NCBI GenBank assembly: GCA_001994995.1
Contig: MDJM01000047.1
Coordinates: 1-46,196, forward strand
Reading direction: 5' to 3'
DNA: 46,196 nt
Source of the DNA: Candidatus Parepulonipiscium sp. PG-Nuni2H_MBin01
GTDB lineage: Bacteria > Bacillota > Clostridia > Lachnospirales > Cellulosilyticaceae
In this document: positions 1 to 46,196 of the stretch, piece by piece
How positions within the stretch are numbered: the stretch's first letter is position 1
Layout of the letters: the number at the start of each line of letters is the position of its first letter
The notes under the pieces: generated by a model
What the model was told of the DNA's origin: nothing
The model's input: only the letters and a program-made list of their open reading frames with translations
Databases searched by the model: none
Position numbers and translations under genes: made by a program

Positions 1-12
1 TTTTTTTTAAGC

Positions 13-41
13 TTGACTTTTAGTTTATTCTGTATTATAAT
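13..41 (+). promoter_or_regulatory. Sigma-A promoter of the first small RNA
   Basis: TTGACT at 13-18 and TATAAT at 36-41 are separated by 17 nt, a near-consensus vegetative promoter. No start codon with a ribosome-binding site follows closely. Structured sequence and terminators follow instead, which suggests that an untranslated RNA is made. Confidence 0.7.
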
Positions 42-137
42 AAATTTATAGTAAAGTTTGAAGTGATACTCTACTTTCACTGATGCTTTGCTTAACAGAA
101 TTGCCACCTACCCCTCAAACTGGAGCGGTTCTGTTAG

Positions 138-163
138 CGTAGCCCCCTGGGCTACGTTTTATT
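138..163 (+). terminator. Terminator-like hairpin
   Basis: An 8-bp GC-rich stem (138-145 with 149-156, loop CCT) is followed by TTTTATT. It is the first of three successive hairpins after the putative small RNA. Confidence 0.55.
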
Positions 164-221
164 ACAATTCCCTGGGGGAATTTTGTATATCTTAAAATTA
201 TATTTTCTGGTAAATGCTAAT

Positions 222-254
222 CCTTGTAGTTTATTGCTACAAGGAATTTTTTTT
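222..254 (+). terminator. Rho-independent terminator
   Basis: A perfect 8-bp stem CCTTGTAG/CTACAAGG (222-229, 237-244) with a 7-nt loop is followed by AA and eight T. It separates the upstream small RNA from the tatD promoter. A further inverted repeat, CCCTCTA (272-278) with TAGAGGG (297-303), follows and has no clear T run. Confidence 0.75.
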
Positions 255-366
255 GTTATTTGGAGTAATTTCCCTCTACTTTGTTTGTTTTAGAAATAGA
301 GGGCTATTTGTGTGCGATTTTTTTGTAATGAATGGTGTTAGAAAATCATATGGAAATTTTTGTGCC

Positions 367-394
367 TTGAAACGATTTATAAATGTAGTATAAT
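367..394 (+). promoter_or_regulatory. Sigma-A promoter of tatD
   Basis: TTGAAA at 367-372 and TATAAT at 389-394 with a 16-nt spacer lie 33 nt upstream of the tatD start codon. Confidence 0.65.
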
Positions 395-427
395 AAGGTC
401 GATAATATTAAGAATGGAGTTTTAATA

Positions 428-1192
428 ATGAAGATATTTGATTCACATGCACATTATAACGATGATAAGTTTGACGATGATAGGGAAACCTTGCTACTAG
501 AGCGGTTAGCTGACTATGTAATTATGAATGTTGGCGCGGATATTAAATCTAGTATGGAAGGTATCGAGCTTGCGCACAAATATAACCATATTTATGCGTC
601 TGTTGGCGTGCATCCACATTATGCTGAAGGGGTTACTGATGAGGATATTGAGTTGTTAAAGCAGCTTGCTACCAAGGATAAGGTTATGGCTATTGGGGAA
701 ATCGGGCTTGATTTTTATTATGACCACTCGCCTAGAGATGTGCAGCGAAGTTGTTTTAAAAAACAGTTGGCTGTTGCTAAGGAACTTAAAATGCCTGTTA
801 TTATTCATAGCCGAGATGCATGCCAAGAAACTTTTGACATTTTAAAGGAAGCAAATGTTTCAGATGGTGTTATTCATTGTTTTTCTGGTAGCAAAGAGTT
901 GGCTTTAGAGTATATCAAGCGAGGTTTTCATATAGGTATTGGCGGTGCATTAACTTTTAAAAATGCGCGTAAAACGGTTGATGTGGTTAGGGAAATACCG
1001 TTAGATAGGATTTTACTTGAAACTGATGCGCCATATTTAGCACCCGTGCCTTATAGGGGCAAGCGTAATGATTCATCATTTTTGGTGCATGTTATACAGA
1101 AAATAGCTGAAATCAAGGGTATTTCTAGCGATATTGTTGCCACACAAACTTTTAGTAATGCACGCAGATTATATAGGATTAGCAATTTATAG
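428..1192 (+). CDS. tatD: TatD family metal-dependent hydrolase (DNase)
   Basis: The 254-residue product matches the TatD/YabD family in length and motifs. It has the N-terminal metal-binding FDSHAHYND (HxH near residues 7-9), VGVHPHYA near 60, GEIGLDFYYD near 92 (metal-bridging Glu), IIHSRDA near 125, IHCFSGS near 150 and LLETDAPYLAP near 195. The family is TIM-barrel hydrolases with 3'-5' exonuclease activity, implicated in DNA turnover and quality control. A weak site (TGGAG) precedes the ATG. In Bacillus the same gene lies before yabE, rnmV and ksgA (rsmA). Here the order is kept but rnmV (ribonuclease M5) is absent. Likely transcribed from 367-394 and ended by the hairpin at 1249-1271. 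Confidence 0.93.
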   Translation: MKIFDSHAHYNDDKFDDDRETLLLERLADYVIMNVGADIKSSMEGIELAHKYNHIYASVGVHPHYAEGVTDEDIELLKQLATKDKVMAIGEIGLDFYYDHSPRDVQRSCFKKQLAVAKELKMPVIIHSRDACQETFDILKEANVSDGVIHCFSGSKELALEYIKRGFHIGIGGALTFKNARKTVDVVREIPLDRILLETDAPYLAPVPYRGKRNDSSFLVHVIQKIAEIKGISSDIVATQTFSNARRLYRISNL

Positions 1193-1248
1193 CTACTCCT
1201 ATTAATTATTACAGAATTATTACAGAATTTATTATTTTTATAATGCTT

Positions 1249-1280
1249 AAACCTTAGTATTATCAAGGTTTTTAAATTTT
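1249..1280 (+). terminator. Terminator after tatD
   Basis: A 7-bp stem AAACCTT/AAGGTTT (1249-1255, 1265-1271) is followed by a T-rich stretch. The stem is AT-rich and so weak. Confidence 0.5.
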
Positions 1281-1469
1281 TAGCTACTTTTTTATATTAA
1301 AATTGTTACAAAAAGCTTGCAATTTTAATCCTTTTAAGTTACAATAGGTTTATAAGTTGTTAAGCAATATCTAATATTTTTCTGATAAACATCAAATGAA
1401 AAGCTTGCCAGTAGGCGTATAATAAAAAATTTTAATTATTTATTTAATGGTCCAATCAAGGAGGTAATC

Positions 1470-2549
1470 ATGAATAGTAGTTTAAGAATCGCTTTATTAT
1501 CAGGAGGTTTACTTGTATTAGGTACAGGTTCAATCGATGCGTATAGTCAATCAGAAAATGTAGTTGCAGTGGTTGAGGAAGATAAAGTGGCTCAATATGA
1601 AGATGTTTTTGTGGAAGATATAGCTCCATCAATTGTTTTAGAGGAAAATGAGATTGTAACACAAATCCAAATGGATAGATGGGAGACTGATGTTACAATT
1701 ATTACAAACGGAATTCCCGAGAGAGTTAAGACTACTGCAAATACAGTAGAAGAATTGTTATTAGAACAAAATATTGATATAGCATATGATACGGCGCTAA
1801 GCGCACAGTTAAATGCTAATATAACAGAAGGATTTGAATTAGATATTAAAACAACCGAAGTAAATCTAGCTTCTGTAGAAGAGATAATTCCTTATTCGAC
1901 TACAATTACGCCAACTGACCAATTAGCGTTAGGGGTAACTGAGATTGTAGAAGAGGGTATAAATGGAATTAAAGAAAATATTATAGAGGAAGTATATTTC
2001 GGGGGAGAATTAGTTCAAGCAACTCTAGTATCAGATGTTGTGCTTGTGGCAGCACAGAATAGAGTTGTAAATGAGGGTACATATGTTGCCCCATCAATTG
2101 TGGACCCAGAGTTAGTTATTTTACCAGCTTCAACGTCAAATGCTGATATTGCTAAGGCGAAGCCATCACAGATTGAAAATGATAGAGATGCGATTATTTG
2201 TGAGAACACTGGTACAGTATATAATGTTACTGATAAGTACATTTTAGAAGCGACTGCTTATACTGATATTCCAGGAGACATTTGGTACAATATAACTTAT
2301 ACTGGAGACCCGACTTTCGTAGGTATGGTGGCGGTTGACAAAAACGTTATTCCTTTAGGTACGATTTTATATGTTGAAGGTTATGGTGTGGCTATAGCTG
2401 GAGATGTTGGTGGTGCGATTAATGGTTATGACATTGATTTATTTATGAATACTTATAATGAATGCATTACTTTTGGTAGACAAAATGTTACTGTTTATAG
2501 GTTGGAGGACCAAACTATAGATGTACAACAATTACGTAAAGGTGAATAA
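1470..2549 (+). CDS. Secreted DUF348-G5-3D domain cell-wall protein (YabE-like)
   Basis: The start is fixed by the strong site AAGGAGGT 8 nt before the ATG. The first ~25 residues form a short, weakly charged signal peptide (hydrophobic core ALLSGGLLVLGTG). Residues ~70-130 resemble a DUF348 module (TNGIPERVKTTANTVEELL), ~130-205 a G5 domain (VEEIIPYSTT ... VNEGTY), and ~260-350 a 3D domain. The three 3D aspartates are visible in VAVDKNVIPLG, AGDVGG and GYDIDLFM. Such proteins are extracellular and peptidoglycan-associated, related to resuscitation-promoting factors and MltA-like lytic transglycosylases. The catalytic role here is inferred. A 200-nt AT-rich region separates it from tatD, so it is probably transcribed separately. 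Confidence 0.88.
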   Translation: MNSSLRIALLSGGLLVLGTGSIDAYSQSENVVAVVEEDKVAQYEDVFVEDIAPSIVLEENEIVTQIQMDRWETDVTIITNGIPERVKTTANTVEELLLEQNIDIAYDTALSAQLNANITEGFELDIKTTEVNLASVEEIIPYSTTITPTDQLALGVTEIVEEGINGIKENIIEEVYFGGELVQATLVSDVVLVAAQNRVVNEGTYVAPSIVDPELVILPASTSNADIAKAKPSQIENDRDAIICENTGTVYNVTDKYILEATAYTDIPGDIWYNITYTGDPTFVGMVAVDKNVIPLGTILYVEGYGVAIAGDVGGAINGYDIDLFMNTYNECITFGRQNVTVYRLEDQTIDVQQLRKGE

Positions 2550-2556
2550 TTTTATG

Positions 2557-2585
2557 AACAGCGTTTAATGACGCTGTTTTTTTTG
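2557..2585 (+). terminator. Terminator after the G5-3D gene
   Basis: A perfect 8-bp stem AACAGCGT/ACGCTGTT (2557-2564, 2571-2578) with a 6-nt loop runs into a T tract. Confidence 0.8.
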
Positions 2586-2633
2586 TGCTTAAATTGGGAA
2601 TAATATGTAAAAAAGATTGTGGAGGTAGTATTG

Positions 2634-3479
2634 ATGATTGCAACAGCAGAAGGAACTAAGGAAGTTTTGCATAAGTATCCATTTATATTTCAGAAGAAGT
2701 TTGGGCAGAACTTTTTGATTGACCCGCATGTGTTAAATAAGATTATTGCGGCAGCAGATATTAGTAGAGATGATTGCATTTTAGAGATTGGGCCGGGTAT
2801 AGGAAGTGTGACGGAGCAGTTGGTAGAACATGCGGGTAAAGTTATTTGTGTAGAGATAGATAATCAGTTGATTCCGATTTTAAACGAACAGTTTGGGCAT
2901 TATGATAATTTTGAGTTAATTCATAATGATATATTGAAACTAGATTTAGGGGATTTATTTGGTGGGGAAGAAAAGGTTAAAGTGGTAGCGAATTTACCTT
3001 ACTATATTACTACGCCTATAATTATGATATTGTTGGAAAACAAATTACCTTTAGAGAGCATAACTGTTATGGTGCAAAAAGAGGTGGCACTAAGAATGGC
3101 AGCGCAGCCTGGTACTAAACAGTATGGGGCGATTACGGCTGTAATGAATTATTATTGCGAAACTAGCTTGGTGGCAAATGTGCCACAGAATTGTTTTATG
3201 CCACGACCGAAAGTGGATTCTGCGGTTATTAAGTTAAAGTTATATGAGGAGCCGCCTATTCATGTGGAAGATGAGAAGATGCTGTTTAAAGTAATTAAGG
3301 CTGCTTTTGCGCAAAGACGTAAGACTTTGTTAAATAGTTTGTGCGCGCACTTTGAGATAGATAAAGAAGAGGTTAAAAATATGTTAGATGAGATAGGAAT
3401 TGAAGCAAATATTAGAGGGGAGACATTGGGATTAGAAGAATTTGCGAAAATATCAGATGTGTTGTCTAAACGGCATTAG
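2634..3479 (+). CDS. rsmA: 16S rRNA (adenine1518-N6/adenine1519-N6)-dimethyltransferase
   Basis: RsmA/KsgA dimethylates two adjacent adenines in the 3' terminal helix of 16S rRNA during 30S maturation, using S-adenosylmethionine. The product of 281 aa has the family hallmarks: KKFGQNFLID near residue 20, the SAM-binding ILEIGPGIGSVTEQL near 50, VEIDNQLI near 78, and the catalytic NLPYYITTP near 122. The ATG at 2634 is preferred over an in-frame GTG at 2619 because GGAGG (2621-2625) lies 8 nt upstream of it. The usual Firmicutes neighbour rnmV is missing. In Bacillus the genes after ksgA are yabG, veg and sspF; here a giant repeat protein follows 150 nt later. Confidence 0.95.
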   Translation: MIATAEGTKEVLHKYPFIFQKKFGQNFLIDPHVLNKIIAAADISRDDCILEIGPGIGSVTEQLVEHAGKVICVEIDNQLIPILNEQFGHYDNFELIHNDILKLDLGDLFGGEEKVKVVANLPYYITTPIIMILLENKLPLESITVMVQKEVALRMAAQPGTKQYGAITAVMNYYCETSLVANVPQNCFMPRPKVDSAVIKLKLYEEPPIHVEDEKMLFKVIKAAFAQRRKTLLNSLCAHFEIDKEEVKNMLDEIGIEANIRGETLGLEEFAKISDVLSKRH

Positions 3480-3629
3480 AGAAAAATATTAGGAGTCAAG
3501 CTGACAATGGATATTTATTAGAGTTAGTAGATGTAGCCTAGCTTGGGCCTATATTTTCTTTTGTTCTACCCAAATACAAATTTTCATATATATATAATGT
3601 TAAGCAAGTACAAGAAAAGGAGAGGGCGT

Positions 3630-6600
3630 ATGTATTTAAATACTTTTATTAATCTGGAAGAAAACATTAACGGCTACTCAAAAACTGGCAAACCAGTGAC
3701 AGGACATATAACTATAACGATGCCAGGAAGAGTGAAATTATATGTAGACGGATTACGCGATTCAGTAACTAAAAATTATGTATGTTATGTAATTAGTAGG
3801 GTAAAGAATAAGGCTATTAAATTAGGCGAAATAAGTATACCTAGCACAAACAAGCAAACTAACTGGAAGATTAACGTAAAGGATGTGTGTGGAAAAGGAG
3901 TAGATGCACCAAGTATTGATGCGGTTGCAATTGTAATTGAGGGTGACAATAGTGGAAATACAGATGTAATATTAGTAGGGTATATAGGTGATAGATACTT
4001 AATAACGCCGTTATTAGAAAAGGCTTTGCCAAAAGCAGCTAAACCACCTTTAGTACTAGAGCAAGAGAAGCCTAAAAAAGTTGAAGAGGTTCAGGTAACT
4101 CCTGTTGAAGTTACTCCGGTTGAAACTCCTGCTCCAGTTGAAGTTACTCCTGTTGAAGTGGCTTCTGCGCCAGTAGTTGAAGAAGCTCCTGCTGATGTTT
4201 CTCCTGTTGAGGCTCCTGCGCCAGTAGTTGAAGAAGCTCCTGCTGATGTTGCTCCTGTTGAGGCTCCTGCTCCAGTAGTTGAAGAAGCTCCTGCTGATGT
4301 TGCTCCTGTTGAAACTTCTGCTCCAGTAGTTGAAGAAACTCCTGTTGAAGCGGCTCCTGCTGAAGTTACTGAGACACTTACAGAAGTGGACCCTGAAGTT
4401 ATTGAAGTAGCTGAAGAACTAAAAGAAGCACATGAGTTTATTTCTGAAATAGTGGAGGAGTTAAAAGAAGCTGAGGAAGTAGATAAAACAACTGAGATTA
4501 ATCAAGCGCAAGCGACGTTAGACCAAGCGACAGATACAGTTAATCAAGCTGAGTCTATGCTAGATCAAGCATCTAATACATTAGATCAGGCTGAAACTAC
4601 TTTAAATCAAGCCGAGACTACTTTAAATCAGGTGGAGGCTACGGTTAATCAAGCTGAGGAAGAGGAAATTAATGAAATAATTGCAAGAGTCCATAATTTT
4701 AAGGATAATTTCCATCAACAGTTAATTGAAAAAGCTAGGGCTGAAGCTGAATTAGCAGAGAAGATAAAAGTTGAAGAGGCTAATAGGGCCGAAGATAACA
4801 ACGCTAAAGGAGCTTTTAAAGAGAAGTTTGAAGAAGTTAAAGAGAACTTTAAAGAAAAGTTTGAAGAGGTTAAATCTAATTTAGCACATGACAATAGAAC
4901 AACTGTTGTGGAGCAAGTGGATAAAACTGAGGAGCTTGATGAATTTGATGCTAGCGAAGCTACTGTAATAGAAGCTGTTAGTAAGGATGAATCTAAAAAG
5001 AATATTAGTGGAGTTGTTACTGATATTAAGGCTAAAGTGCAGCATGTGTTTGATAAGTTTGGTACTAAAATGAAGGCTGATATTGAGGAAGAGTTAGCTG
5101 AGTTGCAAGAGGAGCTGCAAGAGGAGTTAAAGGAAGTTAAGAGTGAAGCGTATGAAGACTTTAACGAAATTAAAGCTGCTGTAAAAGCTGATATGGAAAA
5201 AGATATTCAGGCTTATAAGGCTGATATTGAAAAAGAAATTAAGGATTACGAAGAATCTGTTAAAGCTGATATTAAGCACGATATTAAAGACTATAAAGCT
5301 GATGTTGATAAAGATTTTAATGCTTATAAAGAATCTGTTAAAGCTGATATTAAGCACGATATTAAAGACTATAAAGCTGATGTTGATAAAGATATTGAAG
5401 GTTATAAAGAATCTGTTAAAGCTGATATTGAGCACGATATTAAAGACTATAAGGCTGATGTTGATAAAGATATTGAAGGTTATAAAGAATCTACTAAATT
5501 CAATATTGATAAAGATATTAATGCTTATAAAGCTGATATTGAGCACGATATTAAGGCTTACGAAGCTAATGCTGATAAAGAGTTTAATGCTTATAAAGAA
5601 TCTACTAAATCCAATATTGATAAAGATATTAAAGCTTATGAAGCTGATGCTAATAAAGAGATTAAAGCTTATGAGGCTGATGCTAATAAAGAATTAAGTC
5701 CTTCTATTGATAAAGCGTTAAGTGAAATCAACAAAGTTTTAGGTGCTGATGATATAGTGGAAGCTGCTGAGACTATTTTAAAATATAAATTTAATGCACA
5801 GCCAGAAGTTAATGATGAAGTGAAAATATACAGTGACCAAATATCAAACGCTTTAGAGGAAATTGATAAACTATTAGGGGCGGATGATGTTGTTGATGCG
5901 GCTGATAAAATTTTGCAAGATAATATTTCTAAAAGTTCGCAAATTAACTTAAAACTTGTGTTACATGTTTTAAAGGTAATTAAGGATGCGTTGGAAGATA
6001 GTGGCTTTGAACAGAAGGGTGAGGCGAATGCAGGAGTTATTAGTGATATTGACTCAGATGTTACTACAAACGCAAATGTTAAACCAGGCATGGCAGCTAC
6101 AGCTGATTTTGGTGCAGATGAAGTTGTGGATGCAACTGAAGCTAGCATACAGAAGGAAAAAAACGAAGGCACAAACGGTTTAGGGCATAAAAAAACAGAA
6201 AAACTACATACGGAAATAGGAGAAGAAAACGAAGTTGAAATGCAAAAGGAGCTTAAGACTGCACAGCTTGAAGCTAAAGAACTTTTTGGTGATAAGCTTG
6301 AGGCTCCAGAAGTTGAGGCACTAGAAGTTCAAGAGTTTGAAGCACAAGAGCTTTCAGCACAAGAAATTGAAGAGTTTGAAGCACAAGAAGTTCAAGCACA
6401 AGAACTTGAGGTCCAAGAGTTTGAAGCACAAGAACTTGAAGTCCAAGAGTTTGAATCGCAAGAACTGTTAGATAATGAGATTGAGAAGTTAGAGGCGGAA
6501 CTTGAAAAGTTGGAGGAAGAATTAGAGAACGCACTTTTAGATGGTGACGTACATAAAGATAAACCACCTACTATGGAGGAACTTAAGTTTGCTATTGAGG

Positions 6601-9600
6601 AAATTGTTACAGCGAGCATGAGAGAATCGAGAATTCAGGATGCGGACCTTGTGGATGGTATGGTAAGGCATTATGTTAAGGATTTAGTTAAGGAAGCTAT
6701 AGCGGATATGTACCAACAAACTGAAGGTTTTAGCTTGCAAAGTCAGTTTAGAAGTTACTTAAAAGATGCTTTAGAATATGTTTATAATACAGCATTAGAA
6801 AAAGCACAGTCTGTACCTAAAGCTGAGTTTAATAGTGGTGCAAAAAATCAGATTAGGAAGTTTATAAAAGATGCGTTAGAAAGCATTTATGAGAAAGCGC
6901 TGGTTAAGGCGGGTATTAACCAAGAAGCGATTGTACCAGATGCTGTTGATGAAGCTTATACTGACTTTAGCACATTAGCATTAGCTGAGTTTGATGTGCA
7001 GGATTTGATGGATGATGCGTTAAAGCAGGTTTATGATGACGAAGAAAATAATCAAGATGATGAAGGTCCAGATTTTGACGCAGCAGATTTTGTTAAAAAT
7101 GTGTTCCATGATGCTTTAACTGAAATTTTCGTACAGTCTCCAGTTAAGAGAGAGATTTATGGTTTTATTAAAAATGCTTTAAATGATGTGCGTAGTAAAA
7201 CTGATGATATGCTTAGTAACGGGGTATCGGCTAAGGCGTTAAAACAGTTTATTGAAATTGCGTTTGAGAAGGTATATGACAATACTTTAATTACAGCACA
7301 TATAATTGTGGTAACAGGTGGCAAAGTTGAGAAGGCTTCTTATGACGAAATTATTTTGGCTGAAGATGAGGTTCAACAGTTGTTTGAAGATGCGTTAGAT
7401 TCAATTGAGTCGAATAAGTCTGGGCGACAATTTAAAGCGTTAGTAAATGATGCGTTGGCGGAAATTTTTGCTAGAAGTGAGGTAAAAAATCAAGTTGGAG
7501 ATGTTCTTAAAGAGGCGTTAAAAGAAATCTGTGATAAAGTATATTCTTTAAGCGCAGATGGTGTTACAGAAGGGTCGATTAAATCGTTTATCCAAGGGAC
7601 GCTTGAGAGTGTGTATGATAAGGTGTTAGTGAAGTCTGGGTTAATTCCGGGAGCTATAGATAAGTCTACTAATGCGGTTTTAACGCAGGATAAGGTGCAA
7701 AAGTTAATTGAAGATGCGTTAGAAGAGGTGCCATCGCCAGATAAGTTGCCACTAAAGCATTGGATTACTGATGCGTTAAAACAGATTTTTAATAAGTATG
7801 ATGATTATGAAACAGGAGCTGTTAGTGCTAATACTTATCAAGGTGGAGCTGACAAAGGACAGTCTGATGCTAATGATGGTCATACTGAAGTAGCTCATAC
7901 TTATCAAGTTACTCATTCTGATAATGTAGATAGCGATGTTACTCATTCTGATAATGTAGCTGGCGATGTTACTCATTCTGATACAACGCCTGCTGATGAT
8001 GTAGCTCATGATAATGAAGTAACTCATGCTAGCGATGTAGCTTATGATAATGAAGTAACTCATGCTAGCGATGTAGCTCATGATAATGAAGTAACTCATT
8101 CTGGCGATGTAGCTCATGATAATGAAGTAACTCATTCTGATGATGTAGCTCATGATAGCGACGTAGCTTATTCTGGCGATGTAGCTCATTCTGATAATGT
8201 AGCTAATAATAATGAAGCAACTCATTCTGATGATGTAGCTAATAATAATGAAGCAACTCATTCTGGCGATGTAGCTTATGATACCGAAGCCGCTCATGCT
8301 GATAATATTTCTACTACTAAAAGCGAAATGGTAACTACTAAGCATATTAAAGATTTAATTAAAGAAGCGCTAGCAGAAGTTAAAGCCCAAGATAAGAAAC
8401 CTACTGCACCTAAATCTTCAGCTAAAATGTCTATCTCAGATATTTTAGGTATGGTTGAAGGAATTAAATCTATGTTACCGAAAAAGCCAACTAAGCCAGA
8501 CGTTAAGCCGCCACATGTAGAGTCGCCTATAGTGCCTGAGCATGTAACGGAGATTAAACCAGTATTAACACCACAGCCGATTCCTAGACCACACCCTAGA
8601 CCAGAGCCGGAATCTAGTACTGAATCTAGTACCGAATCTAGTACTGAATCTAGTAGTATACAACAAATGAAGCAAGCTATCGAGGAGTTAGCAGAATTGT
8701 TCGACAATTTAAATAAGAAGGCCGATGCTAATTCTCAAACTGAAACTAATTCTAAAACCGAAACTGATTCTATTACTGAAACTAATTCTGGAAATAGCTA
8801 TAATGAGAATGCTAGTTCTAGTAGCGTTGAAAATTTGCAAGTGATTGAGCAGAAAATCGAAGGCTTAATGCAAGAAGAAGCAGGTTTAAAGCAAGAAGAA
8901 GAAGGCGATAAACAAGCTGAGGCTGGTGAAGTTGCTACTGTTAGTGGCTTAGAGCAGTCACATGGAAGTGTTAGTGAGATTGATAAGGCACAAGATTTGG
9001 AGCAAACGGATGCTAATAAAGTTTCGCAAACAGCAGGCTTAATAGAGCATATTCAGGGTGAGATAGAGAAGTTAGAAAGCTTGACAACTACTGATAACGA
9101 TGAATCTTATACTACTAAGCAGAATGTTAATAACGATGAATCGCATACTACTGAGCATAATGACGACGAAACGCATACTACTGAGCAGGATGTTACTCAT
9201 AATAATGAAGCGCATACTACTGAGCATAATGTGACTCATAATAACGATGAATCGCATACTACTGAGCATGATGTGACTCATAATAACGATGAAGCTTATA
9301 ACACTGAGCATGATGTTACTCATAATAACGATGAAGCTTATAACACTGAGCATGATGTTACTCATAATAACGATGAAGCGCATAATACTGTTACTCATAA
9401 TAACGATGAATCGCATACTACTGTTACTCATACTACTGAGCAGACTGTTACTACGACTACTACTACTGAGTTAGAGCATGAAATTGAGATTTTAGAACAA
9501 CAAGTATTAGATTTAGAGCAAGAAGAACAAGGGTTGGAACAAAAGGAAGAAGGAGAAAAGCAAGCTGAGGCTGGTGAAGCTGCTACTGTTGCTGGCTTAG

Positions 9601-11912
9601 AGCAGTCGCATGGAAGTGCTATTGAGATTGATAAAGCTGAAGGTTTGGAGCAAAAGGATGCTGGTGAAGTTTCGCAGACAGCAGGTTTAATAGAGCATAT
9701 TAAAGGTGAGATTGCTAAAGACAAAGGTTTGGAACAAAAAGCTGAAGGCGAAATTGCTATTGATAAAGGTTTGCAACAAAAGGCGGAAGGTGAAGCTGCT
9801 ATTGATAAAGGTGCCGATGCTACTGGACATGGTTTTGATAGTGCTACACAAGCAGGCTTGGCAGCTATTAAAGCTGGGGAGTTAGCTAAGGAAAAAGGCT
9901 TGCAAGAGAAAGCTGCTGGTGAGGCCGCTCTTGAAAAAGGCTTGCACGAGAAGGCTGCTGGCGAAGCGGCTAAAGAGGCTGGATTAAAGGCTAGTTTAGG
10001 TAGCGATGTCCACACTGTTGTTAATCACGATGATTTGACAGAAGCTGATTTAGAGGCTATTAAAGCTGGTGAGTTAGCTAAGGAAAAAGGTTTGCAGGAG
10101 AAAGCTGCTGGCGAGGCTGCTATTGAAAAAGGTCTGCAACAGAAGGCTGAAGGTGAAGCGGAGCAAGCTAAATGGTCTGCAAAAGATGAGTGGTCTGTAG
10201 CGCCTCATCAGACTGATTGGAATAATAAAGCCGATACGCACAAAACCGAGTGGCATAATAATTCGGAGCATCAAACCGATTGGAATAATAAAGCTGATAC
10301 GCATCAAACCGATTGGAATAATAAATCTGAGCATCAGACCGACTGGAACAATAAAGCTGATACGCATCAAACCGAGTGGCATAATAATTCGGAGCACCAA
10401 ACTGATTGGAACAATAAAGCTGACGCGCATCAAACTGAGTGGCATAATAATTCGGAGCACAAAACCGAGTGGAATAATAATTCAGTTGAGAATAGTGAAA
10501 CAACTTACAGCACTACTACAACTACTACCACTACTACTAACGAGCAGTTAGCTGATGCGCATAGAGATTTTTTGCATCGAAATAATATTCGTGAAAAAAT
10601 CCATGCATATAGAAATAAGCCTCAAGTATCTTTTAATACTAATCCTTTGTTACCGCAAGATGTGCTTGAAATGGTAAGTGATTTGGATGCACAATCAAAT
10701 AAAGCATCTGTAGAAAATTATATTAAGTCTATGGCTGAATCTAGTGTAATGGAGCCTAAAGAGCCGTCAGCGGAAGAGATAAATTTTATTAATGACTTCC
10801 AACAAAAGTTGCACGAGTTAAAACTATCGTTTTTAAATAATAGTGCGGTAACTGAAGCTACGGATCAGCTTACTAGACCAGCGCCTTATAATAAGTATGG
10901 CAATAAAAGTCCTATAGATCCAGCTCCTTATGCTAATAAAAGGCCTGTAGATCCAGCTCCTTATGCTAATAATAAGCCTGCGCCGCCGCCTGCTCCTTAT
11001 AATAAGCCTGTAGCGCCGGCAGCTCCTAATAATAAACCTGGGCACAATGATAAGCATGAGCATAATAAGCCTGATGCGCACAATAAGCATGAGCATAATA
11101 AACATGAGCATAATAAGCCTGAGCATAATAATAAGCCTGAGCATAATGATAAGCATGATAATAATAAGCCTGCTGAGCATAATAAACATGAGCATAATGA
11201 TAAGCATGATAATAAGCCTTCGCACAATGATAAACCTGAGCATAATAAACCTTCGCACAATGATAAACCGGAGCACAATAAACCTTCGCATAATGATAAA
11301 CCTGAGCATAATAAACCTTCGCATAATGATAAACCTGAGCATAATAAACCTTCGCACAATGATAAACCTGAGCATAATAAACCTGGGCATAGGGAAGAAC
11401 AAGTATCGAAAGATGCTACTCTTAAACAGATGCAGGATGAAGTTTTAAAGGTTAAGGAAGCTCTTGAGCATTTAAAGCAACAGAAAACTAAGACTCATGA
11501 TACAATTTTTAGAGAAGTGGAGCCTAAGTTAAGTTACATTAAGCACACTGGCGCAGATGATGAGTTTGCAAGGCTTGATGAGTTGTTTGCAAATAATATG
11601 AGAGTGGAGCCATTTGGTAATAATGCATTTCCGGTTGATTGGATTAATATATCGTTGGCTGAGCTAATATCCATTCCTCAAGTGAATTGTGATTGGGCGA
11701 CTCAGTCTAAGATTAGTCAGGCTTATCATAAGTATGGGCACTTGATTATAGGAAAAGAGCAAGAGAGCAGAAAATACTATATTGGTATTCCTGATACAGC
11801 AATGCGAAGCCGTAGAAATTCGATTGATATTGATAGAGTGATTGAGTTTGTACAGAAGCAAGGGCGCAAAGCTAGAGGGGTTGAGAATGGTTATTGGATA
11901 GCTCATTTATAA
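3630..11912 (+). CDS. Giant low-complexity multi-repeat protein (about 2760 aa), function unknown
   Basis: The start at 3630 has AAGGAGAGGG just upstream; an in-frame extension to 3543 has none. Residues 1-120 form a compact domain (KLYVDGLRDS, KLGEISIPS, DAVAIVIEG). Residues ~2625-2760 form a second one (VEPFGNNAFPVDWINIS, KYGHLIIGKEQES, ENGYWIAHL). From memory this pair occurs at the ends of much shorter clostridial proteins of unknown function; that is not verified. Between them lie Pro/Val/Glu repeats (~146-247), an Asn-Gln-Ala coiled coil (~289-344), 26-aa Lys/Asp/Tyr repeats (~514-691), LGADD repeats (~695-767), Glu-Ala-Gln-Glu repeats (~890-950), DAL-type helical repeats (~1007-1391), 12-aa His/Asp/Val repeats (~1457-1555), 14-aa EKGLQEKAAGEAA repeats (~2029-2179), 21-aa Trp repeats (~2193-2287), and His/Asn/Lys repeats (~2471-2589). 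There is no signal peptide, LPXTG or transmembrane segment, and almost no cysteine. A spore-coat or other structural role is plausible only by analogy and position. Confidence 0.85.
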   Translation: MYLNTFINLEENINGYSKTGKPVTGHITITMPGRVKLYVDGLRDSVTKNYVCYVISRVKNKAIKLGEISIPSTNKQTNWKINVKDVCGKGVDAPSIDAVAIVIEGDNSGNTDVILVGYIGDRYLITPLLEKALPKAAKPPLVLEQEKPKKVEEVQVTPVEVTPVETPAPVEVTPVEVASAPVVEEAPADVSPVEAPAPVVEEAPADVAPVEAPAPVVEEAPADVAPVETSAPVVEETPVEAAPAEVTETLTEVDPEVIEVAEELKEAHEFISEIVEELKEAEEVDKTTEINQAQATLDQATDTVNQAESMLDQASNTLDQAETTLNQAETTLNQVEATVNQAEEEEINEIIARVHNFKDNFHQQLIEKARAEAELAEKIKVEEANRAEDNNAKGAFKEKFEEVKENFKEKFEEVKSNLAHDNRTTVVEQVDKTEELDEFDASEATVIEAVSKDESKKNISGVVTDIKAKVQHVFDKFGTKMKADIEEELAELQEELQEELKEVKSEAYEDFNEIKAAVKADMEKDIQAYKADIEKEIKDYEESVKADIKHDIKDYKADVDKDFNAYKESVKADIKHDIKDYKADVDKDIEGYKESVKADIEHDIKDYKADVDKDIEGYKESTKFNIDKDINAYKADIEHDIKAYEANADKEFNAYKESTKSNIDKDIKAYEADANKEIKAYEADANKELSPSIDKALSEINKVLGADDIVEAAETILKYKFNAQPEVNDEVKIYSDQISNALEEIDKLLGADDVVDAADKILQDNISKSSQINLKLVLHVLKVIKDALEDSGFEQKGEANAGVISDIDSDVTTNANVKPGMAATADFGADEVVDATEASIQKEKNEGTNGLGHKKTEKLHTEIGEENEVEMQKELKTAQLEAKELFGDKLEAPEVEALEVQEFEAQELSAQEIEEFEAQEVQAQELEVQEFEAQELEVQEFESQELLDNEIEKLEAELEKLEEELENALLDGDVHKDKPPTMEELKFAIEEIVTASMRESRIQDADLVDGMVRHYVKDLVKEAIADMYQQTEGFSLQSQFRSYLKDALEYVYNTALEKAQSVPKAEFNSGAKNQIRKFIKDALESIYEKALVKAGINQEAIVPDAVDEAYTDFSTLALAEFDVQDLMDDALKQVYDDEENNQDDEGPDFDAADFVKNVFHDALTEIFVQSPVKREIYGFIKNALNDVRSKTDDMLSNGVSAKALKQFIEIAFEKVYDNTLITAHIIVVTGGKVEKASYDEIILAEDEVQQLFEDALDSIESNKSGRQFKALVNDALAEIFARSEVKNQVGDVLKEALKEICDKVYSLSADGVTEGSIKSFIQGTLESVYDKVLVKSGLIPGAIDKSTNAVLTQDKVQKLIEDALEEVPSPDKLPLKHWITDALKQIFNKYDDYETGAVSANTYQGGADKGQSDANDGHTEVAHTYQVTHSDNVDSDVTHSDNVAGDVTHSDTTPADDVAHDNEVTHASDVAYDNEVTHASDVAHDNEVTHSGDVAHDNEVTHSDDVAHDSDVAYSGDVAHSDNVANNNEATHSDDVANNNEATHSGDVAYDTEAAHADNISTTKSEMVTTKHIKDLIKEALAEVKAQDKKPTAPKSSAKMSISDILGMVEGIKSMLPKKPTKPDVKPPHVESPIVPEHVTEIKPVLTPQPIPRPHPRPEPESSTESSTESSTESSSIQQMKQAIEELAELFDNLNKKADANSQTETNSKTETDSITETNSGNSYNENASSSSVENLQVIEQKIEGLMQEEAGLKQEEEGDKQAEAGEVATVSGLEQSHGSVSEIDKAQDLEQTDANKVSQTAGLIEHIQGEIEKLESLTTTDNDESYTTKQNVNNDESHTTEHNDDETHTTEQDVTHNNEAHTTEHNVTHNNDESHTTEHDVTHNNDEAYNTEHDVTHNNDEAYNTEHDVTHNNDEAHNTVTHNNDESHTTVTHTTEQTVTTTTTTELEHEIEILEQQVLDLEQEEQGLEQKEEGEKQAEAGEAATVAGLEQSHGSAIEIDKAEGLEQKDAGEVSQTAGLIEHIKGEIAKDKGLEQKAEGEIAIDKGLQQKAEGEAAIDKGADATGHGFDSATQAGLAAIKAGELAKEKGLQEKAAGEAALEKGLHEKAAGEAAKEAGLKASLGSDVHTVVNHDDLTEADLEAIKAGELAKEKGLQEKAAGEAAIEKGLQQKAEGEAEQAKWSAKDEWSVAPHQTDWNNKADTHKTEWHNNSEHQTDWNNKADTHQTDWNNKSEHQTDWNNKADTHQTEWHNNSEHQTDWNNKADAHQTEWHNNSEHKTEWNNNSVENSETTYSTTTTTTTTTNEQLADAHRDFLHRNNIREKIHAYRNKPQVSFNTNPLLPQDVLEMVSDLDAQSNKASVENYIKSMAESSVMEPKEPSAEEINFINDFQQKLHELKLSFLNNSAVTEATDQLTRPAPYNKYGNKSPIDPAPYANKRPVDPAPYANNKPAPPPAPYNKPVAPAAPNNKPGHNDKHEHNKPDAHNKHEHNKHEHNKPEHNNKPEHNDKHDNNKPAEHNKHEHNDKHDNKPSHNDKPEHNKPSHNDKPEHNKPSHNDKPEHNKPSHNDKPEHNKPSHNDKPEHNKPGHREEQVSKDATLKQMQDEVLKVKEALEHLKQQKTKTHDTIFREVEPKLSYIKHTGADDEFARLDELFANNMRVEPFGNNAFPVDWINISLAELISIPQVNCDWATQSKISQAYHKYGHLIIGKEQESRKYYIGIPDTAMRSRRNSIDIDRVIEFVQKQGRKARGVENGYWIAHL
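5265..5498 (+). repeat. Tandem repeat, three 78-bp units
   Basis: Three near-identical 78-bp units begin at 5265, 5343 and 5421, each encoding 26 residues with the pattern ADIxHDIKDYKADVDKD. Degenerate copies continue to about 5700. The repeat is in phase with the reading frame, so unit loss or gain keeps the giant gene open. Confidence 0.85.
7998..8290 (+). repeat. 36-bp His/Asp/Val repeat block
   Basis: Eight or so 36-bp units encode 12 residues each of the form DVAHDNEVTHSG, with drift toward NVANNNEATHSD. One unit is half length. The pattern places one or two histidines per unit among acidic residues. Confidence 0.75.
8845..9725 (+). repeat. Duplicated segment flanking a His/Asn/Thr repeat block
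   Basis: The segment 8845-9085 (KQAEAGEVATVSGLEQSHGS ... SQTAGLIEHIQGEI) recurs at about 9478-9725 (KQAEAGEAATVAGLEQSHGS ... SQTAGLIEHIKGEI). Between the copies lies a block of THNNDE and TTEHDV units. This looks like segmental duplication followed by expansion of the intervening short repeat. Confidence 0.65.
9715..10165 (+). repeat. 42-bp repeats encoding EKGLQEKAAGEAA units
   Basis: Units of 14 residues (two heptads) rich in Ala, Gly, Glu and Lys occur in two arrays, each array preceded by AAIKAGELAKEKGL or LEAIKAGELAKEKGL. The composition recalls LEA-like or coiled-coil repeats. Confidence 0.65.
10206..10457 (+). repeat. Tandem repeat, four 63-bp Trp-containing units
   Basis: Four units begin at 10206, 10269, 10332 and 10395, each encoding 21 residues of the form HQTDWNNKADT followed by HQTEWHNNSE. 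Each half-unit carries one tryptophan. A partial fifth unit runs to 10490, then a polythreonine run. Confidence 0.85.
11217..11381 (+). repeat. Tandem repeat, five 33-bp His/Asn/Lys units
   Basis: Exactly five 33-bp units encode PSHNDKPEHNK. They are preceded by less regular HEHNK and HNDKH units from about 11040. The block is strongly basic and rich in His and Asn, which makes metal binding possible (inference). Confidence 0.88.
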
Positions 11913-11920
11913 ATTTTTGG

Positions 11921-11951
11921 AAGTAGCGGGAATACTCGCTACTTTTTTTTT
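11921..11951 (+). terminator. Terminator of the giant repeat gene
   Basis: A perfect 8-bp stem AAGTAGCG/CGCTACTT (11921-11928, 11937-11944) with an 8-nt loop ends in nine T. It lies 8 nt after the stop codon, so the giant gene is probably not co-transcribed with trmB. Confidence 0.85.
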
Positions 11952-12022
11952 GGTTAAAGTTTGAAACTGGTAGTTACGGTTATAATCTAATATAAAATAT
12001 TATTTGAGAGGACGAGGAAATT

Positions 12023-12655
12023 GTGAGACTTAGGCGTGACCCTAGAGCAACATCTTATTTAGAAAACAGTGATAAAGTTATACAAAACCCAGTTGAATAT
12101 AAAGGTAAATGGGCACAGTTATTTGGCAATAACAACTGTGTGCATGTTGAGTTTGGGAGTGGTAAAGGGGGTTTTATAACTCAGTTAGCTCATCTGAATC
12201 CAGATATTAATTATATTGCAGTGGAGAAGGCAGAAACGGTGGTGTATAAAGCGTGTAAGAGAGCTGATGATATGCCGAGTAATTTGTATTTTCTATATTT
12301 TGACGTAGCAGATTGTTTGGATATATTTGCAAATGGTGAGGTGGAAAGAATTTATTTAAATTTTTCGGACCCATGGCCTAAGGCAAGGTATGCTAAGAGA
12401 AGGTTGACATATAGGGATTTTTTGGATAAGTATAAACAAGTGTTAGTTGAGGGGGGAGAGATTCATTTTAAGACTGATAATAAGGGATTGTTTGCTTCAT
12501 CGATAGAAGAGTTTTCTATGCGCAAATGGTTGATTAAAAATGTTAGTTTAGATTTACACAATGACGAGCAGACGGGGAATATAATGACAGAGTATGAGAA
12601 TAAGTTTTCACAGTTAGGGTTTACTATTAACAGACTAGAAGCAGTTGCTCCGTAG
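12023..12655 (+). CDS. trmB: tRNA (guanine46-N7)-methyltransferase
   Basis: TrmB makes 7-methylguanosine at position 46 of tRNA variable loops using SAM. The 210-aa product has the opening RLRRDPRA, the SAM site VEFGSGKGGFI near residue 45, the family signature NFSDPWPKARYAKRRL near 115-130, FKTDNKGLF near 150, and the closing MTEYENKFSQLGFTINRLEA. The start is GTG with GAGGACGAGG upstream. The last codons (LEAVAP, stop TAG) are the first unit of a 17-bp tandem repeat that runs on into the intergenic region. Confidence 0.95.
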   Translation: MRLRRDPRATSYLENSDKVIQNPVEYKGKWAQLFGNNNCVHVEFGSGKGGFITQLAHLNPDINYIAVEKAETVVYKACKRADDMPSNLYFLYFDVADCLDIFANGEVERIYLNFSDPWPKARYAKRRLTYRDFLDKYKQVLVEGGEIHFKTDNKGLFASSIEEFSMRKWLIKNVSLDLHNDEQTGNIMTEYENKFSQLGFTINRLEAVAP

Positions 12656-12731
12656 AAGCCCCGTAGAAGCCGTTGCTCCGTAGAAGCTGTTGCTCCGTAG
12701 AAGCCGTTGCTCCGTAGAAGCCATTGCTCCA
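12636..12731 (+). repeat. 17-bp tandem repeat derived from the trmB 3' end
   Basis: Six adjacent copies of TAGAAGCCGTTGCTCCG or close variants start at 12636, 12653 (internally shortened), 12664, 12681, 12698 and 12715. The first copy is coding: it specifies the last residues of TrmB, and the TAG of the second copy is the stop codon. The direction of decay suggests replication slippage outward from the gene. Confidence 0.9.
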
Positions 12732-12787
12732 CAATCACTAATATAACCTTATAATACTAGAAAATCATGCTATAAAAAGCTGATACC

Positions 12788-12816
12788 TTGAAATGGCTGT
12801 GGAGTTATAGTATAAT
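12788..12816 (+). promoter_or_regulatory. Sigma-A promoter of trxA
   Basis: TTGAAA (12788-12793) and TATAAT (12811-12816) with a 17-nt spacer lie about 40 nt upstream of the trxA start. Confidence 0.8.
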
Positions 12817-12857
12817 TTGTTTTGGTATAGCTAAAATTTTTATAGGAGGTTAAGTTT

Positions 12858-13184
12858 ATGACTATAACATTTAATGAAGAAAATTTTGAAACTGAAGCTC
12901 TAAGTTCAGATATCCCTGTATTAGTGGATTTTTATGCGGATTGGTGTGGACCATGTAAAATGATTTCTCCAATTATTGAGGAGTTAGCGCAAGAGTATGA
13001 GGGTAGAGCTAAAATCGGTAAAGTAAATACTGATGATAATAAAAAACTTGCTACTACTTATAAGATTATGTCTATCCCAACAATTTTGTTATTTAAAAAT
13101 GGCCAAGTGGTGGATACTGTAATGGGTGCAGTTCCAAAAACTAAACTTGAAAGTAAAATTAACGCTGTGCTTGATAGTGAATAA
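12858..13184 (+). CDS. trxA: Thioredoxin
   Basis: A classic 108-aa cytosolic thioredoxin with ADWCGPCKM (redox pair near residues 31 and 34), PIIEELAQEY, the KVNTDDN segment, and the cis-proline MSIPTILLFKNG near residue 75. It reduces protein disulfides, including those of methionine sulfoxide reductases such as MsrAB encoded nearby on the other strand. The ATG follows TAGGAGG at good spacing. It has its own promoter and terminator, so it is a single-gene unit. Confidence 0.96.
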   Translation: MTITFNEENFETEALSSDIPVLVDFYADWCGPCKMISPIIEELAQEYEGRAKIGKVNTDDNKKLATTYKIMSIPTILLFKNGQVVDTVMGAVPKTKLESKINAVLDSE

Positions 13185-13190
13185 TTAGAA

Positions 13191-13218
13191 ATAGACCGAA
13201 CTATGCTCGGTCTATTTT
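13191..13218. terminator. Bidirectional terminator between trxA and the AI-2E-family gene
   Basis: A perfect 9-bp stem ATAGACCGA/TCGGTCTAT (13191-13199, 13207-13215) lies between convergent genes, with T-rich sequence leaving on both strands. Confidence 0.75.
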
Positions 13219-13225
13219 GGTGTAA

Positions 13226-14503
13226 TTATTTATTTTCTTTGTTTTCTTTGTTTGCATTAGGAGACTGCTGTTTATTGTACGGTATGTTGGGGGCGGGAAT
13301 TACGTCCGCGGCCTCCAGTTTAGGTAAATATACATGTTGCTGCTCAAGGCGTTTATCTATCCAGCGATTTGTAACGATGATTATTACTGCCGCTATAGGA
13401 CATGCGACAAACATTCCAAATGCACCAGCGATTCCTCCACCTATAGTTACACTAGATATAATCCAAAAAGGTGTGATGCCTAATGAGTCGCCTAATATTT
13501 TTGGCCCTAAATATAGCCCATCAAATTGTTGTATTACAATTATAAATACGATTAGTAACAAAGCAGGCATAATGCCTTCAAATAAAGTTATTAGCACTGC
13601 TGGGATGGCACCGATAAAAGGTCCAAAGTAAGGTATCATGTTAAATACCCCAAGTATTAGAGCTAGTAATAATGCGTATGGATTGTTCATAAGCCACAGT
13701 CCAAAGAAACATATAATACCAATTATTAATGAGTCTAGTGATTTACCTACAAAGAAACGAATCATCATATAATGAGATTCTTTACATAGGTTTAAAAACC
13801 TAACTGCCTGATCTCTCTTTAGTACTGCATAGACAAATCGGGTGCTACCATTTGCAAACGTTTCTTTTTGACCTAATACATAAAGAGCAACGATAAAAGC
13901 AATAATCGTATCAAAAAGTAAGCCAGTTAAATTCACAGTACTTGTAACTATAGTAGAAAATATAGTATTTAATGAATTTAAAATAAGATCTATAATAGAA
14001 TTAATATCTATAAAGTCAAATGCTTCGGCAACGATTTCTGTAGGAATTACTGGCAAAGTAGCGTTAACATACATTTCAGCTTCTAGTAAGAATGCTGAGA
14101 TATTGTTGATATAACGTTGTGCGTTATTCACAAAGAATGTTATATTATCCATCAGTTGAGGGATAAGAACACTTATAAACAAATAGATAGCGCCAAATAA
14201 GCATCCATATACAATGGCTATAGATTTACGCCTAATAGACCTATATTGCTTAGGTTCTGTAGGTTTAAAGTGTTTAATAAGATGCCTTTCAAAAAAGTTC
14301 ATGGATGGATTCATTAAGTATGCAATGGCAAGGCCAGCGATAAGAGCATCAAAGACACCTATAAAAGCTCCAAATCTACTGAATAGTTCTGGGAAAAACG
14401 TATCAGTAGTGGAAGAAAACCTAAATATTAGTATAGATACAGCTACAACTAGTATAGCGTACACAGAGATTTTTAGATATTTTAAATCGGCTAATTTTTT
14501 CAT
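13226..14503 (-). CDS. AI-2E family transporter (PerM/YdbI-like membrane protein)
   Basis: The 425-aa product has an N-terminal pair of hydrophobic segments, a central charged/amphipathic region (~100-190), then several transmembrane helices, as in the AI-2E transporter (formerly UPF0118) family. The family signature is visible as LGVFNMIPYFGPFIGAIPA near residue 285-300, followed by ITPFWIISSVTIGGGIAG near 350. Members are proposed exporters of small molecules or ions; the substrate here cannot be read from sequence. The ATG follows AAAGGAGGAG. It is transcribed alone, convergent with trxA. Confidence 0.88.
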   Translation of the reverse strand: MKKLADLKYLKISVYAILVVAVSILIFRFSSTTDTFFPELFSRFGAFIGVFDALIAGLAIAYLMNPSMNFFERHLIKHFKPTEPKQYRSIRRKSIAIVYGCLFGAIYLFISVLIPQLMDNITFFVNNAQRYINNISAFLLEAEMYVNATLPVIPTEIVAEAFDFIDINSIIDLILNSLNTIFSTIVTSTVNLTGLLFDTIIAFIVALYVLGQKETFANGSTRFVYAVLKRDQAVRFLNLCKESHYMMIRFFVGKSLDSLIIGIICFFGLWLMNNPYALLLALILGVFNMIPYFGPFIGAIPAVLITLFEGIMPALLLIVFIIVIQQFDGLYLGPKILGDSLGITPFWIISSVTIGGGIAGAFGMFVACPIAAVIIIVTNRWIDKRLEQQHVYLPKLEAADVIPAPNIPYNKQQSPNANKENKENK

Positions 14504-14687
14504 AACTCCTCCTTTCTTAAATACAACAGATATATAAACTTTAACTTTAGTATAACATAGTTTTTGTATAAAGGGAAGGACAAATTCAGCTTATACAAAA
14601 ATTGGTATAAACAATCATATTTCACTAATTAGAGTGTCGGCTAAAAATTAAAAAAGTATTCATTGTCTATGTATTTTTCTACACTAC

Positions 14688-14712
14688 AAAAAAACCCAGT
14701 CTAAACTGGGTT
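14688..14712 (-). terminator. Terminator of msrAB
   Basis: On the minus strand an 8-bp stem AACCCAGT/ACTGGGTT with a 4-nt loop, starting within the stop codon, ends in a T run (14688-14692 on the complement). Confidence 0.8.
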
Positions 14713-15664
14713 ATTTTACTAACGGTATATATTGTGCGTAGCCTTGTTGTTCCATTTCTTCTAACGGTATAAATTTTAGTGCAGCGCTGTTTATGCAGTA
14801 TCGCTCGCCGCCTTTATCTGTAGGACCATCTGGAAATACATGGCCTAGGTGGATGTTTGATAGAGCCGTTCTAACTTCGGTACGAATCATTCCATGAGTT
14901 GTGTCCATTACTTCTTTTATTAAGTCTTTTGATATTGGAGCAGAAAAGGCTGGCCAGCCACATCCACTATTAAATTTGTCACTTGAAACAAATAATGGTT
15001 GCCCAGAAACTATGTCAACATAAATGCCTTGACTAAATTCTTCATCATATTCATTGGTGAATGGGCGTTCAGTAGCATTAAATTGAGTTACTTCAAATTG
15101 AGTGGGTGTTAACCTTTTTTCTAGCTCTGCTGATGTGTAGTGTTTATATTTAGCATTTGGGTCAAAGGCAGATTGTGCTATTTCATAAGTTGCTGAACCT
15201 ATGTGACAATAGCCTTGAGGATTTTTTTCTAAATATTTTTGGTGATAATCTTCTGCCAAATAATACATTTGTAAAGGAAGATTTTGAATTAAAATCCTTT
15301 TTTTATATTCCAATTGTAGGTCATCTAAAGCTTTTTGGATTATAGGTTCATCAGCTGGGTCAGTGTAATATACGCCGGTTCTATATTGAGAACCTACATC
15401 ATTACCTTGCCTATTAAGAGCCGTTGGGTCTATAGCCTTAAAAAACGTTTTTAGCAAAAACGGTAGTGTTATTGCATCTTCGTCATAAAACACAGCAACC
15501 GTTTCTACAAATCCAGTAGTGTCAGTACATACTTCTTTATACGTTGGCTTAGAGTCAACATTTCCATTTGCATAGCCTACAGTAGTTTTTAGAACGCCAT
15601 AGATTTTTCGTAAAAATTTTTCAAGACCCCAAAAGCAACCGCCAGCTAGATAGATTTTTTTCAT
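14711..15664 (-). CDS. msrAB: Bifunctional peptide methionine sulfoxide reductase MsrA/MsrB
   Basis: The 317-aa product is an MsrA-MsrB fusion. MsrA (~1-155) opens with [14 protein letters not shown], giving the catalytic Cys of GCFWG, and reduces methionine-S-sulfoxide. MsrB (~175-310) shows [31 protein letters not shown] and the catalytic RYCINSAAL, and reduces the R form. The two zinc-binding CxxC pairs of many MsrBs are not present, as in other Firmicutes fusions. No signal peptide, so cytoplasmic and presumably thioredoxin-dependent. The ATG follows AGGAGG. It lies 54 nt downstream of the NADH oxidase gene, separated by a hairpin, so partial read-through and a shared oxidative-stress role are plausible. 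Confidence 0.95.
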
Positions 15665-15675
15665 AAGATACCTCC

Positions 15676-15705
15676 TAAAAAATATGGGATTGAGAGTCTC
15701 AACCC
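15676..15705 (-). terminator. Terminator after the NADH oxidase gene
   Basis: On the minus strand a 9-bp stem with one mismatch and a 3-nt loop is followed by a run of T (positions 15676-15685 on the complement). It lies between nox and msrAB. Confidence 0.65.
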
Positions 15706-15718
15706 CACTGATTGTATT

Positions 15719-17056
15719 TTATTGGTCAATAGCCGCTAGAGCAACTGTATTTAACAAACTCCAAGGACTGTTAAAATAAGGTTGGAAGAAGAAGTCTACC
15801 ATAGCAAGTTCTTCAACAGTCATTTCGTTTTGGATTACTACAGAAAGTGTGTTCATATATTGAGTTAAGTCTATAGCGCTAATGATTTGGCCACCTAGAA
15901 CGCGTCTAGTTGTTTTATCATACACTAAAGTTACCGTTGCATCTTCATGAGTTGGCATAAATGCAGGGCGGTAAGGAGCTGTAATGGTTACGCTTGCCGC
16001 GTCTACTCCTGCTGTGTTTTTAGCTGCTTCTTCAGTAAGACCAGTTGCAGCAATATTGTGTTGGTAGATTTTTATACCAGAAGTACTTTGCGTACCCATA
16101 TATTTTAGCGTTGGTTTTACTAGGTTTCTAGCAACTAAAGTACCCATTCTTACTGCGTTAGTAGCAAGTGGAACGTATCTTTTTTCGTTAGTTGGATTGT
16201 ATGATACAACACAGCAGTCACCAGCAGCAAAAACGTCTGGTTGGCTAGTTTGCATATACTCATCAATAACGATAGCGCCGTTTGGTAGCATATCAAGTTG
16301 GCCAGCAAGTAGCTTAGTATTTGGAGCAAAGCCAATGCATAGTGCAACTAAATCAGCTTCATATTCACCTTTATCAGTTACAACTTTAGAAACTTTACCA
16401 TCAGTGCCTTCAAATTTGCTTACTTTTTGGCTTAATGCAAGATTTACGCCATGGTCTTTAAATGCAGTTTCAGCCATATCAGTGTAAGTTTTATCTAAAT
16501 ATTTGTTCATAATTCTTGTCTCAGCATCAATTAGCGTTGTGTTTTTACCAAGCATTTCAAACGCTTCCGCAAGTTCAACACCAATGTAACCTGCGCCAAT
16601 TACAACTACGTTTTTAGCATCTTTAGCTTTTTCAATGATAGCTTGTGCATGATAATAGTTTTTGCAAAGTACGATGTTTTCTAACTCGCCACCTTCAAAT
16701 CTTGGAACGATTGGCCACGAGCCTAAAGTTACAATAAGTTTATCGTAAGTGTCTTCAAATTCGTTGCCAGATTTAAGGTCTTTAACTTTAACCTTTTTAC
16801 CTGCAATATCTACAGCAAGAACGTCATGTTCCATTTTAGTATTTACGCCAAGTTCTTGCAACTGCTCAGGAGAGCTATAGAATAAACTATTTGAGTCAGG
16901 AACAACGCCTGCAACATTTAGAGCTATACCACAAGATAAAAACGAGATATTGTTATTGCGTTCGTATACGGTAATTTGCGCATCTGGATATAATGCTTGA
17001 GTGTTAATTACTGCTGCCGTACCAGCATGAGTGCATCCTATTACTATTACTTTCAT
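15719..17056 (-). CDS. nox: NADH oxidase, water-forming type (CoA-disulfide reductase family)
   Basis: The 445-aa flavoprotein has the FAD fold MKVIVIGCTHAGTAAV at the N terminus, the single redox cysteine in ISFLSCGIAL near residue 43, a central NAD-binding VVIGAGYIGVELAEAF near 155, the second FAD motif VFAAGDCCVV near 280, and the dimerisation-domain ending DFFFQPYFNSPW. This is the pattern of streptococcal and clostridial Nox-2, which reduces oxygen to water with NADH. CoA-disulfide or polysulfide reductases share the fold, so the substrate is not certain. The ATG at 17056 is chosen because AAGGAGA lies 6 nt upstream; an in-frame TTG at 17071 falls before that site. Confidence 0.88.
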   Translation of the reverse strand: MKVIVIGCTHAGTAAVINTQALYPDAQITVYERNNNISFLSCGIALNVAGVVPDSNSLFYSSPEQLQELGVNTKMEHDVLAVDIAGKKVKVKDLKSGNEFEDTYDKLIVTLGSWPIVPRFEGGELENIVLCKNYYHAQAIIEKAKDAKNVVVIGAGYIGVELAEAFEMLGKNTTLIDAETRIMNKYLDKTYTDMAETAFKDHGVNLALSQKVSKFEGTDGKVSKVVTDKGEYEADLVALCIGFAPNTKLLAGQLDMLPNGAIVIDEYMQTSQPDVFAAGDCCVVSYNPTNEKRYVPLATNAVRMGTLVARNLVKPTLKYMGTQSTSGIKIYQHNIAATGLTEEAAKNTAGVDAASVTITAPYRPAFMPTHEDATVTLVYDKTTRRVLGGQIISAIDLTQYMNTLSVVIQNEMTVEELAMVDFFFQPYFNSPWSLLNTVALAAIDQ

Positions 17057-17100
17057 GGAAATCTCCTTCAAATATTTAAATTTAGCTTAATGCCATAATT

Positions 17101-17129
17101 ATAATATCACTTATATTTTTTGTAGTCAA
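17101..17129 (-). promoter_or_regulatory. Sigma-A promoter of nox
   Basis: On the minus strand TTGACT (complement of 17124-17129) and TATTAT (complement of 17101-17106) are 17 nt apart, 45 nt upstream of the nox start. Confidence 0.7.
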
Positions 17130-17186
17130 CGGGAATTTTGTCATATGCTTAATTAATTTTTAATTAATATTTAGTAATAATAATTA

Positions 17187-18275
17187 TTAAACTTCTATAT
17201 CTTCTTCACGCTCAGGAATTACATAAATATTAATATTATCTCTATCTTGTAACATCATTCTATACAGGTGGTAAGGTTGCTCTATATCTAAAAATCCATT
17301 AGAGTTATCAGTAATATACACACAATTTTTTTCTGTTAAAGTTACAGGAATAGCTTTATTGTTTTCAATAATATTCATAAATTGCTCATAAACAGATAAG
17401 GTGGTGTAGTGATTTGTATATATATCAGCAACGTTAACACCAGGGGTCATCCCCACCCATTCTAACTGCCTGTCATGTGTAATTCCAAATCTAAATGTAA
17501 ATACACCAGCACTATCCATATACCTAACGATTCTCTTTACGATAGTCTCTATTTTTTTGACATTAGATTTTGTAATGTTAGCAGGAACATTGATTTGGCT
17601 ATTTGAGCTATCTTCATCTTCTTTTTCCTGAACAATAGGATATAGAGAAATATTTTTGTAATTATCCCTTAAAACAGTTATGCTTAAAATTTGTTTGTAG
17701 TCTTTAATCTGTTCAAACACGCACATGCCTTCTTCGATGTTTAGCAGAGACTCAACCTCTATTTCAGCTTGCTCACTATCAATCAAATAGATTTCCAAAT
17801 CATTGCGGAAATATTGGTAACATCTGTAAGGGATAGTAAGGATTTGATGAGTTTCTTCTATATCATCTAAGTCCTCACAAACGAAATAGTCGGGCAAATT
17901 AATTTTAAGTTCCTCAGCCATAACGATTTGTTTAACGCGGTCGGTAAGCAATGTGCGGGCTGCAAAGTTTGGATATACGGGCAAAGCACCATCTAACTCA
18001 TCGGTGGTGCCTTCTAAAATGTTGGTAGTAAAAATCATGCAATCAGTGCGTAGAGCTAAACGTTCTAAATTAGAGCGGTCAAACGGTGCCACTAGGCAAG
18101 TGGTAGCATAGTCAGCAGCTATATTATCTACATCTTGGTCTAGCAAAATAGTTTCTATGCCTCGCTTTTTAGCTTCAATACATAAAAGCATCGAGGTAAT
18201 ATTAGCTCCGACGATACCTATACTATTTATTTTCCTAATATTCATAAATTTTTTTAGCACAGAGACTGGCTCCAT
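17187..18275 (-). CDS. Divergent PurK-like ATP-grasp family protein
   Basis: The 362-aa product opens with INSIGIVGANITSMLLCIEA, which matches the Rossmann-like start of PurK (N5-carboxyaminoimidazole ribonucleotide synthetase). It then has the expected VVTYEFE-like region (MIFTTNILEG) and an LTDRVKQIVMAEEL segment. Later parts echo PurK (SITVLRDNYKNISLYPIVQE near residue 210, AGVFTFRFG near 265), but the glycine-rich ATP loop and the terminal NEIAPRPHNSGH-type motif are gone, replaced by WVGMTPGVNVADIYTNHY. It is therefore unlikely to be an active PurK. The ATG follows AAAGGAGG, and it starts 21 nt after the upstream membrane-protein gene, so the two form an operon. Function unknown. Confidence 0.7.
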   Translation of the reverse strand: MEPVSVLKKFMNIRKINSIGIVGANITSMLLCIEAKKRGIETILLDQDVDNIAADYATTCLVAPFDRSNLERLALRTDCMIFTTNILEGTTDELDGALPVYPNFAARTLLTDRVKQIVMAEELKINLPDYFVCEDLDDIEETHQILTIPYRCYQYFRNDLEIYLIDSEQAEIEVESLLNIEEGMCVFEQIKDYKQILSITVLRDNYKNISLYPIVQEKEDEDSSNSQINVPANITKSNVKKIETIVKRIVRYMDSAGVFTFRFGITHDRQLEWVGMTPGVNVADIYTNHYTTLSVYEQFMNIIENNKAIPVTLTEKNCVYITDNSNGFLDIEQPYHLYRMMLQDRDNINIYVIPEREEDIEV

Positions 18276-18296
18276 GCTATCCTCCTTTTCAAAGTG

Positions 18297-18938
18297 CTAT
18301 AATATATATTGAACTGTGGCAATTGTGTGGTCAAGGTCTTTTGCATAAGGATTTATACATAATATAATAGGTTCTCTAATAGATAGCCCTGTCATAGAAT
18401 GCATAGAGTCATCAAGTAGCAATAATCCATATACATGAGATTGCCCGGTTGCTGGGTCAATGCCTTTTACTAGCAAGTCTTCTGAGTAGTTATCAAGAAG
18501 CCCTTGCAACTGAGGAACAGTGTCTAGCGCTAAAAATACTGCCTCGTCGTCTTCAAAAACTTGTAATTGCTCATATTTAATTGGATTTAGTAAAAATAAA
18601 TCTGCTTCTTGAGATTGTAGCCTTAAAATAAACATCATATTGTGCTCCATAACATATTGGTCTTCGTTTGACCAGTCACCGTAAAATACTTCAATGTTAG
18701 CATTTTGAGTTTCTTTTAAAGATGCAACGTATTGGTCATACCTTTCATCAATAGTAAAAATTTGGCCAAGCGCTAAGATATTGGTTCCGTAGCTAGGTAT
18801 ATCTGGGGCCATTATTATGTCTAGGGTTATTACAATAGCTACGATTACAACTAAAATATGAAACTTATAATACTCCCAAACGTAACTAGCCTTTTCCTTA
18901 AAGGACATTTCTTTAAGCATTTCTCTATTATTTTTCAT
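18297..18938 (-). CDS. Single-pass membrane protein with extracytoplasmic domain, unknown function
   Basis: The 213-aa product has a short N-terminal cytoplasmic segment (MSFKEKASYVWEYYKFHI), one transmembrane helix at about 28-47 (LVVIVAIVITLDIIMA), and a soluble remainder without cysteines. The KEKxxYxWxYYKxHI lead is a pattern I recall from many Lachnospirales membrane proteins of unknown function. The ATG at 18938 has AAGGAAGG upstream; an in-frame upstream TTG extension has no site. It is the first gene of a two-gene operon with the PurK-like protein, and the soluble domain (ADLFLLNPIKYEQL, near 115) recalls extracytoplasmic binding-protein-like folds only weakly. Confidence 0.7.
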   Translation of the reverse strand: MKNNREMLKEMSFKEKASYVWEYYKFHILVVIVAIVITLDIIMAPDIPSYGTNILALGQIFTIDERYDQYVASLKETQNANIEVFYGDWSNEDQYVMEHNMMFILRLQSQEADLFLLNPIKYEQLQVFEDDEAVFLALDTVPQLQGLLDNYSEDLLVKGIDPATGQSHVYGLLLLDDSMHSMTGLSIREPIILCINPYAKDLDHTIATVQYIL

Positions 18939-19081
18939 CAACAACACCTTCCTTAACAATACTATGCCCCCCTTTTAATTAAATTATCAACATGTTATAC
19001 TACTATTAATTTTCTTTATAATTTTGCCATAGGTGTAATATATAATAGTTAATGAAAAAAAATCTATTAGGAGGTTGAAAG

Positions 19082-19909
19082 ATGAATTTTCTAGATAAAC
19101 TTGAACGTAAGTTTGGAAGGTTTGCTATTCCAAATTTAATGTTGTACTTAATGTTTGGTCAAGGTATCGTATTTATTGCGTCATTGATTAATCCTAGTTT
19201 GCTTTACAATTTTGTTTTTAGCTGGCCACTAATTTTACAAGGTGAGATTTGGCGGTTAGTTACATTTATTTTTATGCCTGCGTCTAACAGTGTAATTTGG
19301 TTTATGCTAATTGTAGTAATTTACTATAGTATAGGTTCGCAATTAGAAAGAGCGTGGGGAACATTCCATTTTAACTTTTACTATTTCATTAGTGTAATAA
19401 GTACTGTAATAGTTTGTATTTTATTTGGCATTTCAGGTAATATAGCAACATATATAAACATGTCACTATTTTTATCTTATGCAACTTTGGTGCCAGAAGC
19501 TACATTTTATTTTTACTTTATTATTCCCGTAAAAGCTAAGTATATGATTTATTTCTATTTTGTTATACTAGGTTTGGATGTGCTAAGTTATGGTATTACA
19601 AGGTTTTTCTTAATTGTCGCGTCTTTAACAGGGTATATTATATTTTTTGTTATTCCTATGCTTAGCGGCAGACGTATGAGGCCTAAGCGTACTGGTTCAT
19701 ATGATAATGCTGTGTATCATCAGCAAAATAGGAGAAAAGAGCAGGCCAAGGATATGCCAAAAGGTAAGGCTGGGGTAACTAAACTAGCATTTCATAAATG
19801 TGAGGTTTGTGGTAAAACAGAAGTGGATGCGCCAGATATGGAATTTAGGTATTGTTCTACTTGTGGTAAGGAATTTTGTATTGAGCATTTAAAAAGTCAT
19901 GAGCATTAG
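19082..19909 (+). CDS. Rhomboid-like membrane protein with C-terminal zinc ribbon (probable pseudoprotease)
   Basis: The 275-aa product has about six transmembrane segments between residues 15 and 195 with rhomboid-type features: the loop-1 region GEIWRLVTFIFMP near 60, then a glutamate-arginine turn SQLERAWGTF. The catalytic GxSG is replaced by YINMSLFLSYATLVPE, and no His-containing helix-6 motif is seen, so proteolysis is doubtful. Residues ~235-275 form a treble-clef or zinc ribbon with two CxxC pairs and HxxxH ending (HKCEVCGK, YCSTCGKEFC, HLKSHEH). This architecture recurs in clostridial proteins annotated as rhomboid. The start follows TAGGAGG. Confidence 0.75.
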   Translation: MNFLDKLERKFGRFAIPNLMLYLMFGQGIVFIASLINPSLLYNFVFSWPLILQGEIWRLVTFIFMPASNSVIWFMLIVVIYYSIGSQLERAWGTFHFNFYYFISVISTVIVCILFGISGNIATYINMSLFLSYATLVPEATFYFYFIIPVKAKYMIYFYFVILGLDVLSYGITRFFLIVASLTGYIIFFVIPMLSGRRMRPKRTGSYDNAVYHQQNRRKEQAKDMPKGKAGVTKLAFHKCEVCGKTEVDAPDMEFRYCSTCGKEFCIEHLKSHEH

Positions 19910-19917
19910 AAGTGATA

Positions 19918-20010
19918 TCGCCCCCTTCAAAGGGGGCCAGGGGCTTCGGCCCCGCCATTTGGAACAACTCGACAGCATTAATAATGGGGGAATGGGGGCC
20001 ACACTTTAGA
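19918..20010. repeat. GC-rich intergenic palindromic element
   Basis: The element holds two strong hairpins, CCCCCTTC-AAA-GGGGG and GGGGC-TTCG-GCCCC, followed by G-rich sequence containing two AACTCGAC motifs about 55 nt apart. Its composition is unlike the AT-rich surroundings. It may be related to the elements at 28721 and 41728, which share a C5/G5 hairpin, but the match is limited to the hairpin. Confidence 0.55.
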
Positions 20011-20084
20011 AAAACTCGACTACCTTTATATAAAAAGGTTAATCGAAAATTTTTCATTTGTTAGAACATATAAGGAGATATAAT

Positions 20085-20594
20085 ATGAAGTTAATTATAC
20101 CTACACAGGATTTGGCGGATAAAATACAGCAGTTTAAAGCTGAATATAATCGAGAGGTTATACCGGGTGCAAACGGCTTAAACTCATATGATTCAATTGA
20201 TGAATGGGTAGAGCATGTAACTTTATTAGCAAATAAAAACAGCTGCCCTAAGGAACTAGTGCCATCTAGCACATTTCTTGCAATTGAAGATAATGAAATT
20301 GTAGGCGTTATAGATATACGCCATCATCTAAACCATCCTATTTTAAGTAAGTGGGGCGGGAATATAGGATATTCTATTAAGCCGTCGCAGCGTAATAAAG
20401 GGTATGGCAAGGAAATGTTAAAGCATGGATTGGCACAGGCTAGGAATTTAGGATTATATGAAGTGCTAATTTCTTGCTCTGCTGATAATATAGCAAGTAA
20501 AAATATTATTACCGCAAATGGTGGTATATATGAACGGTCTGTTGATATTGATGGTACAATGGTACAGCGCTATTGGATTGCACTAGGTGAATAA
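20085..20594 (+). CDS. GNAT family N-acetyltransferase
   Basis: The 169-aa product has the GNAT fold order: beta strands with FLAIEDNEIVGVIDIRHHL near residue 70, the acetyl-CoA loop QRNKGYGKEML near 105-115, and the C-terminal ISCSADNIASKNIITANGG (motif B) near 135. It transfers acetyl from acetyl-CoA to a small molecule or protein amine; the substrate is unknown. The ATG at 20085 follows AAGGAG by 8 nt; an in-frame TTG at 20058 lies before this site and is rejected. A terminator follows directly, so it is a single-gene unit. Confidence 0.9.
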   Translation: MKLIIPTQDLADKIQQFKAEYNREVIPGANGLNSYDSIDEWVEHVTLLANKNSCPKELVPSSTFLAIEDNEIVGVIDIRHHLNHPILSKWGGNIGYSIKPSQRNKGYGKEMLKHGLAQARNLGLYEVLISCSADNIASKNIITANGGIYERSVDIDGTMVQRYWIALGE

Positions 20595-20603
20595 TAAAAT
20601 AAG

Positions 20604-20630
20604 AAATCCACAACTGCTGTGGATTTTTTG
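20604..20630 (+). terminator. Terminator after the GNAT gene
   Basis: A perfect 9-bp stem AAATCCACA/TGTGGATTT (20604-20612, 20618-20626) with a 5-nt loop ends in a T tract. Confidence 0.85.
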
Positions 20631-20856
20631 TTTTTTACAAATATCTCCAATAGTTTATTATTCCAATAATATTTTTTCCAATAATACACCAATTCTAAAT
20701 TGTATAATAACTAGGCTAATATGTAAATACTTGACATAAACACGTCCATCTAATTTCCAGATATTAAAAATAAGCTAAGATAAGCTTAAGCGTAGCTATT
20801 TTTTAACTAAAATTAGATTTACAAATTAATATAATAACTTACAAAGGAGAATACAT

Positions 20857-22251
20857 ATGGGAATAAATATTGAACTTACAGGGCTAGCTATGTTTGCACA
20901 AGGAATTTTAAGCTTTTTTACGCCATTTGTAATACCTATAATACCTCTATACATACTATATTTATCCGCTGGAGCACTTAATGCTGCTGGTGAGGAAGAT
21001 GAGGTAGGGACTTGTATTGAATATAATCTATTTTCAGTTTTTATTAATACTATTTTTTTCGTATTGGGGATTAATTGCGCTTTTATTATACTTACTATTA
21101 ATTTTTCTTCAATAGGAAAGTTTTTATTAACTAATCAAGCTGAATTTAGACGCTTAGGAGGATTATGTATACTAATGCTCGGTGTGTTTCAAGTAGGCAC
21201 ATTTGATGTTAGAGCAAAAACTTTAAATCATGAAGATAAAAAATTATCCGTGCAGGCGCTTAGATTGCAGATGAACCCAGGTGTAGCTTTAATAATTGGC
21301 TTTATTTTAAGTTTCGCGTGGACTCCTTATGTTGGTTCAATTTTAACGTCTATAATTATTATGATTTCATCAACTCGCTCCGTTTTTACCGGCATAGTTT
21401 TAATGGTAATGTATACGCTAGGCTTTGCATTTCCGTTTATAGTAATAGGAACTTTAACGACATATATTTTCAATATAATAGATAGAAAAAAAGATGTGAT
21501 TATACCTAGCACCAAACTAGCTGGGGCTATTATGGGTCTTATGGGAGTGTTTATGATGACCGGTCTTACCGATCAACTGGAAAATCATAAGCCACAAACG
21601 AACTTTGCCGTTGTGGATGAAGTGGAAAATAGAATGTATGAAGCTTTAAATGTCCTTAATGATGTTGTAAGACAGTTTAAACATACGATAGCTAATGCTC
21701 GTGCTATTCCTAGAGAGCAAGAAGTTAAAGCATTTGCTAAAGATTTTTGTTTATTAGACCAATACGGCTTTACTCATACACTGGAACAATATAAAGGAAA
21801 GATTGTTTTTCTTAACTTTTTAGCTACATGGTGTGACCAATCGGTTTATATGATGAAAGAAGTGCAGGATTTATATGAAGCGTATGGGTATAATGCAAAT
21901 GATATTGTGGTACTTAGCATTGTCGCACCGCAAACTGAGCAGAATCCTTTTAGTAAGGACCTTGAGTTAGCTGATATGAAAAAATTTATTAAAAATAAAA
22001 CTGTTACCTATCCTGTTATGTTTGACCTTTCGGGCGACATTACTCGTTCATATATGTTAGAAGCGTATCCTGCCACTGTGATGATTGATACAGATGGAGA
22101 TGTGTTTGGATACGTTCCTGATACATTAACTCTAGAAATGATGGTAAATGTAATTGACCAAACTGTGGCGCATTCTGAGGTAAGTGACCTTATTGAATAT
22201 TTGCCTGCGTGGATGGAAGAGGACAATACTCATTATGGTAGACATAGTTAA
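20857..22251 (+). CDS. CcdA/DsbD-like membrane domain fused to TlpA-like thioredoxin domain, redox cysteines missing
   Basis: Residues ~1-235 carry six hydrophobic helices arranged as in CcdA/DsbD, which pass electrons from cytosolic thioredoxin across the membrane. Residues ~290-440 are a TlpA/ResA-like thioredoxin fold (KGKIVFLNFLATWC ... YPVMFDLSGDITRSYMLEAYPATVMID). The paired catalytic cysteines of CcdA (the PC motifs) are replaced: SFFTPFVIPIIP has Phe24 and FAWTPYVGS has Tyr158. In the thioredoxin domain WCxxC is WCDQS, keeping Cys326 but with Ser329. Other cysteines (GTCIEY, GINCAF, GGLCIL) lie in places not known to be catalytic. Length and frame are intact and codons look normal. 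The start follows AAAGGAG. Function probably altered from thiol transfer. Confidence 0.82.
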   Translation: MGINIELTGLAMFAQGILSFFTPFVIPIIPLYILYLSAGALNAAGEEDEVGTCIEYNLFSVFINTIFFVLGINCAFIILTINFSSIGKFLLTNQAEFRRLGGLCILMLGVFQVGTFDVRAKTLNHEDKKLSVQALRLQMNPGVALIIGFILSFAWTPYVGSILTSIIIMISSTRSVFTGIVLMVMYTLGFAFPFIVIGTLTTYIFNIIDRKKDVIIPSTKLAGAIMGLMGVFMMTGLTDQLENHKPQTNFAVVDEVENRMYEALNVLNDVVRQFKHTIANARAIPREQEVKAFAKDFCLLDQYGFTHTLEQYKGKIVFLNFLATWCDQSVYMMKEVQDLYEAYGYNANDIVVLSIVAPQTEQNPFSKDLELADMKKFIKNKTVTYPVMFDLSGDITRSYMLEAYPATVMIDTDGDVFGYVPDTLTLEMMVNVIDQTVAHSEVSDLIEYLPAWMEEDNTHYGRHS

Positions 22252-22270
22252 AACATGTTTTATCGCAAAA

Positions 22271-22298
22271 AAAAGCTCCTAAAAATTTAGGGGCTTTT
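22271..22298. terminator. Bidirectional terminator
   Basis: A 13-bp stem (22271-22283 with 22286-22298) with an A-rich start and T-rich end lies between the convergent CcdA-like and small secreted protein genes, so it can serve both strands. Confidence 0.8.
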
Positions 22299-22335
22299 TT
22301 TATTATCAGGAGTTGTAGTTTTGATTCCAAATTTT

Positions 22336-22791
22336 TTACCATGAAATCTCGAAAATATATTCGCCTTGTACGGTTGGTTTAACTAATACGCTATATTGAG
22401 TGCCATCTCCACTCAATCCGTCTGATGTAGTCCAAGAATGTTCTGGCGATAAAGTAGTTGTAAACTCCTGAGCAGTAGATTCGTTTGCCTTCATTAATTG
22501 CACATCAACAGAGCCAGGATTAGTGGATGCACTAGTTATTGTAAAGTTTTTAGTATCATGACTTGTGAAGTCCCAAAGAGATTTATACTCGCTAGTACTT
22601 GTAAATTCTAATGTAGCATCTGTGTACAATTGTTTACCATTTTCATCCTCCACATAATATTCATCATCAAAGTCTATAGATACTACTAATAAATTTGCAG
22701 GCTTTGCTTCCGCTATGCTATATGCCCATCCTAAGCTAGTTGATATTAATATACCTGATACTATGCCTAAAGTTAAAATTTTTTTGTTCAT
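22336..22791 (-). CDS. Small secreted protein, unknown function
   Basis: The 151-aa product begins with a clear signal peptide (MNKKILTLGIVSGILISTSLGWA, probable cleavage after AEA near residue 29). The remaining ~120 residues are acidic, Ser/Thr-rich, free of cysteine and look beta-rich (NLLVVSIDFDDEYYV, EFTTTLSPEHSW, YSVLVKPTVQGEYIFEISW). No family was recognised. An immunoglobulin-like or jelly-roll surface protein is possible. The ATG follows AAGGAGG and a good promoter lies upstream. No neighbour suggests a role. Confidence 0.8.
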   Translation of the reverse strand: MNKKILTLGIVSGILISTSLGWAYSIAEAKPANLLVVSIDFDDEYYVEDENGKQLYTDATLEFTSTSEYKSLWDFTSHDTKNFTITSASTNPGSVDVQLMKANESTAQEFTTTLSPEHSWTTSDGLSGDGTQYSVLVKPTVQGEYIFEISW

Positions 22792-22877
22792 TGTACTACC
22801 TCCTTATTAATTATTAATAATAAATTCTAATTTAATTATTCTAATAGGTTGTTGTGTTAATCTCTAGATATAATAAT

Positions 22878-22906
22878 AGTATAATTTAAAATTGTATGCT
22901 AGTCAA
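22878..22906 (-). promoter_or_regulatory. Sigma-A promoter of the small secreted protein
   Basis: On the minus strand TTGACT (complement of 22901-22906) and TATACT (complement of 22878-22883) are 17 nt apart, about 87 nt upstream of the start codon. Confidence 0.7.
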
Positions 22907-22982
22907 TATAATTGGTATAATATGTCCAAGTTTGTTATAATTATCTTAATTGTAATCGAAAATACTACTAAAAAGCATTAAC

Positions 22983-23044
22983 ATGTCTGTCCAAAAATAA
23001 TTCAATGTTATAAAATAGAAAAATATGTCTGTCCTAATTCAATA
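22983..23044. repeat. Direct repeat upstream of the SRP RNA promoter
   Basis: ATGTCTGTCC occurs at 22983-22992 and 23025-23034 (42 nt apart), each followed within 0-5 nt by TAATTCAAT. It lies between two divergent promoters. It could be a pair of protein-binding sites or a decayed duplication. The rest of 22907-23098 is AT-rich with nothing else recognised. Confidence 0.5.
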
Positions 23045-23098
23045 GATTACTACAATTCGCCTGTACAAATATTAAGTAACCTGAAAAAAAACTTTTTG

Positions 23099-23127
23099 TT
23101 GACAAATCTAGATATAAATATTATAAT
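23099..23127 (+). promoter_or_regulatory. Consensus sigma-A promoter of the SRP RNA
   Basis: TTGACA (23099-23104) and TATAAT (23122-23127) with a 17-nt spacer: a perfect consensus promoter, as expected for a highly expressed stable RNA. Confidence 0.9.
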
Positions 23128-23150
23128 AGCTTTGTAGCATAAAAAACTTT

Positions 23151-23416
23151 CTGTGCTAGCCGGGGAGGTAGCGGTGCCCTGTACTTGCAACCCGCTGTAG
23201 CAAGGGTGATGCTTCGGCTGAGGCAGCATCTTGTGAGGCTCTGCCTCTAGAAAGTGGTGTTGACGATTGGGTCTCACGCAATAGGTCTTTATGAACCGGG
23301 TCAGGTCTTGACGGAAGCAGCCCTAAGTAAAGTCGCTTATGTGCCGTGAGGGTGCCTGGTCTGAGCTAACTACTAGAGTAACGCTTGTAAGGTGTTGTCG
23401 AAGCCAAGTGCACAGA
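23151..23416 (+). ncRNA. ffs: Signal recognition particle RNA, large Bacillus/Clostridium type
   Basis: The ~266-nt sequence matches Gram-positive scRNA: GTGCTAGCCGGGGAGGTAGC and GGTGCCCTGTAC at the 5' end (Alu-domain core), AGTGGTGTTGACG, the Ffh-binding helix 8 (GTCAGGTC ... GGAAGCAGC at 23300-23321), and the distal half GTGCCGTGAGGG...GAGCTAACTAC...AGTAACGC. The ends CTGTGC and GCACAG pair. With Ffh and FtsY it targets nascent membrane proteins. The helix-8 tetraloop reads TGAC closed by T-G rather than the usual C-GGAA-G. It is followed by a strong terminator and then secA, so export functions are clustered. Confidence 0.95.
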
Positions 23417-23421
23417 TTTAA

Positions 23422-23458
23422 AAATCTATTATACATTTCGTATGATAGATTTTTTTTT
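23422..23458 (+). terminator. Terminator of the SRP RNA
   Basis: A 13-bp stem with wobble pairs (23422-23434 with 23440-23452, loop ATTTC) ends in eight T. Confidence 0.88.
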
Positions 23459-23568
23459 GTGTTCAGTTTTTTTAGTAGCGCATACTGCTTTTTTTGACGA
23501 GTTAATTTGGAAAATTATAAAAACATGTGTAGTAAAGCGTGGTTTGGGTAAAATTAAATGATAGTAGG

Positions 23569-23598
23569 TTGTCAGTTTATGTAACACTATGTTATACT
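23569..23598 (+). promoter_or_regulatory. Sigma-A promoter of secA
   Basis: TTGTCA (23569-23574) and TATACT (23593-23598) with an 18-nt spacer lie 33 nt upstream of the secA start. Confidence 0.65.
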
Positions 23599-23630
23599 CA
23601 ACTAAAATAAAAGAATGTAGGTGAGAACAA

Positions 23631-26207
23631 TTGAAAGGGTTATTTGAGAAGATATTCGGAACACATTCTGAAAGGGAACTTAAAAGAATTGAACCAATTA
23701 TACAGAAGATAGAGTCTTACGACAATGCTATGCAACAGCTTTCTGATGAACAGATTAAAGAGAAGACTGAGGAATTTAAGCGTCGTATTGAGGAAGGCGA
23801 GTCATTAGAGCATATTTTACCTGAAGCTTATGCTGTTTGTCGCGAGGCTTCGGCTCGGATTATGAATATGAAGCATTATAGGGTACAACTTATTGGTGGG
23901 GTAATACTTCACCATGGCCGTATTGCTGAGATGAGAACAGGGGAAGGTAAAACTTTGGTTGCGACTTTACCAGCTTATTTAAATGCATTGTCTGGCAAAG
24001 GCGTTCATGTTATTACGGTAAATGATTACCTAGCAAGTCGTGATGCACAAGAGATGGGTACGCTTTATAACTTTCTGGGGCTTACTGTTGGCTGTATTGT
24101 TAGTAATATGGATAATAATGCAAGGCGCGCCGCTTATAATTGTGATATAACTTATGGTACGAACAATGAGTTTGGTTTTGATTATTTGCGTGATAATATG
24201 GTGCTTTATTCACATGAGATGGTGCAACGCGATTTAAATTATGCGCTTATTGATGAGGTTGACTCGGTTCTTATAGATGAGGCTAGAACTCCGCTTATTA
24301 TTTCTGGACAAGGCGCTAAGTCTACTCATTTGTATAAGGCGGCTGATATTTTCGTTAGGCGGTTGAAGAAGGGTCAGTTGCTAGGTGAGGAGTCTGCTAT
24401 GGCGACTCTTATGCGTGAGGAGATTGAGGAGGAAGGCGATTATATTGTTGATGAAAAGCAGCGTTCAGTTACTTTAACTGCTGAAGGGGTTAAGAAAGCA
24501 GAGCAGTATTTTGGTATTGAAAACTTAGCTGACCCTGAGAATATGGAAACTCAACATCATATTACTATTGCGCTTAAGGCTCATAATCTTATGCATCTGG
24601 AGAAGGATTATATTGTTAATGATGAGCAGGAGATTGTTATTGTAGATGACCACACCGGCCGTCTTATGGATGGTAGAAGATACTCAGATGGGCTTCACCA
24701 AGCTATTGAGGCTAAGGAAGGTGTTGAGGTTAAGAAGGAAAGTAAAACGCTTGCTACTATTACGTTCCAGAACTTTTTCAATCGTTATACTAAAAAGGCT
24801 GGTATGACTGGTACTGCTCTTACTGAGGAAAGTGAGTTTAGGGAGATTTATGGGATGGACGTTATAGTTATTCCAACTAATAGACCAGTCCAACGTATTG
24901 ACCATGTGGATATAGTTTATACAACTGAAAATGGTAAGTTTAAGGCTATTATTGAAGATATTAAAAAGTCGGCTGAAGTTTTGCAACCGGTTTTAGTTGG
25001 TACAGTAACTATTGATACTTCAGAGCATTTGAGTAAGCTGCTTAAAAAGGAAGGTATTAAGCATCAGGTGTTAAATGCTAAGTATCATGCGCAGGAGGCG
25101 GAAATTGTTGCTGCTGCTGGTAGAAAAGGTGCTGTTACTATTGCAACTAATATGGCTGGCCGTGGTACGGATATTAAGCTTGAAGAGGGTGTGCAGGAGC
25201 TTGGAGGGCTTAAGATAATTGGTACAGAGCGCCATGAGTCTCGTCGTATAGATAATCAGCTTAGAGGGCGTGCTGGTCGTCAAGGTGACCCTGGGGAGTC
25301 TACATTCTATTTAGCGTTAGAGGATAATTTAATGAGGCTATTTATGCCTGAGACTACGCTTAAGATGTTTAATTCGTTAGGTTTAACCGAGGATGAGCCT
25401 ATTGTGCATAGTGTTTTATCTAAAACAATTGAGCGTGCGCAGTCTAAAGTGGAGGCTAATAACTATGGTATTCGTAAACACTTACTAGAGTATGACCGGA
25501 TTATGAATGAGCAGCGTGAGATTATTTATGGTGAGCGTTATAAGGTTTTAACTAATGAGAATATCCGCGATAATATTTTAAATATGGCTAAAGATGTTAT
25601 TAATACTGCTGTTGAAAATGGAATTGAAGGTGTGGAGTATCCTGAGGATTGGGAGTTAGCTAAGCTTATGGAGCATCTTAATACTATAATTCCATTTGGC
25701 GAGGTTGAGTTTACCGAAGATGAGCAGAAGGATTTAACAGAGCAGAAGTTAAAGGATTTGTTATTTGAAAAAGCGCAAGAGATGTATTTGGCGAAGGACG
25801 CAGAGCTTGGGGATAAGTTGCGAGAGATTGAGCGTGTAATGTTGCTTAAGGTAATTGACCAGAAGTGGATGGACCACTTGGATAATATTGAGCAAGTAAG
25901 ACAGGGTATTAATTTGCAAGCTTATGGCCAACGTAATCCGCTAGTGGAATATAAATATGTAAGTTTTGAGATGTTTGAGGAGATGACAGAAAACATTAAG
26001 CATGATACAGTTAAAGCGCTGTTCCATGTTAGAAGTACGCCAAATCAGGATATTAAGCGAGAGCATGTATTTAAGGGTGCTGTAACTAATCATCAGGATA
26101 CGAGCCTAGGCGCTAAACCGGTGGTTAAAGTGGAGAAGATAGGACGTAATGACCCTTGCACTTGTGGAAGTGGTAAGAAATATAAAAATTGTTGTGGTAA
26201 TGTTTAG
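23631..26207 (+). CDS. secA: Preprotein translocase ATPase SecA
   Basis: SecA drives protein export through SecYEG. The 858-aa product has the two-nucleotide-binding-domain layout: Walker [15 protein letters not shown] near residue 102, the DEVD box [18 protein letters not shown] near 205, the NBF-II motifs [11 protein letters not shown] near 507 and [13 protein letters not shown] near 545, and the helical scaffold. It ends in the SEC-C zinc motif ([15 protein letters not shown]), which in other bacteria binds SecB or ribosomes. The start is TTG, chosen because [10 protein letters not shown] is the standard SecA opening and AGGTGAG lies upstream. No second secA is in the window. It is followed 25 nt later by prfB. 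Confidence 0.97.
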
Positions 26208-26232
26208 AATGTTTAGAAAGTGAAGTGATAAT

Positions 26233-27340
26233 TTGTTAGTTTTAGAACAATTAAATCTAAGTTTAGTAAGTTATAAGCAAAAAATAGCCGAGATGGGGAA
26301 CTCTCTTTGACATTGCTAACGTTAAGAAAAATATAGCACGGCTTGAGGAACAATCTGGTGAAGCTGATTTTTGGAGTGATATGGATAATGCGCAGAAGGT
26401 TTTGCAGGAGCTTAAGTTAGAGAAGGAGATAGTGGGCGGTTATAAGAAGCTTGTATCTATGTATGATGATGTATTAACGTTAATTGAGATGGGTATAGAG
26501 GAGCAGGATGAGGATTTGGCGCAAGAGGCTATTGAAGAGGCGGATGCGTTTAAAACTTATTATGAACAGATGCGAATTGCCACCTTGTTAGATGGAGAGT
26601 ATGATAGAAACAATGCGATAATTGCCCTTCATGCAGGTGCTGGAGGAACTGAGGCTTGTGATTGGAATAATATGTTGCTTAGGATGTATACAAGATGGGC
26701 GGAGCGAAAAGGTTATAAGGTTCAGTTGCTGGATATGTTAGATGGAGAGGAAGCAGGGGTTAAGTCTGTTACGTTGCAGATTAATGGCGATAATGCTTAC
26801 GGATATTTAAAGTCCGAGAAAGGTATACACCGCTTAGTTAGGATTTCGCCTTTTGATTCGTCGGGCAGAAGACATACTTCATTTGCGTCTTGCGATGTTA
26901 TGCCTGAATTATCTGATGATATTGAAGTGGATATTAAAGATGAGGACCTTAATATTGATACGTACCGTTCATCTGGAGCTGGTGGCCAACATGTTAATAC
27001 AACTGATTCAGCAGTACGAATAACCCATTTGCCAACGGGAATTGTGGTGCAGTGTCAAAATGAGCGGTCGCAAATTCAAAATAGAGAACGATGTATGAAA
27101 ATGTTACGTGCTAAACTGTTTGAAAAAGAGAGAGAAGAACAGATGCTAAAGATTGATGGTATTAGAGGAGAAAAGAAGGAGATTGGATGGGGTAATCAAA
27201 TTCGTTCTTACGTATTTCATCCATATAATATGGTAAAGGACCACCGTACTAATGAGGAGATGGGTAATACAGGAGCTGTTATGGATGGAGATATAGATAG
27301 GTTTATTAATGCTTATTTAAGTTGGCGTAGAAACGCATAA
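26233..27340 (+). CDS. prfB: Peptide chain release factor 2, with programmed +1 frameshift
   Basis: RF2 ends translation at UGA and UAA. The gene is in two frames: 26233-26307 (25 codons, TTG start, reading [20 protein letters not shown]) ends at TGA 26308-26310 after CTT. The ribosome then slips +1 on CTTT and reads GAC from 26309 to 27340, giving about 368 aa, the family length. Domain evidence: the SPF stop-codon tripeptide in [11 protein letters not shown] and the catalytic GGQ in [16 protein letters not shown]. The frameshift is autoregulatory: low RF2 favours slipping. The upstream G run (26295-26298) is weak and sits 6 nt before CTT, farther than the 3 nt of E. coli. The TTG start is tentative. 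secA ends 25 nt upstream, so co-transcription is likely. Confidence 0.92.
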
Positions 27341-27368
27341 TAAATATGTTAATAGAAAGGAACTTAGT

Positions 27369-28574
27369 ATGTTAATTGTACAAAAATTTGGAGGAAGTTC
27401 AGTTGCAAATACACAGAGAGTTATGAATGTAGCACAAAGAGTTGCGCAGTCATACAAAGATGGCAATGAGGTTATTGTTGTGCTTTCGGCCCAAGGAGAT
27501 ACAACAGATGAGCTTATTTCTAAAGCTAAGGAAATTACTGTTAATCCCCCAAAAAGAGAATTGGATATGCTACTTACAACAGGGGAACAGCAGTCTGTAG
27601 CATTAATGGCAATGGCGCTTTCGGAGTTAAACATACCGGCTATATCACTTAATGGCTATCAAGTTAATTTAAGAACTACGTCTGATTACACAAATGCGCG
27701 TATAAGAAATATAAAAACTAGTCGTATTAAAACTGAGTTGGCGCGTCGCAATGTGGTAATAATAACAGGGTTTCAGGGTGTTAATCGGTATGAAGATTTA
27801 ACTACGCTAGGCAGAGGAGGCTCTGATACAACTGCGGTGGCGATTGCAGCGGCTATTCATGCAAATAAGTGTGAAATTTATACGGATGTAGAAGGAGTAT
27901 ATACTGCTGACCCAAGGGTTGTGCCTAATGCGACTAAATTAGATGAGATTAATTATAACGAGATGTTAGAGCTAGCTTCTCTAGGTGCAAAGGTATTGCA
28001 CAATCGTTCGGTGGAGCTTGCTAAGAAATATAATGTAGATTTAGTTGTACGTTCAAGTTTAACTACAGCCGAGGGTACGGTTGTTAAGGAGGTTACTATG
28101 GAAAAAATGTTAATTAGCGGAGTTGCTGGAGATGATAATGTGGCAAGGATTTCGCTTCTTGGGATAGAAGATAAACCAGGCAAAGCATTTCAGATATTTT
28201 CTACGCTAGGTAAAAACAAAATAAATGTAGATATTATAATTCAATCGATAGCAACTGATGGGAGACGCAATATTTCGTTTAGCATTGATAAGGATTATCT
28301 TAATGAGGCTAAAGAGATTGTGGATTCTAATGCGAAGAGATGGGGAGCGACTGGAGTTGAGTATGATGAGAACTTGGCTAAAGTGTCGGTAGTAGGCGCT
28401 GGGATGGTGGCTAATGCTGGTGTTGCTTCTAAGGTGTTTGAAGCTATGTATGATGAAGATATTAATATTCATATGATTTCTACTTCGGAAATTAAGATTT
28501 CTGTATTAATTGATAATGGAGATATGAAGCGAGCTATGCGTGCAATCCATGATAAATTTGACTTAGGACAATAA
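27369..28574 (+). CDS. lysC: Aspartate kinase
   Basis: The first enzyme of the aspartate pathway (lysine, threonine, methionine, and dipicolinate for spores) phosphorylates L-aspartate. The 401-aa product opens with VQKFGGSSVANTQRVMNVA, has TTGEQQSVALMAMAL near residue 60-75 and GRGGSDTTAVAIAAAI near 150-165 (nucleotide and aspartate binding), and ends in two ACT domains (ISLLGIEDKPGKAFQIFS near 258; VSVVGAGMVANAGVA and ISTSEIKISVLID near 340-385) that allow feedback inhibition by amino acids. AAAGGAA lies before the ATG. It follows prfB by 28 nt, and no lysine riboswitch was seen. Confidence 0.95.
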   Translation: MLIVQKFGGSSVANTQRVMNVAQRVAQSYKDGNEVIVVLSAQGDTTDELISKAKEITVNPPKRELDMLLTTGEQQSVALMAMALSELNIPAISLNGYQVNLRTTSDYTNARIRNIKTSRIKTELARRNVVIITGFQGVNRYEDLTTLGRGGSDTTAVAIAAAIHANKCEIYTDVEGVYTADPRVVPNATKLDEINYNEMLELASLGAKVLHNRSVELAKKYNVDLVVRSSLTTAEGTVVKEVTMEKMLISGVAGDDNVARISLLGIEDKPGKAFQIFSTLGKNKINVDIIIQSIATDGRRNISFSIDKDYLNEAKEIVDSNAKRWGATGVEYDENLAKVSVVGAGMVANAGVASKVFEAMYDEDINIHMISTSEIKISVLIDNGDMKRAMRAIHDKFDLGQ

Positions 28575-28668
28575 AGAACTAAATATTCTAATTATCTAAT
28601 TTATACAAATCATACAATTTTCCGATTAACCATAACTTTTTTGCCATATAATTGCCATATAATTACCA

Positions 28669-28696
28669 TTGAATTTCCATAATTTTTTGGTATAAT
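28669..28696 (+). promoter_or_regulatory. Probable sigma-A promoter upstream of the secreted repeat protein
   Basis: TTGAAT (28669-28674) and TATAAT (28691-28696) with a 16-nt spacer. Two near-copies of TTGCCATATAA lie just upstream. The resulting leader would be about 195 nt and would include the palindromic element at 28721. Confidence 0.55.
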
Positions 28697-28720
28697 TATC
28701 TAAATGGATATACAAACAAC

Positions 28721-28772
28721 TCTCCCCCCTGTCAGCACCACAGCTGACATCCCCCTCTACAGGGGGACTTGG
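28721..28772. repeat. Palindromic intergenic repeat (TGTCAGC/GCTGACA plus C5/G5 hairpins)
   Basis: Two nested inverted repeats, GTCAGC-ACCACA-GCTGAC and CCCCCT-CTAC-AGGGGG, form a unit that closely matches a copy at 41728-41772. The unit lies inside the probable 5' leader of the next gene. Its GC-rich sequence contrasts with its surroundings. Confidence 0.75.
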
Positions 28773-28898
28773 TTGGGACTAGGGGCTTTGCTCCATACCA
28801 TGGATACTTCCGGAGTCCTAAGTGCCGATTGCTCTCCATGATTTTAAAGGATTTTTTATATTTTAACAAAGATGTTTACAAAATTAGGAGATGATAAT

Positions 28899-29402
28899 AT
28901 GATGAAAAAATGGTTAATTGGTGCAATGATTATTAGTACAGCATTAAGTTTAGGTACTGTTTATGCTAAAGACGGTTCCCATTGCAAAAAAAAAGAGGAT
29001 ATAGAACAGCAGGCAAAAGAAGCTGGATTATCAGTTGAGGATTATAAAGAAAAGATGCATGCTGAGCATTCTAAAGAGGCTGAAGCTATAATTTCTAGAG
29101 GTGCTGAGGCGGCAGGCATTAGCGTTAGTGAGTATAAAGAAAGAGTACTAGCTGAGCATGAGGCAGAGCTTGCTAAGAAAGCTGCTGAAGAAGGTATTAG
29201 CGTAGACGAGCTAAAACAACAACACCATCATAAACATTTGACTAAAAGAGCTGAGGAAGAAGGAATTAGTGCTGATGAGTTAAAAGCTAAGATGGATGAG
29301 AAGGTTGCTGAACATGCTAAAGAAGCCGGTCTATCAGTTGAGGATTATAAAAAAGAAATGGAAATCCATAGAATTATTATGCGAAATAGTAAAAGCAAAT
29401 AG
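28899..29402 (+). CDS. Small secreted protein with repeated GISVDELK-type motif
   Basis: The 167-aa product has a signal peptide (KKWLIGAMIISTALSLGTVYA, cleavage near residue 22). The mature part is helical and charged, with five copies of a short motif: AGLSVEDYKEK, AGISVSEYKER, EGISVDELKQQ, EGISADELKAK and AGLSVEDYKKE, spaced about 22-30 residues apart, and a HHHKH cluster near 115. No family was recognised. The spacing resembles helix-turn-helix-like SAP/HeH units strung together, but this is a guess. AGGAG (28886-28890) fixes the ATG at 28899; an in-frame start at 28872 lacks a site. The stop codon overlaps the terminator. Confidence 0.8.
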   Translation: MMKKWLIGAMIISTALSLGTVYAKDGSHCKKKEDIEQQAKEAGLSVEDYKEKMHAEHSKEAEAIISRGAEAAGISVSEYKERVLAEHEAELAKKAAEEGISVDELKQQHHHKHLTKRAEEEGISADELKAKMDEKVAEHAKEAGLSVEDYKKEMEIHRIIMRNSKSK

Positions 29403-29426
29403 GCGATTGTATCGCCTATTTTTTTT
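29401..29426 (+). terminator. Terminator after the secreted repeat protein
   Basis: A perfect 7-bp stem AGGCGAT/ATCGCCT with a 3-nt loop is followed by A and eight T. The stem begins within the stop codon. Confidence 0.85.
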
Positions 29427-31440
29427 AGCTGTAAAATTCTATATCAGTTGGCTCTAAACCAAAATGTGGGATTAGGCTTTTTATAAAGTTTAATTTAGTA
29501 GCTAGACTGCATGTGCTATTTAAATATATATTATCAGCAATTTTAGTTTTATAGCCACCGTGTTCAATTGCGCATAGTCTTCCTTTAAATGTATCGCTAG
29601 CAACTAGGTTTAGTAAAACTATAGCATTTATCTCATATAAATACTTACATATTTTATATAAACAATCTGACCAATTAGATACTTCAATAGCATTCATATT
29701 ATCGCCCATTGTAAAGTGAGTAATTTTGGTGCTTATATCATTATCATTTAAACTATAAATATTGTCGGGTACAATTTTAAATGTAGCAGGATACGGCCAT
29801 ATTTCAATAAACCGCTTAGTTAAATGCATTGTACGCTTTCTAATTTCATCTTCGTCCCATTTATCTAAATTCGCAAGATATTTATTAAGATAAACTAAGC
29901 TATCTTTATAACCATTTTCGATATTCTGCTTTTCTTTAAAAGATTTATTGCTAAGCTTTGAATTGTAGCCGCTATACGTTAAATTTCCTATAGTGTTTAA
30001 ATACGACTCATGAATTTCTCTATAGTTTATCCCTAACTCACGTTTCCAAGTTGGGGTTAATTTTTTAGGCATAATATGTTCTATCGTTAAACTTTTATTT
30101 GACATATCAAGCTGCTCTTTATTTCCGTACGTTTCTAGCATTTCAAATAAGTAATTTTTATTTTTACTAGCCATATTATAAATATTCTTAAACTCCAAAG
30201 CTTCTTCTACTGTTTTATCTGTAGGGAAATCCTTCTGTTGCCTACCTTTGCTTGCAAGAACATGACCTAAAACTAAATCGTAGTTTTCACCTGAAAAATG
30301 GTCATTAGCTTTTACTTCCTTACCTAACACAACAAAAATTTTATTTAACTTATTAGTAGACAAATCGCAAATTAATCGTCTAATAATAAAACTTTGGATT
30401 ATTTTAAGACAATTTATAGCCTGGTTAATATTTAGCTTTCCTTCATTATAATCGTTTAATAATTCTAGTAAAAATGGATAACTTACAGATACTTCTAATC
30501 GATTTATTCGCGTTATCTGTGTACGTAGCGGACTATCTACATCAGTTGTTATAAGTTTATAGTACTTTGAAAATTTTAGTAAATCTTTAAGCAGCTCATA
30601 TATATCGCTATTTTGAATTTTTACAAATTGCTTAAATGCTATATATACTTTAGATTGGGTAGGGATTATCCGCTGTTTTATGCTTAAATAATCTCGGATA
30701 AACTCACTTACATTGTTGCAAGTGTTGCTCTCAATTTTATGCCAATAGTTATTATATATATCTTGTTGCTCTTGTTGGGATTTGCGCAGTAAAATAAAAT
30801 TTCTAATTCTATCTGCTTCAGTTAAATCTAAACCTGTAGAATTTAAGCTTTCAAAAATAAGCTGAGGGTCATCTTCACCGTCTTTTAATTCCACATCCAC
30901 TATTATTAGCCGTGTAATTACAGCGTATATATTTAGTATTTTAGTTAAATCCAAGCGCTCATAAAAATATTTATAATTTAAAGTAATGTTAGAGTTTGCC
31001 ACTAAATTATCACGCTCGAATAGAGCATCATAGGCAATTTTATCATCTTTAATAGGAGCTAATTTTATGGGGTTATTATTGTATTTATCTATTAAATAAC
31101 TCTCTCTTATTATAGTAGGAAGATTTACTAATTGTACCTTATCTTCAATTTGATTAATATTATCTTCTAAAAAATGTGCGATTGCTAATAGCAATATAGA
31201 TATAGTAGTAAGTCGTTGCTGGCCATCAATAATAAGATAGTTTTTATAGCCAAAATAAATAGAAACCATAGCGCCAATAAAGTAGTTTGGTTTGTTATAA
31301 GCAATAACAAGTTCAATATCATCAAACAAGCGTTTACACTGCTCATTTTGCCAGTTATAATTACGCTGATATACAGGAATAGTAAACTTTTTATCTTTCC
31401 CTTCTAAGAAATCACATAAATATTTTTGTTTAGCATCCAT
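29425..31440 (-). CDS. DUF262/DUF1524 protein, GmrSD-like (probable defence nuclease)
   Basis: The 671-aa product has an N-terminal DUF262 (ParB-like NTPase) domain: IPVYQRNYNWQNEQC near residue 20 and YLIIDGQQRLTTISILLLA near 70. The C-terminal half has DUF1524, an HNH-type His-Me nuclease region with LTIEHIMPKKLTPTWKREL near 460 and NTIGNLTYSGYNSKLSNKSF near 485. A further ~100-residue tail (FTMGDNMNAIEVSNWSD) matches a common add-on whose role is unknown to me. The family includes the modification-dependent type IV enzyme GmrSD and BREX-associated BrxU, so phage defence is inferred. It is a lone gene, convergent with the preceding one. The ATG follows AGGAGG. Confidence 0.88.
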   Translation of the reverse strand: MDAKQKYLCDFLEGKDKKFTIPVYQRNYNWQNEQCKRLFDDIELVIAYNKPNYFIGAMVSIYFGYKNYLIIDGQQRLTTISILLLAIAHFLEDNINQIEDKVQLVNLPTIIRESYLIDKYNNNPIKLAPIKDDKIAYDALFERDNLVANSNITLNYKYFYERLDLTKILNIYAVITRLIIVDVELKDGEDDPQLIFESLNSTGLDLTEADRIRNFILLRKSQQEQQDIYNNYWHKIESNTCNNVSEFIRDYLSIKQRIIPTQSKVYIAFKQFVKIQNSDIYELLKDLLKFSKYYKLITTDVDSPLRTQITRINRLEVSVSYPFLLELLNDYNEGKLNINQAINCLKIIQSFIIRRLICDLSTNKLNKIFVVLGKEVKANDHFSGENYDLVLGHVLASKGRQQKDFPTDKTVEEALEFKNIYNMASKNKNYLFEMLETYGNKEQLDMSNKSLTIEHIMPKKLTPTWKRELGINYREIHESYLNTIGNLTYSGYNSKLSNKSFKEKQNIENGYKDSLVYLNKYLANLDKWDEDEIRKRTMHLTKRFIEIWPYPATFKIVPDNIYSLNDNDISTKITHFTMGDNMNAIEVSNWSDCLYKICKYLYEINAIVLLNLVASDTFKGRLCAIEHGGYKTKIADNIYLNSTCSLATKLNFIKSLIPHFGLEPTDIEFYS

Positions 31441-31535
31441 ACAAGCCTCCTTATTTTTACTAATATTATATCCATAATTTGGTTATAATAAACATTACCA
31501 GTTTGTTGAAGTAATTAAGAAAAGAGGATATAATT

Positions 31536-32321
31536 ATGTTTTCATTAGCAAATAAAATAGCGTTAGTGACAGCAGGAACTTCTGGGATAGGATTTGCGCT
31601 AGGGAAAGCTTGTGCGCAGGCAGGGGCAACGCTTGTAATTAATCACTATAAACAAGAGTCTATAAATACCGCGTTAGAAGAATATAAAAAGTTAGGAATA
31701 TCAGCACATGGATATTTAGGTGATGTTACAAAAGAAGATGAAGTTAGTGAGATGGTAACACATATTAATGAAGAAATTGGTGTTATTGATATACTGGTGA
31801 ATAATGCAGGAATTATTAAGCGTACGCCAATGACACAAATGTCGGTTAGCGATTTTGAGCGCGTAATAGACATTGACCTAATTGCGCCATTTATTATGGC
31901 AAAAGCTTGTATCCCGGGTATGATTGAAAAAGGTGGCGGCAAAATTATTAATATTTGCTCTATGATGAGTGAACTTGGGCGTGAAACTGTATCGGCTTAT
32001 GCTGCTGCAAAAGGAGGGCTTAAGATGCTGACTAAAAATATATGCGCTGAGTATGGGGCTAATAATATTCAGTGTAACGGAATAGGGCCAGGCTACATTG
32101 CTACAGAGCAAACTGCACCGCTAAGGGAGGTACAAGCAGACGGTACCCCTCACCCATTCGATAGATTTATATTGGCGAAGACACCGGCAAACAGATGGGG
32201 AATGCCAGATGATTTAGCAGGGCCTGTTGTATTTTTAGCTTCTAGTGCATCCGACTTTGTGAATGGACACATTCTATATGTAGATGGTGGAATTTTAGCT
32301 TATATTGGTAAACAACCTTAA
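31536..32321 (+). CDS. SDR family oxidoreductase, gluconate 5-dehydrogenase / 2-keto-3-deoxy-uronate reductase type
   Basis: The 261-aa short-chain dehydrogenase has the NAD(P) motif TAGTSGIGFALG near residue 13, NNAGIIKRTPM near 90, the catalytic Ser in NICSMMSELGRE and Tyr-Lys in YAAAKGG near 158. The ending FVNGHILYVDGGILAYIG is nearly identical to what I recall of the streptococcal gluconate 5-dehydrogenase. In streptococci this enzyme type serves breakdown of unsaturated uronates from hyaluronan. Here it sits 128 nt before a heparinase II/III-like lyase, so reduction of 4-deoxy-5-keto-uronate is the likely physiological role (inference). AGAGG lies before the ATG. The start has a TATAAT-like stretch immediately upstream. 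Confidence 0.88.
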   Translation: MFSLANKIALVTAGTSGIGFALGKACAQAGATLVINHYKQESINTALEEYKKLGISAHGYLGDVTKEDEVSEMVTHINEEIGVIDILVNNAGIIKRTPMTQMSVSDFERVIDIDLIAPFIMAKACIPGMIEKGGGKIINICSMMSELGRETVSAYAAAKGGLKMLTKNICAEYGANNIQCNGIGPGYIATEQTAPLREVQADGTPHPFDRFILAKTPANRWGMPDDLAGPVVFLASSASDFVNGHILYVDGGILAYIGKQP

Positions 32322-32365
32322 AATTAGGCTGTAACTGTTGACTATCAATGGTTACAGCCTAATTT
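32321..32365. terminator. Long inverted repeat after the SDR gene
   Basis: A perfect 15-bp stem (32321-32335 with 32351-32365) with a 15-nt loop begins at the last base of the stop codon. No long T tract follows, so it may be a weak terminator or an mRNA-stabilising hairpin that reduces but allows read-through into the lyase gene. Confidence 0.55.
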
Positions 32366-32449
32366 GCTGATAAAATAATATAATATAGTTCTGGTCAATA
32401 TGGGGAATAATATATTTTTCGATATGAAATATAACAATTGGAGGTATAT

Positions 32450-34555
32450 ATGTTACTGATTGGCGATAAATTTACTCAGCTAAATAAAGAAAAATTAACT
32501 ATTAGGAAAGAGCATTTTACGAGGTTATTAGAGCAGTGCCAAACTTACTTTGGACAACCGATGGATGAAGAACATCCCCAAACGAGTATTACGTATATGG
32601 GAGTTGCTGCAGCGAATTTAAGCTTAGCTTATAGGTTAACAAAACAGGAGCAATATTTAGATGAAGCGAAGAGGTGGATTTTCACTGCATGCAACTATGA
32701 CTGCTGGGGGTATGGCTTTCTTGTGGATGTGGACCTTAGCGCATCATGGTTATTATTTGGATTTGGTTTATCATATGACTGGATTGGAGATAATCTTAGT
32801 ACGGATGAGAGGAATATAATTCTTAATAAACTAATTTTACAATGCCATAAAATATTTAATTATGGAGAAGAAAACCGTGGAAACTGCTGGTCCACAGATT
32901 ATTGGCAAAATCATAATTGGATTAACTATACGGGAATATTAACTGCTGCATATGCTATTTTACCGAAATATCCTGAGGCGCAAACTTGGATTGATGCTAT
33001 TGAAGATAATTTTGCCAAAGTATTTGAATGGATGCCTCATGATGGGAGTAATTATGAAGGCACAGGTTACTGGCGATATGCGATTAACTTCTTTTTAGCG
33101 GCGGCTGAAATGATACGTCAACATAGCGGTAAAGATTTTTTTAAAACGCCATTTTTAGAAAATACTTTTTACTATAGATTATATCAGTCAGCTCCAAACT
33201 GGGAAGAGAACATAAATTTTGCAGACGTACACGACAGACGTAGCTCTCATAGCATTTCGGCATATTATAAATTTGCTACAGAATACAATAATGGATATGC
33301 GCAGTGGTTAGCAGAGCTTGTAAGGAAAAACTTTTTATTTAGAGAGGCATATCAGAGTAAAATTTTTCCTGGCATTATGCCAGAAGCATTTTTAGAATAT
33401 ATTTGGTATAATCCAGAAATAGAGCCTAAAGAGCCGTTTGATTTGCCACTAACTAGGTTTTTCCCAGATTTAGGCTTAGCTGTAATCCGCTCATCATGGG
33501 ATAGAGACGCTATACATTTCTCAATCAAATCAAGCCCTGCAGGAGGACATGCACAGTGGACGAAATCTTGGGAGCTGGATAAGGAGAATAATTGGCGCAC
33601 AAGAAGTTTAACGCATTACCATGTGGATTTTAATAGTTTTATACTAATAGCGCATGATAGCAATCTAGCGATAGATGAAGGATTCCACCGTACATCTAAA
33701 GCTAAAGTGCATAATATGATTACGGTGGATAATACAGGGTGCGTGGGAGAAAAGATTTGGGAAAACAGCAGTTTAGCTGACCCGCAGTTGTTTGATTTAA
33801 ATTGCAAAGGTATTTATAATGTGTGGAAAGATGTGCCAGAGGATGCAACTGCTGAAGTTTTAGATTTTATTAGCCAAAATGGTTTTACGTATTATTGTGC
33901 TAATTCTCATAAATTTTACTATCCTGAGATGAAGTTAGTAAAAAATGTCCGCAACGTTATATATAGCGAACAAGGGTACTTTATTATGTTAGACGATTTG
34001 CATAGCGATTTAGACCATACTTACACATGGAGGTTACATTCAGAGCAATTTGCAAAGAAGAATAAAGAAGGCGTATATACTATAAAAAATGGTAAAGGGG
34101 CACTAAATATTTATCCTATCTTGCCAACGGATATGGTTACTAATGTAGAGGAAACTGTTATTAATGAGATTATGACACCACAACGCCCTAATGATGTTAG
34201 AAATATTGTGCTTAAAACTTTATGTATGGAGAATAATCCAAGGCAGAATAACGTATTGTTTTTAAATATTTTAGAGCCTATTTCTAGTTTTGATGATACT
34301 AAGATGAGTATTGATAAAATTGATGGACTTGTGGGGGTTCATATTACTAAAGGAGAATTAGTGGAAACGTTTATATACTCTGAAGATGTGGCTGTAGATA
34401 CAGATGATATAAAAACGGATGCGATTTGGGTATCGGTAGTTAGAAACGGTGGTAAGGTTGTTAAATATGCAATATATAAAGGAACATATTTAGTTGTAAA
34501 CTCACAACAGATTTATAAGTCTGATAAAATTGAAACAGCTTTTGTTACTGTTTAA
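32450..34555 (+). CDS. Heparinase II/III-like polysaccharide lyase, cytoplasmic
   Basis: The 701-aa product has an N-terminal (alpha/alpha) toroid typical of PL families with heparinase II/III-like domains (DLSASWLLFGFGLSYDWIG near 100, WQNHNWINYTGILTAAYAIL near 150, YEGTGYWRYAINFFL near 190). An anti-parallel beta-sandwich follows (from ~340: DLGLAVIRSSWDRD, SLTHYHVDFNSFILIAHDSN, HRTSKAKVHNMITVDN). NHNW, EGTGYWRY and HYHVDFNSF hold the expected catalytic-type Asn/His/Tyr residues. No signal peptide, so it acts on imported oligosaccharides of uronate-containing polymers (glycosaminoglycan or algal); the substrate is not determined. GGAGG fixes the ATG at 32450. It pairs with the upstream SDR; no transporter or kinase is nearby. 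Confidence 0.85.
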   Translation: MLLIGDKFTQLNKEKLTIRKEHFTRLLEQCQTYFGQPMDEEHPQTSITYMGVAAANLSLAYRLTKQEQYLDEAKRWIFTACNYDCWGYGFLVDVDLSASWLLFGFGLSYDWIGDNLSTDERNIILNKLILQCHKIFNYGEENRGNCWSTDYWQNHNWINYTGILTAAYAILPKYPEAQTWIDAIEDNFAKVFEWMPHDGSNYEGTGYWRYAINFFLAAAEMIRQHSGKDFFKTPFLENTFYYRLYQSAPNWEENINFADVHDRRSSHSISAYYKFATEYNNGYAQWLAELVRKNFLFREAYQSKIFPGIMPEAFLEYIWYNPEIEPKEPFDLPLTRFFPDLGLAVIRSSWDRDAIHFSIKSSPAGGHAQWTKSWELDKENNWRTRSLTHYHVDFNSFILIAHDSNLAIDEGFHRTSKAKVHNMITVDNTGCVGEKIWENSSLADPQLFDLNCKGIYNVWKDVPEDATAEVLDFISQNGFTYYCANSHKFYYPEMKLVKNVRNVIYSEQGYFIMLDDLHSDLDHTYTWRLHSEQFAKKNKEGVYTIKNGKGALNIYPILPTDMVTNVEETVINEIMTPQRPNDVRNIVLKTLCMENNPRQNNVLFLNILEPISSFDDTKMSIDKIDGLVGVHITKGELVETFIYSEDVAVDTDDIKTDAIWVSVVRNGGKVVKYAIYKGTYLVVNSQQIYKSDKIETAFVTV

Positions 34556-34606
34556 ACACAAATAATTAAACACAAATAAGTTATAAAATACACATAACAT
34601 ACACTT

Positions 34607-34642
34607 AAAACTCTAAAGGCGAAAAACTTTTAGAGTTTTTTT
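34607..34642 (+). terminator. Terminator after the lyase gene
   Basis: An 11-bp stem AAAACTCTAAA/TTTAGAGTTTT with an 11-nt loop ends in a T run. It closes the SDR-lyase unit. Confidence 0.8.
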
Positions 34643-34745
34643 GCGTTTTAATGTATAAAGCATAAAAAAACAGGCAACACTCTGGAAAATATCAAATTAA
34701 GTATTTTATTACAAATGGGTTAAGGCCTAAAGAAAGGAGTTTTTT

Positions 34746-35147
34746 ATGACAGCAAGAAATTATGGTTTTACTTTATTAGAACTTATGATAGTAGTTATTA
34801 TCATAGGTATAGTTGCTACAATGGTTAGTCCACAACTTATTAACGTTGCAAATGAAACATCGTTAAAATCAGATATCCAAGCAGCTCAAGCACTTCAAAA
34901 TATGATAGATATGTATGTTGCAAATGGCAATAGTCTTGGAGATACTTCAATAGCTGGGATTTGCCAAACACTCGCTACAGCCAGTTATCTTAGTTCTAAA
35001 GATTTCGGTACAGATGGATTAAATTTAAGATTAGATGGAAATCAATTAACTTATTCCGAATCAGATGGGGTTAAGTTATCAGTTTCTAGTGAATATTTAG
35101 ATTTAGTAGAAAATCTTGATGATATTCAAAGATTGTGGATTAATTAA
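34746..35147 (+). CDS. Type IV prepilin / major pseudopilin
   Basis: The 133-aa product has a class III (prepilin) leader, YG followed by FTLLELMIVVIIIGIVATMV, with cleavage after Gly at residue 7 and Glu at mature position 5. The soluble part (~105 aa) is short, with an acidic C terminus (SEYLDLVENLDDIQRLW). It resembles ComGC/GspG-type pilins. It is the first gene of the pilus operon and follows AAAGGAG. Its stop overlaps the next start (TAATG), so translation is coupled. Which pilin is the main fibre subunit cannot be told from sequence, but position and length favour this one. Confidence 0.88.
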   Translation: MTARNYGFTLLELMIVVIIIGIVATMVSPQLINVANETSLKSDIQAAQALQNMIDMYVANGNSLGDTSIAGICQTLATASYLSSKDFGTDGLNLRLDGNQLTYSESDGVKLSVSSEYLDLVENLDDIQRLWIN

Positions 35148-35644
35148 TGAGAGATAATCAAGGGTTTACCGTACTAGAGTGCGTAATAGCCTGCTCATTA
35201 GTAGGGGTTGTGTTAATTGGAATAAATAGATTATCTATTAGCGCATTTGATGTGTATAACTCTCATTTAAGCGCTATAGAATTGGATAATAAAGCAGATA
35301 TGGTATATTATGCGCTTAAAAATAGGATTGAAAATGCGCAGACTCTCGTGTTTAATACGTCTCCTAATGGGGTTTTAAATTATGAGGATGAAATAGTAGA
35401 TAATCAATTTAGCTCAGTACGGCTATATTATTATGACGATGCTAGCTCTATATCACTATATTATAGCTCTTTGCAAGGTAACTTAAGTTACTCTACACAA
35501 GTTGTGCAAGAGGATATTAGTAGCATGAGGGTGAATAAAAAAGCTAATAGTGCAGTAGTAACAATATCGTATCAGTTTAGAAATTCGGATGAGGTTTATT
35601 ATTATGTTGTAGATTTAAGTAATAAGGGTGTGCGCGATGGGTAA
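35147..35644 (+). CDS. Minor prepilin (PilW/GspJ-like)
   Basis: The 165-aa product has a prepilin leader QG followed by FTVLECVIACSLVGVVLI, with Glu at mature position 5 and a Cys beside it. The soluble domain (NKADMVYYALKNRIENAQT, then beta strands around YYYDDASSISLYYSS) has the layout of PilW/GspJ-type minor pilins. Its start overlaps the previous stop and its end overlaps the next gene by 8 nt. Minor pilins prime fibre assembly at the tip. Confidence 0.82.
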   Translation: MRDNQGFTVLECVIACSLVGVVLIGINRLSISAFDVYNSHLSAIELDNKADMVYYALKNRIENAQTLVFNTSPNGVLNYEDEIVDNQFSSVRLYYYDDASSISLYYSSLQGNLSYSTQVVQEDISSMRVNKKANSAVVTISYQFRNSDEVYYYVVDLSNKGVRDG

Positions 35645-36833
35645 AACAATTATGGTACAAATTAATAGAAATAGTTATACTATACAAATTAATAGACTAC
35701 ACACTAAAACTTATCAAGTTATTACTAATTTGATTGATGATTTTAAAACTACGTTAGCTGAGTTAGTATCAACGTATAAGTTAAAAAATAATAAAATGAT
35801 AGTTTATTTAAATGAAGAGCTAGTAACTTATAAGGTTGTAAATGTATATGCGCGTAATAGGCAGCATGTACCTAAATTATTGATATATAATCAGAAAGAT
35901 TATTTAAATATAGATAAAATGACACTTGATTATAAAATAATTGGTAGGGATATTTCTAAGGAAAAGTTTAAAGTGCAGCTGGTGGGTATACCAGATAAGC
36001 TAACGACTGAGTTAGTGAGTATAACTAAAAGCTTTAATTTTAGGTTAAAACTTATTACTACTAAAGGACTAATATTTATTAAGCAGTTTTCTAATACAAG
36101 TGATATATATATCGTTATTGATAAATATGAAAATTTGTTTGCAGTACAAAATAAAAGCATTATATACACTATGCAAAATATTGATAATTTACCTTATTTA
36201 ATTAATGCTCTGCAGCAATATAGTAATAAGCAACTAAAAGCGATTGTGGTTGATAAACAATTAAAAACTGAGTTTGAAACATCACATCAAATCATTCGTA
36301 AAAATTTTAAATTTTTTAAGTATGTTAAGCCTTGGAATTTAATACCCCGCGTTGAGCAGAAACAGGTTAAGACTAATCAATTTCGTAAAGTTATAGCGGT
36401 AGAAACTGCTGTATTTCTTGTAGCTACAATAATAATTCCGTGCATTCAAATATTGGCTAAGCATCAGCAAATTATTGATATTGAAACTAATATTAATAGC
36501 GATAAGTTTACAGAGGCTAGTTTAGTTTTATATCAGTTAACTCAAGAACATCATCAACAACAAATTTATAACGAAAAAATTCAATATTTAAATAGTTATT
36601 CGTTAATTAATCCTGCTAGTATTGAGGTTATTACGGCTTCTGCAAACTCTTACGTTACAATTACGCGCTTAAGTGTTAATAGTAACATTCAAATTGATTT
36701 GGAAGGGACGTATACGTCGCATAGTAAGTTAATGGAATATATAGAAATATTAGAAACTCAAATTAATAATATTAAAATTGAGATTAATCAGGTTAATAAT
36801 TCGTTTTCAATAAGCGGTAGTATTATGTATTAA
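35637..36833 (+). CDS. PilM-PilN fusion (GspL-like) pilus assembly-platform protein
   Basis: The 398-aa product has an N-terminal ~240-residue cytoplasmic part of PilM/GspL actin-like type, strongly diverged. It then has the PilN-type start PWNLIPRVEQKQ near residue 235, a transmembrane helix (AVETAVFLVATIIIPCIQIL, ~255-275), a coiled segment, and a C-terminal ferredoxin-like domain (NSYVTITRLSVNSNIQIDLEG near 340). PilM, PilN and PilO form the inner-membrane alignment platform. Fusion of PilM with PilN mimics GspL. No ATP-binding motifs of PilM were recognised, so the fold call is moderate. ATG at 35637 overlaps the previous gene. PilO-like follows 13 nt later. Confidence 0.7.
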   Translation: MGKTIMVQINRNSYTIQINRLHTKTYQVITNLIDDFKTTLAELVSTYKLKNNKMIVYLNEELVTYKVVNVYARNRQHVPKLLIYNQKDYLNIDKMTLDYKIIGRDISKEKFKVQLVGIPDKLTTELVSITKSFNFRLKLITTKGLIFIKQFSNTSDIYIVIDKYENLFAVQNKSIIYTMQNIDNLPYLINALQQYSNKQLKAIVVDKQLKTEFETSHQIIRKNFKFFKYVKPWNLIPRVEQKQVKTNQFRKVIAVETAVFLVATIIIPCIQILAKHQQIIDIETNINSDKFTEASLVLYQLTQEHHQQQIYNEKIQYLNSYSLINPASIEVITASANSYVTITRLSVNSNIQIDLEGTYTSHSKLMEYIEILETQINNIKIEINQVNNSFSISGSIMY

Positions 36834-36846
36834 AACGGAGGGAGCT

Positions 36847-37275
36847 ATGGATAAAGCGATTATTGTAGTACAACTAGTTTGCCTAATGGTGTTGTATCCT
36901 TTATTAATGGATAGAAAAGATGAATTAGACAATTTAATTGTGAATAAAAATATAGAATTAGAAAGACTTACGAAAATTGCAAGTAATGATATAAATTACT
37001 TAGTAGAACAACAAAATAATTTACTTCCTAAAGATGAAGGAATAACTAAGCAAACAGATAATTTACTTAATCCATTAATTACCAGTATTAATCCTATTAC
37101 TACTAATTATTTAGATATAGGCGTTATTGAGAGGGAATATGAAGTTTCGTTTACAGGGCCTATTCTTAAGGCTATTGAGAGTATCCAGAATGTGTATCCG
37201 CTTACTAAGGTGGGATATATTGATTGGCGAACTGATGGTAAGATGAGAATTTTGGTGTATACCGATGATAAATAA
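36847..37275 (+). CDS. PilO-like pilus assembly protein
   Basis: The 142-aa product has one N-terminal transmembrane helix (AIIVVQLVCLMVLYPLLM, residues ~4-21), a coiled-coil stretch (DELDNLIVNKNIELERLTK), and a small C-terminal alpha/beta domain ending in TKVGYIDWRTDGKMRILVY. Gene order after a PilN-like domain, size and topology fit PilO/GspM. Identity is by context more than motif. GGAGGG precedes the ATG. It overlaps the next gene by 11 nt. Confidence 0.65.
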   Translation: MDKAIIVVQLVCLMVLYPLLMDRKDELDNLIVNKNIELERLTKIASNDINYLVEQQNNLLPKDEGITKQTDNLLNPLITSINPITTNYLDIGVIEREYEVSFTGPILKAIESIQNVYPLTKVGYIDWRTDGKMRILVYTDDK

Positions 37276-37747
37276 TAAAGGGTTAACGTATATGGAGCTG
37301 TTATGTAGTGCGGTTATTGTAATTGTATCTTTTAGTATTTTTTTACGTAGCACTTCGTCTAGTATGATTATTGCAAATCATGCGTATGACACTAATCAAT
37401 TGTTAATGCTAGGCAGTGAATTGATGATGGTAATAAATGCTAATAAAAATGTAATAGAAAATACAAGTTTTTCTGATTTTAATACGTTATTATATGAATT
37501 ATACGGTAGTACAGTTGCTCAAGATAGATATGATCTGGATAAGTACGATTATCATGTAGCAATAGTAAATACAAGTGGTAATGCTAGTAGAATAATTAGT
37601 ACAGCACAAAGTAGGTTTAATATAGAAGAGATTTTTAAAGATGCACAAATTAACCTTCCTGCGCCATTAGAAAATACAAAATTAATTGTAGTTAATGCTA
37701 TGGCTAAAGATTATGAAGGGAGTGCAGTATATTTTGGACTATTTTAA
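37265..37747 (+). CDS. Minor prepilin-like protein
   Basis: The 160-aa product has the leader MINNKG followed by LTYMELLCSAVIVIVSFSIFL, a prepilin-type N terminus in which the +1 residue is Leu rather than Phe; Glu at mature position 5 is kept. The soluble part has no recognised domain. It overlaps both neighbours, so it is translated from the polycistronic pilus mRNA. A PilV-like minor pilin is the likely assignment. Confidence 0.75.
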   Translation: MINNKGLTYMELLCSAVIVIVSFSIFLRSTSSSMIIANHAYDTNQLLMLGSELMMVINANKNVIENTSFSDFNTLLYELYGSTVAQDRYDLDKYDYHVAIVNTSGNASRIISTAQSRFNIEEIFKDAQINLPAPLENTKLIVVNAMAKDYEGSAVYFGLF

Positions 37748-38468
37748 AACTAAGAGCAATCAAGGCGGTACTTTGATTAATGTTATGGTATTAGGCACTG
37801 TGCTTAGCATATTAATGCTATCTATGTATAATATTAATGCTCAAAATATAGCTGAGGTAGAAATTAACCAATTTATGTTACAGCTAAATGCTTTGCTAGA
37901 TACAATCTCTCCTAAATTTTTAGAATACTTAAATGAAATAGTTATAGATGAGCTAGAAAATAAAACATATATAGTAACACAAGACGAATTAGGAGAGGTA
38001 GATGAACTAACTAAAGAGGACGTAGCACAGATGGTGTTAGAGGATATGCGAACGGTAATACAACAAAACATGGATAGTAGTTTTAGCTGGAGCTGGTATT
38101 TGGCTGATACACAAATATATATGAGTGCTTCGTTATATACAGCACAAAGTGTTGTGGACAAATTAGGTGTGGATGGTGCATTTATATACTTACTGCCTAG
38201 AGTTATTTTAAATTCAACATCGCGCTCGTCAACGGCAATTTTTGGTATAACGGATAATTTAGAATATGAAATTGTCATTGAAGAAATCCATGTTTATAAT
38301 ACCGACGAAAATATTACTAGCGACATACAAACGGTTGATAGCGCTACACAAATTCCCGTTAATATCGATGAATCTACTTCTTATACTGAAGATGAAATTA
38401 TAGTTACAACAATAACAGAAATTACAATTAAGACACTTCCGACTATTATATTATTAAGCGAATACTAA
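37734..38468 (+). CDS. PilX/PilK-like minor pilus component
   Basis: The ~244-aa product has an N-terminal QGGTLINVMVLGTVLSILMLSMYN hydrophobic segment, which recalls the pilin-like N terminus of PilX/GspK (no Glu5). The rest is an acidic extracytoplasmic domain with no cysteine, ending in a Thr/Ile-rich segment. The start is uncertain: TTG at 37734 follows AAGGGAG by 11 nt, while in-frame ATGs at 37695 and 37713 have no site and would place a charged tail before the helix. Position between a minor pilin and the YqeG gene supports the pilus role. Confidence is moderate. Confidence 0.65.
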   Translation: MDYFKTKSNQGGTLINVMVLGTVLSILMLSMYNINAQNIAEVEINQFMLQLNALLDTISPKFLEYLNEIVIDELENKTYIVTQDELGEVDELTKEDVAQMVLEDMRTVIQQNMDSSFSWSWYLADTQIYMSASLYTAQSVVDKLGVDGAFIYLLPRVILNSTSRSSTAIFGITDNLEYEIVIEEIHVYNTDENITSDIQTVDSATQIPVNIDESTSYTEDEIIVTTITEITIKTLPTIILLSEY

Positions 38469-38527
38469 AAGGCTATTGTGTAACTAGGCTCATATAAGTT
38501 ATAATCTACAAAGAAAGGAAGTGTGAT

Positions 38528-39031
38528 ATGAAACGATGGCTTTATCCACAACAATACGTAACATCTATATATGACGTAGATTACGAACAGTTAAAACAGC
38601 AAGGAATTAAGGGGTTAATATTTGATATTGACAATACACTAGTACCTTACCATGTAAAGGAACCAACGCAAGAGATAGTGGATTTAATAATAAATTTAAA
38701 AGATAAAGGATTTAGAATAACGCTAGTATCTAATAATACAAGAATTAGAGTTCTAAGGTTTAATCAGCAACTAAAGTTAAATGCTATATATAACGCTTAT
38801 AAACCTAGAAGATTAAATTTACATCAAGCTATTGAGCGAATGAAACTTAAAGCTTCACAAGTTGCAATAATAGGGGACCAAATTTTTACTGATATATTAG
38901 GAGGAAATAGAGCCGGCATTCATACTATTCTAGTGCAGCCCGTAAGTGAGAAAGATGAGCCTATTACAAAAATTAAACGTGGGGTGGAGAAGAAGATAAT
39001 AGAACAGTATGTAAAATCAATATCACAATAA
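38528..39031 (+). CDS. yqeG: YqeG family HAD phosphatase
   Basis: The 167-aa product matches the YqeG/GEP4-like HAD IIIA family: the nucleophile motif LIFDIDNTLVPYHV near residue 32 (catalytic Asp), VSNNTRIRV near 62, YKPRRLNL near 91, and the acidic IIGDQIFTDILGGNRAG near 115. Family members dephosphorylate lipids (phosphatidylglycerophosphate in GEP4) or act in ribosome-related pathways; the substrate here is unknown. YqeG is often next to aroE in Firmicutes. Here it is inside the pilus operon and 540 nt before the aro operon. AAAGGAAG precedes the ATG. Confidence 0.88.
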   Translation: MKRWLYPQQYVTSIYDVDYEQLKQQGIKGLIFDIDNTLVPYHVKEPTQEIVDLIINLKDKGFRITLVSNNTRIRVLRFNQQLKLNAIYNAYKPRRLNLHQAIERMKLKASQVAIIGDQIFTDILGGNRAGIHTILVQPVSEKDEPITKIKRGVEKKIIEQYVKSISQ

Positions 39032-39033
39032 TT

Positions 39034-39450
39034 ATGAATAAAGGATTTACATTGATTGAATTGCTAATTGTAACTTTACTTATTTTTTGTATTGGTACAT
39101 TTAGCATGTTAGGTTTAGATTATATAAATAATTTAAAATTTGATGTTGTAGTAGATGAAATTTACAATGCATTTAGCCAAGCTAGAAGTATTTCTTATGC
39201 AGCAGGTTGCAGCGCATCTTTAACTTACAGCTACTCAACGCATTCAGTAACGATAGCGTGTTCAGGATATGAGACTACAGTTATAAAGTTACCATCTTTC
39301 GTGCAAGCTAACTTAAACGTATCTGCGCTTAGGTTTAACGGAAACGTTTCACCATCTAACGCAGGAACGTTTACTATGATAAATACGTTAACTAATAGAA
39401 CAAAATCAATTACACTAAGACCAGTGAGTGGAAAAATCACATTGTATTAA
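39034..39450 (+). CDS. Type II pseudopilin / prepilin, GspH-like
   Basis: The 138-aa product has a prepilin leader KG followed by FTLIELLIVTLLIFCIGTFSM with Glu at mature position 5. The soluble domain is beta-rich with two cysteines (GCSASLTY, IACSGYET) that may form a disulfide, and ends in RPVSGKITLY, which fits GspH/FimT or ComGD-type minor pilins. It starts 2 nt after yqeG with no ribosome-binding site, so translational coupling is likely. It is the last gene of the pilus operon and is followed by the aro promoter. Confidence 0.82.
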   Translation: MNKGFTLIELLIVTLLIFCIGTFSMLGLDYINNLKFDVVVDEIYNAFSQARSISYAAGCSASLTYSYSTHSVTIACSGYETTVIKLPSFVQANLNVSALRFNGNVSPSNAGTFTMINTLTNRTKSITLRPVSGKITLY

Positions 39451-39457
39451 ATAGTAC

Positions 39458-39485
39458 TTGACATCTCTAAGTAATGCTATATAAT
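39458..39485 (+). promoter_or_regulatory. Sigma-A promoter upstream of aroF
   Basis: TTGACA (39458-39463) and TATAAT (39480-39485) with a 16-nt spacer: a strong promoter 8 nt after the last pilin gene. A terminator-like hairpin lies between it and aroF. Confidence 0.8.
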
Positions 39486-39506
39486 CAAAATATGACAATA
39501 TGATAA

Positions 39507-39536
39507 AAGGCTCATCTCTATGAGCCTTATTTTTTT
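39507..39536 (+). terminator. Terminator hairpin between the aro promoter and aroF
   Basis: A perfect 9-bp stem AAGGCTCAT/ATGAGCCTT (39507-39515, 39520-39528), loop CTCT, then T run. It is downstream of the promoter at 39458-39485 by about 20 nt of transcript. It can terminate pilin transcription, but also would stop most aro transcripts unless read-through is regulated. No alternative antiterminator was found by eye. Confidence 0.7.
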
Positions 39537-39574
39537 ATCAGCTTGTAATATTATTATAGAGGAGATTGTTTATT

Positions 39575-40594
39575 ATGATAGTAATTTTAAAAAAGAGTAT
39601 AACACCAGATGAAATTGATGCGTTGGTTAATAGAATTAGAGCGTTTGGAGTAGACGCGCAAATATCAGAAGGAACGGGACAAACTGTAATTGGGTTGATT
39701 GGGGACACCACTAAAGTTGACCGTTGTAGTCTGCAAGCTAATAAGTATGTTGAGAGAGTTATGTTAGTTCAGGAACCATTTAAAAGAGCTAATCGTAGAT
39801 TTAAAGAAGAAAATAGTGTTATTAATATTAGTAATAAGACTACAGTTGGTGCATCGGCGTTAACTATGATTGCTGGCCCATGTTCTGTTGAGTCTGAGGA
39901 ACAAATAGTAGGTATTGCTAAAGAGGTTAAAAGATTGGGAGCTACTGCATTAAGAGGTGGGGCTTTTAAACCTAGAACGTCTCCATATAGTTTCCAAGGC
40001 CTTGAGTTAGAAGGGCTAGAGCTATTAAAAATTGCTAGAGCGGAGACTGGATTACCTATTGTTACAGAGATTATGTCTACTAGTATGATTGATAAATTTG
40101 TTGATGATGTAGATGTTATACAAGTTGGCGCAAGAAATATGCAAAATTTTGATTTATTAAAACAATTAGGTACTATTGATAAGCCTATTTTGTTAAAAAG
40201 AGGTTTGGCAGCGACTATCGAAGAATGGTTGATGTCTGCTGAATATATTATGTCAGGTGGAAATGATAATGTTATTTTGTGTGAGCGTGGTATTCGTACG
40301 ATAGAAACGTTTACGAGAAATACACTTGATGTAAGTGCTATACCAGCAGTGAAGAAGTTAAGCCATTTACCAGTAATTGTTGACCCAAGTCATGCGGCTG
40401 GGATGGCTTGGATGGTGGACCCATTGTCTAAGGCAGCGATTGCGGTTGGGGCAGATGGATTGATTATTGAGGTTCATAATGACCCTGCAAATGCGCTTTG
40501 TGATGGACAGCAGTCTATTAAGCCAGAGGAGTTTGGAATTCTTGTTGATAAGTTAAGAGTGATTGCTTCTGTAGTTGATAGAGAGATTAAGTAA
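39575..40594 (+). CDS. aroF: 3-deoxy-7-phosphoheptulonate (DAHP) synthase, type I-beta
   Basis: DAHP synthase condenses phosphoenolpyruvate and erythrose 4-phosphate, the first step of the shikimate pathway. The 339-aa product has an N-terminal ferredoxin-like regulatory domain (~1-70), as in the Thermotoga enzyme, then the barrel: MIAGPCSVESEEQIVGIA near residue 105, LRGGAFKPRTSPYSFQG near 130, IQVGARNMQNFDLLK near 183, RGIRTIETFTRNTLD near 240, and VDPSHAAGM near 273. The N-terminal domain probably allows feedback inhibition by Phe or Tyr. AGAGGAG precedes the ATG at 39575; an in-frame TTG at 39566 is too close. First gene of the aro operon. Confidence 0.95.
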   Translation: MIVILKKSITPDEIDALVNRIRAFGVDAQISEGTGQTVIGLIGDTTKVDRCSLQANKYVERVMLVQEPFKRANRRFKEENSVINISNKTTVGASALTMIAGPCSVESEEQIVGIAKEVKRLGATALRGGAFKPRTSPYSFQGLELEGLELLKIARAETGLPIVTEIMSTSMIDKFVDDVDVIQVGARNMQNFDLLKQLGTIDKPILLKRGLAATIEEWLMSAEYIMSGGNDNVILCERGIRTIETFTRNTLDVSAIPAVKKLSHLPVIVDPSHAAGMAWMVDPLSKAAIAVGADGLIIEVHNDPANALCDGQQSIKPEEFGILVDKLRVIASVVDREIK

Positions 40595-40601
40595 TGTCTA
40601 G

Positions 40602-40640
40602 GAGCACTTAAGGCATTTGCTTTAGTGCTCTATATTTTAA
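40602..40640 (+). terminator. Imperfect hairpin between aroF and aroB
   Basis: A 7-bp outer stem GAGCACT/AGTGCTC (40602-40608, 40624-40630) with partial inner pairing is followed by TATATTTTAA. It may be a weak terminator or processing site, and the remaining aro genes may still be read through. Confidence 0.45.
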
Positions 40641-40677
40641 GTTAAAAGCCAGAGGTTTAGGAAAGGAAGAGTGTTAA

Positions 40678-41748
40678 TTGAAAATTTTAGATGTAGAATT
40701 AGGAACAAATAGTTATCCTATATATATTGAAACGGGTGCAATATCAAAAGCAGATAGTTTAATTAAGGAACATTTGGACTGCAAAAAATTATTTATAATT
40801 ACTGATACTAACGTGGCAAGACTTTATTTAGGGGAGTTAAAATCATCGCTAGAGTATGCAGGGTATCAAGTGTATTATACTATTGTGGAGGCAGGAGAAC
40901 ACAGTAAGGATATACAAACGTTGCCAAAGATTTATAAGGAACTTGTGGCGGCAACAATTAGCCGAACTGATGCAGTGATTGCGCTAGGTGGCGGAGTAGT
41001 GGGCGATTTAGCAGGTTTTGTTGCTTCGACTTATTTGCGCGGTGTTAAGTTTGTACAAATACCAACGTCTTTGCTTGCACAAGTGGATTCTAGTGTAGGC
41101 GGTAAAGTTGCGGTGGATTTGGCGCAGGGGAAGAATTTAGTAGGGAGTTTTTATCATCCTAAATTAGTTATAATAGACCCTCAAGTTATACAGACGTTGG
41201 AGGATAAGTTTATTAATGATGGGATGGGAGAAGTAATAAAGTATGCTTGTATAAGGGATTATGAGCTATACTCACAACTTTTAAATTTTCAAGATAAACA
41301 TGTTTTAAAAAGCAATTTAGAGGAGATAATCTATACATGTTGTAATATAAAAAGAATGGTTGTGGAAAGCGACGAAAAAGATATGGGCGAGCGTATGATT
41401 TTAAATTTCGGCCATACTTTAGGGCATGCAATCGAAACTGTGGGGGGTTATAAACAGCTGACTCATGGGGAGGCTGTTTCTATAGGAATGTATCAGGTGA
41501 CTAGGATTAGTGAAAAGCTTGGTTTAACTAAAGAAGGTACTAGTGCTCTAATATTAGATTTGCTACAAAAATATGAATTACCTTATAAAATGCCTGAGGT
41601 AGATTATGATGAAGTGTTAAAAGTGATGGGTATAGATAAGAAAAATTTGGACTCCAATTTAAATGTAATTTTGTTGCATGAAATAGGTAAGTGTTTTATT
41701 TATAAAACGGATATATCGTTTTTTGAATCTCCCCCTGTCCACTGCTGA
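40678..41748 (+). CDS. aroB: 3-dehydroquinate synthase
   Basis: AroB converts DAHP to 3-dehydroquinate (NAD and divalent metal dependent). The 356-aa product has the cofactor and substrate motifs: IITDTNVARLY near residue 40, EAGEHSKDIQT near 70, IALGGGVVGDLAGFVASTYL near 100-118, QIPTSLLAQVDSSVGGKVAV near 125-145, and the metal site with NFGHTLGHAIE near 245 and LTHGEAVSIGM near 262. The start is TTG, preceded by AAGGAAG. The final residues SPPVHC and the TGA stop come from a palindromic intergenic repeat (41728-41772), so the native C terminus was replaced or trimmed. Confidence 0.95.
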   Translation: MKILDVELGTNSYPIYIETGAISKADSLIKEHLDCKKLFIITDTNVARLYLGELKSSLEYAGYQVYYTIVEAGEHSKDIQTLPKIYKELVAATISRTDAVIALGGGVVGDLAGFVASTYLRGVKFVQIPTSLLAQVDSSVGGKVAVDLAQGKNLVGSFYHPKLVIIDPQVIQTLEDKFINDGMGEVIKYACIRDYELYSQLLNFQDKHVLKSNLEEIIYTCCNIKRMVVESDEKDMGERMILNFGHTLGHAIETVGGYKQLTHGEAVSIGMYQVTRISEKLGLTKEGTSALILDLLQKYELPYKMPEVDYDEVLKVMGIDKKNLDSNLNVILLHEIGKCFIYKTDISFFESPPVHC

Positions 41749-41772
41749 CATCCCCTTCTAAAGGGGGATTTG
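41728..41772. repeat. Palindromic repeat overlapping the aroB 3' end
   Basis: The sequence closely matches the element at 28721-28772 (TCTCCCCCTGTC, GCTGACATCCCC, CTAAAGGGGGA). It supplies the last six codons and the stop codon of aroB. Confidence 0.78.
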
Positions 41773-41831
41773 TAGACAGAGACTTTAACGGATTTACCAT
41801 TTTTTTAATATAACTAGGTGAGGAGAAAGAT

Positions 41832-43118
41832 ATGCATCAAGTAAAAATTTTACCAACTAAATTAACTGGAAATATAAAAATTCCGCCATCTAAAAGTATG
41901 GCGCATAGGGCTATTATTTGTGCTTCTTTAAGTACGCAAACAAGTGTAATTAGTGGTGTAGATTATTCTGCTGATATTATAGCAACAATTGAAGGCATGC
42001 GCGCACTTGGGGCTGATATAGTGCAGGATGGAAGTACGTTGACTATATGTGGGGAAAAGTTATTAAATGGTGGAGTGGATAATAAAACTATATTTTGTAA
42101 TGAGTCCGGTTCTACATTAAGATTTTTAGTGCCTATAAGTTTAGTTTCTCACAGTAAAGTTAAATTTACAGGGAAAGGGAATTTAGGCAAACGACCATTA
42201 ACTTCTTACTATAATATCTTTGATAAACAAAATATAAAATATTCTTATGAAGCGGATAATTTAAATCTACAAGTTGAAGGTAAATTATCAGCAGATAAGT
42301 TCGAGCTTGCTGGCGATATTAGTTCGCAGTTTATTACAGGCTTATTATTCGCTCTACCGTTACTTGAGAGTAATTCAGAAATCATAATTACTACACCGCT
42401 AGAGTCTAAAGGGTATGTAGATTTAACGTTACAAATGATGGAGAGTTTCGGGGTTTATGTACAAAATAATGATTATAAGTCTTTTATTATAGAAGGAAAC
42501 CAAACTTATAAGGCAACGACTTATGAAGTTGAAGGTGATTTCTCTCAGGCGGCATTTTTCTTAGTGGCAGGGGCTATTGGGAATAACGTTACGTGTACAG
42601 GAATGAATATAAAATCTTTGCAAGGCGATAAGATGGCTATAGATTTTTTAAGAGAAATGGGAGTGGATATACAGATTGAAGGAGATTGTATATCAGCTAA
42701 AAATACAGGTGTGCTTAACGGTATAACGATGAGCGGCGCGGAGTGTCCAGATATTATTCCTGTTATGAGCGTTGTAGCTGCACTATGTGATGGAGAAACT
42801 GAGATTGTTAATGCAGGCAGGCTTAGAATTAAGGAATGTGATAGATTGACCGCGACTACACAAGAGCTTAATAAAATAGGCGCTCTTATTACCGAAAATG
42901 TTAATGGTATGAAAATTGATGGCGTGGACGAGTTTAGCGGCAATTGTATGGTTTCTAGCCATAAAGACCATAGGATTGCTATGAGTTTAGCTATTGCTGC
43001 TACTAGATGTAAGCAACCTATTATACTAGACTATCCAGAATGCGTTGAAAAATCGTACCCTAAATTTTGGGATGATTATAAAGCTATAGGCGGAAAGGTC
43101 GAGGTAGTAATATCATGA
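41832..43118 (+). CDS. aroA: 3-phosphoshikimate 1-carboxyvinyltransferase (EPSP synthase)
   Basis: AroA adds enolpyruvyl from PEP to shikimate 3-phosphate. The 428-aa, two-domain protein has KIPPSKSMAHRAIICASL near residue 15, NESGSTLRFLVPIS near 90, GNLGKRPL near 118, DISSQFITGLLFALPLL near 158, and AGRLRIKECDRLTATTQEL near 325 followed by SSHKDHRIAMSLAIAA near 377. The glyphosate-interacting loop reads NESGSTLRF rather than the E. coli NAGTAMRPL, so it looks like a class II type enzyme (inference). Start follows AGGAGAAAG. It overlaps aroC by 4 nt (ATGA). Confidence 0.96.
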   Translation: MHQVKILPTKLTGNIKIPPSKSMAHRAIICASLSTQTSVISGVDYSADIIATIEGMRALGADIVQDGSTLTICGEKLLNGGVDNKTIFCNESGSTLRFLVPISLVSHSKVKFTGKGNLGKRPLTSYYNIFDKQNIKYSYEADNLNLQVEGKLSADKFELAGDISSQFITGLLFALPLLESNSEIIITTPLESKGYVDLTLQMMESFGVYVQNNDYKSFIIEGNQTYKATTYEVEGDFSQAAFFLVAGAIGNNVTCTGMNIKSLQGDKMAIDFLREMGVDIQIEGDCISAKNTGVLNGITMSGAECPDIIPVMSVVAALCDGETEIVNAGRLRIKECDRLTATTQELNKIGALITENVNGMKIDGVDEFSGNCMVSSHKDHRIAMSLAIAATRCKQPIILDYPECVEKSYPKFWDDYKAIGGKVEVVIS

Positions 43119-44182
43119 GTTTTGGAAAAAATATAAGTATTTCTATATTTGGCGAATCTCATGGCAATGGTATTGGTACTGTAATTGAAGGATTGCCATC
43201 GGGTATTAAACTGGATATGGACGAGATTGCACAAGAGATGAAAAGACGCGCGCCGGGGCAAAATAAATTATCTACTACACGTAAAGAGGCTGATAGCGCC
43301 CAAATTCAAAGTGGTGTTTTTGAGGGCTATACTACTGGTACTCCTTTAGCTGCTGTCATTGCAAATAATGATACACATTCAAAAGATTACTCTATTTTAA
43401 AAACCCATATGCGACCAGGCCATGCGGATTATGCTGGTAGCGTTAGATATAGCGGTTTTAATGATTATAGGGGTGGCGGACATTTCTCAGGTAGGTTAAC
43501 CGCGCCTTTAGTATTTGCCGGCGCTATTGCTAAGCAAGTGCTAAAAAGCTATGGTGTAACGGTAGGAGCGCATATAAGTCAGATTGAGCATGTAAGAGAT
43601 GCTAATTTTGACCCAGTAAACGTTGATGCTACTCGGCTACACAAGTTGCTGGCTAAGGAGTTACCTGTAATTGATGATACAAAGATTGACGCAATAAAAG
43701 AAGCGATATTAAATGCTAAAAACGAATGTGATTCAGTAGGAGGTAAGATTGAATGTGCAATAGTTGGTCTTAAAGCTGGCATTGGAAATCCATTTTTTGA
43801 TTCGTTAGAGAGTACAATAGCACATTTAGCATTTTCGGTACCAGCGGTAAAAGCTATATCATTTGGAATAGGCGAGCAGTTTGCACATTTAAGAGGAACA
43901 GTTGCAAATGATAGTTACCATTTGGTGGATAATAATATAAAAACTAAAACAAATAACAACGGTGGAATAACAGGCGGGATTTCAACTGGAATGCCTGTTA
44001 TATTTGAAACAGTAATAAAGCCTACCCCTTCTATTAGTCAACAGCAACAAACTGTAAATATAAAAGATAATATAGAAACAACTTTAAAAATCGAAGGTAG
44101 ACACGACCCGTGCATTGTTCAGCGCGCAGTTGTTGTAATAGAAGCCATTGCCGCGATTGCAGTATTAGAATTATGGAGATAA
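43115..44182 (+). CDS. aroC: Chorismate synthase
   Basis: AroC makes chorismate from EPSP with reduced FMN. The 355-aa product has the signatures FGESHGNGIGTVIEGLPSG near residue 12, RRAPGQNKLSTTRKEAD near 43, THMRPGHADYAGSVRY near 100, RGGGHFSGRLTAPLVFAGAI near 125, and RHDPCIVQRAVVVIEA near 330. The start codon overlaps the aroA stop (ATGA), so it is translationally coupled. Followed 16 nt later by pheA. Confidence 0.97.
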   Translation: MSFGKNISISIFGESHGNGIGTVIEGLPSGIKLDMDEIAQEMKRRAPGQNKLSTTRKEADSAQIQSGVFEGYTTGTPLAAVIANNDTHSKDYSILKTHMRPGHADYAGSVRYSGFNDYRGGGHFSGRLTAPLVFAGAIAKQVLKSYGVTVGAHISQIEHVRDANFDPVNVDATRLHKLLAKELPVIDDTKIDAIKEAILNAKNECDSVGGKIECAIVGLKAGIGNPFFDSLESTIAHLAFSVPAVKAISFGIGEQFAHLRGTVANDSYHLVDNNIKTKTNNNGGITGGISTGMPVIFETVIKPTPSISQQQQTVNIKDNIETTLKIEGRHDPCIVQRAVVVIEAIAAIAVLELWR

Positions 44183-44198
44183 TAGTTTGGAGGCCAAA

Positions 44199-45014
44199 AT
44201 GATATTAGGATTTCAAGGAGTACCTGGCTCCTATAGCGAGCAAGCGTTGTTAAAGTATTTTGGAGATGAATATGAGAAGAAATGTTATCAAAATTTTGAG
44301 GATGTATTTGTGGCGCTACAAAATGAGCAAATAAAATATGGAGTTTTGCCAATTGAGAATTCTACTACAGGTTCCATTACTCAAAATTATGATTTGCTAA
44401 AAAAGTTTGGGTATTTTATTGTTGGAGAAGTTAGCGTTAAAATTGAACATCATTTATTAGGCTTAAAAGGTGCTAAGTTATCACAGCTTACTCATATTTA
44501 TTCTCACCCTCAAGGTTTTGACCAATGTAGCGAATATTTAAAAAAGTTGCCACATTGCCAACAAGTGGCGTATCATAATACTGCTATTAGCGCTAAATTT
44601 GTTCACGAAAGCAATAGTTTAACTAATGCTGCTATCGGTAGTAAAAGAGCTGCGCAGTTGTATGGTTTGGAAATATTAGATTCGCAAATTAGTAATGCTA
44701 AAGAAAATGTTACTAGATTTATAGTAGTAGCAAAACATTTAGAAAATGACCCATCTTGCAATAAGATGACTTTAATATTTAATTTACCGGATGTGGCAGG
44801 TAGCTTATTAGGAGTTTTACACCAGTTTGCAGAAGAATCTGTAAATTTAGTTAAAATTGAGTCTAGACCAGTAGGCGACGGTTCTTTTTCTTACTATTTT
44901 TATGTTGATATAATAGGTAATAAAAAAGATGAGAATATTAAACGTGTGTTGGAGAAGGTAAAAGGTGAAAGTGAAAACCTTAGGATACTAGGATGTTATA
45001 AAAACAATATTTGA
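44199..45014 (+). CDS. pheA: Prephenate dehydratase
   Basis: PheA converts prephenate to phenylpyruvate, the committed step to phenylalanine. The 271-aa monofunctional enzyme opens with GFQGVPGSYSEQALLKYF, has VLPIENSTTGSI near residue 50, HNTAISAKFV near 130, the catalytic-region ENVTRFIVVAKH near 170, and a C-terminal ACT domain (LPDVAGSLLGVLHQFAEE and the ESRP motif near 225) for feedback by Phe. The ATG at 44199 has TTGGAGG upstream; an in-frame TTG at 44187 lies inside that site. The chorismate mutase it needs is in the next gene. Confidence 0.95.
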   Translation: MILGFQGVPGSYSEQALLKYFGDEYEKKCYQNFEDVFVALQNEQIKYGVLPIENSTTGSITQNYDLLKKFGYFIVGEVSVKIEHHLLGLKGAKLSQLTHIYSHPQGFDQCSEYLKKLPHCQQVAYHNTAISAKFVHESNSLTNAAIGSKRAAQLYGLEILDSQISNAKENVTRFIVVAKHLENDPSCNKMTLIFNLPDVAGSLLGVLHQFAEESVNLVKIESRPVGDGSFSYYFYVDIIGNKKDENIKRVLEKVKGESENLRILGCYKNNI

Positions 45015-45033
45015 CGACTAGGGGGTTGTACTA

Positions 45034-46098
45034 ATGCTAGAGGAATATCGCAAAGTAATTAATGATATAGATAAGCAGTTAATGGATTTGTTTGAAAAGC
45101 GGATGAAAGTTGTTGTAGATGTTGCGCAATATAAACATGATAATAACTTGCCTATCTTTCATGAGCAACGAGAAAAAGAAGTAATTGAAAATAACTTAAA
45201 GTTAGTTCAGTCTGAGCACTTAAAGCCATATGCACATACTTTGTTAACTACACTAATGGATGTTAGTAAGGATTTTCAAAGGCAGCAGCTTAAACGCGCA
45301 CCTAAAGAGGTGGAGCCTACAGCGATTAAGGCTAAGTACGGCTTAATAGGCAAGCAGCTACACTATAGCTTGTCACCACAAATACACCATGCGTCTTTTA
45401 AAATTAATCATATTAGAGCTGAGTATGCGCTATATGAGGTTGATGAGAGTAAATCCATGCAAATTGTGCAAGCTTTAAAAACGCTAGGTATTGATGGCGT
45501 TAATGTTACTATGCCATATAAGCAAATTGTTATACCGCAGCTTAATGAGATTTCTGAAGAGGCGAAGAAAATAGGTGCTGTTAATACTATTAAAATCAAG
45601 AATGGTAAGGCTTACGGGTATAATACAGATTATCATGGAATTTTAGATATGTTAGATTATGGAGATATAGAAATTGAAGGTAATGATTTTTATATTTTAG
45701 GAGCAGGAGGCTCTGCTAGAAGTGTGATTTGGTGTTTAAAAGATAGAGGAGCTAGCAGTGTTACTATTGTGACGCGAGATGTTAGTGCTGCTAGTAAAGC
45801 GCTAGATGATACGGATGTAAATATTATCAACTATGATGAGTTTAATAGGGTTGAAAGTGGATATGGAGTAGTAAATACAACTCCGCGCGGATTAGCCCCT
45901 AATGTAGATGATATGGCAATTAGTGAAGAAAAGTTAAGATGCTTTAAAGCGGCTATTGACCTTGTGTATAATCCGGAAGAGACTAAATTTCTTAAGATAG
46001 CAAAAAGACATGGGCTTAAGACTACTACAGGGCTATATATGTTAGTGGCACAAGCTACTAGAGCGCAGGAAATATGGTATGATAGTAAGTTTGATTAA
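45034..46098 (+). CDS. aroE: Chorismate mutase / shikimate 5-dehydrogenase fusion
   Basis: The 354-aa product joins an AroQ-type chorismate mutase (~1-88: YRKVINDIDKQLMDLFEKRM, REKEVIENNLK) to AroE (~103-354). AroE signatures: GLIGKQLHYSLSPQIHHASF near residue 107, NVTMPYKQIVIPQL near 165 (catalytic Lys), GAVNTIKIKNGKAYGYNTDY near 188, the NADP fold ILGAGGSARSVIWCL near 228, and TGLYMLVAQA near 335. It supplies step 4 of the shikimate pathway and the mutase that feeds pheA. Fusions like this occur in some clostridia. RBS AGGGGG lies upstream. Genes for dehydroquinase and shikimate kinase are not in the window and may follow. Confidence 0.93.
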   Translation: MLEEYRKVINDIDKQLMDLFEKRMKVVVDVAQYKHDNNLPIFHEQREKEVIENNLKLVQSEHLKPYAHTLLTTLMDVSKDFQRQQLKRAPKEVEPTAIKAKYGLIGKQLHYSLSPQIHHASFKINHIRAEYALYEVDESKSMQIVQALKTLGIDGVNVTMPYKQIVIPQLNEISEEAKKIGAVNTIKIKNGKAYGYNTDYHGILDMLDYGDIEIEGNDFYILGAGGSARSVIWCLKDRGASSVTIVTRDVSAASKALDDTDVNIINYDEFNRVESGYGVVNTTPRGLAPNVDDMAISEEKLRCFKAAIDLVYNPEETKFLKIAKRHGLKTTTGLYMLVAQATRAQEIWYDSKFD

Positions 46099-46101
46099 AT
46101 A

Positions 46102-46139
46102 GGTTACTTACTCGTGACTTTAGTCATGAGTAAGTAACC
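46102..46139. mobile_element. Possible IS200/IS605-type terminal hairpin
   Basis: A 17-bp stem with one wobble pair and a TTTA loop (46102-46118, 46123-46139) begins 4 nt after the aroE stop. The core GTGACTTTAGTCATGAG resembles the subterminal hairpins of IS200/IS605 elements as I recall them. No T tract follows, so a terminator is less likely. The element, if present, continues past the window or is a solo remnant. No transposase is visible. Confidence 0.35.
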
Positions 46140-46151
46140 CATCATAGTCAG

Positions 46152-46196
46152 CGTACACAGAAATGTGTACGTAGAGGCGGATTTAAAAACCGTCCA
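46152..46196. other. Further hairpins at the window end
   Basis: CGTACAC (46152-46158) pairs with GTGTACG (46165-46171), and GGCGG pairs with CCGTC (ending 46195). Both could belong to the same mobile element or its guide RNA region. The window is cut here, so the unit is incomplete. Confidence 0.35.

Follow-up and report, generated by a model that had tools for sequence, protein, structure and literature searches.

SipL, a scaffold of spore-coat encasement, carries DUF3794 domains and a C-terminal LysM domain that binds SpoIVA (PMC6436350). In E. viviparus (type B) an altered form of sporulation yields live offspring and mature spores are no longer made; phase-bright spores are formed by other epulos (PMC3416734, PMC8245194). 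The stretch of DNA analysed here (the window, 46,196 nucleotides) comes from a member of the Epulopiscium/Cellulosilyticum family; a KsgA tree did not settle the place of the genome inside its family, and membership of the genus Epulopiscium is not claimed. It encodes a giant protein whose two ordered end domains are connected by roughly 2500 residues (2515 aa) of acidic linker, with more than 10 unrelated repeat blocks. Computation shows a family with two conserved end domains, a linker that is free in sequence and length but acidic, and a phylogenetic profile that tracks sporulation genes. We lean toward the view that the giant protein is an outsized cytoplasmic mother-cell sporulation scaffold of this DUF7922-linker-DUF6128 family and, since the family occurs almost only in spore-forming relatives, that the scaffold probably surrounds the spore or offspring cell as it develops.

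The giant gene and the two-domain family

The gene runs from ATG 3630 to the stop at 11912 as a single open frame of 2760 residues, with zero internal stops and zero ambiguous residues (Table 1). The program-made reading frame opens further upstream, at TTG 3543, but the true start is ATG 3630, because a good ribosome site precedes it and orthologues begin there. The original prediction had proposed an uninterrupted frame of about 2760 residues from 3630, closed at either end by an ordered domain. Both points are borne out, start included: the frame is intact rather than broken by sequencing errors, and the ends are DUF7922 and a diverged DUF6128, neither of which was placed in a known enzyme family by Pfam, NCBIfam, structure or PDB searches.

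Table 1. Positions in the window of the giant gene, its parts and its neighbors
Feature	Position	Strand	Basis
ksgA (rsmA), conserved upstream neighbor	2619..3479	+	Pfam / locus comparison
Conserved footprint TGTTCTA-N16-CATATA, counterpart of TCATAT-N14/15-TCATATACA in Cellulosilyticum-type relatives	3562..3590	+	upstream alignment
Ribosome binding site aaggag ahead of ATG 3630	~3617..3622	+	sequence inspection
Whole gene, 2760 aa: DUF7922 - acidic repeat linker - DUF6128-like	3630..11912	+	open frame, translation, Pfam scan
N-terminal domain, aa 1-135, DUF7922; predicted 8-strand beta-sandwich	3630..4034	+	Pfam E 1.4e-67, AlphaFold2
Pro/Val/Glu/Ala repeat block (aa ~145-250)	4062..4379	+	translation, TRF
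NQAE(T/A)L 7-mers, coiled-coil-like block	4498..4658	+	translation, TRF
Lys/Asp/Tyr 26-mers (78-nt period)	5179..5697	+	TRF
LGADD helical segment (aa 677-791)	5658..6002	+	alignment to L032: 34%, 118 columns, E 3e-4
EAQE/EVQE 5-mer block	6298..6463	+	TRF
Degenerate DAL(E/K) amphipathic helical units (aa ~1040-1395)	6747..7814	+	protein sequence scan
His/Asp/Val/Asn 12-mers (36-nt period)	7908..8306	+	TRF
TESST / TETNSK units	8610..8789	+	TRF
TTEHDVTHNNDE 14-mers (TTEHDVTHNND; 42-nt period)	9094..9432	+	TRF
(E/D)KGL 14-mers (42-nt period)	9703..9973	+	TRF
Trp/His/Asn 21-mers (63-nt period)	10206..10480	+	TRF
PAPYANK Pro-rich units	10902..11040	+	TRF
His/Asn/Lys/Pro 11-mers (33-nt period)	11027..11391	+	TRF
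C-terminal domain, aa ~2641-2760, diverged DUF6128; predicted alpha+beta	11550..11909	+	Pfam E 0.011; iterated profile 3e-38
Intrinsic terminator (gtagcgggaatactcgctac + T run), 3' of the giant gene stop	~11920..11951	+	sequence
trmB, downstream neighbor, kept in part of the family	12023..12655	+	Pfam / locus comparison

The N-terminal 135 residues match DUF7922 (PF25538) end to end, scoring 226 bits against a curated cut-off of 25 and covering profile positions 1-135 of 136; most full-length members measure some 310-650 aa, vs. 2760 here. The C-terminal domain aligns with positions 25-110 of DUF6128 (PF19623) and has the same W...GIPD...GYW pattern, but at 16.2 bits it falls under the curated cut-off of 27, whereas some shorter relatives with the same architecture exceed it. 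Iterated profiles built on the loci of relatives link the C-terminus of the giant protein to them (E 3e-38), and because they tie it to members above the cut-off we call the domain, on sequence grounds, a diverged DUF6128 relative. No paper mentioning DUF7922 or DUF6128 was found in a literature search, and an NCBIfam search of the giant protein gave zero matches. In AlphaFold2 models the N-domain folds as a beta-sandwich (pLDDT 80) and the C-domain as alpha+beta (pLDDT 86). Foldseek returned no significant match to the predicted N-domain (best E 0.03), and VIA-align placed it best with the beta-sandwich of Cu,Zn superoxide dismutase (Z 8.5, rmsd 2.7, 93 residues), a likeness between model and enzyme that we take as one of fold only. 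The N-domain differs from that enzyme in having no such His cluster, only one column holding His in at least 30% of members, and the Pfam scan of the giant protein gave no Cu,Zn-SOD match; with no conserved His ligand set, dismutase activity is not expected. In the PDB sequence search the N-domain profile matched mainly short segments of antibodies, with E values of 4e-4 or worse that were judged to be chance, while the predicted C-domain found nothing at Z ≥5 in the structure search and its profile nothing in the PDB sequence search.

We define the two-domain family by the presence of both end domains in one protein with an acidic variable linker between them, and the giant protein, with both domains in one frame and an acidic linker, belongs to it. 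The original prediction had proposed looking for other proteins that share both termini and comparing their lengths; these were found across the order Lachnospirales, in many cases immediately 3' of ksgA, but their usual size, 312-983 aa, is far smaller. Across 392 genomes of the order, the longest of the DUF7922 frames listed measured 1083 aa, except for that of the window (2791). A scan of named genomes gave matches in Epulopiscium, E. viviparus, Niameybacter, Sporanaerobium, and Cellulosilyticum. Six relatives were tested against Pfam, of which two lie above both cut-offs and several match both models. The N-domain of the window is nearest to those of Epulopiscium MAGs (60-64%). Among the 21 relatives that carry both domains within a single frame, linker length spans 61-731 aa (median 230), compared with 2515 here, and the linkers barely align with one another, yet acidity is constant, with net negative charge in 22/22 (these relatives plus the giant protein). 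Judged by such comparisons, the giant protein stands at the extreme of a family that is widespread and whose members are normally small.

The architecture is not kept everywhere. Profile searches left the C-terminal domain undetected in most members of genus g3 (Cellulosilyticum type). In E. viviparus the DUF7922 gene has a frame change at an A9 run just before the DUF6128 domain, which leaves the N- and C-domains in separate frames; the change (L034:8363-9830, L033:9431-9470) is identical in two assemblies: the gene may truly be broken, it may be read through by transcriptional slippage, or both assemblies may carry one sequencing error. Two heads are therefore neither indispensable nor universal. 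Among the g3 members without a detectable C-terminal DUF6128 (L043, L044, L049, L039), most finish in a charged helix (e.g., EIDKRIKEIEARRKQE). A further short protein of E. viviparus, about 200 aa long, contains DUF7922 only (L063:4277-5448, L064:4621-5223) and is present as two tandem copies in one assembly. In Cellulosilyticum ruminicola, stop codons interrupt the start of the DUF7922 domain (L051 ~4926-5320; G016:C8), and this gene may be decaying or the interruption may be an assembly error.

Repeats in the linker

Tandem Repeats Finder reported 49 rows within the giant gene, and the period is divisible by three in 49/49. Immediately beyond the gene, at 12636-12730, it reported a period-17 array. 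Periods that are all multiples of three inside the gene, against 17 outside, are what coding selection would be expected to leave, not chance. The period-17 repeat itself comprises about six copies, begins in the final trmB codons, and extends into intergenic DNA. All the repeat blocks named in the original prediction are present, together with TESST/TETNS units, TTEHDVTHNND 14-mers, and PAPY units that it had not listed. The 2760-residue protein is rich in Glu (12.5%) and Asp (8.4%) and contains 0.1% Cys. Linker residues 677-791 align with the DUF7922 protein of relative L032 (34%, E 3e-4); with the linker reversed as a control the best E was 0.001, and there is thus modest evidence for regarding this LGADD segment as the sole linker stretch with a convincing counterpart in the DUF7922 protein of a relative.

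The strongest competing explanation, to which we give a substantial but lesser chance, accepts a real sporulation protein and denies any function to its giant length: the linker would be near-neutral, slippage and unequal crossing-over would keep lengthening it by repeats that preserve the frame, and a sequence would need only to be acidic and soluble. The linkers of relatives are indeed nearly unalignable, a masked search giving no match and a further comparison one convincing match of 118 columns; length varies forty-fold, most linkers have short repeats of their own, and composition alone is kept. The assemblies of relatives L035, L036, and L037 also break within the linker. However, at least 10 unrelated repeat families in frame over 7.5 kb require repeated growth without loss, nothing similar is seen in the other genes of the window, and the degenerate state of the helical and LGADD units points to segments that are older and under selection. 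Slippage may in part have driven the giant length, and such growth in a linker that tolerates it would account for much of the tenfold increase.

Association with sporulation genes

We searched 59 genomes with both domain profiles and with SpoIVA, and found the two-domain family in 43/48 SpoIVA-positive vs. 4/11 SpoIVA-negative genomes (p 5e-4). SpoIIIAE was then looked for in 15 genomes, namely the SpoIVA-negative ones, three family-negative ones, and that of the window; it is present in 3/4 of the SpoIVA-negative genomes having the family and absent from 7/7 that have neither, 6/7 of these double negatives being 96-100% complete. With SpoIVA and SpoIIIAE combined, the family occurs in 46/51 spore-gene-positive vs. 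1/8 negative genomes (Fisher p 1.7e-5, a value that overstates independence as the genomes are related). The two-domain family is also missing from several lineages that have no spore genes (f2, sampled f5, f20, f22, and G051 of f8), and within f8 a C-domain match is found in the spore-gene-positive genome and none in the negative one (G051). Exceptions occur in both directions. Five genomes are spore-gene-positive and family-negative, of which G010 and G013 are incomplete and G025, G040, and G053 are less easily excused, and G058 (83% complete) has the two-domain family with SpoIVA and SpoIIIAE absent. Overall, the link of the family to sporulation is supported by computation.

Profile searches of the host genome itself detected SpoIVA, SpoIIIAE, three SASPs, and two GerA receptors, a gene set that appears compatible with true spores. 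The YabG protease, which nearly all family members have, was not found in this genome (96% complete). The idea that the giant gene replaces yabG was dropped, as most relatives carry both genes, at different places.

Promoter comparisons bear on the same question. The footprint TGTTCTA-N14-17-CATATA lies upstream of all Epulopiscium-type orthologues and of those of Niameybacter and G006, while Cellulosilyticum-type relatives have the sigma-E-like pair TCATAT(A/G)...TCATATACA. The spoIVA genes of the same genomes have GTCATAT...CATATATTT, which is the published sigma-E promoter of spoIVA in Epulopiscium type B (PMC3416734, Table 4). Scored against a sigma-E consensus taken from that study (maximum 15; PMC3416734), the TCATATGT...TCATATACA of Cellulosilyticum-type orthologues reaches 13/15, and the family mean is 11.5/15, compared with 10.6 for controls (shuffle sd 0.84) and 11.8 for spoIVA. 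The region upstream of the giant gene scores 11/15, not above background, and its best position differs from the conserved footprint; given this weak match, the argument for sigma-E control of the giant gene draws on the footprint and the relatives. Sigma-K and sigma-A scores of the family upstream regions were at background, and a candidate sigma-K promoter (CATANNNTA) that looked good in some orthologues was rejected on this overall score. A search of the host genome for a TGTTCTA-N14-17-CATATA regulon gave the giant gene and one intra-coding site only, equal to the control count, and no regulon was defined.

The order tatD - G5/3D protein - ksgA - giant gene - trmB - thioredoxin is wholly or partly kept in relatives, and ksgA lies directly 5' of the two-domain gene in other families of the order as well (L054, L055). 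In many Cellulosilyticum-type genomes, apparent aromatic-amino-acid genes, recognized by eye from their translations, lie between these genes. Elsewhere in the window, 29425-31440 encodes a GmrSD-type restriction endonuclease, a possible defense gene, and 34746-37747 holds a small cluster, possibly a pilus or competence-like operon, in which the first gene encodes an N-methylation (pseudopilin) protein and is followed by genes for proteins without Pfam matches.

Were the protein a vegetative cytoplasmic scaffold, or an organizer of the cytosol or chromosome, shared ancestry alone would have to produce its co-distribution with sporulation. The housekeeping genes that adjoin the giant gene and the presence of the family in G058, which has neither SpoIVA nor SpoIIIAE, are in keeping with this; we nonetheless consider it unlikely, because separate spore-gene-free lineages, most of their genomes 96-100% complete, are all without the family and part of the family has a sigma-E-like promoter.

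A candidate scaffold and its described counterparts

In the sporulation-scaffold model that we prefer, sigma-E would activate the gene in the mother cell at about the time of engulfment. Each end domain, the N-terminal beta-sandwich as well as the C-terminal one, would dock on a partner in the surface layer of the forespore or offspring, the obvious candidates being SpoIVA or the coat base layer, and the acidic linker, mostly disordered or helical, would act as a spacer or bridge that holds layers apart or ties them together. In the host, in-frame tandem duplication would have extended this linker about tenfold into a very long two-headed tether. Both the coat location and the partners of the giant protein are our inference. 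A more specific proposal, which we regard as improbable, is that the scaffold was enlarged in a lineage whose cells are giant and reproduce internally, to fit unusually large forespores or offspring, bridging the mother cell and the offspring envelope. On this proposal the fully extended protein could span several hundred nm, and how deep a coat-like or brush-like layer is would depend on its length.

Two further explanations fare worse. A secreted or surface adhesin, or a matrix protein with a repeat stalk, is suggested by the outline of two domains on either side of a repeat-rich stalk, which resembles surface proteins. However, the original prediction had seen no signal peptide, anchor, or transmembrane helix, and our scans agree: no signal peptide or hydrophobic segment was found in the 2760-residue protein (Kyte-Doolittle, best 19-residue mean 1.08) and no anchor domain in Pfam scans of it and six relatives, making an adhesin very improbable. 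Least probable of all is an assembly or binning artifact that fused repeats into one frame, since even in a draft genome of 88 contigs, with repeats that are hard to assemble, 49/49 repeat rows are in frame, both conserved ends share that frame with footprint, ribosome site, and terminator, and relative L032 has its parts in matching order within a single frame of 983 aa. Because repeats are prone to collapse when short reads are assembled, the true length of the giant protein could be larger.

The role of spore coat or intracellular scaffold given in the original prediction holds in outline, through the profile over 59 genomes, the spore genes of the host, the lack of a secretion or anchor signal in our scans, and the sigma-E-like promoter of some orthologues; the elastic or matrix-forming role that it also suggested gains no support from these results. 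Two nameless Pfam domains are here united in a single candidate sporulation protein that is widespread in Lachnospirales, and cultured relatives offer a way to test the prediction. Live offspring evolved from endospores in Epulopiscium, and in its family this candidate developmental gene is hugely enlarged in one genome and split by a frame change in another, that of E. viviparus, no longer a maker of mature spores. Neither LysM, a feature of SipL, SpoVID, and SafA, nor the DUF3794 of SipL was found in the Pfam scan of the giant protein. We liken it to SipL and SpoVID by function only: these are soluble scaffolds of the mother cell that act in the SpoIVA pathway and bind a partner through an end domain (PMC6436350), and the giant protein is a putative counterpart.
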